Source: Tomocerus qinae
Lineage: Eukaryota > Arthropoda > Collembola > Entomobryomorpha > Tomoceridae
Direction of reading: 5' to 3'
Assembly: GCA_020055645.1 (NCBI GenBank)
Contig: CM034546.1
Span: 73,718,001-73,782,000 of the forward strand
DNA: 64,000 nucleotides
A model generated the notes under the pieces. That model worked only from the letters and a program-made list of their open reading frames with translations. It did no database searches and was not told where the DNA came from. Shown here one piece after another: positions 1-64,000 of this stretch; positions within the stretch are counted from its first letter, which is position 1; the number at the start of each line of letters is the position of its first letter. Position numbers and translations under genes: made by a program.

Positions 1-1511
1 ACAGTTTTGACCGAAATTTATCGGTGGCTGAGATTCGTGCCCTTAAAAGTGGTTTTCTCCGAATTTTGACCTCGTCAAACTCAGCGGTGGGACACTTTAA
101 TCAACATTTTATTTTTTGAAAAAATTTTTAAGGCTAAATGCCGTAAGTCATTGGAACATTGTATTTGTCGGCATTAGGGAACCATGTTTAAAAATTACAT
201 GAATTTTTTTAGCGGTAAACTTCGTTCAGTCTCACATTACCCTTTTGTCACAAACTGATTATGAAAGTGGACACTGTTCAGCCACTTAAGCATAAGTTTT
301 GACTTTTATTCTTCAGGTCAATTAATATGAGTTTTAGTGATTATTGGTATCAATTAATTTTCAACTGCCAACAGAGAAAAAGCTGTTAGGCTAAGTAGAA
401 TTAAAACTCCTGCTTCAAAATTACGCTACTGTATCCGTAGAGGTAAAATAATTTTGGGTTTTTCATAGGCATGAAACAATAGACAGTGCTTAAAAGTCAA
501 TCCAAAGATTGAATTAGAAAGTGTAAATTCTTAATTAAAGGCCATAAAATATATTTTATTTACTAATATTTATTACTTAGTTGAGATAATGTATACTGCG
601 AGTAGTAAGTCAGTTTAATTCTGATGGACCAGTTTCTGAAGATATTCCAATGTAATAACAATAAATATATAAATATATAGTATACATTATTTTAAGTACA
701 TACTCCACCAGTTTACACTTATATAGTACCTTCACAAATATTGGAATTGTAATTATCTGAGAGCTCTTTTGTTCAATTTAAAAAGCTTCAAAAATGATTG
801 TATACTCCCTTTCTCTGTCTAACTTTAAATAGAGGTTTCCAAGTTCCAATACGAAGAGTTTGTATATTGTATTAAAACCGAGAATAATATTTGGATAGGG
901 ATTGCCATTATAACTACACACTTACACATACCTTCTCATAACATCATATTAAAGTGCATGTACTGTTCTAAAGGAAATTACAAATAGCATTCAATTGTAT
1001 GCTTTAAAAGTAATTTTTGATTTCAAAGAGGTTGGCCAAATTCGTAGTTAAAAATGATTTAGTATTAAATTGAAGGTAAAAAAATTGTAAGTAAATTTCG
1101 TTTTTATTATATAGTAAGCTGATGGTTAACTACTTATTTACAAGTTTACTACGTCGTTACATCAAAAAGTCATTTTGCAGTGTTTGGGTAGGACTGGTTG
1201 AGTTATAATAGCAGGGGCTAAAATTAAATACAATAAATAAAATTATAAACTCAAGGGAAAAATGTATTCAAATAGTTTCAACAAGATTTGTTTGTAAGAG
1301 TTTAGAAATTTAATTTTACCCTAAGGCGATTTTAAATTTTGTGGGCCATATTAGGCCAGGTAGTATGTTAAAATGTCTAAAAAGGCCATAGCTAAAATAC
1401 ACAGAATTGGATTATTTGATCATACCAAACTAATATACCATAATATACTAATAAATAATACCAACACCTCACGCTTACATTTCCACTCCAAAATTATGAA
1501 ATCTAACTCAG
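1..1511. other. AT-rich intergenic DNA
   Basis: No coding exon, RNA gene or clear repeat was recognised. The stretch lies downstream (3' side) of the minus-strand receptor-like gene that ends at 1512. Confidence 0.5.
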
Positions 1512-3424
1512 CTATTTCAAATCAGCAGACAATATCAAAGTGATAGAGTAGTCCGTGATGAATCTATTTGCAGCTAGAGTTGATCTGCGGTGACATTTAT
1601 AAAACGGTCCGATAGCAAACGCAATTGGTCTGCACCCTTTGGCCACCCTCCTTAAATAAGGATTAACAGCATTTTTTTCCCTGTGTAGATAATGTACTGA
1701 GTTTGTGTAAAAAGATGCAGCCTTTGGAAGGAACAAAATCAATCCTCCGCGAATGATGATGGACAGCAATGGCATCAGAAGATATCCAGGCTGTGGGATT
1801 GTATCATACATTTTCACTGTTGCAAACTCACAAAATATGTTGATGGCACATGTAATGCCACAGTAGATTGGTATACCGTGATACATCAATTTCATAACTG
1901 AGACGTTCATGATATAAATTGATTTGTACAGCAGTAACGACAAAAATGGTTTATTTTTGAGACTTTCTTGAGCTAATTTTCCGTTTTCCGTGTTGTTGTT
2001 TCTTGTAAAGACTGAAGTCCAAAATGACATTCCAGAAGCGTAACTCAATGTAAAGGTAACTACAAACAAGACGGGGCTCCAAAGATAAACGGCGTAAATG
2101 CTAGATGCAATGACAGTGGCACATTTAATATACATTTTGTATTCGATATAGGCTTCTGGAAAGTGGTCCACAATAAATCTCTGTAGAGGATCAATTGGCG
2201 AAGCAAATGACATCAGACCACCGCAGACCGAAGTAAATAGTGCCCCCGGCAGCAAATAAATGACAGCTTTTTCACTGAACGTTTCCTTGACTTTCTTCGT
2301 TTTTCCTTTCCAGCACAACTTTTCTAATAAACGAAAAAATTTATAATAATTTAAAGAATAAATTTGTAGGTGAATTATAATATTATGTCTATATTAATTC
2401 TGTTGATTAAAATTTTGATTTTAAGAAAAAACTTTAAATCAGTTTTTTGGTTTAACTTCTAAAAATCCTAACCCATGTTTTAATTACATTCAGATAAAGA
2501 TCACTATGCAGAAAGATATTTTGTGGTTGGGTTGCAGCAAACGGTGCGAAAATGGCTGTAACAGGGAACAAAAATGACCTTTTTTGCCTTTTTTATAAAA
2601 GGGGTAGGAGTACGATTTTAAAAAAGCAGTCCCTTTTTGCCTTTTTTGATGTAGCAACTTGCCCCATTTACTTCCACTTTACATGTAAATAAGGTATAAA
2701 AGGTAAAAAGGACTGCTTTTTTAGAAAAAGTAGTACTTATTACCTTTTTTGTTCCCTGGGCTGTAAGGCCTATACCACACACCCACACTTGGGAATATTT
2801 AGACGTGACCGTACCCTCTATCATGTCCGGTAATCCGATGAAACATTACTGGATCACGTCTACATATTTCGAGATCACTTTAGAAATATTCCGAAGCGGA
2901 CGAGGATTTGCCGTAATCCCCGAATGTGACTAAACCTGACCTAATAAAGCCTAACCTAAATTAAAATAATCCCACTCATGTAAATGCACATCCTCCCAAC
3001 TTTTCAAAATTAATCCCAAAAAGGAAATTATAATATTATAACTCTCAATAAAGTTACCTTTTGAGGACAAATCCAAATGTAGGCTCATGTTTAGTGTATG
3101 TACAACTGAGTGTGATAGACATATTATAATAGAACTCAAAATACTAGATATTAAAATGGTAAGCATATAGAAGAAGTACATGACGATTTCTTGAGTCTTG
3201 AAATTTTTATCTCGAATATAGTTTTCTTTTAAAAGACGAAAAACACCGTGAATGAATAAAGTCCATCCTCCAAAAATGGTATAGCAGACATAACCCAGCA
3301 CTAATTGATTTCGGTTCACAGTTATTTTTCTCTGTTTCTTATTCCACAGAAATGGTGTCCCTTTTATTACATTGTAGAATGCAAAATATCTCTCGATAGC
3401 TTTCAATGCTCCATCGGTTGCCAT
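1512..3424 (-). CDS. Multi-pass receptor-like membrane protein (gustatory/odorant-receptor-like), two exons
   Basis: Exon 1 runs 3424-3058 (ATG at 3424; donor AG|GTAAC) and exon 2 runs 2323-1512 (acceptor TTAG). They join in phase 1 to give 392 aa. Hydrophobic segments lie near residues 41-62 and 80-104, and several more follow in exon 2, including LLSIIIRGGLILFL, so a seven-pass topology is plausible. The end of exon 1 (VVHTLN) matches the same place in the receptor copies at 54.2 kb and 57.1 kb (IVHVLN, VTHVLN), and the phase-1 splice is in the same position, so these form one family. The level of identity is too low to name a receptor class, and I see no TYhhhhhQF gustatory-receptor signature. 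A chemosensory role is an inference from topology and tandem family behaviour. The intron carries repeat family C. Confidence 0.6.
2570..2765. repeat. Interspersed repeat family C, copy 1 (foldback)
   Basis: A block containing GGTAGGAGTACGATTTTA followed by AGCAGTCCCTTTTTGCC is followed by an inverted version (AAAAAGGACTGCTTTTTT), making an imperfect foldback. Related copies sit at 51590-51780 and 58455-58580. It lies in the intron of the receptor-like gene. Any open frame across it is an artefact of the repeat. Confidence 0.6.
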
Positions 3425-4979
3425 ATTGGGACACGAATTGTGACAATTTTCAAGTAAATTATGTGAAGGAATTGAAATTATGTGTAATTTCTATTCTTTT
3501 TCCGACAATTGATCAAATTGCTTTTAAATTGTATCTTTGATTTGTTAATTGAGCTATGCAAAAAAATTGCATAAAACGGAACAAAACAACTGCAAAACTT
3601 TATTATTTTTGCAATACATAGAGAATAATATTATGCTGTTAATGAGTATCTTGCTTTGCTTTTTGTTGAAAATCGACGACTGACGTGGTAGAGAGTCGGG
3701 GCTATAATCTAAGAAATTACACTTGTGTGCTTTCTTGTGCCACTTACAAGGCTTCCAATTTCAAATTCCTTGGAAATGGAAAACATTATTGGTAATTACT
3801 TGAAGCCACAATTTTTTCTAAAGAAATGTAAACCACCGTCCTAAAATTACATTACATTGCCTCTTTGTGCAGCTCTTAATGTCAACGAAAAGTGTTTTGA
3901 TGTAATTTCATCCTGTTTGTTTTATTTGCATGGCTTTGATATATTATTAGCGGACAAATATTCAACAGAGTACATAATAGAGAACATGCTACTACACTCT
4001 TCACGGACCATAATTTTATATGTTAAAAAATAAAATAATTTGGGGTGTTGTTTCTATACACTATAATATGGGTTGATTGGTCCATTATTCTTATCAATAA
4101 GTCATCCACACTAATAGTGCGAGTAGTGCGACAGCTTAAAAAGCAACAAAAGTACGCTAGGGCAGGGACACATTTATATACCGGCTTTTATATATTAGTA
4201 ACACATTTCTAAAGCTTAAAAAAGTGAAATTAGATATTGATATGAGAGGAATTGAAATATAAAAGGTAAATGTGTTATTACTAAACTAAATTAATTAATA
4301 CCTGTCAAATATTAATTATAGAGCTATAGATAATACTATGACTTTCAATGTTGTTTTTGAACTATCATAATTGAAAATTGAGCCAATTTTAATTTATCAA
4401 TAAATTGATGCATCCGCTTTCGTTTGCATTGATGTTTTATGAAAATTGACTTGATTTGGCCAGTGTTTTTCTTTTGTTGCTGATATAAATCAATTAAATC
4501 AATACATGTCAAATATACCTATAGAAATTACATGCATGAAATTTAGCAAAATTATAGCTGGTAACGAAAACCATACCGATATTTTCGGCAAGCGTTCGAT
4601 AAATCCGGTGTTCGATCAACTCCGCAATCAACTGCAAACTACAAAGCTAACATAACCATTATTATTTTTTGATTTCTTTAAATTTGACCATCTTTTATAT
4701 GTTAGTTAGTATACAACGTGTTATTATTAATGAACACTTGCTTTCAAGTTTCAAAATTCTTAGCGCTCAACGCTATGCTACTTTACGAACAATTAAGAAA
4801 AGAATGTGAATAAATTGTATTTTTAAAACCATTTAAATAAATCATCAAAAGTGCCAAAGAGGACTGTTTATCACCGAATTTAATTTTTATTAGGTTTTTC
4901 CAGATAAAACATGAAATGTTTAACAAACTCAATTTTTGATTTATGCAAAGTATCATGATATATTATTATAGTCACGATG
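3425..4979. other. AT-rich intergenic DNA
   Basis: Nothing recognised here. It separates two minus-strand genes: promoter side of the receptor-like gene and 3' side of the aerolysin-like gene. Confidence 0.5.
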
Positions 4980-7709
4980 TCAATTTCCAACTTGAACTGT
5001 CGTTAGAATGCCCTTCAATCCGAAATTTCCTCTTATAGTACCAGAAACGGAAATAATTAAATCTTCACTGGAACGACTGATAATTTCCATATTCCTTTTA
5101 CCCGATGAATTAATAACATCTTCAACAATCTGTACTGGCACGTAACCTTCTCTAATTTCTCGCGGAGTATCGGCAATGATTCTTTCAGTCAGTCCTGTAA
5201 TTCGCATTTTGGCAGTGAAAGGAATTTCAACATTCTGAGCCCAGATAGCATGGACACTCGCTTCGATATTTGTGTGGGGTGGAATTTTTATTTCCTTCCT
5301 AATGGCCACTGTGTGTGTAATGTCATTTGACTTTGCTTGGTTAGCATCAAAACCACCTTGGAATGAGAATTCGTGGTTGTGACAAGGAATAAGAAAATTT
5401 AAAGACACTATCGTCTTATGCATCATTGTCCAAGATTCCTTCAGTGAAATTGTAAATTGGTCTTTCATTTGAATATTTTCTTTGACTGTCTCAGTCAATT
5501 GGCTATTACTGTAATTGGGAAGACGTTTCTTAAATATCAAATTAGTGTTTTGATTTTCTTCACGTTCCAAAATGTCATCCAGCTCTAGAGTTTCGTTGAA
5601 TTGGAAATCATAAAGTCGAGCTTCCAATTTAATATTCGGCGACGGTGCTGAAAATTTAGAATGATCTCCCATATAAGGACCCAATTGAATGTAATAATTG
5701 AATTCGTTGTGTTTGGTTAAAGAACAACTCAGAAAATTGTCTCGTTTTCCCAAATTTTCCAATTTGAAATAATTTTCTTCATCTGTTGCTTGGGGAATCC
5801 ATAACGAATCATTCCGCCATTCTCCGCCTACCAACATTTTTCTTACTGATTCATCATCGTCCTTAACTGCAACATGGTGACCTGTTCCAACTGTAGCCCC
5901 CACCCATAGCAAATGACCATTGGTGTTCCACCGATTTGTCATTGTGTAGCCAATGGCGGATTCTGTTGGGCCAAAACTCCATTGATTATCGTACTGATAT
6001 TCTTTTCCAGGGGCGTATTTAGGCAACTCGTTTGGATGATTATCCGCCTGGATGTAATATTTTCCTTTATAGGCCCACGAAATCCACCCTTGTGGGAAGT
6101 CTTTTGTTCTCATTTTGTAATACACTCCAGTGTACAATTTGTCCCATTAATTTTCTGAACTGGTATAAAATTGTCTGAGTTGGGTGGGTCACATGGCAAT
6201 CCATATTTTGGTCTTGTAGATATTGTCTCATTAGACGTCGTCTTTCCACGAGGAATAAAAATTTCTGTGGTGTCACCATTCCTTTTCTCAGCACTGAAAT
6301 ATTTAAACATTAATAAAATAAACCATTTTCTAAGACCCAAATATATCTAAGTGTACGAAAAATGAATATAAATTATTTTTTCCAATCAAATAAGTAAGAT
6401 ATTTAGGCATTCTAAATGAGGATAAGTTTGTAATATAATGAACAGAGAATGCTGTGCGGATACCAATGGCGTATTTAGGGGGATACTAGGGTGTTTACAG
6501 CGCCCCCAAATATTTGCAAAAATACAGATATTTTCTCAAAATGAAATAAAAATATATTTATACATAAAACTAGGTCACCAGTACTGGTATTAAATTTCAA
6601 AAGATTTCCGTGCAAATATGTTTTGGTTTAATTTTACAATTACACAGAGTAGTTTATTGCTTTATGTAATATGCATTGCATACGCGCTTGCGCGGTTTGC
6701 ACTTGGGGTTACCCTACCACAAGTACAGATATACATACACACATTGGTAAAATTATAGCTTTACCATGTCTACGATTATAATATAGATTCTTGTCACATG
6801 TTCAAGTCCCCCTTACTCCCCAAATTTATTTGTGTTCTGTTTACTCCCTTCCCTTCTGGGATAACTATACTAACAGATAAGTAAATAATACTACAGTCCC
6901 TCAATAAATACCTTTTATTAAACTTTTAATTGTTTTCTTACCTGCAATGTCCATTTTTTCCAAAATATGTATCCATACTTTCAATCATTGGTTTCACAAT
7001 TTCAACATCAGTGATTATAGTTTCTATCTTTATTTTTGTGTTAGCTATTTCCCAATTTAATTCTGTAGCTTTTATATCAGTGCTTTCTGTATTCCTTTCA
7101 ATATCGACTGTCTTCAGTTCTATTCTCTCTATATTCATTTCTATATTTTTTATCTTAGTTTCCATGATTTGGCTGTTGTTTTCCATTTTTGCACCCATGC
7201 TTATGAGCATTGGTTCTATACTGAAGATCTTTTCCTCCGTAATTCTAGCGGTAGTAGATAGACCTTCCATTTTGCTTTCCAAGATTCCAATCTTCGTTTC
7301 AAGATTATCCATCTTTTCAAACATAGTGTTTAATTGCTCGCGCAATTGAAAAATACCATTTAGAATATGATTGGTATTGGTTGCCCCAAATCTAGAAAAT
7401 CAAAGATAAGTTATGAAGTTGAGTTGCCTAAATTTTAACTTTAATGGTCCAGGAATAAAGTTACTAAAATGTCAAATGTTGTTAATTTAACAATTGTGGA
7501 TATTACTATTCTTACTTCTGTCTTCAAATAGCAGCAAGTACTAATTTACTACTTCCATATTATACTACTTTTGAATTGTTTTATTGGTTTACTTACGGAT
7601 ATTCATAGGTTGAGTCCTCGTTGCTCAGATCTGATACTAAACCGGAAGTTTCGTAGGTGTGAAAACAAACTAAAAATACACAACCGATGAATTTTGTATT
7701 AAACGCCAT
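4980..7709 (-). CDS. Secreted coiled-coil + aerolysin/ETX-MTX2-like pore-forming family protein, with a one-base frame break
   Basis: Three exons: 7709-7597 (ATG, hydrophobic signal peptide of about 20 residues, donor GTAAGT), 7391-6942 (about 150 residues of heptad-rich Glu/Lys/Ile/Met sequence, a long coiled coil, donor GTAAGA) and 6293-4980. Phases close across both introns. Exon 3 opens with a Cys-containing linker, then a Trp/Gly/Tyr-rich N-terminal module. The C-terminal ~170 residues have the alternating Ser/Thr-rich beta pattern and the 'basic strand, IPPHT, IPF.A' layout of aerolysin/ETX-MTX2 (natterin-type) proteins. Known members oligomerise into beta-barrel pores; that role here is inferred. 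The frame entering exon 3 ends in a stop at about 6110, whereas the rest reads in another frame from about 6137. A one-base difference near 6118-6131 therefore breaks the gene: either a real lesion or an assembly error. No realistic GT-AG intron explains it. Confidence 0.6.
6294..6941. other. Intron 2 of the aerolysin-like gene
   Basis: AT-rich intron. About 6655-6750 resembles, in inverted orientation, part of interspersed repeat family A (the GTGGTAGGG block followed by short C/A-rich words). No exon seen. Confidence 0.4.
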
Positions 7710-7801
7710 TTCAAAATATATTATGGATATTCAAAAATCTAACTCAGTAACCGTCACCCACAATCGCAAAAGGTGAATGAGACCCCAACTACTTTTCAAT
7801 G

Positions 7802-7856
7802 CTGGAATGTTGTATTACAACATTCCAGTATATTACAACTTGTATGAACTATATAG
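7802..7856 (-). promoter_or_regulatory. Perfect 27-bp palindrome and TATA-like box upstream of the aerolysin-like gene
   Basis: Positions 7802-7814 (CTGGAATGTTGTA) and 7816-7828 are perfect 13-base inverted arms around a single central base. CTATATAG lies at 7849-7856. Relative to the ATG at 7709, the palindrome is about 95-120 bases upstream and the TATA-like word about 140. A TATA-driven start would fall near the palindrome, so it could be a factor site or a 5'UTR hairpin. The assignment is by position only. Confidence 0.4.
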
Positions 7857-9189
7857 GCACGTAGCCATAAACTGATCTTCAAAAGGATAAAAGCAGATTA
7901 GGTTGTTTTAAATTCTTTAAGATGAAGATGGTAAATAACTACATCAACAACATCTTATGATTCAATGATTCTTTTGCGATTTTTTGCGTTTTTACACAAA
8001 AATTTCTTCATTTTTCTCGATTTCGAGGGGGGTACGTGCCCCGGTACCCCCTCTCGCTGCGGCCCTGCATCTTATTTTGTCATAGTGTAAATGATACAAT
8101 GTAATGTATCAATTTTGCCTTTGTACTATCTTTGGTCAGCAGCAAGAGGTCAAGACCATTGGATACAATGTATGTCTTATTGCCAGTGTTTGACTAGCCA
8201 CTGGTTAGTGTGATTATAATGGTGGTGGCTAAAATGACCTAGTGGCTGGCTAAAATGTTTGCTGTCCAGTGGATAAAACGGCTTAATATGGATAAAATTA
8301 AAAATTATTTCAATAAAAGCAAATTTTTCAAGTTACAAATATTGCAATAAAAAACCATTTTAAGAGTTTAAGAGTTTATATAAATCCAGTATGGATGGTT
8401 TAAACTCAAAGGTAAGTATGGACTACTTTTTTCAGGAGGAGTATTACTATTAGTATATGACATGTATATCCATTTTATACATTTTATCCAGCCGGCTAGC
8501 TAATATGTAAAAAATGCGACTAAAATAAAACAATGTTTATTGTATCTATAGATATACAATGATAAATAAGGCGTAAATGACTAAACACAATTTTATATCA
8601 CAAATCCATTCATCTAAAGTTACAAATTTTTGTGATATCTTCATGTTCTTGTACATATTATTATTTTATGCCAATTTACTTAGTTGTATCTACAACATAA
8701 TATGGACATGTGGCTCTTTAGCTTCAAGTAAGTAGCTAATAGTCATAGTTGAATCGATTGAACCACTCATCGGTTTTTTAACGATTTTCATAATGGTTGA
8801 ATAGATCGCGATAATTTTTTTCAAATTTTAGTTTCCAAAAATTATAAAGGCAAAAATAAAATCTTCCAGGCAAGATAAAATTAATGATTCTAACTTTTTA
8901 GTACTACCTGGTGCCTATAGTTGCTATTAATAATATTAGAGTAGGTAAGTGTGAGTCGATTTGGAATGGCAGGCAATGGCAATAAGGCATACAGCAAAAT
9001 GGTATGTAATGGCTATAGTAGCAATTTTGCTCTTATCAAAGAATTTAATAGGGGACACAAATTTTAATAATATTTGGAAAATTTGACGATTCTTAACATT
9101 TTTAGAAAAAATTAGAAGTTTTTATCAGATTTTAGCTTCAACGTCGTCATCATAATAATGTTAGTTTGCATTTTTGCTGTCCCTACCAC
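7857..9189. other. Intergenic DNA with degenerate repeat remnants
   Basis: A GC-rich patch at about 8026-8070 (GGGGTACGTGCC then GGTACCCCC) resembles the end of a DNA transposon. About 8130-8500 carries words such as GGCTAAAATG and TTTTATCC shared with 61370-62040. No gene recognised. Confidence 0.4.
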
Positions 9190-10745
9190 ATATTATATTA
9201 GGTGCCTGCACAGACGCGTACAATCTCTATATATAATCGCAGACTTGATAAAGCAATAAATTTACCTGTCTATATATGTATATATATATGTCTGTACGTG
9301 TGGTAGGGAGAACCAAGGAAACTTGCATATATTACGTTACGCAAAACCCACTCCCACCATGTGAAACGCAAGTGCTGACTGCAACACTTTTGAATACCTC
9401 CTCCTCCCATTAACTATGCACACGTAATATTTGCAGGCTCCTTAAAAGCAAAATGCGCAAGTCCAACAGTCCAATTCCTCTAAACCACCGAAATGAGTCG
9501 TTTCATATTATTATGATAACATCAAAATAATAATAGAAATTTACATAAGAAGGTTGAATGGTGAGTGGTGATGGAATGGGAATGATCCAAAGGGGACATT
9601 TCCTAGTAATCTAAACCACCGAAATAATTGTTCTGCCTATTTATTTTCCTATTTTCAACTTTAAATTAGAAATCGAGGGCTTCTAAGCGCCCTGATACTT
9701 TCCGAGGGCTTCGAATAAACGACTTTGTACAATGTTCAATGTTCAATTTATTTAAAGTGCCAAAATTACAACTCAAAACTTCTAATTCAAATTGGTTCTG
9801 CTATATCGACAAACTTATTCAATTTTTTTAGTAGAGCTGGTTATACTTTTTACTACCCTCTTGATTCCATTGGGCCAGTTGGATCATCTTTTTGTAGAAT
9901 GAAATAACAGTACTGGGAGCCAGAGCCACGATTATAAATAAAGCTAGTGTGTATTCCGGGGGCAATATTGTACAATGTTCATTTCATGAGCATAGCTCTC
10001 CCAGGATTGTTACATACTTTACTCCATCAGACGGCCCGAGTCATTCCCATAAATCCATCAGTGATTTTCAAATATTAAACTTTTTATAGTAGGTTAGAGG
10101 GTTAGAGGTGTACTCATGGGATTTGTACGGTTTTCCAAAATCCGACGGGGAATCTTATTTATTTCATTTTGAATGGGAAACGTTTTGGTAAATTTGTGGG
10201 AGTTTTTTCGAAAATAGAGTTTTTTATTGTTCCCTGTATTTGATGCTACGAACTACAGTTATTATTTTGGTGTAAGAAATTCCTTTTTATCAGGAAGTTG
10301 GGGCTGCAGCTAATTTTTTCAACCACTGTACAGCACCGTATTTAGAAGTCGATTTTGGAGGACGTCATACACTTATATGTATTTGGCATATTCGCGCAAA
10401 GCGCGAAAAACTTTGTTAATGTTTGACAAAAATTAGTCAAAACAGGCCTAAAAATGGTAAATAATCAATTTTTTTGCTATTTTGAGAAAAAATATCTTTT
10501 TTCTTGGATTGTGGTGTGGGGCTTCAGCCTATAAGGGTTTCCACCTCAATACGTCCTTTATTCAAAATAAGACCCTAAAACTCTATTAAAGATTATGTAG
10601 GTGCGTTGCGGCATTTTAGAATTTGAATATTTATTTGAATATTAACATAATAACCTAATGGGATGTTTTTATTACTGTGATGGGTGGCCTGCTGAATTTC
10701 TTTTGAGTGCTAGATTTGCCCCTTAGCTGGGTTCACTAGTCAACT
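9190..10745. repeat. Interspersed repeat family A, copy 1
   Basis: Extended similarity to 48415-49385. Shared blocks include GTGTGGTAGGGAGAACC, a CTCCTCCTCCCAT block, a TTTTACTACCCTCTT block (9768-9918 versus 48830-48978), a TTCCTTTTTATCAGGAAGTT block (10100-10330 versus 49021-49230) and GTGATGGGTGGCCTGCTG (10680 versus 49320). A partial copy is at about 39125-39330. The segment at 9648-9733 recurs at 10898-10980, an internal direct repeat. Non-coding in every frame; class unknown. Confidence 0.7.
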
Positions 10746-11077
10746 TATAAATTTGTAACATTATATTCTGGTAGTAGGATGCAGCAGTTTGGAAGCAGAA
10801 TTTTGAGAGATGATTTAAAGTGCAGTTATCATTTTTCTAAAAAAATTAAATAGGAATTTATAGCTGCCAAATAATTGTTGCATTTTAATTTACCTATTTT
10901 CAACTTTAAATTAGAAAACCAGGGCTTCGAAGCGCCATGATACTTTCCAAGGGCTTCGAATAAACGACTTTGTACATCTATGCTCTTATCCAAAACGCGT
11001 ATGTCGATTTCCTACTCAAATACATTATGAAATATACCATAAAGTGGAAGGGTCCCATAAAGATTCGATTTATATAA

Positions 11078-11410
11078 TACTAGCCGGTCACAGGACCTAG
11101 GCCCTGTTATAAATAAAGCTACCGGGGGCAATATTGTACGATGAGACGAAAGTATTTCAGATGCATAGCTTTTCTAATTGAACTTTTCATGGTTTCTCAT
11201 TTGGTGGGTCGGCGTCGGAGGTAGAGATTTTACATTGATAGGTATAGGGACTTTCGTTTTTAGAAAACTGTCCGTATCTCTGGACAGGGTAGAAGCACTT
11301 GGCAAGTGTCAGAGCGGCAAATTAACACACAATGATATGAACAAACATACCTACGGAATTTTTCACTGCGCAACTAGAACAACACGATTATACTATAGAT
11401 TGATTAGTAC
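11078..11410. repeat. Interspersed repeat family B, copy 1
   Basis: Begins CTAGCCGGTCACAGGACC and contains GGGGCAATATTGTACGATG and GCGGCAAATTAACACACAAT. The same order of blocks occurs at 55572-55965, and a part occurs at about 9918-9990. No coding capacity seen. Confidence 0.65.
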
Positions 11411-11848
11411 TCCTTAGTATGGTCATAACCACATTACACATAGTAATTTGGGTTAGAGAGCCAAGCCCCTGGCCTCCAATAACATTGAGGGAGCAGAGTT
11501 GAACCGGACCCTCATAAAATATTTAGCGAACTGAGCGAAATTAGAAATTCAATTGAGGGACCAATCCTTAAGGGACCTGTATGTAGGTTTAGAACAATGG
11601 CGGGAAAGAATTTTCAGCGAACCGAGCTTAGCAGAGCCATTTTATCCCATAGAGTGAGCCATACCTAACTAACCCTTTAAAAGATATTACAGGACCCTAG
11701 CAGGACTTCTTGCAAACCTTCGGTCGAGCCGGACCCTATAGTACACTCTAAGGCTCGGCTCAATGATAAATTAATCCACCTGGGCTCGCATGAGGGGCTA
11801 AAATAACATAATTATGTTGTCATAGTCACAAAGTTCTTGGTCAGAGTT
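11411..11848. other. Non-coding DNA with words like the GGCTCG patch
   Basis: Locally GC-richer. Contains degenerate words such as TTTTCAGCGAACCGAGC and AAGGCTCGGCTCAATG that resemble the GGCTCG-rich patch at 27.8-28.3 kb. No gene recognised. Confidence 0.35.
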
Positions 11849-12124
11849 ATATCGTCTGCCTAATATTACAACGTAACAAGCCATTTCATCATGACTGCTA
11901 CAAAGTAACAAACCATTTTATCATGGCTGAGACAAAGTAACAAACCATTTTATCATGACCGCGACAATGTAACAACCCAATGTATCAGGAGTTAGGTTTG
12001 TTACATTGTCGCAGCCATGATAAAATGGTTTGTTACTTTGTCTCAGCCATGATAAAATGGTTTGTTACTTTGTAGCAGTCATGATAAAATGGCTTGTTAC
12101 GTTGTAATATTAGGCAGACGATAT
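11849..12124. mobile_element. Palindromic (foldback) MITE, copy 1
   Basis: Starts ATATCGTCTGCCTAATATTA and ends with its reverse complement, so nearly the whole ~276 bp is a palindrome. Each arm contains about four tandem ~36-bp units built on GTAACAAACCATTTTATCAT. Copies 2 and 3 are at 34886-35162 and 46699-46977. No coding capacity. All three copies are bordered by ATAT, consistent with a TA or ATAT target duplication. Confidence 0.85.
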
Positions 12125-12290
12125 TTTGTATATTGTCCGGACAAAATGAAAATTGTCCTTAATGAAACCAGTTTTGTCCATGAACGAAATTAATTTTGTC
12201 CACTTTTATTCTGGACAAAAATAATTTTATCCAGGAAGAAATTGATTTTGTCCAGTTTTAATTTTGTCCAGTTTTAACTATCCATCTTAT
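12125..12290. repeat. Degenerate array of TTTTGTCCA / GGACAAAAT words
   Basis: About ten occurrences of ATTTTGTCCA-like words or their complement at irregular spacing directly to the right of MITE copy 1. It resembles, but does not match, the TTGACAAAAAG array at 50.9 kb. Function unknown. Confidence 0.6.
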
Positions 12291-12898
12291 TTCATCTACC
12301 GCAACCTTGTCCTTGGCATTGGAACTAAAAAGCGAAGTCATTGTATTATAATAATTACCTATCTCAAATGTAGACTTCTGTATTCATACTGATATGCATC
12401 CCTCTATGTATTACAATTCTTTATCATGGGTATACAAGCCATGAAGTTTACACATGAACATTACTACGCATTTATATTACAAGGACAAGAGAGTGAAGAT
12501 ACTGTTTTTTTAGACAGCTATACTAAACGTCTGAACGTCACGGAACATAAAAATATTACTATTACTACTTATCTCATCCCATCACTTACCTCATTGCAAA
12601 AGTGGATTTTACATAATAATTTACTACACTCAGGACTGTTATCACTGATTCAAAGTCCTTTGATTTAATATTACATTACCAATACTGATTCATACCAATA
12701 ATATTTTGTTTGATAAGCATATAAACACAGTATAATTTACAGCAATAATATTATAATAATATTATAATTATTTGTTTTTAAATTTTTTACATTAAGCATT
12801 ATAATTATATGTATAATAATTGTAACACTCCACCGAAAGACGAAGCATTATATATATTAAATAAATAAACATTATAAACTTTAATTTTTACTACTATA
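12291..12898. other. Upstream region of regucalcin-like gene 1
   Basis: AT-rich. About 12550-12670 resembles about 14660-14760 upstream of the second regucalcin-like gene, so the tandem duplication probably included 5' flanking DNA. An 80-codon open frame at 12426-12668 has no family resemblance and is not called. Confidence 0.4.
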
Positions 12899-14100
12899 AT
12901 GTCGTATAAGGTAACTACCGCATCAAAAGATGCTGTTAAATTTGGCGAGGGTCCTATTTGGGACACCCGCAGAAAGAAATTGACTTTCGTCGACGCCTTA
13001 GGTAAATCCATTGTAATATTGGACCCAAAAACTCAGGTTACTTCTCAGAAACCAATTCCAGGTTTGGAAAGTGCTTCGATGGTCAGTATAGCAATACCGT
13101 GTGCTAATTCAACCGACGGTGATACAACTGAAAATCCCAATTTTTTGGTAGCAGCTCAAGGAAAACTAATTAAATATAACTGGGAAACCGAAAAGACAAA
13201 CTTACTTTTCGACTGCAATAACAAAGAAGTTGAGCATAAAAAGAATTCATTTTTCAATGATGGAAAATGTGATGTCAAAGGCCGTTTGTGGATTGGTTCC
13301 TTCATTCCTTCCAAATCTACCTTCTTTGAACCTAATGCAGGTAAAATATAGCGCTTTAATTGTCTTCCTCGTTTTTCTCTTGAATTCAAATGTATAATTT
13401 AAGTGTAGGTGAATTCCATAGGTTCGAAAATGTTGAAGGACGATTGAAGGAAACTATTCATGCTAGAGAATACTCTCTTCCAAATGGTTTAGCATGGAAT
13501 AAGGAAAATACGATTCTTTACCACGTGGATTTGGGAAAAAACCTTATCAATGCATATGACTTTGATTCAGAAAATGGGACTTTAGGTAAAATTCAACTTC
13601 GGTTTTAAAATTTTTTAAATAAAGGCGATACATAATGTTTTATTTTTAATTATGTAGCAAACCCACGTGTATTTTTCGATTTCGAACAAATAAAGGACAT
13701 TAAAGGCCCACCCGATGGTATGGTAACTGATGCATCTGGAAATGTATGGGTAGCTTGCTATAAAGGGGGCTCTATTGTTAAAGTTGATGGAATCACAGGT
13801 ACTGAAAGATTAAAATTAAATAACAACATCTTATAAAAATGTCGATAATTAAACTACAAAATAAATGTTTGTATATTAGGAAAATTGCTGACAACAATTA
13901 ATTTTCCAGTTGATAACACAACGTCATTATGTTTCGGTGGCGACAATTATGAGTCTTTGTTTGTGACAACTACGTCATTGGAATTGGAAGGCGACGGAAG
14001 TCTCGTGAAAGGTCAACCTGATGCCGGAAAAATATTTTGCGTCACGGAACCAAAAGATAATTCTTTTAAAGGATTTGAGCATTATTACGCTCATATTTAA
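12899..14100 (+). CDS. Regucalcin/SMP-30-like protein 1, four exons
   Basis: Exons 12899-13340, 13409-13585, 13658-13798 and 13880-14100, all with GT-AG borders and phase 1, give 326 aa. This is the SMP-30/gluconolactonase/regucalcin beta-propeller family: cytosolic metal-dependent lactone hydrolases or Ca2+-binding proteins. The expected metal-ligand positions are visible: the Glu in FGEGPIWD near residue 18, the Asn in NGLAWN, and the Asp in PDGMVTDASGNVWVA. The NDGKCD segment is also typical. A nearly identical gene follows at 14928 with the same intron positions. The substrate cannot be read from the sequence. In hexapods, related genes include regucalcin, Dca-like cold-response proteins and luciferin-regenerating-enzyme-like proteins. 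The exon-2 acceptor (AAGTGTAG|GT) was chosen because it keeps phase and matches the sister gene. Confidence 0.9.
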
Positions 14101-14927
14101 AACTTTGTATAGTGCCAGTGCTACAATTTTATAATTAACTGGCAGAAGTTTTAAATATCCATTGAACTAAATTCTCGAAACTAACAAATTGTGTTTAAAA
14201 ACAAAATGAATGCCAAATCTACTCTAAAATTGTTAAAAGTAACTAAAGATCTTCAATTTAAAGAATATAAAATCTAGAGATGAGGTCCGCGCTATTTTGT
14301 GTCATTTCAAAGGCCACCTTCATTGGTAGGCAATAATCTCTATTAAACTGACAAATGGATATAAACTGTTTTCCAACATTGTAATCCGCCTTAAATGTAA
14401 ACTTGAAATCTGTAATAATCGTTCTTATATTTCTAAAATAAATTATGTTATTATAATGTCGATACTAATTGTAAGTTTTTACTCTACTTACACCTGAAGT
14501 ATCATTTATCTTTCAGGAAGAGGAACATGACTAAACCATTCATTACAAAGTGGTACTTAACTTTTTCTATTGTATTCATTACCTATACACTATTATCATT
14601 GCAATAATGATGAGTGCTGAAGCTGTTTCCACAGCCATGTTAAAAAAGCTTTAAAAACATTAATGTTATTATTATCTTATCACTTATCTCAATGTAAAAG
14701 TCAATCTGTTCTACTGTACTCAGAATTTACAAATCATTTATACGTAATAGTAGGTGCTAACAGATACATAATAATATAATTATTGTAGTTATTTAATTTA
14801 AATTGCGTTTCATAGAAAGAAAATAATACAATTCAGACTACAGAAAAATATATCGAGGAAATATATAGTATAATATACGAAAGGGAATTCTAATTTTTAT
14901 TTCAACAAGAAAAATAACTTTGCTACA
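14101..14927. other. Spacer between the two regucalcin-like genes
   Basis: AT-rich. Parts resemble 12.3-12.9 kb, as expected for a tandem duplication. No other gene seen. Confidence 0.5.
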
Positions 14928-16153
14928 ATGGCATATAAGCTAACTACAGTTTCAAAAGAAGCCGTAAATTTTGGCGAGGGACCTATTTGGGACACCCGCA
15001 GAAAGAAATTGACTTTCGTGGACCTTTTTGACAGGTCAATTGGAATGTTGGATCCAAAAACTCAGGTCATCTCTCAGAAACCAATAGTAGGATTGGAAAG
15101 TGCTTCGATGGTCAGTGTTGCAATTCCGTGTGCTAATTCACCTGGCGACATTACAACCGAGAATCCCAATTTTTTGGTAGCATCTCCAGGAAAACTAATT
15201 AAATATAACTGGGACACCGAAAAGTCAAATATAGTTTTTGATTATGGCAACGAAGAGGTCAATTTCAATGATGGAAAATGTGATGCTAAAGGCCGGTTAT
15301 GGGTTGGTTCATTCACTCCTTCCAAAACTACAATTTTTGAACAAGATGCAGGTGAACTATAACCTTTTGAATTTCATTTCTTCATTCTTCTTCAAATTCA
15401 TTATTCATTTCAAAACTCGAATCTATAAATTTGTGTTGTAAATAGGTACATTCCATAGGTTCGAAAATGTTGAAGGACATTTGAAGGAAACTGTCCATGC
15501 AAGAAAATATAATCTTCCGAATGGTTTAGCATGGAATCGGGAGAATACGATTCTTTTCCATGTGGACTTTGGCAAAAGTCTTATCAATGTTTATGACTTT
15601 GATTCAGAAAACGGAACTTTAGGTAAATTTGAAACAATTTTTCGTCAACTAGAAAAACGTCATAATCTTTTATTTTGAATTATGTAGCAAACCCACGTGT
15701 ATTCTTCGATTTCAAACAAAATAAAGACATTAAAGGCGAACCTGATGGAATGGTAACTGATGCATCTGGAAATCTATGGGTAGCTTGCTGGAAAGGAGGT
15801 TCTATCATTAAAATTGACGGCGTCACAGGTACGCAACTAAAATATTAATCGGGAATCAATAAAGGTATTCTACAGATTAAATATTTTATTAAGATTTTTT
15901 AAAACTGTTATAATTATATAAAAGTGAATGTGTATTAGGGCAATTATTGACAACGATAACATTTCCTGTGGATAACACAACTTCACTGTGCTTCGGTGGC
16001 GAGGATTATGAGTCTTTGTTTGTGACAACCACGTTCATGGAACCGGATAAGAATCCCGTGAAAGGACAACCTGATGCTGGAAAGATATTTTGTGTCACGC
16101 AACCAAAAGATAATTCTTTTAAGGGGTTTGAGCATTACTACGCTAATATTTAA
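14928..16153 (+). CDS. Regucalcin/SMP-30-like protein 2, four exons
   Basis: Exons 14928-15351, 15446-15622, 15688-15828 and 15939-16153 give 318 aa. Exons 2 (177 nt) and 3 (141 nt) have exactly the lengths of those in gene 1, and all introns fall at the same codons, so this is a recent tandem duplicate. It retains FGEGPIWD, NGLAWN and PDGMVTDASGNLWVA. Exon 1 is 18 nt shorter because of small changes around EEVNFNDGKCD and CANSPGD, and exon 4 is 6 nt shorter in an acidic/Gly loop. Substitutions are mostly conservative and the frame is open throughout, so both copies look functional. Function is as for gene 1. Confidence 0.9.
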
Positions 16154-16924
16154 ATCTTAACATATTCCTTATTCGTCAATCATTTATCATATTCCTTAAT
16201 ATACTGATTTAATTGTCATTGAGTTACTGGCCGACCGTGGCCGTGTGGCCATTCTTGTAAATATCGTTAAATTAAAATTATAGGCGACTCTCTGTATAAA
16301 CAATGTAATGCTTTCCAAAATCAATTTATGGATTTGGTAGCGTATTTTGCTGAGTCATAGAATAATTAGCAATTTCAAGTTTAGGTCTTTGAATTATAGA
16401 AGTGTCGTAGGTTTCATAAGACCTACGTCATTTTATTTTCCTCGAATTCATCACCTCCATCACACAGCAGCTAGTTATTAAGAAGTAAGGATAATTGTAG
16501 AGTCTATATGAGTAAACAAAATAAAATACTGGGAAAATAACGATCCGACTTGCGAAGGTTATTAAATTTGACTCACTAAGAGATGTATACCATACTACCC
16601 ATCAACGATGTTTAAAAGACAAATGAGAAAGTTTCATGCTAAATATTCATCCAACCATGACCTTTATCGATTTTGTTTAGTTCTATAATATTATACAGAT
16701 ATGCTTCGCGGAATGTCTCCCAAGTAAATGTTTGTTTGATGGTAACCGTTTCTGGTGATTTTAAACAGTGAAGAGTAATTTTAGTTTTATTATGTACCTG
16801 TCCGTGTTATAATCATGCCTAAATTCAATTCATCACTTTAATTCCCTTTAATATTGATACATCGTGCGAATAAATATATACTCAGTTGCTAACAAACATA
16901 TTTTGACCGAAAATAGATTTCATA
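16154..16924. other. Intergenic DNA
   Basis: AT-rich. A short inverted repeat (CGTAGGT / ACCTACG) lies near 16405-16427. Nothing else recognised; it contains the presumed promoter of the ionotropic-receptor-like gene. Confidence 0.4.
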
Positions 16925-19393
16925 ATGATCATGTGGACAAGAGGATATATAGGAATTATTGTATCTGCTATTTTCAGCGCATATAGTACAGTCTTTGCTG
17001 GAAAATTAGAAAATTTAATGTCAATCGAGAAGGATTGTTACATCAATTTATTTTTTTACGAAACCTACTCTACACAAACTACAAAGATATTGGAAGAGTT
17101 GTTTAACACAAAAATTCCGTATTCCCTAATGAATATTGATTCATTGAAACGAAACTTTGGTCAAAAGTATGAAAATATCGCAGAACAGGAAAAGAACTTG
17201 GAAATATATCAAGAAATCATGAAATCGAAGCATGAGTGCAATGGCGAAAAAGGCGATAATATCATACTGTCACCCTACTTGAGTAATAAATTTACGTGTA
17301 TCGTGCATTTTTCTGTGAATGTGAATTCAAGCAACTCAATTGACGTGGCATTAACAAATTACGTAATTGAATACATTGGAATCCATTTCACGTTTAATCA
17401 ATTCAATAGTTTCTATAAACCGTACCTGTCCCTGGGGCAGACATGCTACAAAAGTCTGCCAAGAGTTCATCATTACACACATATTTACTTTCTCGTCCAA
17501 AAAGAAATTCTGGATACCCTGGAAAGCCAAACAAGATTTTTGAGTGAGATAAAAATTCATTTATCTGGATTAAATGGACATTATTATGGACAGTCATTAG
17601 CAGAAGAAGACCAAAGGATATTTTTCATTTGTGGGAAATGTCAAAGTCATGGAGATACCGATAAAGCAAAAGAATTTATAGACAATTTGGTTTTCATATA
17701 CAGTAGTACTAATTCGGGAAGACAGAATCTAGACCGTACAATTTTGAGAAAAATCCTTTCAGACGCTGCATTAATGAATAGTAATATTTTAAAAGCAAAA
17801 ATGTATTCCGAAGTTAATCGTGTAGGACGCAAACATTTTTATTGTGGGCCCAGATTAATAAACGAATATTTTTCATCAGCTTTCATGAAAAATAAGATCG
17901 ACATAAGTTATATTTTATCTTCGATTGTCTTTTACCGTTTCCCTAATATTACCATTGGCACACGAAGTCAATGTTATTCGGATAATATAGAAGTGGATGA
18001 AATACCTGAATTTCATATGACGTACGAACATTCCACTGAAAGCTTGTACTTCAATGCACAAAGGCTTGAAGGCACTTCGATTCCAACTAGCTCAGAAAGC
18101 TATAATTACATTTCTTGTGTTGTCCTGGAAGATGAGAGTTTGTCGTTCTACGGCTACATCCGTCCATTTCAACCCTCTGCTTGGATTGCAATTCTAGTGA
18201 CAATATTTATTGTCACATTGTTCTTCCAACTGACATTATATTTGAAGTACAACGAAACCTATCAGTTCATTTTCACTTGCTTAGCTTATGTAGTTCAGAA
18301 CAATTGCGGATTCCCTATAAAGTTGGAGAAATATTTCTGGTTTAAAATTGTTTTGAGTCTGTATTTGTTAATATTCATCGTTCTGACTTACGGCTATGCA
18401 GGAATCGTCATCACGGATTTAACTGAACCGAGACCTGTCAAACAAATCGAGTCTTTTTCAGATATTGCAACTTTAGACGACATTTCAGTTGTCAGTCCAA
18501 TTGCCCTTGGCGGAGAAGCGCCATACGAACCGTTGTCAATGTCAATTTATTTTCAAAATTGGTTATTGTTCAATTACAATTGTTATCTATATTTGAACGA
18601 AACACCAAGTAGCGTTGACGGTACATTACTTAAAAATCGTAATAAATGTGAACAAAACGGTTCTATTTTACAAAATCTCACCTTCCAAGATGTACCTTTG
18701 GAAACTGTACAATCGGCATTGCAGTACAATAACCAACTGGAAAAAAATAGTTATAATCATTATTTCTCCTTTACTACAGATACAATAATTTATCCTAAAT
18801 TTGGCGAAAAACTAAAACCAATTGACAATAAGGTTCGCTTCCCAGAGGTTTCCCCACAATTATCTTTTCAACATTGGATTGCCCAATGCAACAGATCAGT
18901 GTTTGTGGATAGACAGAGTCAAATTCATCGTTTTTTAAATAATCATCATTGGGAAAACATCAAACCTAAACGAAAATTGTACACTGGAGTTCCAGATAAC
19001 AATACAATTAGTTTTAATATGTTTGTTTACAGCGAGTTTGTTTTGTTTCAAGCACGCATTGCTGGAAAACTTTTTATTTTGTCCGAATCTGGAATTTACT
19101 CCAAATGGATGGATGTTTTCAGTAACTTAAATTTTACCCTATGTCAATATTGTCTGGATAAAGACCAACCACGACCTTTGAACTTTTACAATTCAAACAT
19201 TTTCACCATTTTTGCTATTTATTTTGCTTGTGCAGTTTTGTTCTTCTTGGCGTTTGTTTGGGAACTTAAGCCCGTCTTGTTCCACTTAGCTACTGATTTA
19301 ATTTGCAAGTCATGTTGTAACGTTCAGAGCTCACAGCGAAATCCCAAAATTGACAACAGTCGTATGATTTTAGTAGCTTCTCATCACAATTAA
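16925..19393 (+). CDS. Divergent ionotropic receptor (iGluR-like ligand-gated channel), intronless
   Basis: A single open frame of 822 aa with an N-terminal hydrophobic signal segment (GIIVSAIFSAYSTVFAG). An extracellular region of about 400 residues rich in N-glycosylation sequons follows. The channel layout is that of ionotropic glutamate receptors: a membrane helix at about 417-440 (WIAILVTIFIVTLFFQLTLY), a pore loop at about 446-462, a helix at about 470-499 ending in TYGYAGIVITDL (the counterpart of the conserved SYTANLAA region), an extracellular S2 region with paired cysteines, and a last helix at about 757-781 before a short Cys-rich tail. Arthropod divergent IRs, often intronless, act as gustatory or other chemoreceptors; the ligand is unknown. 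Confidence rests on topology rather than on conserved ligand-binding residues, which are not evident. A divergent iGluR is the alternative. Confidence 0.75.
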   Translation: MIMWTRGYIGIIVSAIFSAYSTVFAGKLENLMSIEKDCYINLFFYETYSTQTTKILEELFNTKIPYSLMNIDSLKRNFGQKYENIAEQEKNLEIYQEIMKSKHECNGEKGDNIILSPYLSNKFTCIVHFSVNVNSSNSIDVALTNYVIEYIGIHFTFNQFNSFYKPYLSLGQTCYKSLPRVHHYTHIYFLVQKEILDTLESQTRFLSEIKIHLSGLNGHYYGQSLAEEDQRIFFICGKCQSHGDTDKAKEFIDNLVFIYSSTNSGRQNLDRTILRKILSDAALMNSNILKAKMYSEVNRVGRKHFYCGPRLINEYFSSAFMKNKIDISYILSSIVFYRFPNITIGTRSQCYSDNIEVDEIPEFHMTYEHSTESLYFNAQRLEGTSIPTSSESYNYISCVVLEDESLSFYGYIRPFQPSAWIAILVTIFIVTLFFQLTLYLKYNETYQFIFTCLAYVVQNNCGFPIKLEKYFWFKIVLSLYLLIFIVLTYGYAGIVITDLTEPRPVKQIESFSDIATLDDISVVSPIALGGEAPYEPLSMSIYFQNWLLFNYNCYLYLNETPSSVDGTLLKNRNKCEQNGSILQNLTFQDVPLETVQSALQYNNQLEKNSYNHYFSFTTDTIIYPKFGEKLKPIDNKVRFPEVSPQLSFQHWIAQCNRSVFVDRQSQIHRFLNNHHWENIKPKRKLYTGVPDNNTISFNMFVYSEFVLFQARIAGKLFILSESGIYSKWMDVFSNLNFTLCQYCLDKDQPRPLNFYNSNIFTIFAIYFACAVLFFLAFVWELKPVLFHLATDLICKSCCNVQSSQRNPKIDNSRMILVASHHN

Positions 19394-19931
19394 CAAAGTA
19401 TTCAATTGCACAGTAAGTATACTGTACACCTGCACCTTAAACCGTACTCATTGCAATGATTATTATGCTAAATAGTATAGTGCGATATGATATAAAATAT
19501 GAATTTTACTTTTCAGAGGGTCAGAGGACACTCTGCTAGGGGCCTACCCCTTTTTGTCAACACCATTTTGTCAACAAATTATTTTTAGAAATCACTTTTT
19601 GTCAATAAATAATAATACTATACCTATGCATAATTGAGTGTCTCATTTAGCATGTATAATGAATAGGGAATTGGGAGTCAGTGATTTACTAGCAAGTGGC
19701 AATTACATTGTGGTTATTTATAACAATTAACAATGGTAAACCATTAAATGTTGAAAAAGAAAAGGCTAATTATAACAGTTACAATACCTGAACTATAATA
19801 ATTTTTTAGCTATGAAAATTTTTTATTGATAAAAACTGTAATATGTGTGCTCTTCCGTGAAATCTGATACAGATACGGTACAGTAATTGAGAATTAATCA
19901 ACTGATTGATATAAAATATTTTAGAAACGAA
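19394..19931. other. Intergenic DNA with an inverted fragment of the TTGACAAAAAG repeat
   Basis: 19545-19615 (CCCCTTTTTGTCAACACC, then AGAAATCACTTTTTGTCAA) is the reverse complement of the tandem unit at 50930-51200, including the ggtaggccc/ggtgtagaccc-like border. Otherwise AT-rich and featureless between two convergent genes. Confidence 0.55.
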
Positions 19932-22912
19932 TTAATAGTTTTCTTGTGACTTGTTTGAATGCCAAGTCATAATTCTTGTAAATTCCCGTATTCCGCTGTC
20001 ATAAGCACCATGCACTGTAGAAAAGTATGTTGAATGAGTTGCCTCTCCAGCAAAGCAAAGGAGCTGCAATAAAAATGATTTTTTATCAAATTTTAACTTC
20101 ATTCTAACTGAAATCTACAAAATGCGACTTACAGGTTGTTTGGTGCTAGAATGTAGAATGGGCTCAGCCAAGTCTCTAGCCCAAACATTATTTTCTTCGC
20201 TTTTCAAAGTCCGATAGCTATAAACTCCCCTCGTGAATGGATTACTTGCCCAATGAGATTGAAAAGTCCTTAGTGGATCGGTAATATTTGGAAAGGTATC
20301 ATCAAGGAATTTATGGATCACTGCCATTATTGTGTCTTGGATGCAGGTGGGGTCCATCTCATCTAGAAATCTGGACGGCATTCCCGTCAGCCATACACGC
20401 ATTACCTTTGGAGCTGATCCGGAGGGAACTGTAGAAATATCTAAAATGCTGCGTGTCCAGAGTGGCAATCCGTCGTAGTCTTCCATAAGTTCCTCCTTAG
20501 TGATATTTGATCTCCAGTAGTCCAAACTGCTGTTGGTGTAGTTGTGATCATTCCAAAGAAGTGATCTTCCTTCGTAGCCTTCTGGCCACCAGGGAGTTTC
20601 AAATTCCAAGGCGTATTTTGTCACAGCACCGAATCCGATATGCTTATAGAAAAAGGTATTACAAATTAAACAGTTTGATACCAAAATGTCGTACTCTTAT
20701 TCCTATGAACTTCTTGTATGCATCAAAATCTAAATGTCTCAACTATAATATAAAAATAGTCTTGTAAACGTATTAACGGTGAAATGTGAAATCTCAAATT
20801 CTAAAGAGTCTCAAACGATTTATTGGTCCATTAAATGGGTAAAATTAGTTACCATTCAATAAAACAATTAGTAAATCCTGATGATCCTGATTTAGCATGA
20901 TACTTTGAATTTAATTATTTATGAGCTACCCTGATTTAATAATTTGAATTTCATGCATTGCATTTCTTTAGACACATTTTAAGTTTAACAAAATTTTGAA
21001 TACAAGGTACATACCTTAATTGCTCGTCGTTTTTTCCGAGATAATTGAGGCTGGAACAACTTCATGTGATTTGCTTTGAGAACTCCTAATGATGGCGTGA
21101 ATATGACATGCTCTACTGCAAAGACGGTTCCATCACGGGTCGTGACATTGACCGTCTACGAAACAAAACATTACAAAACGGAAAGACAACAACTTTGAAA
21201 CGGCAAATTTTTTAAATCATGTATAGAAGTATATTATGGAAAAGTTAAAGATGTCTATTTTCCCAATAATTGATTAACGTGCAAGAATATACTACAGAAT
21301 TGAATCAGGATGATCAATTTTAAAAAATCCAACCTTTGTCAAAAGTATTCATGTGATATAAATTAAAGTAAATAACTTACATTTGTCCGATTGGAATACT
21401 CAATATGGGTCACTTCGGTATTCAATTTAATCCACTCCGGCAAATCATAAATTCCGTCGGCCGTTACATTGCCGGTCTAAAGAATTTCCGTTTGAAAAGA
21501 GTATTTAAAATGAATTAAAACAATTTGAATTAAGTAATGCTTGCAAAAATATACCAAAATAAGTTGGTGTAAGCTAGAATAGGAGTACGGGGGACGCCAT
21601 GTAATGTTGTTATATCCTTCAAGCCATTCAAATTGCTCCCCTTCGTCCGTAGACGATGTTTCAAACCAATTATCAGATCCATCTTCAGAATTCTATTGAA
21701 TCACAATTAAAATAACTCATTAACTCAGGAAAACATTCAAAAAAATAAATTGATTTTAATGTCTCATTTACCGTAACTCTGTGTGCCCAGTCGTAGATTG
21801 CTTCAATGAAAACTTTACCAGAGAGAATTGGGTAAATTATACGAAACTTATTCAAAATAAATCTGGCAAAATCTCCTGTGGATACATTTTCTGCCAAATC
21901 CTTCTCCCACTCTTCTGGGTCTGACGAAATGTATTCTAAAAGTTCCCATAGGATGTTCCCAATTGTCGCATTTAGTTTTTCGCCCGTTTGGAAACCGAAT
22001 TCATAACCACCCTGTAAATTAAACCTTGATGTTATTTTAATTTCCATACTCGTTTGCAATATGAAATTATTTTTCTTGACTTCTCTGCGATTAGTCGAAT
22101 TTGAAGATGTATTTGTATTCAAAAGTCCCATAGGATTCACTAATTCGAAAACACTATTTCCCTTTTCGCCATGAACCCATTCTCCTCCCATTTCGGTGTA
22201 TTGTCCATCTGAGATAAAGTATAGGAGGAAAGGAGCATCTCTTATTTAAACATTTCATCATAATCATAACTTAAAAATATACAATGACCAACTTTATGCA
22301 AAATACATACTTAACTGTTACCACACAGATAACGTTATTAATTATCTCTGTATATACGATTATAATACGATAATGATTCCAAGCAATTTCCCTCAAAAGC
22401 CTTAACCTTTCCCTCTCTAGGGCGGACGGAGAAATTGTTTTCGGGTGGGGTCTAACAATTAAAAACAACATCCAGATACACAGTACCTCCGTCCGCCTAT
22501 GTACCCTACAAATTTTACCTATATGCCAAAGATATTAGTTTGCGGCCTTAAAATTTACCCAATCTCAAAGTATGAGTTCTGCCTCCAATTCGGTCCATGG
22601 CTTCCAGCAATGTTACATTAAAGCCGACATTATGTAGTCTGGCGGCAGCAGTGAGACCCGCCACACCGCCTCCAATCACCAAAACTCTGGGTGGTGCTCT
22701 CCTGCTCAAATGGATTATAACAAGGCAATGTAATATAGTTATGCTGAAAATTAGCTTAAAAATATATTTAAAAATGATCAAATAAAAAAAGTAATTATGT
22801 TTAATTTGATATTTGAAGCTTACCTATTTCCTGGATTTAAGGACAGTGCGTTATTAATATTGCAGACGAAAATAGCGAATAAAAGGATTTCTGTCACTTT
22901 CATTATTTCCAT
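19932..22912 (-). CDS. Flavin-containing amine (spermine/N1-acetylpolyamine-type) oxidase, eight exons
   Basis: Exons 22912-22824, 22701-22559, 22208-21772, 21692-21555, 21476-21381, 21155-21015, 20642-20133 and 20063-19932 close in frame to 561 aa. Exon 1 encodes a hydrophobic N-terminal signal ([15 protein letters not shown]). Exon 2 carries the FAD Rossmann motif [17 protein letters not shown] and then GGRTHT. Exon 3 opens with [18 protein letters not shown], a typical substrate/FAD segment. Exon 6 has [11 protein letters not shown], exon 7 has [12 protein letters not shown], and exon 8 has the C-terminal FAD-binding block [22 protein letters not shown]. Family members oxidise polyamines, producing H2O2 and an aldehyde. 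There is no peroxisomal C-terminal tripeptide (it ends QENY), and the leader suggests secretion or the ER, unlike vertebrate PAOX. Exact substrate unknown. Confidence 0.9.
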
Positions 22913-24520
22913 TATCTCTCAATCATAAATTAAGTTTGAGAATGTTTAATATTCGCCGTGCTTCAGTTGTTTGTATTTATTTGAATATAGAATATCATTT
23001 AAACCAGCACTGTGCTGTCACAAAAACTGACTTCTACTGGGATGGCCTGATGAAATGATAGTCAACAGTGGCCTAGAAACAACATTGAAAAGCACAACAG
23101 ATTTATTTTTGTGATAAAATATTTTCCTTTAATTTTGGGGGAGGTCTTGGCACCAAAAAAGTTTCCTCTACACTCTCGTCCTTCTTTACATGCAAACGAA
23201 ATATAATACTGTTGACCACTACTCAGCACAATGCAGATTGCCGAGCATATTATGTTATAATCTTCCCAATCTCAATTCTCAACTACATATAATATATATG
23301 CATAATGTAATGTGCATAAAACATAATCCACCATTTTTACTGTTTGGTTTACAATGGCCTTCAATATGTACCAAAGGGATTCACACCCGCAGAGTAAAGT
23401 TATTTTATCAGTGCACATACAAACTCAGCGTTAGTTATTTGCACCTATTTAGATAGCGTTCTCTAAATATTGTTAAAACTTATAACGTAAATTTTCTAAA
23501 GCTGTAAGAAATTGATATTATAGCGACGTCAATAATGAAGTCTGTAAAAATAACTAATGGTAATTGGTAATGTTCGCAAAGGTAGTAAGTAAGATCTCTT
23601 TACTTTTTATAAATAAACCTTGTCCGTTTTCAAAAATTCAACTAATAATTACGTGACTTCCGGGACTTAGCTTTGGGCCCGGTTTCGTTCTATTAGGATT
23701 TTGAGGCAGGGATCAATACCAGAAGAAGCCTTTGGGTTTATACGTCATTGTATGCGAAACAAACATAATACGATATTCGCTAATAATATGATTTTACAAA
23801 TTGCTTGGCAGTGTAGTTTTGACTTCTCATCACAATATTCACAATTACATTTGGTACACACATAACTTAGTAGTGCATAGTGCATACTTTCATCTGTTTA
23901 TTATCTCTCGATTTGATGTAATATTCTGTTCGTGTTGATATCATTTATTAACTGATCCATATACTCCGTATAAATAGGTTTAATGATTTTGATTTGTGCG
24001 ATTGAATTCAAAACACTAAATGCAATTTGATTACTTTTAAAAACCATATGATATCTTCCACTCAACATATTAGCTACAGTTACATTTAAGGAGGACTTAA
24101 ATTTAATTCAGGATAAACAAATGTACAATAATACCTAATTAGGTGTTAATTTTCAGAGTAACAGTTTTCAGGCAAGAATGAAAAATAAATTTTTAAATCA
24201 CCGAAAATTATATTTTAAAATTTCGAGCAAGCAATCGCTTGAAAAATATTTAGAGTGATTTTTAATTCACAAATTTAATTTATTTTGTATAGAATAGTAA
24301 AACCTTTTTTGCGAAAGTTTTCAAACTTACTTTGGTCGGAGTTGTTTAAACTCAAAGAAATGTTGGTGGGTAGCTCTTTTGTTGCAAAGTATTTTATTTC
24401 CGGTTTAGTATTTATTATTATTATTATTATTATTTATTTATTCATTTCTTGATGATGTGACCAGTGGTCCTTACATCGTAAAATTAACACAACTGTTAAT
24501 ATTATATCTTAATTAATGCT
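22913..24520. other. AT-rich intergenic DNA
   Basis: No gene recognised. A (TTA)n microsatellite lies at about 24410-24435. The word TTTCCGGTTTAGTAT at about 24398 recurs at about 26808, on the other side of the element that follows. Confidence 0.45.
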
Positions 24521-26807
24521 TTGGAGTTGGGCTGAGTGAGTGCTGACAAAGCGATAACCAGATTAAAGAGTGTGAAGAAATTGTAAACATAGACATTTAA
24601 GGCTGTAAAATGTAGCACAGTTAATATGACTCGAGTTGTGGTTACTTATCTCACATTGATAAATATATTACATAGGCTGACCAAACCTAAAACACAATCA
24701 GACGGCAAATATTATAGTTACAGATTACATTGAATAATTCATTCGTTGGAATATTATTACAGCGATGATAGAGTAAAGAGTAGCTCGTCCTTGTAAGTTG
24801 ATATCCGTTAAGATCCATTAAAATAGTTTGAAAATCGTGGGAAGATGTATTCTGCACATTTTTCTGTTACTTAGCATATTCTGCAGCATTTCCATGAGAG
24901 AATATTACATTTGCACAGTATCCTAAGTCAGCGAATTAATTTTTTATAAAAGAATTGAAGGTGACAAGGGTACAAAAATTTTGCTTAAACCTATAGCAAA
25001 TAGCTTCATGACATGAAGTGTATATGTATGATTTAAATAGCGTATATTCTATTAATATATAAAGTTTTAAAGTGCTTAACATATTGTATATCATTGACAA
25101 ATTTCTCTAAATTTATTGATTGCGAAACTCATTGATATATTTCCTTTAAATTTACAAAATCTTAAAGTAGGTAAATCGTTTTTCCATGAGACTTTTGTAT
25201 CTCAAAACCTTGCTTAAAAATAATGCAAAACTCATTGACACATTTCTTTTAAATTTATGCAAAACTCATTGACAAATTTCTTTTAAATTTATGCAAAACT
25301 CATTGACACATTTCTTTTAAATTTATGCAAAACTCATTGACACATTTCTTTTAAATTTACAAAATCTTAAAGTAGGTAAATCGTTTTTCCATGAGACTTT
25401 TCATTAAGGTAATAAAACCAGCGTATCTCAAAACCTTGCTTAAAAATAATGCAAAACTCATTGACACATTTCTTTTAAATTTATGCAAAACTCATTGACA
25501 CATTTCTTTTAAATTTATGCAAAACTCATTGACACATTTCTTTTAAATTTACAAAATCTTAAAGTAGGTAAATCGTTTTTCCATGAGACTTTTCATTAAG
25601 GTAATAAAACCAGCGTATCTCAAAACCTTGCTTAAAAATAATGCAAAACTCATTGACACATTTCTTTTAAATTTACACAATCTTAAAGTAGGTAAATCGT
25701 TTTTCCATGAGACTTTTGTATCTCAAAACCTTGCTTAAAAATAGTGCAAAACTCATTGACACATTTCTTGTAAATTTACAAAATCTTAAAGTAGGTAAAT
25801 CGTTTTTCCATGAGACTTTTCATTAAGGTAATAAAACCAGCGTATCTCAAAACCTTGCTTAAAAATAATGCAAAACTCATTGACACATTTCTTTTAAATT
25901 TACAAAATCTTAAAGTAGGTAAATCGTTTTTCCATGAGACTTTTGTATCTCAAAACCTTGCTTAAAAATAATGCAAAACTCATTGACACATTTCTTTTAA
26001 ATTTACAAAATCTTAAAATAATCCATAATTAGTTGACACATTTTCTTTAAATTCCCAATATTATAAAGTAGGTAAATCGTTTTTTCATGAAACTTTTCAT
26101 TAAGGTAATAAAACCAGCGTATCTCAAAACCTTGCTTAAAAATAATAAAATAATTTAAAAACTAGTTGACACATTTTCTTTAAATTCCCAATATCTTAAA
26201 GTAGGTAAATCGTTTTTCTTACACATTTTCTTGAATTCACAGAAAACCTTATTGGTAGATAGTTTTTCCAAGAATTTTCTTTAAGAAAATAAAGCATGTT
26301 TATCTTAAATCTTGTTGAAAAGTAATACAAAATTCATTGATAGATTTCCTTTAAAATGAAATTTTTAAAATGGCATGATACAAATTTTCATTTTCTATCA
26401 TAGTCGGCAAGTTGCCTTTTCAGTAATTAAATTCACATTACACTAGGTACATAATTAGTGATATATTTTAAGTTTGAAACAGATAAGCCTCGTCCAAAAT
26501 TTAGCCATTTTTTAACTTACAAATAGATTGGTTGTTACCTGATTTAGTGACCAGATTCGCGGATTGTTATTTTCAATAACGGAATTATAAAATTTGAGGG
26601 AACGTATTACATTACATTAGAAGCAAAAAATACATTAAAAAATCTACTAATATAATGTAGTGGCGTTGTTTAACCAATAACATAAGAATTTACAATAATA
26701 TTGATGAGATAAAGATATAACGAAATAAAGTACAAGTGTAGTAAATAGAATTATCAGGACAGATCGGCAAGCACGTCTGCTCTGAAGCACTCACTCAACC
26801 CAACTTT
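24521..26807. mobile_element. Non-autonomous terminal-inverted-repeat element, copy 1 (2.3 kb)
   Basis: The left end GGAGTTGGGCTGAGTGAGTGCT-like sequence is mirrored at the right end (AGCACTCACTCAACCCAACT at about 26787-26806). A second copy with the same ends and shared inner words lies at 38614-40123. No transposase-like frame is visible. Most of the inside is the nested minisatellite described separately, which is largely absent from copy 2, so the array expanded within this copy. Confidence 0.7.
25070..26250. repeat. Nested (higher-order) minisatellite
   Basis: A ~35-bp subunit (GCAAAACTCATTGACACATT, then TCTTTTAAATTTAT) is repeated one to four times. It alternates with a ~90-130-bp module containing AAAGTAGGTAAATCGTTTTT and ATCTCAAAACCTTGCTT. 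The longer form of the module adds CATTAAGGTAATAAAACCAG. Units are very similar in the centre and degenerate towards 26.3 kb, the usual pattern of array homogenisation. Confidence 0.85.
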
Positions 26808-27769
26808 TTCCGGTTTAGTATAATATTATTATGTGTTTTAAAAGATTTTAGTGCATATGCAAATATATCAATGTTATATACACTCGTTAGCTGTACAAAT
26901 ATACAAAATGACTTACGGATTGGTATAACAAAAATCTTGGAAAAATTTTTTTGTCAGGTTCAATTTTTTCTCTGATGTTATATTTATGTTATAATATCTG
27001 TAGCACAGGCAGCTACATAATATTTGTATTTCTGTATGAGGTTCTCCAGTCCTCAGCAAGGAATGAAAACATTTAAAATAAAGAAATTGGATCTTGTAGA
27101 TACCCGTTCTTATGATGTATAGATAAAAAATTCATTATGGTTGGCAGTCCTTTTGTGATACAATGTATGCTATAATTTATGTACAGATATGACCATATCC
27201 ATATAAACTATGTCTTTAGGCGCCGGGTGTTATACGTAATTAAAACATCAGAGAAACGACTAAATTATTTGCATAAATATCTAAGAATTTTTGGCCTCCG
27301 GACCATGTAGCAAGTCAGCTTCATCGAAAAATGTTTTTTAGATTCTTAAATAGCCCATTCATACACAATGGTATAATAACGGACTAACAAAATTGAAATT
27401 CGATGGGAAATTTAATGAAATAAATAAAGCCAACTGTAAGCGTTCTTATTTACTTTATTTTAAAGAAGAGATCTGATAACGATTGTTTTTATTTTATTTC
27501 CAATTAAAAACTAATTACAAACTTTTTTATCTGTAAACTATAAAACCATAAGAAAACGCCATACATTAGAAATTTAGGAAGAATATTTTTTATTTAGATC
27601 AGTACAAGACAGATTATAGTGATTTAATTTAGTTTTCGTCCAGTTTTTATGCATCGAAGTTTTATGAGTTTTTGCTATTGAGGAGTCTTTGCTGTCGAAA
27701 TATTTTCTGTGAACCTTGAAATACTGTTGTTGACGCTTTATAGTCTCTTCGCAGTTGAGTTTGTAGTTA
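26808..27769. other. AT-rich intergenic DNA
   Basis: No gene or clear repeat recognised. Confidence 0.45.
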
Positions 27770-28285
27770 TGAGCACTCATGCTAGTTTCTGGCTCGGCGA
27801 GCCAGGCTGGCTCGGCGAGCCAGGCTGGCTCGGCGAGCCAGGCTGGCTCGATTTTTCGGCGAGCCGAGCCGAGCCACTGGCTCGGCTCGGTCGAAATTTT
27901 TTTGCAGGCCTGGCTCGGCTCGGCTCGCTGAAATTTTTTTAGGGACCTGGCTCGGCTCGCCTCATTGGATGATGTGGCTCGGCTCGCCCTTGCTTTGGCC
28001 GGCTCGCTCAAAAATATTTCCCGCCATTTTTATTTTAAACCTACAGGCTTCTTAACCATTAGTGGCTCAATTTTTCAGCGAGCCGAGCCGAGTCATGGAC
28101 CCGGCTCGGCTCTGCTCGGTCGAAATTTTTTGGTGGACCTGGCTCGGCTCGGCTCGCCAAAATTTTTTTAGTGGCTGGCTCGACTCGGCTCGGCTTGCCA
28201 AAAAATTTTTTGAGGGTCTGGGTCGGCTCGGCTCGCTCAATGTTATTGGAGGCCAGTGGCTCGGCTCGGCTCGCTGACCTAAACT
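27770..28285. repeat. GC-rich GGCTCG minisatellite patch
   Basis: Strings of GGCTCGGCTCG with GGCTCGGCGAGCCAG units at the start, interleaved with AAATTTTTTT(T)AGGGACCT spacers at roughly 60-70-bp periodicity. Units are self-complementary (GGCTCG...CGAGCC). It stands out strongly from the surrounding AT-rich DNA. Open frames crossing it on both strands are by-products of the repeat and are not called as genes. Confidence 0.8.
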
Positions 28286-29158
28286 AGCATGTGTGGTTAT
28301 GAGTGAGGAGATGAGTATATAATACTAGTTTAAGCTACACACATGTTATTTATAATATCTCATTTTATCATGTACCTATTATTATAGCTTGTTTTGCAAT
28401 GTATTTGATAGTAGTCTTGAAATTTTAATTTTGAGCTTTCTAAAACATTAAATTATTTTTATTTCTCATAAAACTATATTACTCTGGGTTATTGTTATTT
28501 CATTTTATAAGCATGTTTAATTACTTTATGCTAAAGTTGGAAATTTGCAAACTCTGGAGTCTGGACTCTGTGGCTATTTTGACATTTGCAGTAATCAAGT
28601 AATAGTAATGTTTGTACTTTTTGCATGAAAAATTATTTGCATGTATGGAAAGATGAGTGGAATGATGCGCGATGGTGCAACGCTCACAAACAAAGCGAGG
28701 AGAACTGAGCAAGGAGAGCAGAAAATGAAAGGAGTTTCAATGGCGCGTTTATTTTGAATGGCGTCAGATTTCAACTCAGCATAAAATCTTTGATCTTAAT
28801 AACTTTTAAGTTTAAAGTTAAATGATGATTGAGATAATTATCCTACATCATTTTCTAACATTATTTGTAGGGCCAAGTGTTGACTGAATAGTGACAACTA
28901 AGTCACCCGGATAAAGAGGAAGTTCTTTATTTAGGTTTGCCCCGATTGTCAATGAACGGAAATATTGTGTGCCTCTCACTGTATTTTTTTGATTGACTGT
29001 TACTACTGACTGGGACACTTCTATCAAACTACTTTTACATTTGAAAAGGTAAACATTGTGTACCTGACGAACTGTGTGTGTTGTGTATAACGAAATTTTA
29101 TTAACAATTGTTGATTAATTTATCAGTTTGAATTTGTTGTTTGTTAGGATCACAAAAG
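28286..29158. other. 5' region of the ZAD zinc-finger gene
   Basis: AT-rich. TTGTTAG|GATCACAAAAG just before the ATG looks like a splice acceptor, and AAAAG|GTAAAC near 29048 could be the matching donor, so a short 5'UTR intron is possible. No other gene seen. Confidence 0.35.
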
Positions 29159-32100
29159 ATGCATCCTTATAAAGATAGCAGTGCATTTGGAAGGACAAGT
29201 CGCAGCTGTTTGCTATGTTTTGATCAGCACATCGTGGCGATTCCAAACAATGGCAGTAAATTATTTGATAATTGTTGTAAATATTTGCACTCTGCCATAA
29301 TCCGGGGAACAGAAGCAGGAGATGATCTTTCGTTTGAAAAGCAAAATACATCATTTTGTGAAAAGTGTCTGAAATCGGCAGTTGAACTACTAGGACTGAC
29401 AGAGCAGCTGGAGTATTGTCAAAGGAGCATCAGTGAATTAATTTTTATGTTCTCCCTCAGAATTCTTCATCGTAGGAAAAGGTATTCTCCGACTGTAAAC
29501 CCGAATAAAATAGAACAAGTTGACACTTCAGGACTTCCAGATTTGGACAACGATTTTGAATTGGCTGCCGTTGTTTGCCCATTTCAAGAGTCGACTACTG
29601 AGTGCCCTCAACAATTGCCTCTTGCTCAGGAAATAGAAGAAAATCTTCATGAAATAGAAGACCCTGTCGACTACTTCGACCCAATCGAGCCTGAGATTAC
29701 TATCACCGAAGTGAAGATAGAAACTGACATCAACGATGAAGCTTATTGCGATAATTCATTTAAAATGGAAGATATAACAGTATCAACTTCGTCATGTCTA
29801 CAAATGTCTACCGTTGAAGCTAGTAAAAACGTGATCATATCAAAAGAACCTGCAGGAAATTCCCTCCCTTTTGTCAGACTGGAACGTAAGAAAATTTACA
29901 AAAAAACAAATAAAATTTATTTATTTGTTGGATTATTTTTAATTATTTTAATTAACAGGATTAAATCTGAAAAATATGTTCACTGGAGGGCAAAACAAAT
30001 TATCAAAAGGTATAAAAATTGGCAACATCAAATCGCTAAATCCTCAAGGTTTACAAACCGAAAGGTAAGCCTAATTTTTACCCAACTTATGTACTATTTG
30101 TTATCAGAGTTGTGACTGAAATTATTATTTATTACAGCATAGCAAATGGTTTTCCCAAAATATATATGAATCCTTTAATGACGCCGAAGGTTGATCCAAT
30201 TTCATTGTCAGTGACAGAGGTCAGTGATTTTGTACGAGAAGAAGTTAAGAATGCAGAAAGGAAACGCTACAATGGTGACTTACAGGATGAACCATACGAC
30301 CCAAAATGTGGCAATAATCACGAAAATCGATTTAAGTGCAAAAAGTGCAAAAAGACTTTTCGATTCAAATGCATCTTGGTCAATCACGAGAAAACTCACA
30401 AAGGAGATAGACCTTTTCAATGTGACGTCTGTAGTAAGACCTTCAAAAACAAACACACTTTGGCCAACCACGGCCGCATCCACACTGGAGAAAAGCCTTA
30501 CGAGTGTGAAGTCTGTCACAAACAGTTCACTTTTCAAAGCTCTCTTATCACCCACAAATTTACACACACTGGAGAGAAACGTTTCCAGTGCAATATCTGC
30601 AAAAGAAGGTTAATTATCCTTTCAAACGATCTAATTATAGTTGCAATATTGACACTGTCATTATATTTTAGTTCTCCATTTATTTATTTTATTTAATCAA
30701 ACATTTGGTGTTTGAAAAGTTGCCCAAATAGATACGGCGTAATTAATTTCTGTTGAGCAGGTTGGAAATAACAAAAAGGTTATATTATAGCTAGATTGTA
30801 ATTTTTGATTTTAATATTTCTCTGTGGATTCCTATCCATTTTTAAATGGGTTTACTTTTACGTATAAAAACTCATTTCTGCCACACACTGGAGGTTCACA
30901 AGGCTCCATTTGGTTTAAAAGTATTTTTGTTATTTTGCAATCGCAAAAACATTTAAAGTTAAACCCCAAAATATAATTTTTTCGAAAAATGGACACTATG
31001 ACCTTACAGGTCAAAATTGTAGCAAGTCTGAGCCTTCTAACTCAACAATGTGTTTATTCTTTTTGGGATAATTAATTAGAATGTCCAGATTGATTGAAAA
31101 TTAGGTGAGTTATTCATGATTAGATTAGACAGAGTAGGAAAACGCATACAAAACGTTCAACGTTTGACAAATTTTAATGTTAATCGATTTTATACTAATT
31201 TACATGGTAATAATTATTAAAATCCTAAGCCGTGAAGATTAGGACTCGCAGAAGAGGTGCATCGCATGTTATATGCGCTGCTAAGATGTTTTAGTAGTAT
31301 TTTTTTATTTTTACGTGTAATAATGAGCAAACGCAATTTAACTTCATATACATACCATTAAAAATGAGATTAATTTTCCTTTTCCCATATGAATGTTACA
31401 CAAAGTAATTTAATGTTCAATGTTTAAAATTAGATTTTTTAGTATTGATTTATTTCGTTTTCTGTTACCCATATTAAATATGCTGAAAATGTTTCTAGAT
31501 TTACCCAAAAGAGCGCTTTACTCACTCACTACAAAGTGCACTCTGTGGACAAGAAGCGGAAGACCAGACAGTTGAAGAACAAGGTTAACACCCCTAACAG
31601 TGACCCAGAAGACTTGAAATGCAATATTTGTGGGAAAATGTTGGGGAACAAGCAGAGTTTGATCAGGCACCAATATTGTCACACAATGCCCCACAAATGT
31701 CAAGTATGTGGGAAGCGATTTTTGTTAAAAGAGGAGCTGGACAGTCACTCGACTATGCACGAGGGAGAAAAGTTGCAATGCCCAGTGTGTAACAAGATGT
31801 TTGCCTCTAAAACAACTTTGACTATCCATCAGAACATCCACACAGGTGAAAAACCTTACCAATGCTCTATCTGCTTCAAGTCATTTCGGCAATATTCCAG
31901 TCTGTACAGCCATCGCAAAATCCACAACAAACCGCATAAGTGTCAAGAATGCAATAAGCGATTCACGCTAAAAAGCGGCCTGGAGGTTCACATGGCTAAA
32001 CACACTTCTACTAGTACTACTACTAGTAGTACTGCACCTTTCACTAGTACTTGGGACAGCGAAAGGTTCAAATGTCAAATATGTGGCAAAGTGTTGACGA

Positions 32101-32525
32101 CTAAGCAGTCCCTGCAGATTCATAGCAGTATCCACACGGGAGTAAAGCCTTTTCAATGCACCGTCTGCTTCAAATCCTTTAGACAACCCTCTAATCTTCA
32201 AACCCACATGAAGGTTCATTCTAAATCACACAAATGTAACTTCTGCAGAAAACGATTTGCACATGAAACTCAACTGGACAGGCACATGTCTCGACACAAA
32301 GGGGCAAAGCAGCAGCAGCAGCTGCACAAATGCGATTTTTGTCCCTACTCAACAGTTTATCCTACCAATTTGAAATCCCACATGATGAGAAAACACTCGG
32401 AAAACAAATGTCGTTGCAGAGACTGTGGAAAAATTTTTGCAACCGCTGAGCAATTAAAAGGACACTACAAAAGAATTCATTTCGCCATCGACTACACGGA
32501 CGACTGTGCTGTTCCAATTTCGTAA
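29159..32525 (+). CDS. ZAD-domain C2H2 zinc-finger protein with 14 fingers, four exons
   Basis: Exons 29159-29885, 29959-30064, 30138-30608 and 31499-32525 give 776 aa with phases closing at all three introns. The ATG at 29159 follows a probable acceptor. Residues ~10-85 contain CLLC ... CEKC, the paired CxxC layout of the ZAD (zinc-finger-associated) dimerisation domain of arthropod transcription factors. An acidic linker follows. Then come four C2H2 fingers in exon 3 (the fourth is split by intron 3 and is completed by FTQKSALLTH in exon 4) and ten more in exon 4, joined by HTGEKP-type linkers. The protein is expected to be nuclear and to bind DNA sequence-specifically; the target is unknown. 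A small Thr/Ser run separates fingers 9 and 10. The first intron (73 nt) is AT-rich and happens to be open in frame, so a naive reading would wrongly include it. Confidence 0.9.
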
Positions 32526-34046
32526 ATATTGCTGTTGTAGCTAAATTAATTAATTGGGTGCATGTGTCTTTGTTTGTTTGAATAATTTTAATCTCAGAAA
32601 TTCTTGTCTCAGCCACATGTCATAAGTGTTTACCAATTTACTGAGAACCCTAATGAGTGGTGAATTTACATTTTTTGATGATTGTAAGCCAGAATTCAGG
32701 CATCTACTTTAGATTTCAGTTTATGTTTTACTTTTTTATTCTCCAATCCAAGTACGGAATGAATTTCAAAACAATTACCTATAACAACCGTTATAATTTT
32801 TTTACTATAATATATAATTATTTGAATAGACTACGTAATAATTTAACTGAATAATAACTTAATTGAATGTCAGAATGCAATGATCATATTATTTTGGATT
32901 TGGATGCTTAAAGACTGAATCTTTTAGCAGCAACATTGTTTACTATTTTTATCAAGTTTCTTAATTTACATGCTTAACTATCTCGTAGGTAATTAATATT
33001 AATTAAAACTTATGCCGTTACGTGTAAAGAATAAATGTAACAGTAAATTTTAAATTATACTTACTACATACTGTTTTACTTTGCTTTTAGTGTATCTTTT
33101 CACGGTTGTGACATTAAAATGCAATTAAAAAGAAAATAGAAAATGAATTTTTGAATTTCAAAAAATGTGAAACCAATGCAGAAAGAGGAAGCCACTACGT
33201 TTCAAAACCAAATGGTCATGAATGTTATTGTTAGGGCACTGTACGGTTATTAAATTTAGAAGTGTATTACCAACACAGTTTGTTTATTTGTTAAAGATAC
33301 ATCCAGATGGAACTTGTTTTTATGCATACACGATTGCTCGTTTTAACAGCAAAGTATGATCAAATGATTAAATTAAATACACTGTTTGTGCGGCGTGACG
33401 TGGTCCTTTCTTCAACTTCTTCTTTCAATTAAGTATACCGTGTCTTGTTTTATATTTTAGGATTATTCAAAACAATTTATCTGATTGTATATAATATATA
33501 GTTTTACTCCTTCTCACTGTTTGGAAAACCCTTTTCGCGATAACTTTCGAGTGGTTTGAGCAGCTCTAACAGTTGAAAATTTAAACAGTCTTGCCAAATT
33601 AAGCTAGACTGTTCAAATTTTTAGGGTACAATCTACAGGTAAATATGAAGGCCAAGTTCCTAAATCGACACAATCAGTGAGATCCCCTGAGTGAGGGAAA
33701 AATTCAAAAACTAAAAAAAACTAAAAATCGACGCAACTATTCGTTTCTATTCATTCTACAACATCGTGTAAAAAAGCATGTATTCAATGTAAAAGCCGTT
33801 ATTGAAATTCCAGATCGCACTAATAAATATTCTGTATGTTTCAAAACAGCTATAGCATTGTAATCGTGGTGTTAGTACGCAGGTGTAAGGAATTTGGTAT
33901 AAGGTGCTACCTGAAAAAACGTTATTATGGAGGTTAAGTAGCTGCATTCTTTCAATAATTTCATATAATAAACACCAATCTAAATGATATACTAAAAATC
34001 CATAAATTAGCATATAGTATTTATTATTTATTAACCACTATGTCAA
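32526..34046. other. AT-rich intergenic DNA
   Basis: 3' side of the zinc-finger gene. No gene or repeat recognised. Confidence 0.5.
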
Positions 34047-34620
34047 TGTATATGTTGTAGGCGGAGAGGGAAAGGTGACTGGGAGGGATATAATGTCCCT
34101 CTCCGCCTAGACAGGGAGAGATAGCTCTGTACCGCTAGCGGTACCGAGCCATGAGGTTTCCGACTGGGAGGGATATGTCGTAAAGGATTGATATGAATGA
34201 TTCTATGTGTATAAGTGCTACAAATGTCGCAGAATTTAGGTAACTCTTACATTTATTCATTGTAATCATTATTTTTTAACTTATATGTAATAATTGTGTT
34301 GAAAATTTGGGGTTCTTCCTCCCTATCATATTAATTGTACTGCACTGATTAGAATAATTCATTATTCAAAAAATTCTAAATGGGCCATCTCCTATAACTT
34401 TTTAACCCTAGTAATATTCATAAATATTAAGTATATTGCACTTTTTATATCAATCATAATGTCCGAGTATCACTTTCAGCAAGGTTTACATTTAGTATAA
34501 AGAGCTATAAGCTGAATTACATAGCGGTTGCTGTTATGTGGGAATTCAGGGAAGTGAGTTCCATTTACAGCTTTTTCAATAAAGACAAAATGGAATTTCC
34601 ACTGTATTTTTTTAGATTTC

Positions 34621-35223
34621 TTGGAAACAAATAAACGAACTGACCAATTCCCAAGTGACACCAATTACGATATATTAGTAAATATTATAAAGTTACAAAG
34701 AAGGGAATCCATTCCAGGTGTTTCCAGCTGTAAGAAATACAAAGCACAGAAAAAAAACAAGATTAAAACTGTGAATGGAGTAGAATTATTAATGTGCGCA
34801 CTCGAAAACAAAAAATATTAAAACATTCGCATTTGCAAGTGCAAGGGTAACTGTCAAAGTAAAAATTGTCCCTGTAAAAAGAATGATATCGTCTGCTTAA
34901 TATTACAAGGTAACAAGCCATTTTATCATGGCTGCTACTAAGTAACAAACCATTTTATCATGGCTGAGACAAAGTAACAAGCCATTTTATCATGACTGCG
35001 ACAAGGTAACAAACCACTGTATCAAGCGATGTGGTTTGTTACCTTGTCGCTGCCATGATAAAATGGCTTGTTACTTTGTAGCAGCCATGATAAAATGGTT
35101 TGTTACTTTGTAGCAGTCATGATAAAATGGCTTGTTACCTTGTAATATTAAGCAGACGATATACACTGTGGTACTAAATGCCACAACGGCAGCAGCCGTT
35201 CTTGCAAAAATTTAGATAATTGA
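34621..35223 (+). pseudogene. Decayed transposon ORF ending in a CxC-type cysteine motif, split by a MITE
   Basis: A frame open from 34621 stops at 34819-34821. In the same frame, directly after the stop, a cysteine run begins (CKCKGNCQSKNCPCKKN) and is cut by MITE copy 2 at 34886-35162. It then resumes as HCGTKCHNGSSRSCKN and ends at 35223. The CxC...C.C...C...C spacing resembles Tesmin/TSO1-like CXC or related cysteine motifs often found at the end of transposon-encoded proteins. At least one stop plus the MITE make it non-functional. Confidence 0.65.
34886..35162. mobile_element. Palindromic (foldback) MITE, copy 2
   Basis: Same structure as the copy at 11849: begins ATATCGTCTGCTTAATATTA, has inverted arms of ~36-bp units, and ends in the complement plus ATAT. 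Removing the element together with one ATAT leaves an in-frame cysteine motif across the site. This supports a target duplication of TA (within TATA) or ATAT. Confidence 0.85.
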
Positions 35224-35603
35224 ACTCCTGGCTTTGGAAAAAATATCAATTAATAATTATTATAGCAGCGTAACATGCTTAACTATTTGACTGTCAATCT
35301 TGACTTAATAATTTATGATTTAATAATGACTGACACAAAAAGTGCAATATACTTAATATTTATGACTATTATAGAAAATAATGATTACAATGAATAAATG
35401 TAAGAGTAACCTAAAATCTGCGACATTTGTAGCACTTATACACATAGAATCATTCATATCAATCCTTTACGACATATCCCTCCCAGTCGGAAACCTCATG
35501 GCTCGGTACCGCTAGCGGTACAGAGCTATCTCTCCCTGTCTAGGCGGAGAGGGACATTATATCCCTCTCAGTCACCTTTCCCTCTCCGCCTACAACATAT
35601 ACA

Positions 35604-36108
35604 CCCCAAAAATATGCTGTTGTGCCTGCATTACTTGTAGACAGTAGAGAGTAGAAAAAATACCCAAATTAAAATTAAATTGGAATAACCATTCCAATCT
35701 ATATAGTCTAACAATCTAGTCTATCAAACATACCACATCAAATCATAGCTTTATTGTCAGACTGCATCAGACATATCCAAACATGATATACTGTTCTCCA
35801 GCAACAGACATAGAGTACAATTTACCTAAGCTAAATACACTATAACGCATGTATCACATAAATATATTATGCGTATGAGTTTAATCTTTTTATTTTAAAA
35901 CAAAAGTTAGAATAAATAAATAATATTTTATTTATGGCTTTTATTCCACTTGCAATTTCTTAGATTTAAACATGTTTGCTGATTTCTCCAACATGTCAAG
36001 AAATACCCTAATTTTCATCGTCTGGTAAGGATAGAAGCTAAATGTTTTGATTAGTTTGTGTTAACATATAAAGGTTAGGTTATGCAAATCAGGAGATTGG
36101 TGATTGCC
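35604..36108. other. AT-rich spacer
   Basis: 3' side of the CARD-NB-ARC-TPR gene. Nothing recognised. Confidence 0.5.
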
Positions 36109-39100
36109 CTATGGATCCGGTTTTTCAAACACTTCTTTCTCAATTTCAAAAGCCTCATCGTGCATGCCCAAACCTTTCAATGTCATGATTTTCCAATAGT
36201 TTGCCCTTAAAACATCAGGATGATTGACTTCTTGAACATTTTTTCGGATTTCCAATACTTCATTGAACAAAAGAAGAGCCTCGTCATATTTCTTCTGGCG
36301 ATACTTAATGCAGCCGATATTGTGTTTTGTATTCAATGTACTTGGATCTTCGTTTCCCATGTTTCTGTCTCCAGCCGCTAGTACTTCTTGGTACATTAAA
36401 AATGCTTGTTCGTACTTTCCTTCCTCATTCAATATCTTAGCTATGTTGTTTTGCAAAGTCAATGTCTCTTGATGTTCTTTGCCAAATCGATTTATTCTCT
36501 TTTCTAATGTGTATTTGAACCAATCCATAGCTTGCTTGTAATGTTTCTGCATACCTAGTGCCATTCCAATTGCATTAGCAGTGTATAAAGTGTGGTCGTC
36601 ATCTTCCCCCAGAAGCTGCATTTGTCTTTCATAAACTTCGGTCATTAAATTGTAGCTTTCTTCGTATTGTCCTTGTTTTTGAAAAATTACTCCCTTCCAT
36701 CCTAACATCCGAATCGTCCAACGATTTTTTTCCCCAAGAGTCGCCGCCATCATCTTTAGAGCATCGCAAGAGAATTCAAAAGCTTCGGAGTAGCATTTAC
36801 TGGAGTAAAACGTCATTGCAATTACATCAGGAAGTTCTTGGTAACTTTCTATTAGTATTTGATGTTTTCTTGTGTTTTCCCAAATCGACTTGACATGACT
36901 CATTTCTTCCAAAGACAAATCTCCAGCTTTTAATTTCGTTTGAGTGATGCCCATAAGACTGTCCAAAGTATCTATCAATTTGTTCTGTTCTTCCAAATCT
37001 GTCCGAATAACTTCTTGTACTAATCGGTGGATGAAAATTAAATCTTCTGTTCCTGCCGTAACACGTTTACAAATTGAATAGTGGTGAAGAATTTGCAAGA
37101 CGTCTCTGTTGACCTGATCTTCAGTCAGCTTATTTAAAAACTTTATAGAAATGTTGTCGGGGGCTAGGAACGAAATAATATTTAAAACTTTCATGGCTGT
37201 TGACCCCAACTTTGGAATGTTTTTAATTTCCCCTAGTGTGATTTTCCATGCTAAGTAAGTCGTGTGAGAAATTCCATTTTGGTCGTCAATTGGATGTTTT
37301 AAGAGTCGCATTGCTTCTCCTTCATTATTGATCAAATCTGTGTACATCTGCAAAGCACATTCAACTGACGAGTGCTGAATGTTATCTTCTATGAAACTTA
37401 CTGCTTGTTGCAGAGCCAACGGAAAATACGCTAGCCTTTGGGATATGGTTTTCAGTTGAGCACACACATCTGATTTATTGGCATCAACTTTTAAGGATTT
37501 AGAAATTAATTCAACTGCAACATCTTCATTAAAAACCTCCAGGGGAATGTGCTCTACTTTGTTTCCAAATACATGATAAGTTGGACGATGCCGAGAAGTA
37601 ATCAAAACGAATGGTCTCAATTCGGAAGGAGGTCTCGTAGATGATGACACAAAATATTTAAGAACTAACCTTTTCGAAGACTGCTGAGTGGTAAATTCTT
37701 CTCTGGATAGTTCCAAATTGTCCAAAATTATTAGCCACTTTTTGCCCCCCAATTTTGCATAAATATCCATCACCAGATTTTGAAGTCCTTTTTCTTTTTC
37801 AGAATTGTCCAATACAGATATATTTAATTTCTTGGCCAATTTTCTAATGGATTCCAATTGAGAAAACATGGTTGCCGCATTAATCCAGATGCAATTACCT
37901 CCGATTTCTTCATAAAACTTTTTTGCATATCGTTTTGCAATTTCACTTTTACCGACTCCTCCTAAACCGCTGATGACGACGAAAGTCAATCGTTTTTTGG
38001 TAAAGCATTCTTCCCGGTAATCATCAATAATTTTAATTTCATTATCTCTTCCGACATAAAACTGAGTTGTGGAATGGATATCAAACCATATGTTTTCATT
38101 GTTAAAGACTTGAGTACTAAGGTTTTCTCTGAGTATCAGTTTATTGGCCGAACTTTCATTTCCTGTATTCTGGAGGCTCTCAGTAAGTATTTGAAAAACC
38201 TTGTCATCCTTTTTCGTCAAAGTTAAGTATAACGTTGTGTTTTTATCATATTCCGTTTGCTGGCATTTCTTAAAATCATGAAATAAATATTTTCAACATT
38301 TTGTTAATCTGAATTATTATTAATTATTCATTTCTCCAAGATGTGATATCATGGCTAGTCGAAAAGATGGTTAACCCTACAGTAACCTGTACCCAGGAGT
38401 TGGCAATAGGCCCGTTTTTGCGGCCTATGTTCACTTCTTATAACAGAACAGAACAGATACCCTCGTTACAGGGCAGGAATAATCAAGTTTTAACAGGGTT
38501 TTTTTTACCAAATATGTTTTTACCTGTCTTGAAAAGCCTACCGGGTAAAGTTTTAGTTACCGGGCAGCAAAACATTTTCTGTATGCCTATATTATCTATG
38601 TCTCAATTAAGGCTTTGGAGTTGGGATAAGTGAGTGCTGACAAGGCGGAAACCAGAGTTAAGAGTTTGAAGAAATTGTAAATATGAACATTAAATTAAAT
38701 ATTGTAACATAGAGAAGTGACATAACTCGAATGACTATATGACATGACGTATCTCACATTGATAATTACTGATTACATTGATTATGATTATAAGTTTAAT
38801 TGTAATGAGTTTAATAATTTTATTACAGAGATGACATCGTGGATAGTTGCTCGTCCTTGTAACTTGATTTTATACTATCAGTTTAGTTTCATTAAAATCG
38901 TTTGACGATAGATAATCAACCGTTTGAACATTTTTTCACTACTTAGCATAATAATGATATCCTGCATATATAGTAAAACATAATAAGCTTTAATAATAAA
39001 TTATGACAAGGGTACCAAAATTTGCTTAAAAGTAAAGTGAATAGCTAAATGACTAAATATTATGTACAATGCATAATAATCCTCAACAAAATATTTATTT

Positions 39101-40298
39101 CTTATTCTAATATAGACTGAGATAGCAATAAATTTATCAATCTATCTATCTATGAATCCATCTATGTCTGGTGTGCCTAGGGATCCTGCATATATTACGT
39201 AACGCAAAAAACCGCTTAACCCATGTGTAACGTAAGTGCTGACTGTTACACTTTTGGGTACCTCCTCCTCCCATTATTTGCACACCTAATATACGCAAAC
39301 TTCTTAAAAGCAAAGTGCACATGCCGACTTCCTCTCAACCACCGTAATGTATTATTGTTATTTCCAATAGATCACCCTAATTGTCATAGCAACCTCAGTT
39401 CTGTTTTAGGAAAGTGGAGGAAAGTTTGTAATGAATTTATAAATTCAGCTAATGGTTGCTGGATGCCCACCCTTCTAAATTTTGCCAAATTTTATTGGGA
39501 GCCTAGTAATTTACAAAATTTTCAAATTCTTAAGATATTTCATATCCAGTTGCCACATTTTTTCAAATTTAAGAATTCTAAAGTTGATTAATCGCTTTCC
39601 ATGAACTTTTCCTTTAATGAATGCAAAATCCATTGACATACTTCCTTTAACTCGACACAATTTAGCATAGGTAACTCGTTTTGCCATGAGATTTTTATTT
39701 AAAGTAGCAAAACACTTATGTCTCAATCAAAACCTTGTTTAAAAAACAATACAACGCTTTAAATTTCTTTAATAATTTTATAGTAGGTAAAGCTTAAAAA
39801 TAATGTAAAACTCATTGACACATTTCTATAAATTGACATACCGATATTACAATAGAAATGGCAGTTTAAAATGCATTGCGGGAACAAGCATTTCAAAATT
39901 TCAAGAAATCTATTATTTTACCTTAAATTATTACATTAGAAGCAAAAAATAATGTACTAATACAAAAATCTACTATATGTAGAGACGTTATTTATCAGAT
40001 AAAATAAGGATTTATATTATTGACGAGAAAATAATAACAAGAAATAAAATAAAAGTGTAATAAATAACTATCAGTACAGTACAGACCATCAAGCACATTC
40101 AGCAACTCACTGAGCCCAACTTTATAATAGGGACTAGAACATGAGTCATGGGAAATGTGTACTTACAATTGTCTGCACTTCAGGCTCCACCAGAACACCT
40201 TTTGATAAAAGAGTAATTAATAATTGATTCAAATTAGTTGTATTTTCTGCCAGATAGTTCAAATTCGGAGTAATACGATTTTCTAACTTGTCACTCAT
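36109..40298 (-). CDS. CARD-NB-ARC-TPR protein (Apaf-1/NLR-like layout), two exons
   Basis: Exon 1 is 40298-40167 (44 codons, donor ATT|GTAAGT) and exon 2 is 38268-36109, joined in phase 0: 763 aa. Residues ~1-90 read as a CARD-like death fold: short amphipathic helices, LLSKGVLVEPEVQTI, then KKDDKVFQILTESLQ. An NB-ARC ATPase follows: VGRDNE at about 115-121, P-loop GLGGVGKSE at about 145-152, Walker B WLIILDN near 222-228, an Arg sensor (VLITSR) near 265-270, and YFPLALQQA near 325-333 as the GxP-like helix. The C-terminal ~250 residues hold about five ~42-aa TPRs of kinesin-light-chain/nephrocystin type. CARD plus NB-ARC suggests a ligand-triggered oligomeric scaffold, as in Apaf-1; TPRs replace WD40 repeats. 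A role in death or immune signalling is inferred. Exon 1 is far upstream because a transposable element sits in the intron. Confidence 0.8.
38614..40123. mobile_element. Terminal-inverted-repeat element, copy 2, in the intron of the CARD-NB-ARC gene
   Basis: Left end GGAGTTGGGATAAGTGAGTG and right end CAACTCACTGAGCCCAACTT are inverted. Ends and inner words (AAAACTCATTGACACATTTC, CTCAATCAAAACCTTG) match copy 1 at 24521-26807, but only about one degenerate set of the minisatellite modules is present. A fragment of repeat family A is embedded at about 39125-39330. Confidence 0.7.
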
Positions 40299-41989
40299 GT
40301 TAAATTAAGTTGCAGCGTGACGGAATAAGTCCCAGTTTGTTGTATTGTATTATAATGTAATTAGTGGGAGTAGTCTAGAATTTATATACCAGTAAGCCAT
40401 GGTAAATCTTGTTAATAGTCATTTAATCAACTTGACAGTGTTCCATGTCACATAGATAATACAAATAAATAATAGTGATGGTTCAAATGCAAACTCAAAC
40501 TATTAGGTATCTTATTTGATTGACAGATAAAAATGCACTCGACGAGCAATACGCACATAACACTTGACACAATTATATTGTTTAGCAATTTACATAATAT
40601 TATTAAGCATTCACATCATTAATCGTTATAAATAAAAGACAGGATGATTCATTTGAAAGCAAAAAATTACTTCGTCCTATTTAATTTGGCTTTTCACAAA
40701 CAGAGATCACTGAAGGGATATTTTTTAAAATGAGTAGCTCTTAAAGCTTTAACTCTTGCGTTTACTGCACCTTTTACTGTGGTAAAAAGAAAGTTCAAAT
40801 TTTATCAAAATTACAAAGTAAAATCATTATCAATTTACAGGTTTAAAAGGAAAAAGGTTTTTCGTGTACCAGAATAAATTCTCTTTACTACCCACCCTGT
40901 ATGCAAAGTTCTTCATCTCGTTCAAAAGCAGAGTTAATCATTTTGACAATTCCGTTGAAATTAAAGTGCATTAAGATGATGTCATGCACCATTAAACGTT
41001 TGTAATTAAAATTTATTAATTGATCATGACTAAATTATTATGTATGTAAGTAGAACAATTAAGTCATCAATCACGGTCGTGACAGAGTCGTGAAGTGGCC
41101 ACGATTATTGTAATGGAACGGAAGAGGCCAAAACAGATAGTGTCAAATTACCAACCCATTGTTTGTTGCATTCTATTTTACAGATAGCTTTATCAAAAAG
41201 TGTAACGCTGCAAATCAATATGCCCCATATATGGATAAATGAAAAAATAAACAAGCTTTAAAACACTACAGAACATAGAACGGAAAATCAAGATCACAAT
41301 ATACAAGACATCTGTTCTCAGTTTGCTCTGAACGGTTTATGACATTAAAGTTGTACCTAGTGAAATAACAATCACATTAGGATTAGGTGTGGTTTAATAG
41401 GTTTAGGTTTAGAACAAGGTTTCCTTAAATAAAATTATGGCCTTAAATGTAAGAATTAAATTATTATTGTGTACCTAAAGGCGGTGAAGTGGTTCCAGGA
41501 ATGAACGCTACGTTTACTAACGTAGTAAAAACATTGATTCTTTTTGTATACTCATTTCCCAAAGCAGGTGAGACTGAGAACGCATGACATTGATGACATG
41601 TATATAAATTATGAAAATGATGAAAGAACTTATACCGTTGGCGATTTTGTTCTTCTGGTTGTTTGTGCTGACTTAACTGGTATACGGAATTGACTGGGGG
41701 CGGTAAGATTCTCTCTTTAAGGGAAGCGTATGAATCTGAAAGTGGGAAAACTCGATAACTTTGTATATAGTAAAATAACCATGGATATAATTTTCAATGA
41801 AGCAGAATAGTCAATTTATTGCACAAAAGTAGTTTGCAAAGCTCTTTCTTGTTCTCTCTTCTTGCTACTCATCACTTACCACCTTTGAATCTAAATATCT
41901 CCGAACCGAATATTACTTATTGGGACTGTGTAGACCAATGTGTTATAGGAATTTTTAACTTTTCTTCTCTCGACTGGGTTGAATTTAGG
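40299..41989. other. AT-rich intergenic DNA
   Basis: Upstream region of the CARD-NB-ARC gene and flank of the LINE cluster. A family-like open frame was not found. Confidence 0.45.
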
Positions 41990-42259
41990 CAACGGTACCT
42001 CGTTGCCGTTGTTGACGATAAACATTGTTGCCAATTCATCTTTTACCAAGGGCAACAAAGGCAACACTCATTTGGTTATGTAAAACTTGAATGTAACAAA
42101 CCTAACCTAAATGAAATAAACAAATTCGACAGTTATCTATAAAAATTATTAGGTTAGGTTCGTTACATTCAAAACTGGTGGAATTTCATTTTTCCCCAGA
42201 TCCCCCCTTATAATTTTAATAACGGTGTCAACATATTTAAGGACCTTAAGATACTCAAA

Positions 42260-43060
42260 ATGTCTAATTCTGATCACTTTCCTTTACTACTAGATCTTAA
42301 TTCCGGCGTTTTTCATACATACAGACATATCTCTACTAAGAAACTACCAAGTAAAATGTTTATCAATAATAACAATGTAAACCAATTTTCAGACGAACTC
42401 AATGTTTCCTTAATCTCTAAATTTCCCGAACCTTGCTTCATCAGTGAGTCTGTTTCAACAGAAGAACTATTTCAAGATATTAAGGCCTCGATTCTGCAAA
42501 CAGCTGCCAACCTACAAATCCTCAAACCAGAAACAACATTCAAAATTGACCAATCAAGACCAAAATGGGTTGACGGAGAATGCGAAAAAGCTAGGAAATC
42601 GAAGAACAAAGCATTGAGAGCATTCCGCTCATGCTCGGCTCATAATACCTCTAAAAAACTCTCAGAATATATCGCAGCTAAGAAATCATACCAAGAAATC
42701 TGCTCCGCGAAGAGCTCAGCCCACTACAAAAAAATCGAAGAAAGTCTCAAAAACCACAAAAGAGGCAAAGATTTCTGGAACGCAGTAAAACAAATCCGAC
42801 AACAAGAGCGACAACCAAATAGTGATGCAAGCATTAGCCCCGATGTCTGGTACCAATACTATTCTACGTTATTCGAATCCGAGGATTGTTCTACAATTGT
42901 GGAAAATCAGGAACGCTCCCATGACGAAATTCTAGACAAGGAAATATCAATGGAAGAACTCACCCTCTGCATGAAAAAACTGAAAAGAAACAAGGCTGCG
43001 GGCCTGGACCTCATTCCTAACGAAATGTGGCTGCATTCCCCGCCAATATTAACGAAACTT
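42260..43060 (+). pseudogene. LINE A ORF2, 5' part (endonuclease end, linker, start of RT)
   Basis: Open through 43060; the frame extends upstream of the ATG at 42260 to about 42200, so this ATG is internal to ORF2. The segment has SDHFPLLLDL, the conserved end of an apurinic-like endonuclease, then a basic linker, then the first RT block (LKRNKAAGLDLIPNEMW). The frame is cut at 43060 by the insertion and continues in the same frame at 44131. Confidence 0.8.
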
Positions 43061-43102
43061 GGAACGCTTCACGATTTTGCGTGTCATCCTTGCGCAGGGG
43101 CC

Positions 43103-43142
<40 letters not shown>
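43061..43142 (-). pseudogene. Partial U6 snRNA sequence (antisense to the LINE)
   Basis: On the minus strand this reads ACATATACTAAAATTGG, then GAACGATACAGAGAAGATTA, GCATGGCCCCTGCGCAAGG and ATGACACGCAAAATCGTG, and ends GAAGCGTTCC. These are the highly conserved ACAGAGA box, catalytic stem and 3' part of U6. The 5' stem-loop and the 3' oligo-U are missing, and no snRNA promoter is expected, so it is a retro-copy rather than a gene. Confidence 0.9.
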
Positions 43143-44130
43143 ACGCCACGAGGGCAGTTTTGATTCCAGAGTAGCTGCCGAAGTGAACGGACACGACATT
43201 GTCGTGGTCCTCATATTTTTAAATTTTTCGGCTTATTTTTGGGCCTATTTTTGCCCAAAAAGTAGTGCTGTGCATAGAGTGAAGAGGCCTGTACACCTGG
43301 GACAGAATTTAGTGCACGAAAGTGGGACAGAATGTCCGAATTCGGTGTTTTTTGCGTGAAGCAGCCCACTGAAATACCATTTTTTCTGTGCTGTGAGTGG
43401 AATTCCTTATCGCGGAGGACGGCCATGGATGCTAATTGGGTCTGGCAGCGGCGTGAACAGTGGCGGTATGCAGATTAGAAGATAAGACGGCCTTCGAAGA
43501 CCTGTGCTGCCTACTACAACCGACCAGATTAGTAGTGCTTTTCTTACTAGTCATTCTCATGTTGGCCCTGCGACTGTCTTCTCCGCTATCAGTGTTCCAG
43601 CCATTCAGCAGGATAACAAGCAGTGTAGCATCAATAACATCGTCAAGGTATAAGGGCCGATCACTCTGTGCACAGTCTACTCATCATATTATTGGCTAAT
43701 TTACATTCTGTCTCCATAAAGCTACTCTGGAACCCGCTTATGCGTGAGTATAGGCGTAACTTCTGTATTAAGGTTATTTACATATACCTATCTATGCATA
43801 TTACTTGATCTTATGTATTTCTGGTACTAACTGAGCTTTAGGTTTTCTCTTGTGTACTGGTGGTATAATTAAAGATTTCCCTAGGACGGTGCTTCCCTGT
43901 CCCATGTCTATGACTGTTAGCGGTGCAGGTTTCTGTCATTATGTGAGGCTATACTTATTTTTGGCTGTTGGTTAGTTGTAATACAGTGAATACTTGGATT
44001 ATTGTAATGTGTTTGTAATAATTGGCATATGAATTTGAATATCTGTAACATGTATTATTTTGTGTGATGGGCGACAGCCCGCTGGAAGCGCAAATAAAAC
44101 CCCCTACTACTACTACTATTAACGAAACTT
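43061..44130 (+). mobile_element. LINE B insertion with antisense U6 at its 5' end and a 14-bp target duplication
   Basis: TATTAACGAAACTT occurs just before the insert (43047-43060) and again at its end (44117-44130). The insert ends with AAATAAAACCCCCTACTACT and a (CTA)n tail, a typical LINE 3' end on the + strand. Its first 82 bases are antisense U6 snRNA. The middle (43143-44090) is mostly non-coding and probably 3'UTR. Removing the insert plus one duplicate restores the LINE A reading frame. Confidence 0.85.
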
Positions 44131-45957
44131 CTTCCCGAACTGTTCCAGAGATGCCTGGACACCGGCCAAGTTCCTCTTGATTGGGGCCTAACCGAAATTG
44201 TCCCTATATACAAAAAAGGCCCTAGAGAAAATCCGGAAAACCATAGACCTATCGCTCTCATGCAAACAACACTCAAACTCTTTACGTCTGTGTTAGCACA
44301 GCGACTGTCCTCGTGGGCGATCTACAACAACAAACTGTCCGACTATCAAGCGGCCTACAAGAAAGGAAGTGGATGCGAAGATCACATATTTGCACTTAAC
44401 ACCGCCATTCAAATACAGCTAAACAAAAAAGGTGGAAAGCTCTACCTTCTGTTTGCTGACCTGTCCAACGCTTTCGGCTGCGTCCCTCATGATTTGCTAT
44501 GGCAAAAACTCTATGACTACGGACTCTCCTCAAAATTCGTGCAAGTCGTCCAATCAATATATTCCACTACAAAAGCATGCGTCCGTACCCCAACTGGTCA
44601 CACCAACTCCTTCCCTATACTGCGCTCATGCCCCCAAGGCGAGACACTGTCGCCCAACCTATTCTGTATCTTCATTAACGACATAATAAAGAAAATGGAA
44701 GACAGTGAAACATCGGGAATTCGGATCCTCAACCACATCGAAAAAATACAACTAATAATACATATCCTACTATTTTCCGACGACAAGGTTCTCCTAGCTC
44801 CCAGCAAGCTTCAGCTTCAAAGAAAAATTAATATACTTAAATCCTTCTTGGAAGAGAACCAACTTAATATCAATCTAGGAAAAACGAATATATTAGTAGT
44901 CTCAAAAACTGGACGAACTGTAAAATCGGAGAAATTCTTCTGGGGTGAAGAAAAGATTTCTATCGTAAAATCTTACACCTATCTGGGTGTCATTTTTACT
45001 TCGTCCGGTCTCTTCAACCAACAAGCTACATCGGCAGTTAGTAAAGGAAAAAATGCCTCCGCGTCCGTCCTATCTTTAGTGTCTAAAGGTAGAATAGTGA
45101 CCGCCGACTCAAGGGAAGAGCTTTTTGAATTCATAGCTAACTCCACAGTTTTGTATAGCTCATCTATTTGGGGCCTAACACATTCAGAAACATTAGAGCA
45201 AGTCCCTCAATTTTTTTCCAAAAGATCCTTAAAACTACCTATCACTACACCTAAATACTTTGTTCGTCTGGAAACTGGTATCACCCATATAAAATTATGT
45301 ATATTTAAGTATTTTATTAATTTTTGGATTAGAATTCTAAAAAAGGAAAATAATTCTCTCGTTAAATCTTGTTACTATCAGATACGAAATCTTAACACAG
45401 TTGATATAAGATATAACTGGGCAGCTCAGGCTAGGCAGCTACTTGCTGAAATAGAGATGGAACACTTGTGGGACAGAGACAACCTAGAAGAAATCTTAGA
45501 AAATCGCTGTAACTTAATAGAAAAGTTTAAGGCTCGCCTCCATGAGACCGACCTAATGAGTGTTACCTTGTCCAACAACCACGGCCACTATAAATACCTA
45601 AAAATTTCGATTGGTAGAGAAAATTATATTTCATGTAATCTGCCCAATACCGTTACATCTATCCTAGCCCAGCTGAGACTAAACAGAAGCCAAATGTACC
45701 ATAGAGGTAAAAATATAGAAATCACTTCATGTAAATACTGCTTCAATGGCAATGTTGACTGGTATCATTTCTTTTATACCTGTAAAGAATTAAATGAATT
45801 AAGAGAAAAATACGATATACTATTATTTTCTGAATGCTGTGTAACTGAAGAAAATTTTTTGCAAATAACATTTTATAATAATGAAACTGCTGCTCAATAT
45901 TTCAAACTGTACAACTTTGTCGTAACTATTCTAGCAAACTCCGGAACGAATGTATAA
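44131..45957 (+). pseudogene. LINE A ORF2, 3' part (reverse transcriptase and zinc knuckle)
   Basis: Open from 44131 to the stop at 45957. RT blocks in order: NHRPIALMQTTLKLFTSV, LLFADLSNAFGCVPH (motif A with catalytic Asp), SCPQGETLSPNLFCIFIND, and LLFSDDKVLLA (motif C, FSDD in place of the usual YADD or FADD). The C-terminal CKYCFNGNVDWYHFFYTC is a CX2CX8HX4C zinc knuckle. The segment itself has no stops, so LINE A was recently active and was broken mainly by 5' truncation and the LINE B insertion. Clade not assigned; Jockey/I/R1-like is possible. Confidence 0.85.
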
Positions 45958-46212
45958 CGATTATATAGTCCTAGCACCTAAGTATTGTCTAATTCCGATC
46001 TCTGTATATATCTTATTACCGTATATCTCAAACAATTGTATCTGAAGTACTATTGAACGGACGGGACCCGAGTACAATTAATAAATATACATACATACAT
46101 ACATACGATAAGTGGTAAAGTCATTGATGAGGGTGTTGCCGGTGGTAAGTGGTAAAGATGAATTGGCACCAATGTTTACCGTTAACAACGCCCTTCCGGC
46201 AACGAGGTACCA

Positions 46213-46698
46213 CTGTCTATATAATCAGTCCTCGACTGTGAACAAACTAATTTTTGATACTGTTTTTATGCTGTTTTCCACTCCGACACTTTGGAAACCC
46301 ATTCCAGCACATTGGAAACTCAATCCAACACAACTGTCATGTTTTAAAGATGTTTGTTTGCATATTCAAACTAGTTTGTGTACGATTGAAATCGATTTTT
46401 GAAAAATCAGTTTTACATAAATAAAGTAGAGAAGAGAGAAAAGTCATGCTTCATTCGCGGCCCCACTTTGACTGAGAGTTTGGCCCTACCTAAAGGATTT
46501 GGGCTTAATCTTTCGGGTCATCTAGACCTGTAGACACCGTCAAAACAAATACCAGGAGAATATCATAAAAAATTTGATTATATAATTATATTCTAGCCTT
46601 CTAGCGCTTCAGCATTTTTGACTGGCTGACAAGGTCACAAGTACAGGCTGTTTATTCACTGAGCCCCAGTTACAGTTTTTTAGATCATGAAGAACATA
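46213..46698. other. Intergenic DNA
   Basis: No gene recognised. Confidence 0.45.
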
Positions 46699-46977
46699 AT
46701 ATCGTCTGCCTAATATTACAACGTAACAAGCCATTTCATCATGACTGCTACTACAAAGTAACAAACCATTTTATCATGGCTGAGACAAAGTAACAAACCA
46801 TTTTATCATGACCGCGACAATGTAACAAACCAATGTATCAGGAGTTAGGTTTGTTACGTTGTCGCAGCCATGATAAAATGGTTTGTTACTTTGTCTCAGC
46901 CATGATGAAATGGTTTGTTACTCTGTAGCAGTCATGATGAAATGGCTTGTTACGTTGTAATATTAGGCAGACGATAT
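46699..46977. mobile_element. Palindromic (foldback) MITE, copy 3
   Basis: Same organisation as copies 1 and 2; ATATCGTCTGCCTAATATTA at the left, its complement at the right, ATAT at both borders. Confidence 0.85.
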
Positions 46978-47026
46978 GACATATAATACAGATTACATCC
47001 GACTTCCTTTACAGCAACCGAATCAA

Positions 47027-47285
47027 CTCAAAAACCAATCGACCTACAAAAAAGTTTAAATAGGCAAACAGATAGTCCACAATCCCCTGCATTCGGCTCC
47101 GAAAGAATATTTCAAACATATTGGTCCAATCTGGAGATATAAACGTTTTCGTGCGGAATTTGCAATTAATCGCAACTACAGAAAAAAGTTTAAAATATTC
47201 TTTCGGAGCCGAATGCTGTGGGTTATGGAGTATCTTTTTTCCTATTTAAACTTTCTTGTAGCTCTTTTGGTTTTTGAGTTGATTC
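47027..47285. repeat. Imperfect foldback element
   Basis: Left arm words AACTCAAAAACCAATCG, AAGTTTAAATAGG and GCATTCGGCTCCGAAAGAAT return in inverted order on the right (ATTCTTTCGGAGCCGAATGC, CCTATTTAAACTTTC, TTGGTTTTTGAGTT). It is about 260 bp, non-coding, and looks like another MITE-type foldback. Confidence 0.7.
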
Positions 47286-47503
47286 TTTTGGCGCAAAAAA
47301 AGTTAAGAGGCAATATGATAGTCAGATTAATTTGCCGGTTGCCATCGGACGCGTACCTTAAGTTTGGAGATATATTGAGTTGATTTGTCATAGTGAAGTA
47401 GTTACAACGCGGAGTTATATTGGTTTTAAAATCCCCGCAAAGTAACAAGAACTATATTATTATTCTGTACTGTCCCATACAATAATGTCCCATAGTTAAG
47501 TAC

Positions 47504-48157
47504 TGTTACATCCCGTCCTAAGGATCAGGAGTGTAGGGCCTTCCATCAGGAATCCCGATTATTACCCGTCAGGGCTTCTCTTTACTAGGGTTCGTTTTAT
47601 GCAGCCATCAGGCTGTTCTTTTACCACTCGGACCCGCTAGGGTCCAGGGGTTACAGTCCACCAAGACATCGTGAGTTTATACTGCCCATCAAGACAGTTA
47701 CTTTAAAACCATCAGGTTTTTACGAAGTAAATTACAAATAGGTGAACCTACAGAATCACCAGAAAATATACAAAGGATCGTTTCAGTAGAAAGTTTTTAT
47801 TTACAAGACTACATTTTACTGATTTCTGTAGAATGCTGTCAATCCAATGATTGAATGAATTACATTGGTTAATCGGTTCAACTGATTCAACTGATTGATG
47901 TGATTGATTTCATCTGGAGCTCGCAGGCTCCTTTTATACTAACATTTATGAGTAGATACGTAACACGTGTATTGCGAGTGACTTAAATAAATAGTAAAGA
48001 ATTTTACTATTTACTTTAGCTGTCTTAATAAATTCTTATCTTATATCTAAGTAAATAGAACAGAATGTAAGTCGAATGATCAGCTTACGTTTTGTTCCCT
48101 CTATAAACTAAATTTATTATTATTATATTACGATCTCGTTACGTGGATAGCGTAACA
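47504..48157. mobile_element. Solo LTR of an LTR retrotransposon, 654 bp
   Basis: Begins TGTTACATCCCG and ends GCGTAACA (TG...CA with short inverted ends) and is bracketed by the 4-bp direct repeat GTAC at 47500-47503 and 48158-48161. A TATA-like CTTTTATACT lies at about 47930, where an LTR promoter would be. The base composition is more GC-rich than the flanks. There is no internal coding region, so this is what recombination between two LTRs leaves behind. A 4-bp duplication fits Ty3/Gypsy-like elements, but the family is not proven. Confidence 0.75.
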
Positions 48158-48414
48158 GTACCTTGAAAAAAGGGAAGGATATGTGTGATTCATCCCATTT
48201 ACTTTACTCTAAGTTGCACTTCCATGAATAAACAAAGTACGAGGTTACCCTAGTGTGCTTGTTCTGTGGGATTGTCCATGAAATCCTTCCCCTGCTTGAA
48301 AGTGTAGGCCTGCTCGCAGCGTTCTAACTCATTCAACTGCCGAACAACGTAAGGCGACAATTTCGAATGAATATAGATATTCTAACTAATAGTGAAGCAC
48401 AGAAAATCTTAAAA

Positions 48415-49385
48415 TCTCTATATATAATCGCAGACTTGATAAATTTACCTGTCTATATATATTTATATATATATATATATATGTATGTACGTGTGGTAGG
48501 GAGAACCTAGGGAACCTGCATATATTACGTAAAGCAAAACCCCCTCCCACATGTGTAACGCAAGTGCTGACTGCAACACTTTTGGGTATCCCCTCCTCCC
48601 ATCAACTGCACACGGAATATATGCAGGCTCCTTACAAGCAAAAAAAGTAAAATGCGCAAGCCCAATTCCTCTAAGCCAACGAAATGAGTTGTTTCATATT
48701 ATTGTTATAACATCTAAATAATAATAGTTTACATAAGAAGGTTGAATGGTGACTGGGGATCGAATGGAAATGATTAGCGAAAGGGAACATTTCGTAATGA
48801 TCGTAATGTTAAATGTGCGTATTAAATAGCATTTCAAAACTTCTAACCCAAATTGGTTCTGCTATAATATCGAAAAACTTATTCAACATTTTTTAATAGA
48901 GCTAGGTTTACTTTTTACTACCCTCTTAATTCCTTTGTGCCAGTTGGGATATCTTTTTGTAGAATCAAATAACAGCACTGGGTAATTAACTATTCTTTAA
49001 AAATATTTATTCGTATGTTGTACTCATGGGATTTGAACGTTTTTCCAAAATCCTAGAGGGAATCTTATTTTTTCGATTTTAAAAGTTTTGGTAACTTTGT
49101 GGGATTTTTTTCGGAAATAGTCTTTCATTGTTCCCTATATTTGATGCTACTATCTACAGTTATTATTTTGGTGTAGGAAATTCCTTTTTATCAGGAAGTT
49201 GGGGCTGCAGCTAACTTTTCCAACCACTGTAGAAAATAAAGGTGTATTAATTTAAATGTACTTTGTATTTACAAAGTTAACAACCTAATGGGATGTTTTC
49301 GAAATTGTTTTTATTACTGTGATGGGTGGCCTGCTGAATTTCTCTTGAGTGCTAGATTTGCCCCCTTAGCTGGGTTCACTAGTGT
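48415..49385. repeat. Interspersed repeat family A, copy 2
   Basis: Co-linear with 9217-10740 but shorter. Shares the TATATATA run, GTGTGGTAGGGAGAACC, the TTACTACCCTCTT block, the TTTTTATCAGGAAGTTGGGG block and GTGATGGGTGGCCTGCTG. Non-coding. Confidence 0.7.
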
Positions 49386-49789
49386 GTTCATAAAAGTAGA
49401 AATAATTTTCTATAACTTTAAAAGCTTCCACTGTCGTCTTAATTTTATCGACAAACACTACTTAGTCTACTCCCTTTGACGAAGAAAAAAATGCCTTTGT
49501 TCATGGCTTACAATTAGAGAAACAGTTTTATAATGTCAAACATAATATCGATCAATTTGGTTAAAATTTTTCCTACTATATTAAAAGGAAATTAGAAGAG
49601 CCTCCGTCTATACAAGGTTTTAATGTATAAGTGTATGGTATGTATTATACACGTTGAATAATATCATACAGTACGAAAACTAGGTAGCAAATAATATTTT
49701 AGCAATGCCTAGTTTTTTTCATTATTTTTATTATTCTCAGCAAGCCATAGCATAGATGAGAAATAGAATAAAGTAAGGCTCAAGGTATC
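49386..49789. other. AT-rich DNA
   Basis: Nothing recognised beyond the end of repeat family A. Confidence 0.4.
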
Positions 49790-50575
49790 GAAAAATCTGG
49801 GTTTTTTAGGGAAAAACCCTCGACCCGGGGTTTTTTGGGTTTTAAGGGTTTTTATATAATTATAGGCATAAATACATGCCTAAACTATGGTATATATAGG
49901 AAAACTGCAGCTGACCATAAAAACAAACATGTAATCCTAATAATACTATTAAAATTAAGGCATAAAAAATTTATTTTTAACATATTTTAGCACAGTTAAC
50001 ACTATTTTTCGTAAGCACGTATATTAATTATTATACTGTTTGATAACAACTAGTGAAAAACAATGCATTATTATATTTTACTGATTACAATGACTAAGAA
50101 TTTCCTTCATTAATGTGGAGCTTAAAGCAGTACAGTAATAAATATGAAAGTGATTAATTAAAGTTCAGTATAATTAATGTTTCCACTTATATACCCCAAA
50201 GCATTCATTTCATTGGCGATTTCTTAAGTAAAAGTTAATTATATAAACCAATATCTTCACAGCGATTAAAATATACATAAAACAAATAATATCATCACAA
50301 TCGTAATGTCTATATATTTACGTGATTCACGATATTGAATTACTGCAAGTATTAAAGTATAAAAGCTAATTATTTCGTTTCCACCTGATTATACATTTGT
50401 TTACATTTTTGAATAGAAACCTGACAAAATTAGTATGTTTTGCTTATATAGATGTAGCTTTAGTGCACATTATTGTATGTTTTGTAAAATACCCAATAAA
50501 CCCAGGGTTTTTGCCAAAAAACTCAAAAAACCCCAACCCATAAAAAACCAGACCCACAACAACACTGGTAAGGTT
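49790..50575. mobile_element. Probable non-autonomous hAT-like remnant
   Basis: Left end has GGGTTTTTTAGGGAAAAACC and CCGGGGTTTTTTGGGTTTTA; the right end has AACCCAGGGTTTTTGCC, AAAACTCAAAAAACCCCAAC and AAAAAACCAGACCC in roughly inverted relation. AT-rich interior of about 600 bp without coding capacity. The assignment rests only on the style of the ends. Confidence 0.4.
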
Positions 50576-50929
50576 TAATAATTAATACTGAACATAAATA
50601 TTAAGATGCGCACCTTCTTTTACATGCCCACCAACCTAATTTTCTATTTGAAACTATCACTACTTTGTCTAGCTATAAATATTCATGATTTCAGAAATGA
50701 GATTCATCGCCTGCTTTTATGCACTATTAAAAATGTTGGTAAAAATTCATAATCCTGTGATTTTTTATTTGGTTATATCCATGCCTTTTGTTTCTATATA
50801 CAATTATACATACAAATACACAACACAAGACGATACATTTGTTCACTAAGAGATATATTTTGCATACCCATATTATACATATACACCATACAACTTACAT
50901 GTGCATGTGTTGACAAAAAGCTTACCATG
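50576..50929. other. AT-rich DNA
   Basis: Nothing recognised. Confidence 0.4.
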
Positions 50930-51200
50930 TATTTACAAAAAGTGATTTCTAAAATTGATTTGTTGACAAAAAGGTGTTGACAAAAAATGATTTCTAAAAT
51001 TGATTTGTTGACAAAAAGGTGTTGACAAAAAGTGATTTCTAAAATTGATTTGTTGACAAAAAGGTGTTGACAAAAAGTGATTTCTAAAATTGATTTGTTG
51101 ACAAAAAGTGATTTCTAAAATTGATTTGTTGACAAAAAGGTGTTGACAAAAAGTGATTTCTAAAATTGATTTGTTGACAAAAAGTTGTTGACTAAAAGGT
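50930..51200. repeat. Tandem array of TTGACAAAAAG-based units
   Basis: About six ~45-bp units composed of GTTGACAAAAAGTGATTTCT, AAAATTGATTT and GTTGACAAAAAGGT, some lacking the second TTGACAAAAAG word. It ends in GGTGTAGACCC. One inverted unit with a similar border lies at 19545-19615. Confidence 0.8.
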
Positions 51201-51589
51201 GTAGACCCATGGATGTATATGTTGGTTTGTAAATTGTTTGAATATACTTGACTATTTTCTTTTAAAAGACAAATATTTCATATTTATTACGGAACAAGCT
51301 CTTACATACAATATGGAATTGATAATCTAAATCTATATCGTTTGTTATTAATATAGTTAAAGGTAAATATCTAGTGCAGTAATTGGTATTATATTTGATG
51401 ATATAAATTAGTTAATGGAATACACTACTTATGTTGAAGCATTCTTTTTTCTATTCTCGAAGGTCATCGCCGTCATCAGGATTTACCATACCCGTCAGCT
51501 AATAGTTAGGATACTAGGTATACCAAGTACAACACTTCCAATTTTTTGAAGACATAAAATTTTATGGCTTCTATGCAGAGAACAAAAAA

Positions 51590-51780
51590 GTAACTCCGTT
51601 TTTTACAAATAAATAAAAAGTAGAAATTTTTAAAAAGCGGTCCGTTTCTACCCTATTGCTTTTTTGCCGTATTTAACCTGTAAAGTTGTAATAAAATGGG
51701 GCACATTTTCTACATCAAAAAATGTAAAAATCCAAAAAAAAGACGACTTTTTAAAAAACTTACTCCTACTAATAACTATT
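51590..51780. repeat. Interspersed repeat family C, copy 2
   Basis: Contains TTAAAAAGCGGTCCGTTTC, a TGGGGCACATTTTCTACATC block and ACTTACTCCTACT, paralleling the foldback at 2570-2765 in inverted or rearranged order. Confidence 0.5.
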
Positions 51781-52340
51781 CGTCTTGCAAGAAAAACTCC
51801 ATGGAAATAGAACAATAGGGGGATTATTGATTACTGATTTTTTTTAAAAGGCCATAAGATAGAAGCCATTAACATACAACTAGTTTTAAACTGAAAATAG
51901 CTAATATGATTTGTGAAATGATGAGCGATTTTTACGGAAATGAGAGGAGTGAAAGATCGGAAAAAAGGTAGAGAAAGAGAAGGTTAAAGCCCTGGATGGT
52001 TGTTTTTTGTTTAGAATATGGATTAATGAAGGTTGTAGGAGTCAATTTTGTCAGCTAACCTAAATTGAATCAAAATTATACTATAGCCTACTGCCTAGGC
52101 ATGCCTGGGATTTAGAAAGCTGTGTATTTAACAAAATCCATGATTCATTTCTCTTGTTGTGTCGGATTGGTTATTTACGGTTATGTAATGGCTGATAAAT
52201 ACGATTATTTACTGCTTGAAGTGTCATGTCAAGCAGAAATTGGTTAAAGCAGAGAATCGAATGCTTCTGGTTAGGAATCTAAAGTAGGGCGATGACAAAC
52301 ATAATTGACATGAAAAATCCAATTACTTAATATTACATTA
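51781..52340. other. AT-rich DNA
   Basis: 3' side of the receptor cluster; nothing recognised. Confidence 0.45.
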
Positions 52341-53011
52341 TTATAGTTTTGCCGAAGAAATAAGAAGGGATGTTACAATGTTGAGACCAGCATCGAAGCA
52401 GCCCAAAGTATGATTGTGTCTCACCGCTCGTAATACTCCATATCGAACACCAAATGTAGTTGTGCTTGCAAGCAGTTGCCTGCAGTATTTTTTCCTATAA
52501 ACCACAAATCGTAGTTGCATTCGTAACGCATTCAAAGTGTCTGACGAACCTTGCTGCGAACCGAGTTGCCTTGCTTTCTCTGAAAAATAGTATATATTAA
52601 TTTTATTAAACTCCAATTGTAAAATTGTTTCTCTAGTAATTAAACAGTATTTTTGGTAAGAAAAAGTGAATTAAAATTTTTAGCCAATTAAAAATCTCGT
52701 TTACCTAAGAATATGCAAATACAAACAGGTTCTTGTTGTATAAATGAAAGTCAAGGTACCAACGACGACCAATAATATACTGCATGGGGCTGCAACCACC
52801 AAACATTGGATGAACCTCAGTGAACCTTCCAACTTGTTGAGATGAAGTATATCCAAATCCTTAATGGTGTCTGCAGCAATATGTTTTCCCGAAGCCATGT
52901 AGAATACTAAATATTGGCTCAATAAAATCGGAATGATGTGACATCTAACAAACTATTTTGATAGCAGTACTTCCAAATAAACAAAATATTTGATTCCCGC
53001 TTTCTGCCAAC
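52341..53011 (-). pseudogene. Receptor-like fragment (exon 2 and C-terminal exon only)
   Basis: An exon-2-like segment (53011-52729) aligns with exon 2 of the neighbouring copies (GIKYFVYLEVLLSK, GKHIAADTIKDLDILHLNKL, SLRFIQC). It has an in-frame TAG where the sister copy at 53.9 kb has Trp (LSK-stop-F), and the expected donor GT after AGAAC is CT. The C-terminal segment (about 52580-52341) keeps SSDTLNALRMQLRF and TTFGVRYGVLRAV, matching the 56.1-kb copy, but the membrane-spanning part before it is absent. There is no exon 1. It is a decayed member of the multi-pass receptor-like family. Confidence 0.7.
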
Positions 53012-53644
53012 CTGAAAAATTCAAAAATTAGAAAATGGAAATTTCCCCAGAACTTCTCATAAGTTGTTCAAAGAAACCTTAGAGAAACCAATTAGTAATA
53101 AAATATATGTAACGCTATGTAGGTATTCAGAGGGGGCCGGAGGAGGCCATGGGCCCCATAAATTTCCAGAAAAAGAGGATCTTTTGTCAAAAACGATTAG
53201 AATCATAAATTTGTTCATGATTCGCGTGAAAACGACCTGTTTTTGGCAATATATTTTGGTTTGCCCCTGTTTCGTGCACTGGTAGTTGATTGTGAGTCAA
53301 TGGATGAGAGGATGAACGATATGTAGTGTACAGATGTACAAGTCTTTCAACTGCAATACTGCTGAAATGACAAAGACTTGACAAAGAACATTCATGCACA
53401 AATTACAAGTAACGCTTAGAATAATATTAACGGTACACCTTGCATTCTATTGGTTCATAGAAACACAAGTAGCATATTACAATGATAAAACTTAGATACA
53501 GCAAACATTGATGAGATTAGACATGAGTAATAAAATAATAGATGGCATCCAGTGTACGGTACAGATATTTCTACCTCGTATCCCGAATACACAGATGGGA
53601 ACTACTGACTACATACAGCTAGGCTCTGCTTACCGACCAAAGAC
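53012..53644. other. DNA between receptor fragments
   Basis: No C-terminal receptor exon was found here, although one is expected for the copy that starts at 54591. Confidence 0.45.
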
Positions 53645-53713
53645 CACGTGCTCAGTAAATTACTGAGCACGTGGTCAGTAAATTACTGAGCACGTGGTCA
53701 GTAAATTACTGAG
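53645..53713. repeat. Three-unit 23-bp minisatellite containing CACGTG
   Basis: Three head-to-tail 23-bp units (CACGTG, then G/C-TCAGTAAATTACTGAG). The core CTCAGTAA/TTACTGAG is self-complementary, so the array can also fold. It begins about 10 bases beyond the probable exon-2 donor of the 54-kb receptor-like copy. Confidence 0.85.
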
Positions 53714-53722
53714 CATGTGCAC

Positions 53723-54591
53723 GTTCTCGTTGAATATAGGAAAGTAAAAGTACCTAGGACCGTCAATAAGATAGCACCAAGATCTGATACAAACCAACAT
53801 TGTATGAATCTCAGTAACATTGACAACGTGTGTAGGTGGTACTCTTCAACGCCTTCCGCAACAATATGCTTTCCAAGGATGACATAGTAGACTATATATT
53901 GTATTACCAAGATGGGAATGATGTTGCTTCCTATAAACCACTTTGATAACAGCACTTCCCAATAAACGGAGGTGTTGATTTTCTGCCAGTGCCAGCCTTA
54001 AATTGCAAATTCAAACCTTAAGGGATATCTCAATATACAAATGTATTAGAAGGTTAGTGATGGTATTCTACCTGAGCTCAATACAGCTTTGTATTTACTA
54101 TAAATACTATTTAAACATACTAATTTTTTTTACAATGATGTTATTTTAATTTACTTACCTTCATTTAAAATTGGATATCGTTTCAGATTGATTTGATTTA
54201 AAACATGTACAATTTCAGATGATTTATTAAGAAAATTAGATAAAGCAATGCCAACTAATATGTAGGCCAGTAGGCAAAGGAGAATAAAGACAGCCTCCAT
54301 ATTGATATCTTCTCCCGAACAGAGGAAGAGGGCAAATTGCACCGCTTCATAGACTACCAAAGCCCAAGTGACGTAATTTTGCAGTTTTAGCATAGGTGAT
54401 GGTAAAACAATATAAAATATTTTCGCGGATTTATTATATTTTATGGTGATGTGCCCCATTAGCATATTGAAATATAAACCAATCCAATCTAGAATTTCAT
54501 CTCCAGAGTAGTTTGACAGATTTGGAATCATATTAAACCTTACTTTGTTCCAGAGATTTATGAAACTACCAACAAAATTAACGATTTTCAT
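53723..54591 (-). pseudogene. Receptor-like gene, exons 1 and 2 intact, C-terminal exon missing
   Basis: Exon 1 is 54591-54159 (433 nt, ATG at 54591, donor GAAG|GTAAGT). Exon 2 is 53996-53723 (acceptor TTTAAG, donor GAAC|GTGCAC). Phases 1 and 2 match the family. It has hydrophobic segments in exon 1 (ALVVYEAVQFALFLC, VFILLCLLAYILVGIAL) and exon 2. Exon 1 ends EIVHVLNQINLKRYPILNEG, as in the 57-kb copy. No partner for the third exon is visible before the 52.3-kb fragment. That fragment's third exon is short and enters in a different phase, so the gene is probably truncated. Alternatively, the two loci are parts of one rearranged gene. Confidence 0.6.
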
Positions 54592-55571
54592 CTTCGATTC
54601 TTAAATATTTTTTAATTTTCTTTTGTAAAAAGGTGAATGTAGTTTCGAAGTTTTAAAAACTTGTTTCACTTATTAATGATCACTTATAAGTGTTTCTGAT
54701 TGGTGGAAATTCAAGTTTGATTTCTGCAAATAAATCTTGAGAGAATCGGTTACTGTCTGTCTATTAACTTAAATTATCAGGAAACGGATAAACGTACATT
54801 CTTCTTGCAATGGTGTCAAAATAGAGTGGAATTCAAGAAGGACAATTTATGATTAGGCATGATCGATGGAGAAAATATAACTTTCAATAAATATGAGAAT
54901 GCAAAATGGACATGACGAGGCAGAAATGTTAGAGTGCAATGATTTACAATGCCAGTTTTATAACAGAGGAAAATGCACCACAAAAAGGATAGGATTTACA
55001 AAATGGTAACTTCTTATATACGATGGATATATTCCAGTCAAGTACTTAAAATCCAGCGCATAAAGATCAAATCTGTTGAGGTGTAAATAAAGTATTCCGG
55101 TTGAATATTATATTTACTCTGAGAGAGTTTGACAAAAGACATTTGTATATGTATGTATGATTTATTGATATGTAAAAATATAACCAGACGTCAAAATGTT
55201 AATGCATTAAAGTGTTGACATTGAAAGTGTCACATTTCTCGAAGAAATATGACATTGTATAGCTATAAATTATTTAGAATTGTAATACTTTTGTTGGTTC
55301 ATTATACTATACTGCGTAGTTATACTACTGCTACATTAAAGTAATATAGAAAGTAGCTCTCGTCCCGACATCCAAAATTCCTGCGATTAATAATTTAGTA
55401 TTGTTCTAGAGCAGCATTGAAAGTTGCTTTAAGCATAACACAAATATTCATTGGTACATTACCAGCAATACTCGCAAGCAAGTTTAGCTTAGCATAATGT
55501 AATGCAAAAGGCCAATGGATTAAAAGACATTGGAAAAATTTCAAGCTTCAATATTTGCACACTGAAATATT
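54592..55571. other. AT-rich intergenic DNA
   Basis: Nothing recognised. Confidence 0.45.
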
Positions 55572-55965
55572 GTAAACTAGCCGGTCACAGGACCAAAGTC
55601 GTGTTATAATATTAAAGCTAGTGTATTTTCAGGGGCAATATTGTGCAATGGGATGAATGTGTTTCAGTTTATATGCATAGATATTTACAATTGGCCTTTT
55701 CATTAATTCATTTCATATGCGGCCAATTTTCCCGCATATGAAATAATAGGACCGTATGCGCACTGGAACAGAATTCATGAACTGCTTTGTTATGAAATAT
55801 ACGAAATTATTGAGACTTGCCACATTAAATTTTAAGATTGGGTTCTGCTTAGCTGCATTATCAGAGAGGCAAATTAACACACGATGGTACTTACAAAGTG
55901 ATATGCATACCGAATTTCGCCGCGCAACTCGAACTACACAATTATACTGTAGTAGTGATAGCAAA
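55572..55965. repeat. Interspersed repeat family B, copy 2
   Basis: Same block order as 11078-11410: CTAGCCGGTCACAGGACC, GGGGCAATATTGTGCAATG, GAGGCAAATTAACACACGAT, ACTACACAATTATACTGTAG. Within it, 55710-55722 and 55732-55744 form a perfect 13-bp hairpin stem (ATTTCATATGCGG) with a 9-base loop. Confidence 0.65.
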
Positions 55966-56078
55966 AAGAATCTTTTTGCACTACAACATGCAGCAACTCT
56001 ATATAAAGCTTGTATATGACGTTCAGAAGGCGACGTCCTTCTACTAGATGTTTGAAAAGTAATTCAATTCGCACGTGT

Positions 56079-57540
56079 TCAAGCTGTAAGAAGTGAAATT
56101 ACAATGTTCACACAGGCGTCTAAGCAGTCCAAAATGTGGAATACTCCATACCTAATACCAAATGCAGTTGTACTATCAAGCATTTTTCTGTAGTATTTCT
56201 TACTACGAGTATCGACTGGTAATTTCATTCTCCGTAACTCATCGAGAGTGTCTGAAGAGCTTTCGTAACACATGGAGTAAGAGAACATTATGCTGATAGT
56301 AACAATGAAAAATGTAAAAGTTGAAGTTGCTAACACAGCTGCATTGCCTACTTCGTTTCTTTCTTGCCTTATAAGAGCAAACAGACCAACTGATGCATTA
56401 ATCACAGTCAGGTATATAATTGACGGGACAAATGATCTGACAAGACAATCGTTGAATAATACATTTAAAATGCGTACTCCATTGAAGGTTCGCATTTTTT
56501 CCTCTAGAGTTGCTTCACTTGTTCTGAAAACAGTTCAGTCAACAAAGTTTTTCTTTTTGTATGAAATTTGAAAAAACATGTTTAAGAATTAAATTGTTAT
56601 TATATACACTAAATGCCAAGCAAAGGTCTAATTAGTAATTAGTGCCATTATACAGCACTGTATAAACATATTGCAATTACATACCTTATTATATCATGTG
56701 CAAGTATAAACACGTTCTTGTTGAATAAATGAAAGTAAAAGTATAGAAAGGACGACAAACAAAATGTATGTAGGGGCTGCGAACAACCAACATTGTATGA
56801 ACCTCAGGGAACTTTCTAACTTGTTTAGATAGAATACTTCCAAATCTTTGACGCTGTCTGCAGTATTATGTTTTCCCATAACAATATAGGTCATTATATA
56901 CGAAGCCATGTAAATATTAACAATTTGATTTCCAAGAGAATATTTGGATAGCAGTACTTCAAACATAACGAAGGTTTTGATTCCTGGTTTTCGCCAACCG
57001 CAACCTTTAAATTTCGAAATGATGAAACGTGGTGATAGAAATACAAATAGGACGAACTTAAAATTACTCAATTGACCATTTATCATATAATAATTTCAAT
57101 TTACTTACCTTCATTTAAAATTGGGTATCCTTTTAAATTGATTTGATTGAGTACATGTGTTACTTCAGAAGATTTTGTCAAGAAATTGGTTAATGAATGT
57201 CGAACTAATACATAGCCCAACAGATAAATCAAAAGGAAAACAGCTTCGGTGTTGATATTCTCTTCACGGAGGTAGAATAGTGCACATTGTATCGTTTCGT
57301 AAACTATCAAAACCGATAAATGTGTTTTTGCACCGTTAAAACAGTCAATGGTGGAACAGCATGAAATGTTTTTGCAGATTTGTTATATTTTATAGGAATA
57401 TATCCCAATAAGATATTGAAATAAAATCCAATCCAATCGGAAATTTCATTTCCAGCGTAGTTCGTTATATTTACATCCAGACTAGATTTTATATTTTTTG
57501 AGATACTTCTCAAATTAGTAGGAAGGTTGCCAAGTTTCAT
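56079..57540 (-). pseudogene. Receptor-like gene with two one-base frame breaks, three exons
   Basis: Exon 1 57540-57109 (432 nt, exactly one base shorter than the 433-nt intact sister), exon 2 57004-56714 and exon 3 56523-56079. In exon 1 the frame breaks near 57320-57330, next to an A5 run. In exon 2 it breaks near 56735-56745, within CTTTTAC; its length gives the wrong phase for exon 3 by one base. Exon 3 carries membrane segments (SIIYLTVINASVGLFALI, TSTFTFFIVTISIMFSYSM), then SSDTLDELRRMKL and TTAFGIRYGVF, and ends ISLLTA. Multi-pass, probably chemoreceptor-like. Both lesions are single-base and beside short homopolymers, so assembly error is a real alternative to pseudogenisation. Confidence 0.65.
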
Positions 57541-60500
57541 GTTGACGACGAATCCATTTCAACTTATTTCTATTAAATCTAAGTAAAATCTAAGCAACAT
57601 TTTAAAATCACTTACTTTCATATCTGGGACCAAAAAATTAAATCTGTGGACTCTACCCACAGACAGTTAATATTTTCTTCGTAAATAAACATTGTGAAAA
57701 ACATAATGTGGATTCTGTTGAAAAAATGTTTGTAGTTTCACTTTTTGCTATCCAGAAGTTTTTGTAGACTGGTAAATTGAGGCTTTTTATTTATTATTTA
57801 CCACTTAACGGGGTTAATTGATGCCACTGTGGCTTATAAAATGAAGAAATACAAAAGCATGCATTTATCATTCTGGTTTGATTATAAATTATTTCGAAAT
57901 GTAAAACTTTTGCTTATTCCCTATGGAATGAATGCTATACTGCTATATATGAATACCTGATCTACTGTTCTGATCTAACGAACAGAAACTTATAACAAGC
58001 AAGGGGCACAACGATATGTAAATTATTCCGAAATGCAAAACTTCTAAATATTCCTTTTGCAATAAAGTTATGTAGCCATGGATGCCTGCCTTATAGTATT
58101 AAGAACTATATACAAATACTAGAGATTTTCATGTGTAGGCAATTTAGTGCACGTGTACGCGCCCGTAATCTATTACAATGCTATGCTTTTAGAGCAATGA
58201 CATAAATTATTTCGGAATGTCAAACCGCATTTTTTATTTCTTACTGATATACATTGGGACTATTAAAGGTGGAAGGTAAAAAAACAATGCCCGGGGTTTA
58301 TTTCACTTTATTCATGAGCGTCACTGGCACTTTCGTGATTTACATTAGAAATTAAATTGAATTGATTTCAACTATTGATAGAGAAACAATGCAGATAGAT
58401 TAATACAATACCACATGAGAAGCGCAAATGAACATTTTAGTACCAAACAATGAAGAGCAACAAAAAGGGATATTTTTTGCCTTTTACCTTTTTATAAAAA
58501 AGGTAGGAGTAAGATTTTAAAAAGCAGTCCTTTTTTGCCTTTTTACCTTTTTTGATGTAACAGAGTGCCCCATTTTTGAGTTTTTGAGCCCAAATGAGTT
58601 AAAATAGACTCCGTTAGAAGCTGCCTAGTTAAGGCAGGGTTGAGTTAATCTGCCGTAATTCCTTAAAAATAATCTAATCCTACTAAATGCATACTCCCAG
58701 GGGCAAATCCACCCAGTCACTTCCTCTGAGAATGAAAAATTTTTCGCACATGAAATACTTACCCATAAAATACTACGTGAGATTCAAGTATATATGAAGA
58801 CTTCCAACGTAGAACAACAAATCTCAGTAGCTTTGAAATTAAATTTTGTTACTACATATGAAAATTGTCAATTTTTTTGGAATTGTTAACCCTTGTGGTT
58901 CGAAAGTTTTGAATTGCACATTCTGTCTGACACAGAAACAAAGCTAATTAATTTTAGCTAAACTTTGTAATTTCAGGTTATTAGAACATAATTATAACAA
59001 GGTTTACATAAAATAATGAACCATATTTTGGATTTATTTATTTATATGCAGTCAGATAATTTCCTTCTAGGGTATTTATATTGCCTCATGGTATTATTTA
59101 CTAATGATTACATGAGAATTATCAGAATTTTAAAAATATTCAAGTGGTTTACATCAACATTTTTTTCAGATATAGGTTATAACCCATATGATAATAGTTT
59201 TAAAGAAACGACTAATTAAATCATTCAGATTCTACCTATCTAAAGTGAGTCACATAATACTGGGTGAGGGCGAATCAGTATACAATACTTGTATCTTTAT
59301 TTATTATATTGTATTATGTGTCTAATAGATGTTTACATTTACATTACTGATTTCTAAATGCCCTTGGCTCTTCCTATAGATCTTGTAGTATATAATCCAC
59401 ATTTTATTAAACCTTAATTGGATGGATAACTGTGAACTGTACCTAGTTGTTATTGAAGGGGGGCTTTACGGGACAAAGTTTCCCCCTCTCCCGAAATATA
59501 AGAAAAAGAAATTTTTCTCTCAAAATAGCAAAAATTTCTTACTCTGAGCGATTATTTGTCATTTATAAGCCATTAAAATATATATATAAAATATTAGCCC
59601 CCTCCGAAAGTCAGTTCTGTATACGTGCTAGGTTGTTCCTATACGAAATATTATAACTGGCTAGACTCTGATAATTCACTGACAACTAGTTAATGCTTAT
59701 ACTGTCTTCTATATATAAGTAACAGAGAACTGCATAAAATCTAGAAAAATGTGCAAGGGATATTTAAGTACACAGAGATAAATCAACAATTCAGATATAC
59801 ATGACGTGGGCGAGTGCAGTTTAAAAAAAACAACAGGAAAGGGGAAATCCAAAAACATTTTCGCATAAATACCTATTTCCACAATATTAACTACGTAAGT
59901 ACTAACTTCGTTATTTTCATTTAGAATGATATAAATAAATTCATATTCGTATCTAAACAAAACAGTACTAATAATATTACATAAAAGGAAACAAAAACAG
60001 GTCTGACGAACAAGGAATATTTTATACACAACATAATTAACGAAATTTATCCTCAAAGGCCCATCCGTAATAATACGCTGCATATTGTAAATGGTTACAC
60101 ACCTGTATTCAATTGATGTTCACACGTTTTTATTTTTATCCTTCTTTAAACCCTCATTTGAGTGATAATTATGTTATTTTGATAATATTCTCTTGGGAGA
60201 CCTGAATTCAGTTTTCCCCTCGTACTCTATTACGGGTCTATCATACATCTAGATCATTCCGGGTACATTGTTAAAGTTCATAAAAGAGGAAGCCACCTTT
60301 GAGACAAGTGTAGTTCAGTTTATGAAACGAAGCTTCATCATAATCTTACATAGAATTTAAAAGTCTTAATAGTATCCACATACTATTGAACTTCACAAGT
60401 ACTTCTTGAAGAAATCTTCAACATGCTGGGTAAATAATCTTAAAACATTTAAGCCTTAAAAGTAGATCACATTGTTCCTGTGCGTACCTTCAAATGATTT

Positions 60501-60543
60501 TCATCAACATGGAAAATAAATTTGAAATGCTACAAGTTATAAA
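57541..60543. other. AT-rich intergenic DNA with one repeat-C copy
   Basis: 58455-58580 matches the left half of repeat family C (GGTAGGAGTAAGATTTTA, AGCAGTCCTTTTTTGCC, GTGCCCCATTTTT). Elsewhere no gene is recognised; short open frames here lack family features. Confidence 0.45.
58455..58580. repeat. Interspersed repeat family C, copy 3
   Basis: Same orientation as the left arm of the 2570-2765 copy: TTTTTGCCTTTT, GGTAGGAGTAAGATTTTA, AGCAGTCC, TTTTTTGATGTAAC, GTGCCCCAT. Confidence 0.6.
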
Positions 60544-62339
60544 ATGACATTAAAAGTACCTTGTATTATGTTTCCAGATCCATCTGATTTTGCCTGGGTG
60601 ACAGTGGCTTACGACGAGGAAACTTGTCTACAAGCTCTCGTCTTGGCCGCGTCTCTTCGACGAGCTGTGACAACTGCAAATATCGTCGTGCTTATATCTG
60701 GATATATGAGTCAATCCCTTCGGTAAAACCTACAGCCTATACAAAATTTAAAAAAATAAAACGTATTTAAAAATCTAATTTTAGTAGAATGATATTCAAA
60801 TAGAAATAATAATTTTGATCCTCATTGTACTTTGTTGTGGAATATTTATGCAAAATATCCTAAAATAAAAGTATAATGAGTAAATAAGCTATTTTAACAT
60901 TATGCCTTTGAAATTGAACAAACTTCAGAATATTATCTTACATCGAATAAAGTTATATTCCCAACAAATTCATAACTATTTTTATTATTTAACAATATAT
61001 TGATAATATAACAATTGATAGGATAGTATAATTTTTTCCCTTCCCTTATTAATAGTATTGCACTATCGGAAGTCTTTGATGTCGTTCTGAATTTACAAAA
61101 AGAGTTTAAAAACCCTGGAAAATTGCTACCGTTGGACCTAGCAAGAATGTTTATTTGGAGCCTGACCATGTATCAAAAATGCATTCTTCTTAATCCTCAT
61201 TTGATTGTAAGTGATTTATGTGGCCATCACTGTATAATAAATAAATAATAAGCTGATTGTACCTGTGTAGCATGTATGTCTCTATCTTCTAGCGATAGCT
61301 TTTTGTGACAATGCGCAAGCGGGTATATGCATAACAATAAGTCCACCACGCCACCACGGTCTTGTACTCAGTGTTTTATTTTATCCGGCTTTTTTACGTT
61401 TTAGCCAGCCAGGAGGCCATTTTATTCGGATAAAATGGATAGTGGCTAAAATGGCCATGGTCAAATTTACATGTGTTTTCATTTTATCGACTGGCCAAAA
61501 GTCATTTTAGCCTGGATAAAACCATTTTATCCACTACCATTTAAACCACTAGCCGGTGGCTAGTCAAACACTATCTTGTACGACTAAACAGTTATTTCGG
61601 AATTAACCAATACACTAATATGCCTTATATAATATATTACAATAAGAAGGAATAGAGGGACATCCCCGATTTTGCACCGAATTCGAATTTTACCTATATA
61701 CTGCCAGAGAAGTAAGCATCCAAGCCGAAAGTAACCATGGTTTGGGTGCTTACTTTTCTGTGATAGTAGGCTGAATCAGCTGAATCAATTTTTGCTGGCT
61801 AAAAATGATTTTCACCAGCCAGCCAGCTAAAATGGCCGAAATAGCTAGTGGCCAGAATGACAAAAAAACTTGGCTTTTAGCTTATCCCCAAATCATGGAT
61901 GATTTTCTTAGTTCATATAGCCTCATTTCACTATTTTTGGCCATTTTAGCCATTTAAGCCACTGGCTAACAAAGACTTCCAACCAACGGCTATTTTAGTT
62001 GGCTGGTCGGTTAAAATAACCGAACACTGGGCAGGATACGAATTAGGATACAAAACCCCCCATAATATTGCAATGGTTCCACCTTGTTACATTGGTGTTG
62101 ATGAATTTCTGCTGTCGAAATTTTAATGTTTTGATATTTTTGGTTCTACATGAAATCAAAACGAAGTAAGTTCTTTATATTCACAATTTCACAGGTTGTC
62201 AAGAATTGTGACGAACTCTTTAATTTGGAAGATTCCTCCGTAATTGTTGATATTGCTAATGATGTTTCGATGCTAGTAGCTCACCCCACCTATAAAGTCT
62301 ACATTAATATGCTGTCTACAGTAGAAATCAATTCATACG
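60544..62339 (+). CDS. Glycogenin-like glycosyltransferase (GT8) lacking the DxD motif, partial
   Basis: Exons 60577 (or from the ATG at 60544)-60722, 61056-61206 and 62195-62339, with phases closing at both introns. The first exon, FAWVTVAYDEETCLQALVLA then SLRRAVTTANIVVLIS, is the N-terminal nucleotide-binding segment of the glycogenin family. The second (FDVVLNLQKEF, LDLARMFIWSLTMYQKCILL) and third (NCDELFNLEDSSVIVD) continue it in the usual order. Where glycogenins have the metal/UDP-glucose-binding Asp-Ala-Asp after the 'YEKCVFL' strand, this protein reads NPHLI. The later Asn-Ser-Gly segment is also altered, so it is probably not a normal self-glucosylating enzyme. No DQG-containing exon was found before the window ends. 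AG at 60575-60576 could be an acceptor, leaving a first coding exon upstream. Confidence 0.65.
61370..62040. repeat. Degenerate repeat rich in GGCTAAAATGGCC / GGATAAAA words
   Basis: Many direct and inverted occurrences of GCTAAAATGGCC, GGCCATTTTAGCC and GGATAAAATGG with CTAGCCAGC-type joints, inside the second intron of the glycogenin-like gene. The same vocabulary, including GTGTTTGACTAGCCACTGG, occurs at 8130-8500. The array is interleaved and self-complementary rather than regularly periodic. Confidence 0.6.
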
Positions 62340-62869
62340 GTAAAATACTATAATATTATATAAAATGATGATTTCCTGGAAGACATTATTACAGTAGAGA
62401 CCTCATGTACCTTTAGCTTTTAATCCCCAATCTGCTTAATGATATTTAAAGTGTGCCAGCTACTCAAAAATATAGAAAAGTGAAATTTTGTTTTATATTA
62501 TGCTATTTTTTAAAATATTAATGCAATTAGTTATAGACAAAATTAACCTCAAAAAATCTGTACATAGATAAAAATTGTTCTAAGATATTATAATACTTCC
62601 ATGTTTTCGGATGGGATAACTTCTCATCCAATTTTGTCAAAGGTCAAACGGGGTCAAAGGTCGACATGACATTTCCTCACAACCCCCTACGTGTAGCATA
62701 TCAATCGAAAGGGCTTAATCTTCAGGTTCCAAAAATACCATATACTTGTTATCTGTGATCAAAGGGTAAAGATCTATGAACTAAAAAAGTCGACAATTCT
62801 TAGTCACTACCTATATAATGCAATTCCAGTTCTGGTCAATCAACCTCTAGTTATTCCTTTACTTTTAGT
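62340..62869. other. AT-rich DNA
   Basis: Follows the donor (ACG|GTAAAA) of the last recognised glycogenin-like exon; no following exon was identified. Confidence 0.4.
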
Positions 62870-63360
62870 CATTCATTCCCTAATCTCTAATCATTCCCTC
62901 AAATCCGACTTATTCATTCTCCCACATCTAGTCATTGATCCACTCCGACTTATTCATTCTTCCACATCCAGTCATTCATCCACTCCGACTTATTCATTCT
63001 CCCACATCCAGTCATTCATTTCATCCTAGTTATTCATTCCCTTCCCTTAATCATCCCTCAACCTCTACTCATTCTCCCACCTCTAGTCAATTCCCCCACC
63101 TCTAGACATTCCCCCACCTCTAGTCATTCCTCCACCTCTAGTCATTCCTCCACCTCTAGTCATTAACCCACCTCTAGTCATCCCCCCAAATCTAGTCAAT
63201 CTCCCACCACTAGTCATTCCCCCACCTCTAGTCATTCCCCCACCTCTAGTCATTCCCCCACCTCTAGTCATTCCCCCACCTCTAGTCATTCCCCCACCTC
63301 TAGTCATTCCCCCACCTCTAGTCATTCCATCACTTCTTGTGATTCTATCACCTCTAGGTA
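62870..63360. repeat. 18-bp minisatellite (CATTCCCCCACCTCTAGT)
   Basis: Degenerate units on the left (TCATTCATCC, CACATCCAGT) become regular 18-bp units between about 63070 and 63330, roughly 15 copies. The unit length is a multiple of three and lacks stops on the minus strand, so it gives a spurious GGMTRG hexapeptide frame; no gene is called. Confidence 0.9.
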
Positions 63361-63794
63361 TTCCGCCACAATTAGAGTTAGACTCCGAAAAAAAGATGCT
63401 TAAGCTGTATCCCTAAATGAGGCTGGCGATTCGTTATTAGGTGTATGTTCTCGGACAGGGGCCTTCAGTGGGTGTGCATACCCAAAACATCAAGCCGGTG
63501 CCAGCCGTGTGAGGGTGTGCCAACCACTTTAGGTGGGTAGTGCCAAGAGACTGCAACGGGTCTAAATAATCTTATAACTTCAACGAGGTTATAAGGTGGC
63601 CACTGAGGAGGACAGTCCCTGCTGTAGCAGCCAGCAGGCATATAAAGCTTTTCCATCCCGAGATTATTAACGCATTTCTTTTTATTCGAAGTAACCACAG
63701 AGGTGGCGCCTCTTCAAGGACTCTACTAGAGCCTATTTATGTAGCCCACTGTGCTCGTTGGAGTTGTGGATTTATCTAGTCAATAATCTTAATC
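63361..63794. other. GC-richer segment before the right-edge ORF
   Basis: Clearly more GC-rich than its surroundings, with palindromic words (TTATAACTTC / GAGGTTATAA). It looks like the 5' leader of a repeated element, but nothing specific was recognised. Confidence 0.35.
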
Positions 63795-64000
63795 ATGGTG
63801 AATTGTTACGTATGCGACACGAGGTTCAACACCAATCGAGGCATTAACGGTGTAGCTCAACAACAAAATGGCATAGAAAGACGACATGAACTTGCTAGAG
63901 AACACAGAGCAAGATTTAGACTTCCTAATGCGGACATCAGACCGAATTCTATACTTTGTCTTAATTGAGATAATCGTCTCAGGGAAGCCATTAGGCTCGA
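63795..64000 (+). pseudogene. Start of a cysteine-containing ORF, probably from a mobile element, with an early stop
   Basis: From the ATG at 63795 the frame starts MVNCYVCDTRF, continues through a basic stretch and reaches ILCLN followed by TGA at 63966-63968. The frame then continues open to the window edge. The CxxC near the start and ILC at the end suggest a small zinc-binding module (ZAD- or THAP-like appearance), in which the stop falls where a second cysteine might be. Too short to identify. Confidence 0.35.

What the first reader, a model, noticed from the sequence alone, without database searches (positions are those of the whole stretch)
36109..40298. CARD-NB-ARC-TPR protein: an Apaf-1/NLR-like layout hidden by a transposon-filled intron
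The long exon alone shows NB-ARC plus kinesin-light-chain-type TPRs. A 44-codon upstream exon (40298-40167) joins in phase 0 and completes a CARD-like fold. This gives CARD-NB-ARC-TPR, with TPRs in place of Apaf-1's WD40 repeats. Seen directly: ATG, splice borders, phase, P-loop, Walker B, Arg sensor and TPR periodicity. Inferred: the CARD call, which rests on helix pattern and end motifs, and any role in cell-death or innate immune signalling. Gene finders would probably miss exon 1.
Basis: partly seen in the sequence, partly recalled or inferred. Interest (0 to 1): 0.75.

Follow-up and report, generated by a model that had tools for sequence, protein, structure and literature searches.

The report
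Springtail CARD–NB-ARC–TPR receptor-like gene
This springtail gene, whose start is split by an intron, encodes a protein built like the cell-death switch Apaf-1 but with a different sensor end, and it is one of nearly two hundred related places in that genome, where insects and nematodes were reported to have a single gene of the kind.

Summary
The finding holds. Joining window 40298–40167 to 38268–36109 (minus strand, phase 0) gives 763 aa: CARD (Pfam 41–45 bits, cut-off 23.9), NB-ARC, DUF7779 and KLC-type TPRs. No RNA was available, but eight paralogues carry the same split CARD with short introns and the junction at the same column; profiles of those eight, window left out, rank the window's two halves first among 2819 six-frame segments. 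A profile of spliced CARDs matches solved CARDs.

The larger result: the host, a tomocerid springtail by COX1, has 194 merged NB-ARC loci in its assembly and 113 first-half CARD matches at E up to 10. One locus looks like the true Apaf-1. The TPR type is one clade; four more members of it show the split CARD, two of them with damaged frames. Orchesella, another springtail, has a similar protein.

NB-ARC with CARD-like and TPR ends is described in placozoans, so the layout is not new; this number in a hexapod is unexpected, and my searches found no report. Immune or death signalling is inferred. "Transposon-filled" is overstated.

The parts
40167..40298 (-). Exon 1: ATG, 44 codons, first half of the CARD; donor ATT|GTAAGT at 40166
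38269..40166 (-). Phase-0 intron, 1898 nt (67-174 nt in the eight paralogues)
39099..39510 (.). Interspersed repeat inside the intron, 71-81% identical to other copies in the genome
36109..38268 (-). Exon 2: 719 codons and stop; second CARD half, NB-ARC, winged-helix region, TPRs
38137..38268 (-). Second half of the CARD (protein residues 45-88)
37408..38001 (-). NB-ARC match (protein residues 134-331)
37945..37968 (-). P-loop GLGGVGKS
37717..37734 (-). Walker B LIILDN
   Evidence: the motif name is recalled
37591..37599 (-). TSR arginine motif
   Evidence: the motif name is recalled
36982..37212 (-). DUF7779 match (protein residues 397-473), at the winged-helix position; holds IHRLVQ (H at 37029-37027), where I would look for the MHD motif of Apaf-1 and plant NLRs (label recalled)
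36127..36978 (-). TPR array, helices 431-714 of the exon-2 model; kinesin light chain TPRs are among the closest solved folds

Best explanation
A springtail gene for a signal-transducing STAND ATPase of the Apaf-1/NLR kind. Shown: CARD at the N-terminus, NB-ARC with intact nucleotide-binding motifs, winged-helix region, C-terminal TPR array; membership in a family of 194 merged NB-ARC loci. Inferred mechanism: the TPR array holds the NB-ARC closed with ADP; a ligand or damage signal on the TPRs lets ADP go and ATP in; the NB-ARCs assemble into a ring; the clustered CARDs then recruit a CARD protein, most likely an initiator caspase, to start cell death or an immune response. The number of copies, and the looser constraint on the C-terminal end than on the NB-ARC, suggest that different copies watch for different signals.
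Against: No expression, splicing, binding or activity data. The dN/dS pairs are not independent; dN itself is higher in the C-terminal part in only 35 of 48 pairs, and in one main-clan group (7 loci) in 11 of 21, where the higher ratio comes partly from lower dS. The close TPR copies L033-L035 show no CARD in the 1.5 kb upstream that was searched. L045 has the split exon but no Pfam CARD, L048 has a stop inside its match and L059 a broken frame, and L003 and L013 have other N-termini, so CARD signalling is not universal in the family. The CARD half beside the caspase exons is just under cut-off (23.1 of 23.9 bits).
Confidence: 0.6

Rival explanations
1. Same gene and domains, but a role in ordinary developmental apoptosis, as an extra Apaf-1, rather than recognition of microbes or other non-self.
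For: The nearest solved fold over the NB-ARC is Apaf-1; caspase exons are present.
Against: A separate locus with NB-ARC plus the only APAF1_C matches, at C1:106.75 Mb, looks like the true Apaf-1. So many copies are unlike a single-copy developmental gene.
Confidence: 0.15
2. Recognition of something other than microbes: mobile elements, other individuals, or stress.
For: Fungal NLR-like genes have been linked to non-self recognition (PMC4986451, start of abstract in the listings only). Of the first 100 P-loops in coordinate order, 62 lie in C1:29-37 Mb.
Against: Nothing here points to one ligand class.
Confidence: 0.15
3. Exon 1 is a chance open stretch and the protein starts in exon 2, so there is no CARD.
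For: No RNA evidence; a TTG-started frame exists in exon 2; some relatives in the TPR clan show no CARD exon in 1.5 kb upstream.
Against: Leave-one-out profile match, same junction in paralogues, Pfam and PDB profile hits.
Confidence: 0.03
4. The NB-ARC-TPR body came from intracellular bacteria (Wolbachia-like) and was later joined to an animal CARD.
For: Many of the listed homologues are Wolbachia or Rickettsiales proteins; in the 146-row tree the TPR clan falls in an 89-row group with them and other arthropods (support 93).
Against: The direction is unknown: a paper on phage WO, for TPR and NACHT proteins, favours arthropod to phage by parsimony but keeps the reverse open (PMC5062602, passages). 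Holding both springtail clans together as one clade is not rejected (p-AU 0.67), nor with Orchesella added (0.42), so one ancestral springtail CARD-NB-ARC gene suffices.
Confidence: 0.12

Closest known systems
NACHT/NB-ARC proteins of Trichoplax sp. H2, compared there with Hydra (PMC6321704, passages)
   Same: Effectors mostly CARD or death-like, ends WD40 or TPR, never LRR; many copies (39 NB-ARC and 3 NACHT genes)
   Different: Other phylum. The passages do not spell out how many join CARD and TPR in one protein. Here a hexapod, more loci, CARD split by a conserved phase-0 intron. Sequence relation was not tested.
Apaf-1 / CED-4 / Dark
   Same: CARD, NB-ARC, winged helix; nearest solved fold over the NB-ARC
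   Different: No APAF1_C or WD40 among the families listed; TPRs instead; a separate Apaf-1-like locus is present
CED-4/Apaf-1 homologues of sea urchin, amphioxus and Nematostella in which TPRs replace WD40 (PMC2246300, passages)
   Same: TPR in place of WD40 beside NB-ARC
   Different: That paper reports single-copy Apaf-1/CED-4 in insects and nematodes; here many loci
Wolbachia/Rickettsiales NB-ARC proteins with DUF7779 and TPR or ankyrin repeats
   Same: Homologous NB-ARC body, 26-33% identity in the named rows
   Different: I saw no CARD (PF00619) in their precomputed Pfam lists; several have ankyrin repeats
Orchesella dallaii P0030 and P0086 (another springtail)
   Same: NB-ARC, DUF7779, TPR; N-termini match the spliced CARD profile (hhalign probability 81, E 1.3e-5); P0030 is modelled with six N-terminal helices
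   Different: No Pfam CARD; 25% identity; model confidence 47-76 over residues 1-80 and about 35 for the sixth helix

Membership tests
Animal NLR (strict: effector, NACHT/NB-ARC, LRR) | N-terminal death-fold effector | tested here: met
   Pfam CARD 41-45 bits; PDB profile search. By sequence only.
Animal NLR (strict: effector, NACHT/NB-ARC, LRR) | Central NACHT or NB-ARC | tested here: met
   NB-ARC 32.5 bits, cut-off 23.5
Animal NLR (strict: effector, NACHT/NB-ARC, LRR) | C-terminal leucine-rich repeats | tested here: not met
   TPR families, no LRR among the 25 of 26 families listed; TPR fold
Animal NLR (strict: effector, NACHT/NB-ARC, LRR) | Ligand-triggered oligomerisation and signalling | not testable with these tools
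   needs protein
Apaf-1 family | CARD, then NB-ARC with winged helix | tested here: met
Apaf-1 family | APAF1_C helical domain and WD40 repeats | tested here: not met
   Neither among the 25 of 26 families listed for the protein; in the genome APAF1_C was found only at C1:106754465-106754952
Apaf-1 family | Activates an initiator caspase | not testable with these tools
   caspase exons exist; binding cannot be tested
Effector-NB-ARC-TPR proteins as in Trichoplax | Death-fold effector, NB-ARC and TPR in one reading frame | tested here: met
Effector-NB-ARC-TPR proteins as in Trichoplax | Common descent with those genes | not tested
   no placozoan or cnidarian sequence was fetched by name or aligned
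Bacterial FxSxx-COOH system TPR protein (NF040586) | Score over NCBI's cut-off | tested here: not met
   208.6 bits, cut-off 300

The most novel reading that the evidence does not exclude
Springtails built an NLR-scale repertoire of CARD-bearing NB-ARC receptors, with TPR or unrecognised sensor ends, from one split-CARD ancestor that is not Apaf-1, so a large intracellular CARD-caspase recognition system exists inside the hexapods, next to an ordinary single Apaf-1.
Probability: 0.4. Interest if true: 0.85.

Novelty: new variant of a known kind. Interest (0 to 1): 0.64.

Why it matters
Two papers, seen in passages, state that Apaf-1/CED-4 is single-copy in insects and nematodes (PMC2246300, 2007) and that no NLRs had been reported in ecdysozoans (PMC3308963, 2012). 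A hexapod with 194 merged NB-ARC loci, many with CARDs, would mean that the simple picture from flies and worms does not hold for at least one early-branching hexapod line, and would give soil arthropods a candidate intracellular recognition system. NACHT-bearing proteins in arthropods are already in print (PMC5062602, passages), so the claim is about the number and layout of CARD-NB-ARC genes, not about the first STAND protein in an arthropod.

Tried and rejected
A single-sequence search of a CARD piece (93 aa, acceptor 38259) against PDB chains gave nothing; the eight-row profile gave 76 distinct sequences at E up to 10, the 60 shown being nearly all CARD proteins. BLASTP of the window CARD with the Orchesella N-terminus gave nothing (E 8.3); the profile comparison did. 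A regular expression for exon 1 upstream of L031-L060 found nothing that held up; own profiles found four. I considered that the CARD exon had been shuffled between two separate NB-ARC clans, because they are not sisters in the 146-row tree; a 37-row test does not reject one clade (p-AU 0.67), so I dropped it; the test on 146 rows did not finish. An earlier merge gave 187 loci but took in pieces without NB-ARC; the recount on NB-ARC rows alone gives 194. The window's own CARD was not folded, because the spliced protein is not letter-for-letter window DNA; exon 2 and Orchesella P0030 were folded instead, each with 22 or 23 of the 120 listed homologues. In the 50 rows listed for P0030 no match reaches its first 50 residues, so its N-terminus is not tested by fold. 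The main clan (L020, spliced) found 44 proteins, the best 31% over half the query, with no named springtail; only 7992 candidates were scored, so absence elsewhere is not shown. Paper searches: springtail/NB-ARC/CARD (807 papers with two terms, 20 listed), NB-ARC/CARD/TPR/arthropod/NLR (43, 20 listed), Folsomia candida with NB-ARC (none), Collembola with NOD-like receptor (3, unrelated by title); in what was listed I saw no report of this family. Searches looked for the host's genome paper; passages of PMC12693562 and PMC10432511 did not give its size.

Full report
What is there. The minus strand carries an ATG exon (40298-40167, 44 codons) with donor ATT|GTAAGT, a 1898-nt intron and a long exon (38268-36109) joined in phase 0; the product is 763 aa. 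Pfam finds CARD at 13-88 (41 bits, cut-off 23.9), NB-ARC at 134-331 (32.5, cut-off 23.5), DUF7779 at 397-473 (32.2, cut-off 27) and TPR_12 (97.1). A second acceptor nine bases downstream (38259) is also in phase; a piece with it scores 32.3 bits for CARD against 45.1 for a piece with 38268.

Is the split CARD real? I searched the host genome (G000, 334,443,149 bp, 115 contigs). The Pfam CARD model gave 141 matches up to E 10. By my rule (start at profile position 14 or less and end at 47 or less, or start at 34 or more) 113 are first halves, 22 second halves and 6 neither; 111 of the 113 end at positions 38-44. Most are weak one by one; their place is what counts. Of 126 NB-ARC matches, 41 have a first half within 10 kb upstream on the same strand, against 0 on the opposite strand and 3 downstream. 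For the first 100 of 191 P-loops the numbers are 43, 0 and 4. So for most NB-ARC matches no CARD half was found by Pfam at that reach. In eight paralogues with both halves in hand (L002, L007, L009, L011, L018, L020, L025, L027) the spliced CARDs align with the window at the same junction; introns are 67-174 nt. Own profiles of the halves find the second half in 24 of the first 30 NB-ARC loci and the first half upstream in 14 of 30 (only 1.5 kb was in hand); eight of these loci had trained the profiles. Among the TPR-type loci L031-L060, four carry exon 1: L042, L045, L048 and L059, with GTAAGT donors and introns of 803, 87, 566 and 331 nt. L048 has a stop inside its match and L059 a broken frame. 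With the window row left out of training, the window's exon 1 and second half rank first among 2819 segments.

Is it a CARD? Of ten pieces scanned, eight exceed Pfam's CARD cut-off: L002, L007, L009, L018, L020, L042, L048 and the window; L045 and Orchesella P0030 do not match. A profile of the window and seven paralogues (A3), searched against PDB sequences, gives CARD8 (2.7e-9), RAIDD, CED-3, Apaf-1, cIAP1, MDA5, NOD1, NLRC4, caspase-9 and Dronc among others.

The host. A COX1 copy on contig C1 is 97% identical to Tomocerus caputiviolaceus, and the next named rows are springtails.

The family. 126 NB-ARC matches were scored of 253 candidates, all 126 over cut-off. The P-loop pattern occurs 191 times, against 1 for the reversed control. 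Merging, the 100 listed P-loops, and the 45 rows and 52 rows that cover the NB-ARC gives 194 loci. This includes the Apaf-1-like locus and may include allelic or duplicate assembly copies (for example L040 and L041; C45 and C1:43.3 Mb); 91 P-loops were not listed. It counts loci, not proven genes. Two springtail clans each form one clade at support 100: the TPR clan with the window (16 rows) and a main clan (12 rows). In nine main-clan or unassigned proteins scanned, some cut off by the locus end, no C-terminal family exceeded its cut-off except DUF7779 in L010 (27.2, cut-off 27). N-termini vary: L013 has a HEPN_DZIP3 match below cut-off and L003 is unassigned. The best NB-ARC match, C1:106.75 Mb, lies beside the only APAF1_C matches and is taken as the true Apaf-1.

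Selection. dN/dS is lower in NB-ARC-WHD than in the C-terminal part in 44 of 48 pairs; in the other 4 it is undefined. The three close TPR copies L033-L035 give 0.26-0.35 against 0.77-0.93. Against a simple reading: dN alone is higher in the C-terminal part in 35 of 48 pairs, and in one main-clan group in only 11 of 21, where lower dS makes the difference. Pairs share branches, counting was Nei-Gojobori, and dS is high in many. This shows constraint on the switch and looser ends, not positive selection.

Relatives elsewhere. The spliced protein found 522 proteins, 120 listed: arthropods (Bradysia, Eufriesea, Halyomorpha, Trichonephila, Temnothorax, Bombus), two Orchesella proteins, and many Wolbachia or Rickettsiales proteins. 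P0030 of Orchesella covers the whole query at 25%. Its N-terminus and that of P0086 match the CARD profile at probability 81, E 1.3e-5, and P0030 is modelled with six N-terminal helices at pLDDT 47-76 over residues 1-80 and about 35 in the sixth helix. The trees do not reject one springtail clade for both clans, with or without Orchesella.

Mechanism. I think it most likely that this is an autoinhibited ATPase switch whose TPRs sense and whose CARD recruits a CARD partner, probably a caspase. Domains, motifs, fold and copy number are shown; sensing, oligomerisation, partner and outcome are inferred from what is known of Apaf-1, CED-4 and NLRs.

Known or new. Trichoplax has 42 NACHT/NB-ARC genes with WD40 or TPR ends and mostly CARD or death-like effectors, said to resemble Hydra (PMC6321704, passages). 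TPRs in place of WD40 are described in invertebrate CED-4/Apaf-1 homologues (PMC2246300, passages). So the layout is of a known kind; its place in a hexapod, the split CARD shared by a large family, and the copy number are what is unexpected. No report was seen in the searches named under Tried and rejected, which cover open-licence papers only and show only part of long hit lists.

Noticed in passing
G000 C1:29-37 Mb: 62 of the first 100 P-loops in coordinate order lie in this stretch, a dense NB-ARC region; the list ends at 36.97 Mb.
   Followed up: partly
G000 C1:36670928-36672268 (L061): A copy of mitochondrial COX1 covering the whole Pfam model (12 TGA read as Trp) sits on C1 inside the NB-ARC-dense region.
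   Followed up: partly
G000 C5:3614243-3618535 (L053, L056): A TPR-clan relative with open frames of over 1400 aa and many extra TPR matches in tandem.
   Followed up: no
L013, L003: NB-ARC members with other N-termini; L013 has a HEPN_DZIP3 match below cut-off.
   Followed up: no
G000 C4:17648602-17649970: A second-half CARD just under cut-off followed by caspase exons on the same strand, a candidate CARD-caspase partner.
   Followed up: no
window 34135-34269 (-) and 35381-35515 (+): Nearly the same 44-aa open frame in inverted orientation about 1.1 kb apart, just downstream of the gene; looks like the ends of a mobile element.
   Followed up: no
window 44260-45957 (+): Long open frame with reverse transcriptase RVT_1 (98.2 bits), LINE-like; upstream of the gene.
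   Followed up: partly
window 12899-13351 and 14928-15362 (+): Two similar exons; the first matches SMP-30/gluconolactonase (64.8 bits), the second was compared only by eye.
   Followed up: partly
window 31536-32525 (+): C2H2 zinc-finger protein exon.
   Followed up: partly
table: Wolbachia and Rickettsiales NB-ARC proteins with TPR or ankyrin repeats are close relatives of arthropod proteins; direction of transfer open.
   Followed up: partly
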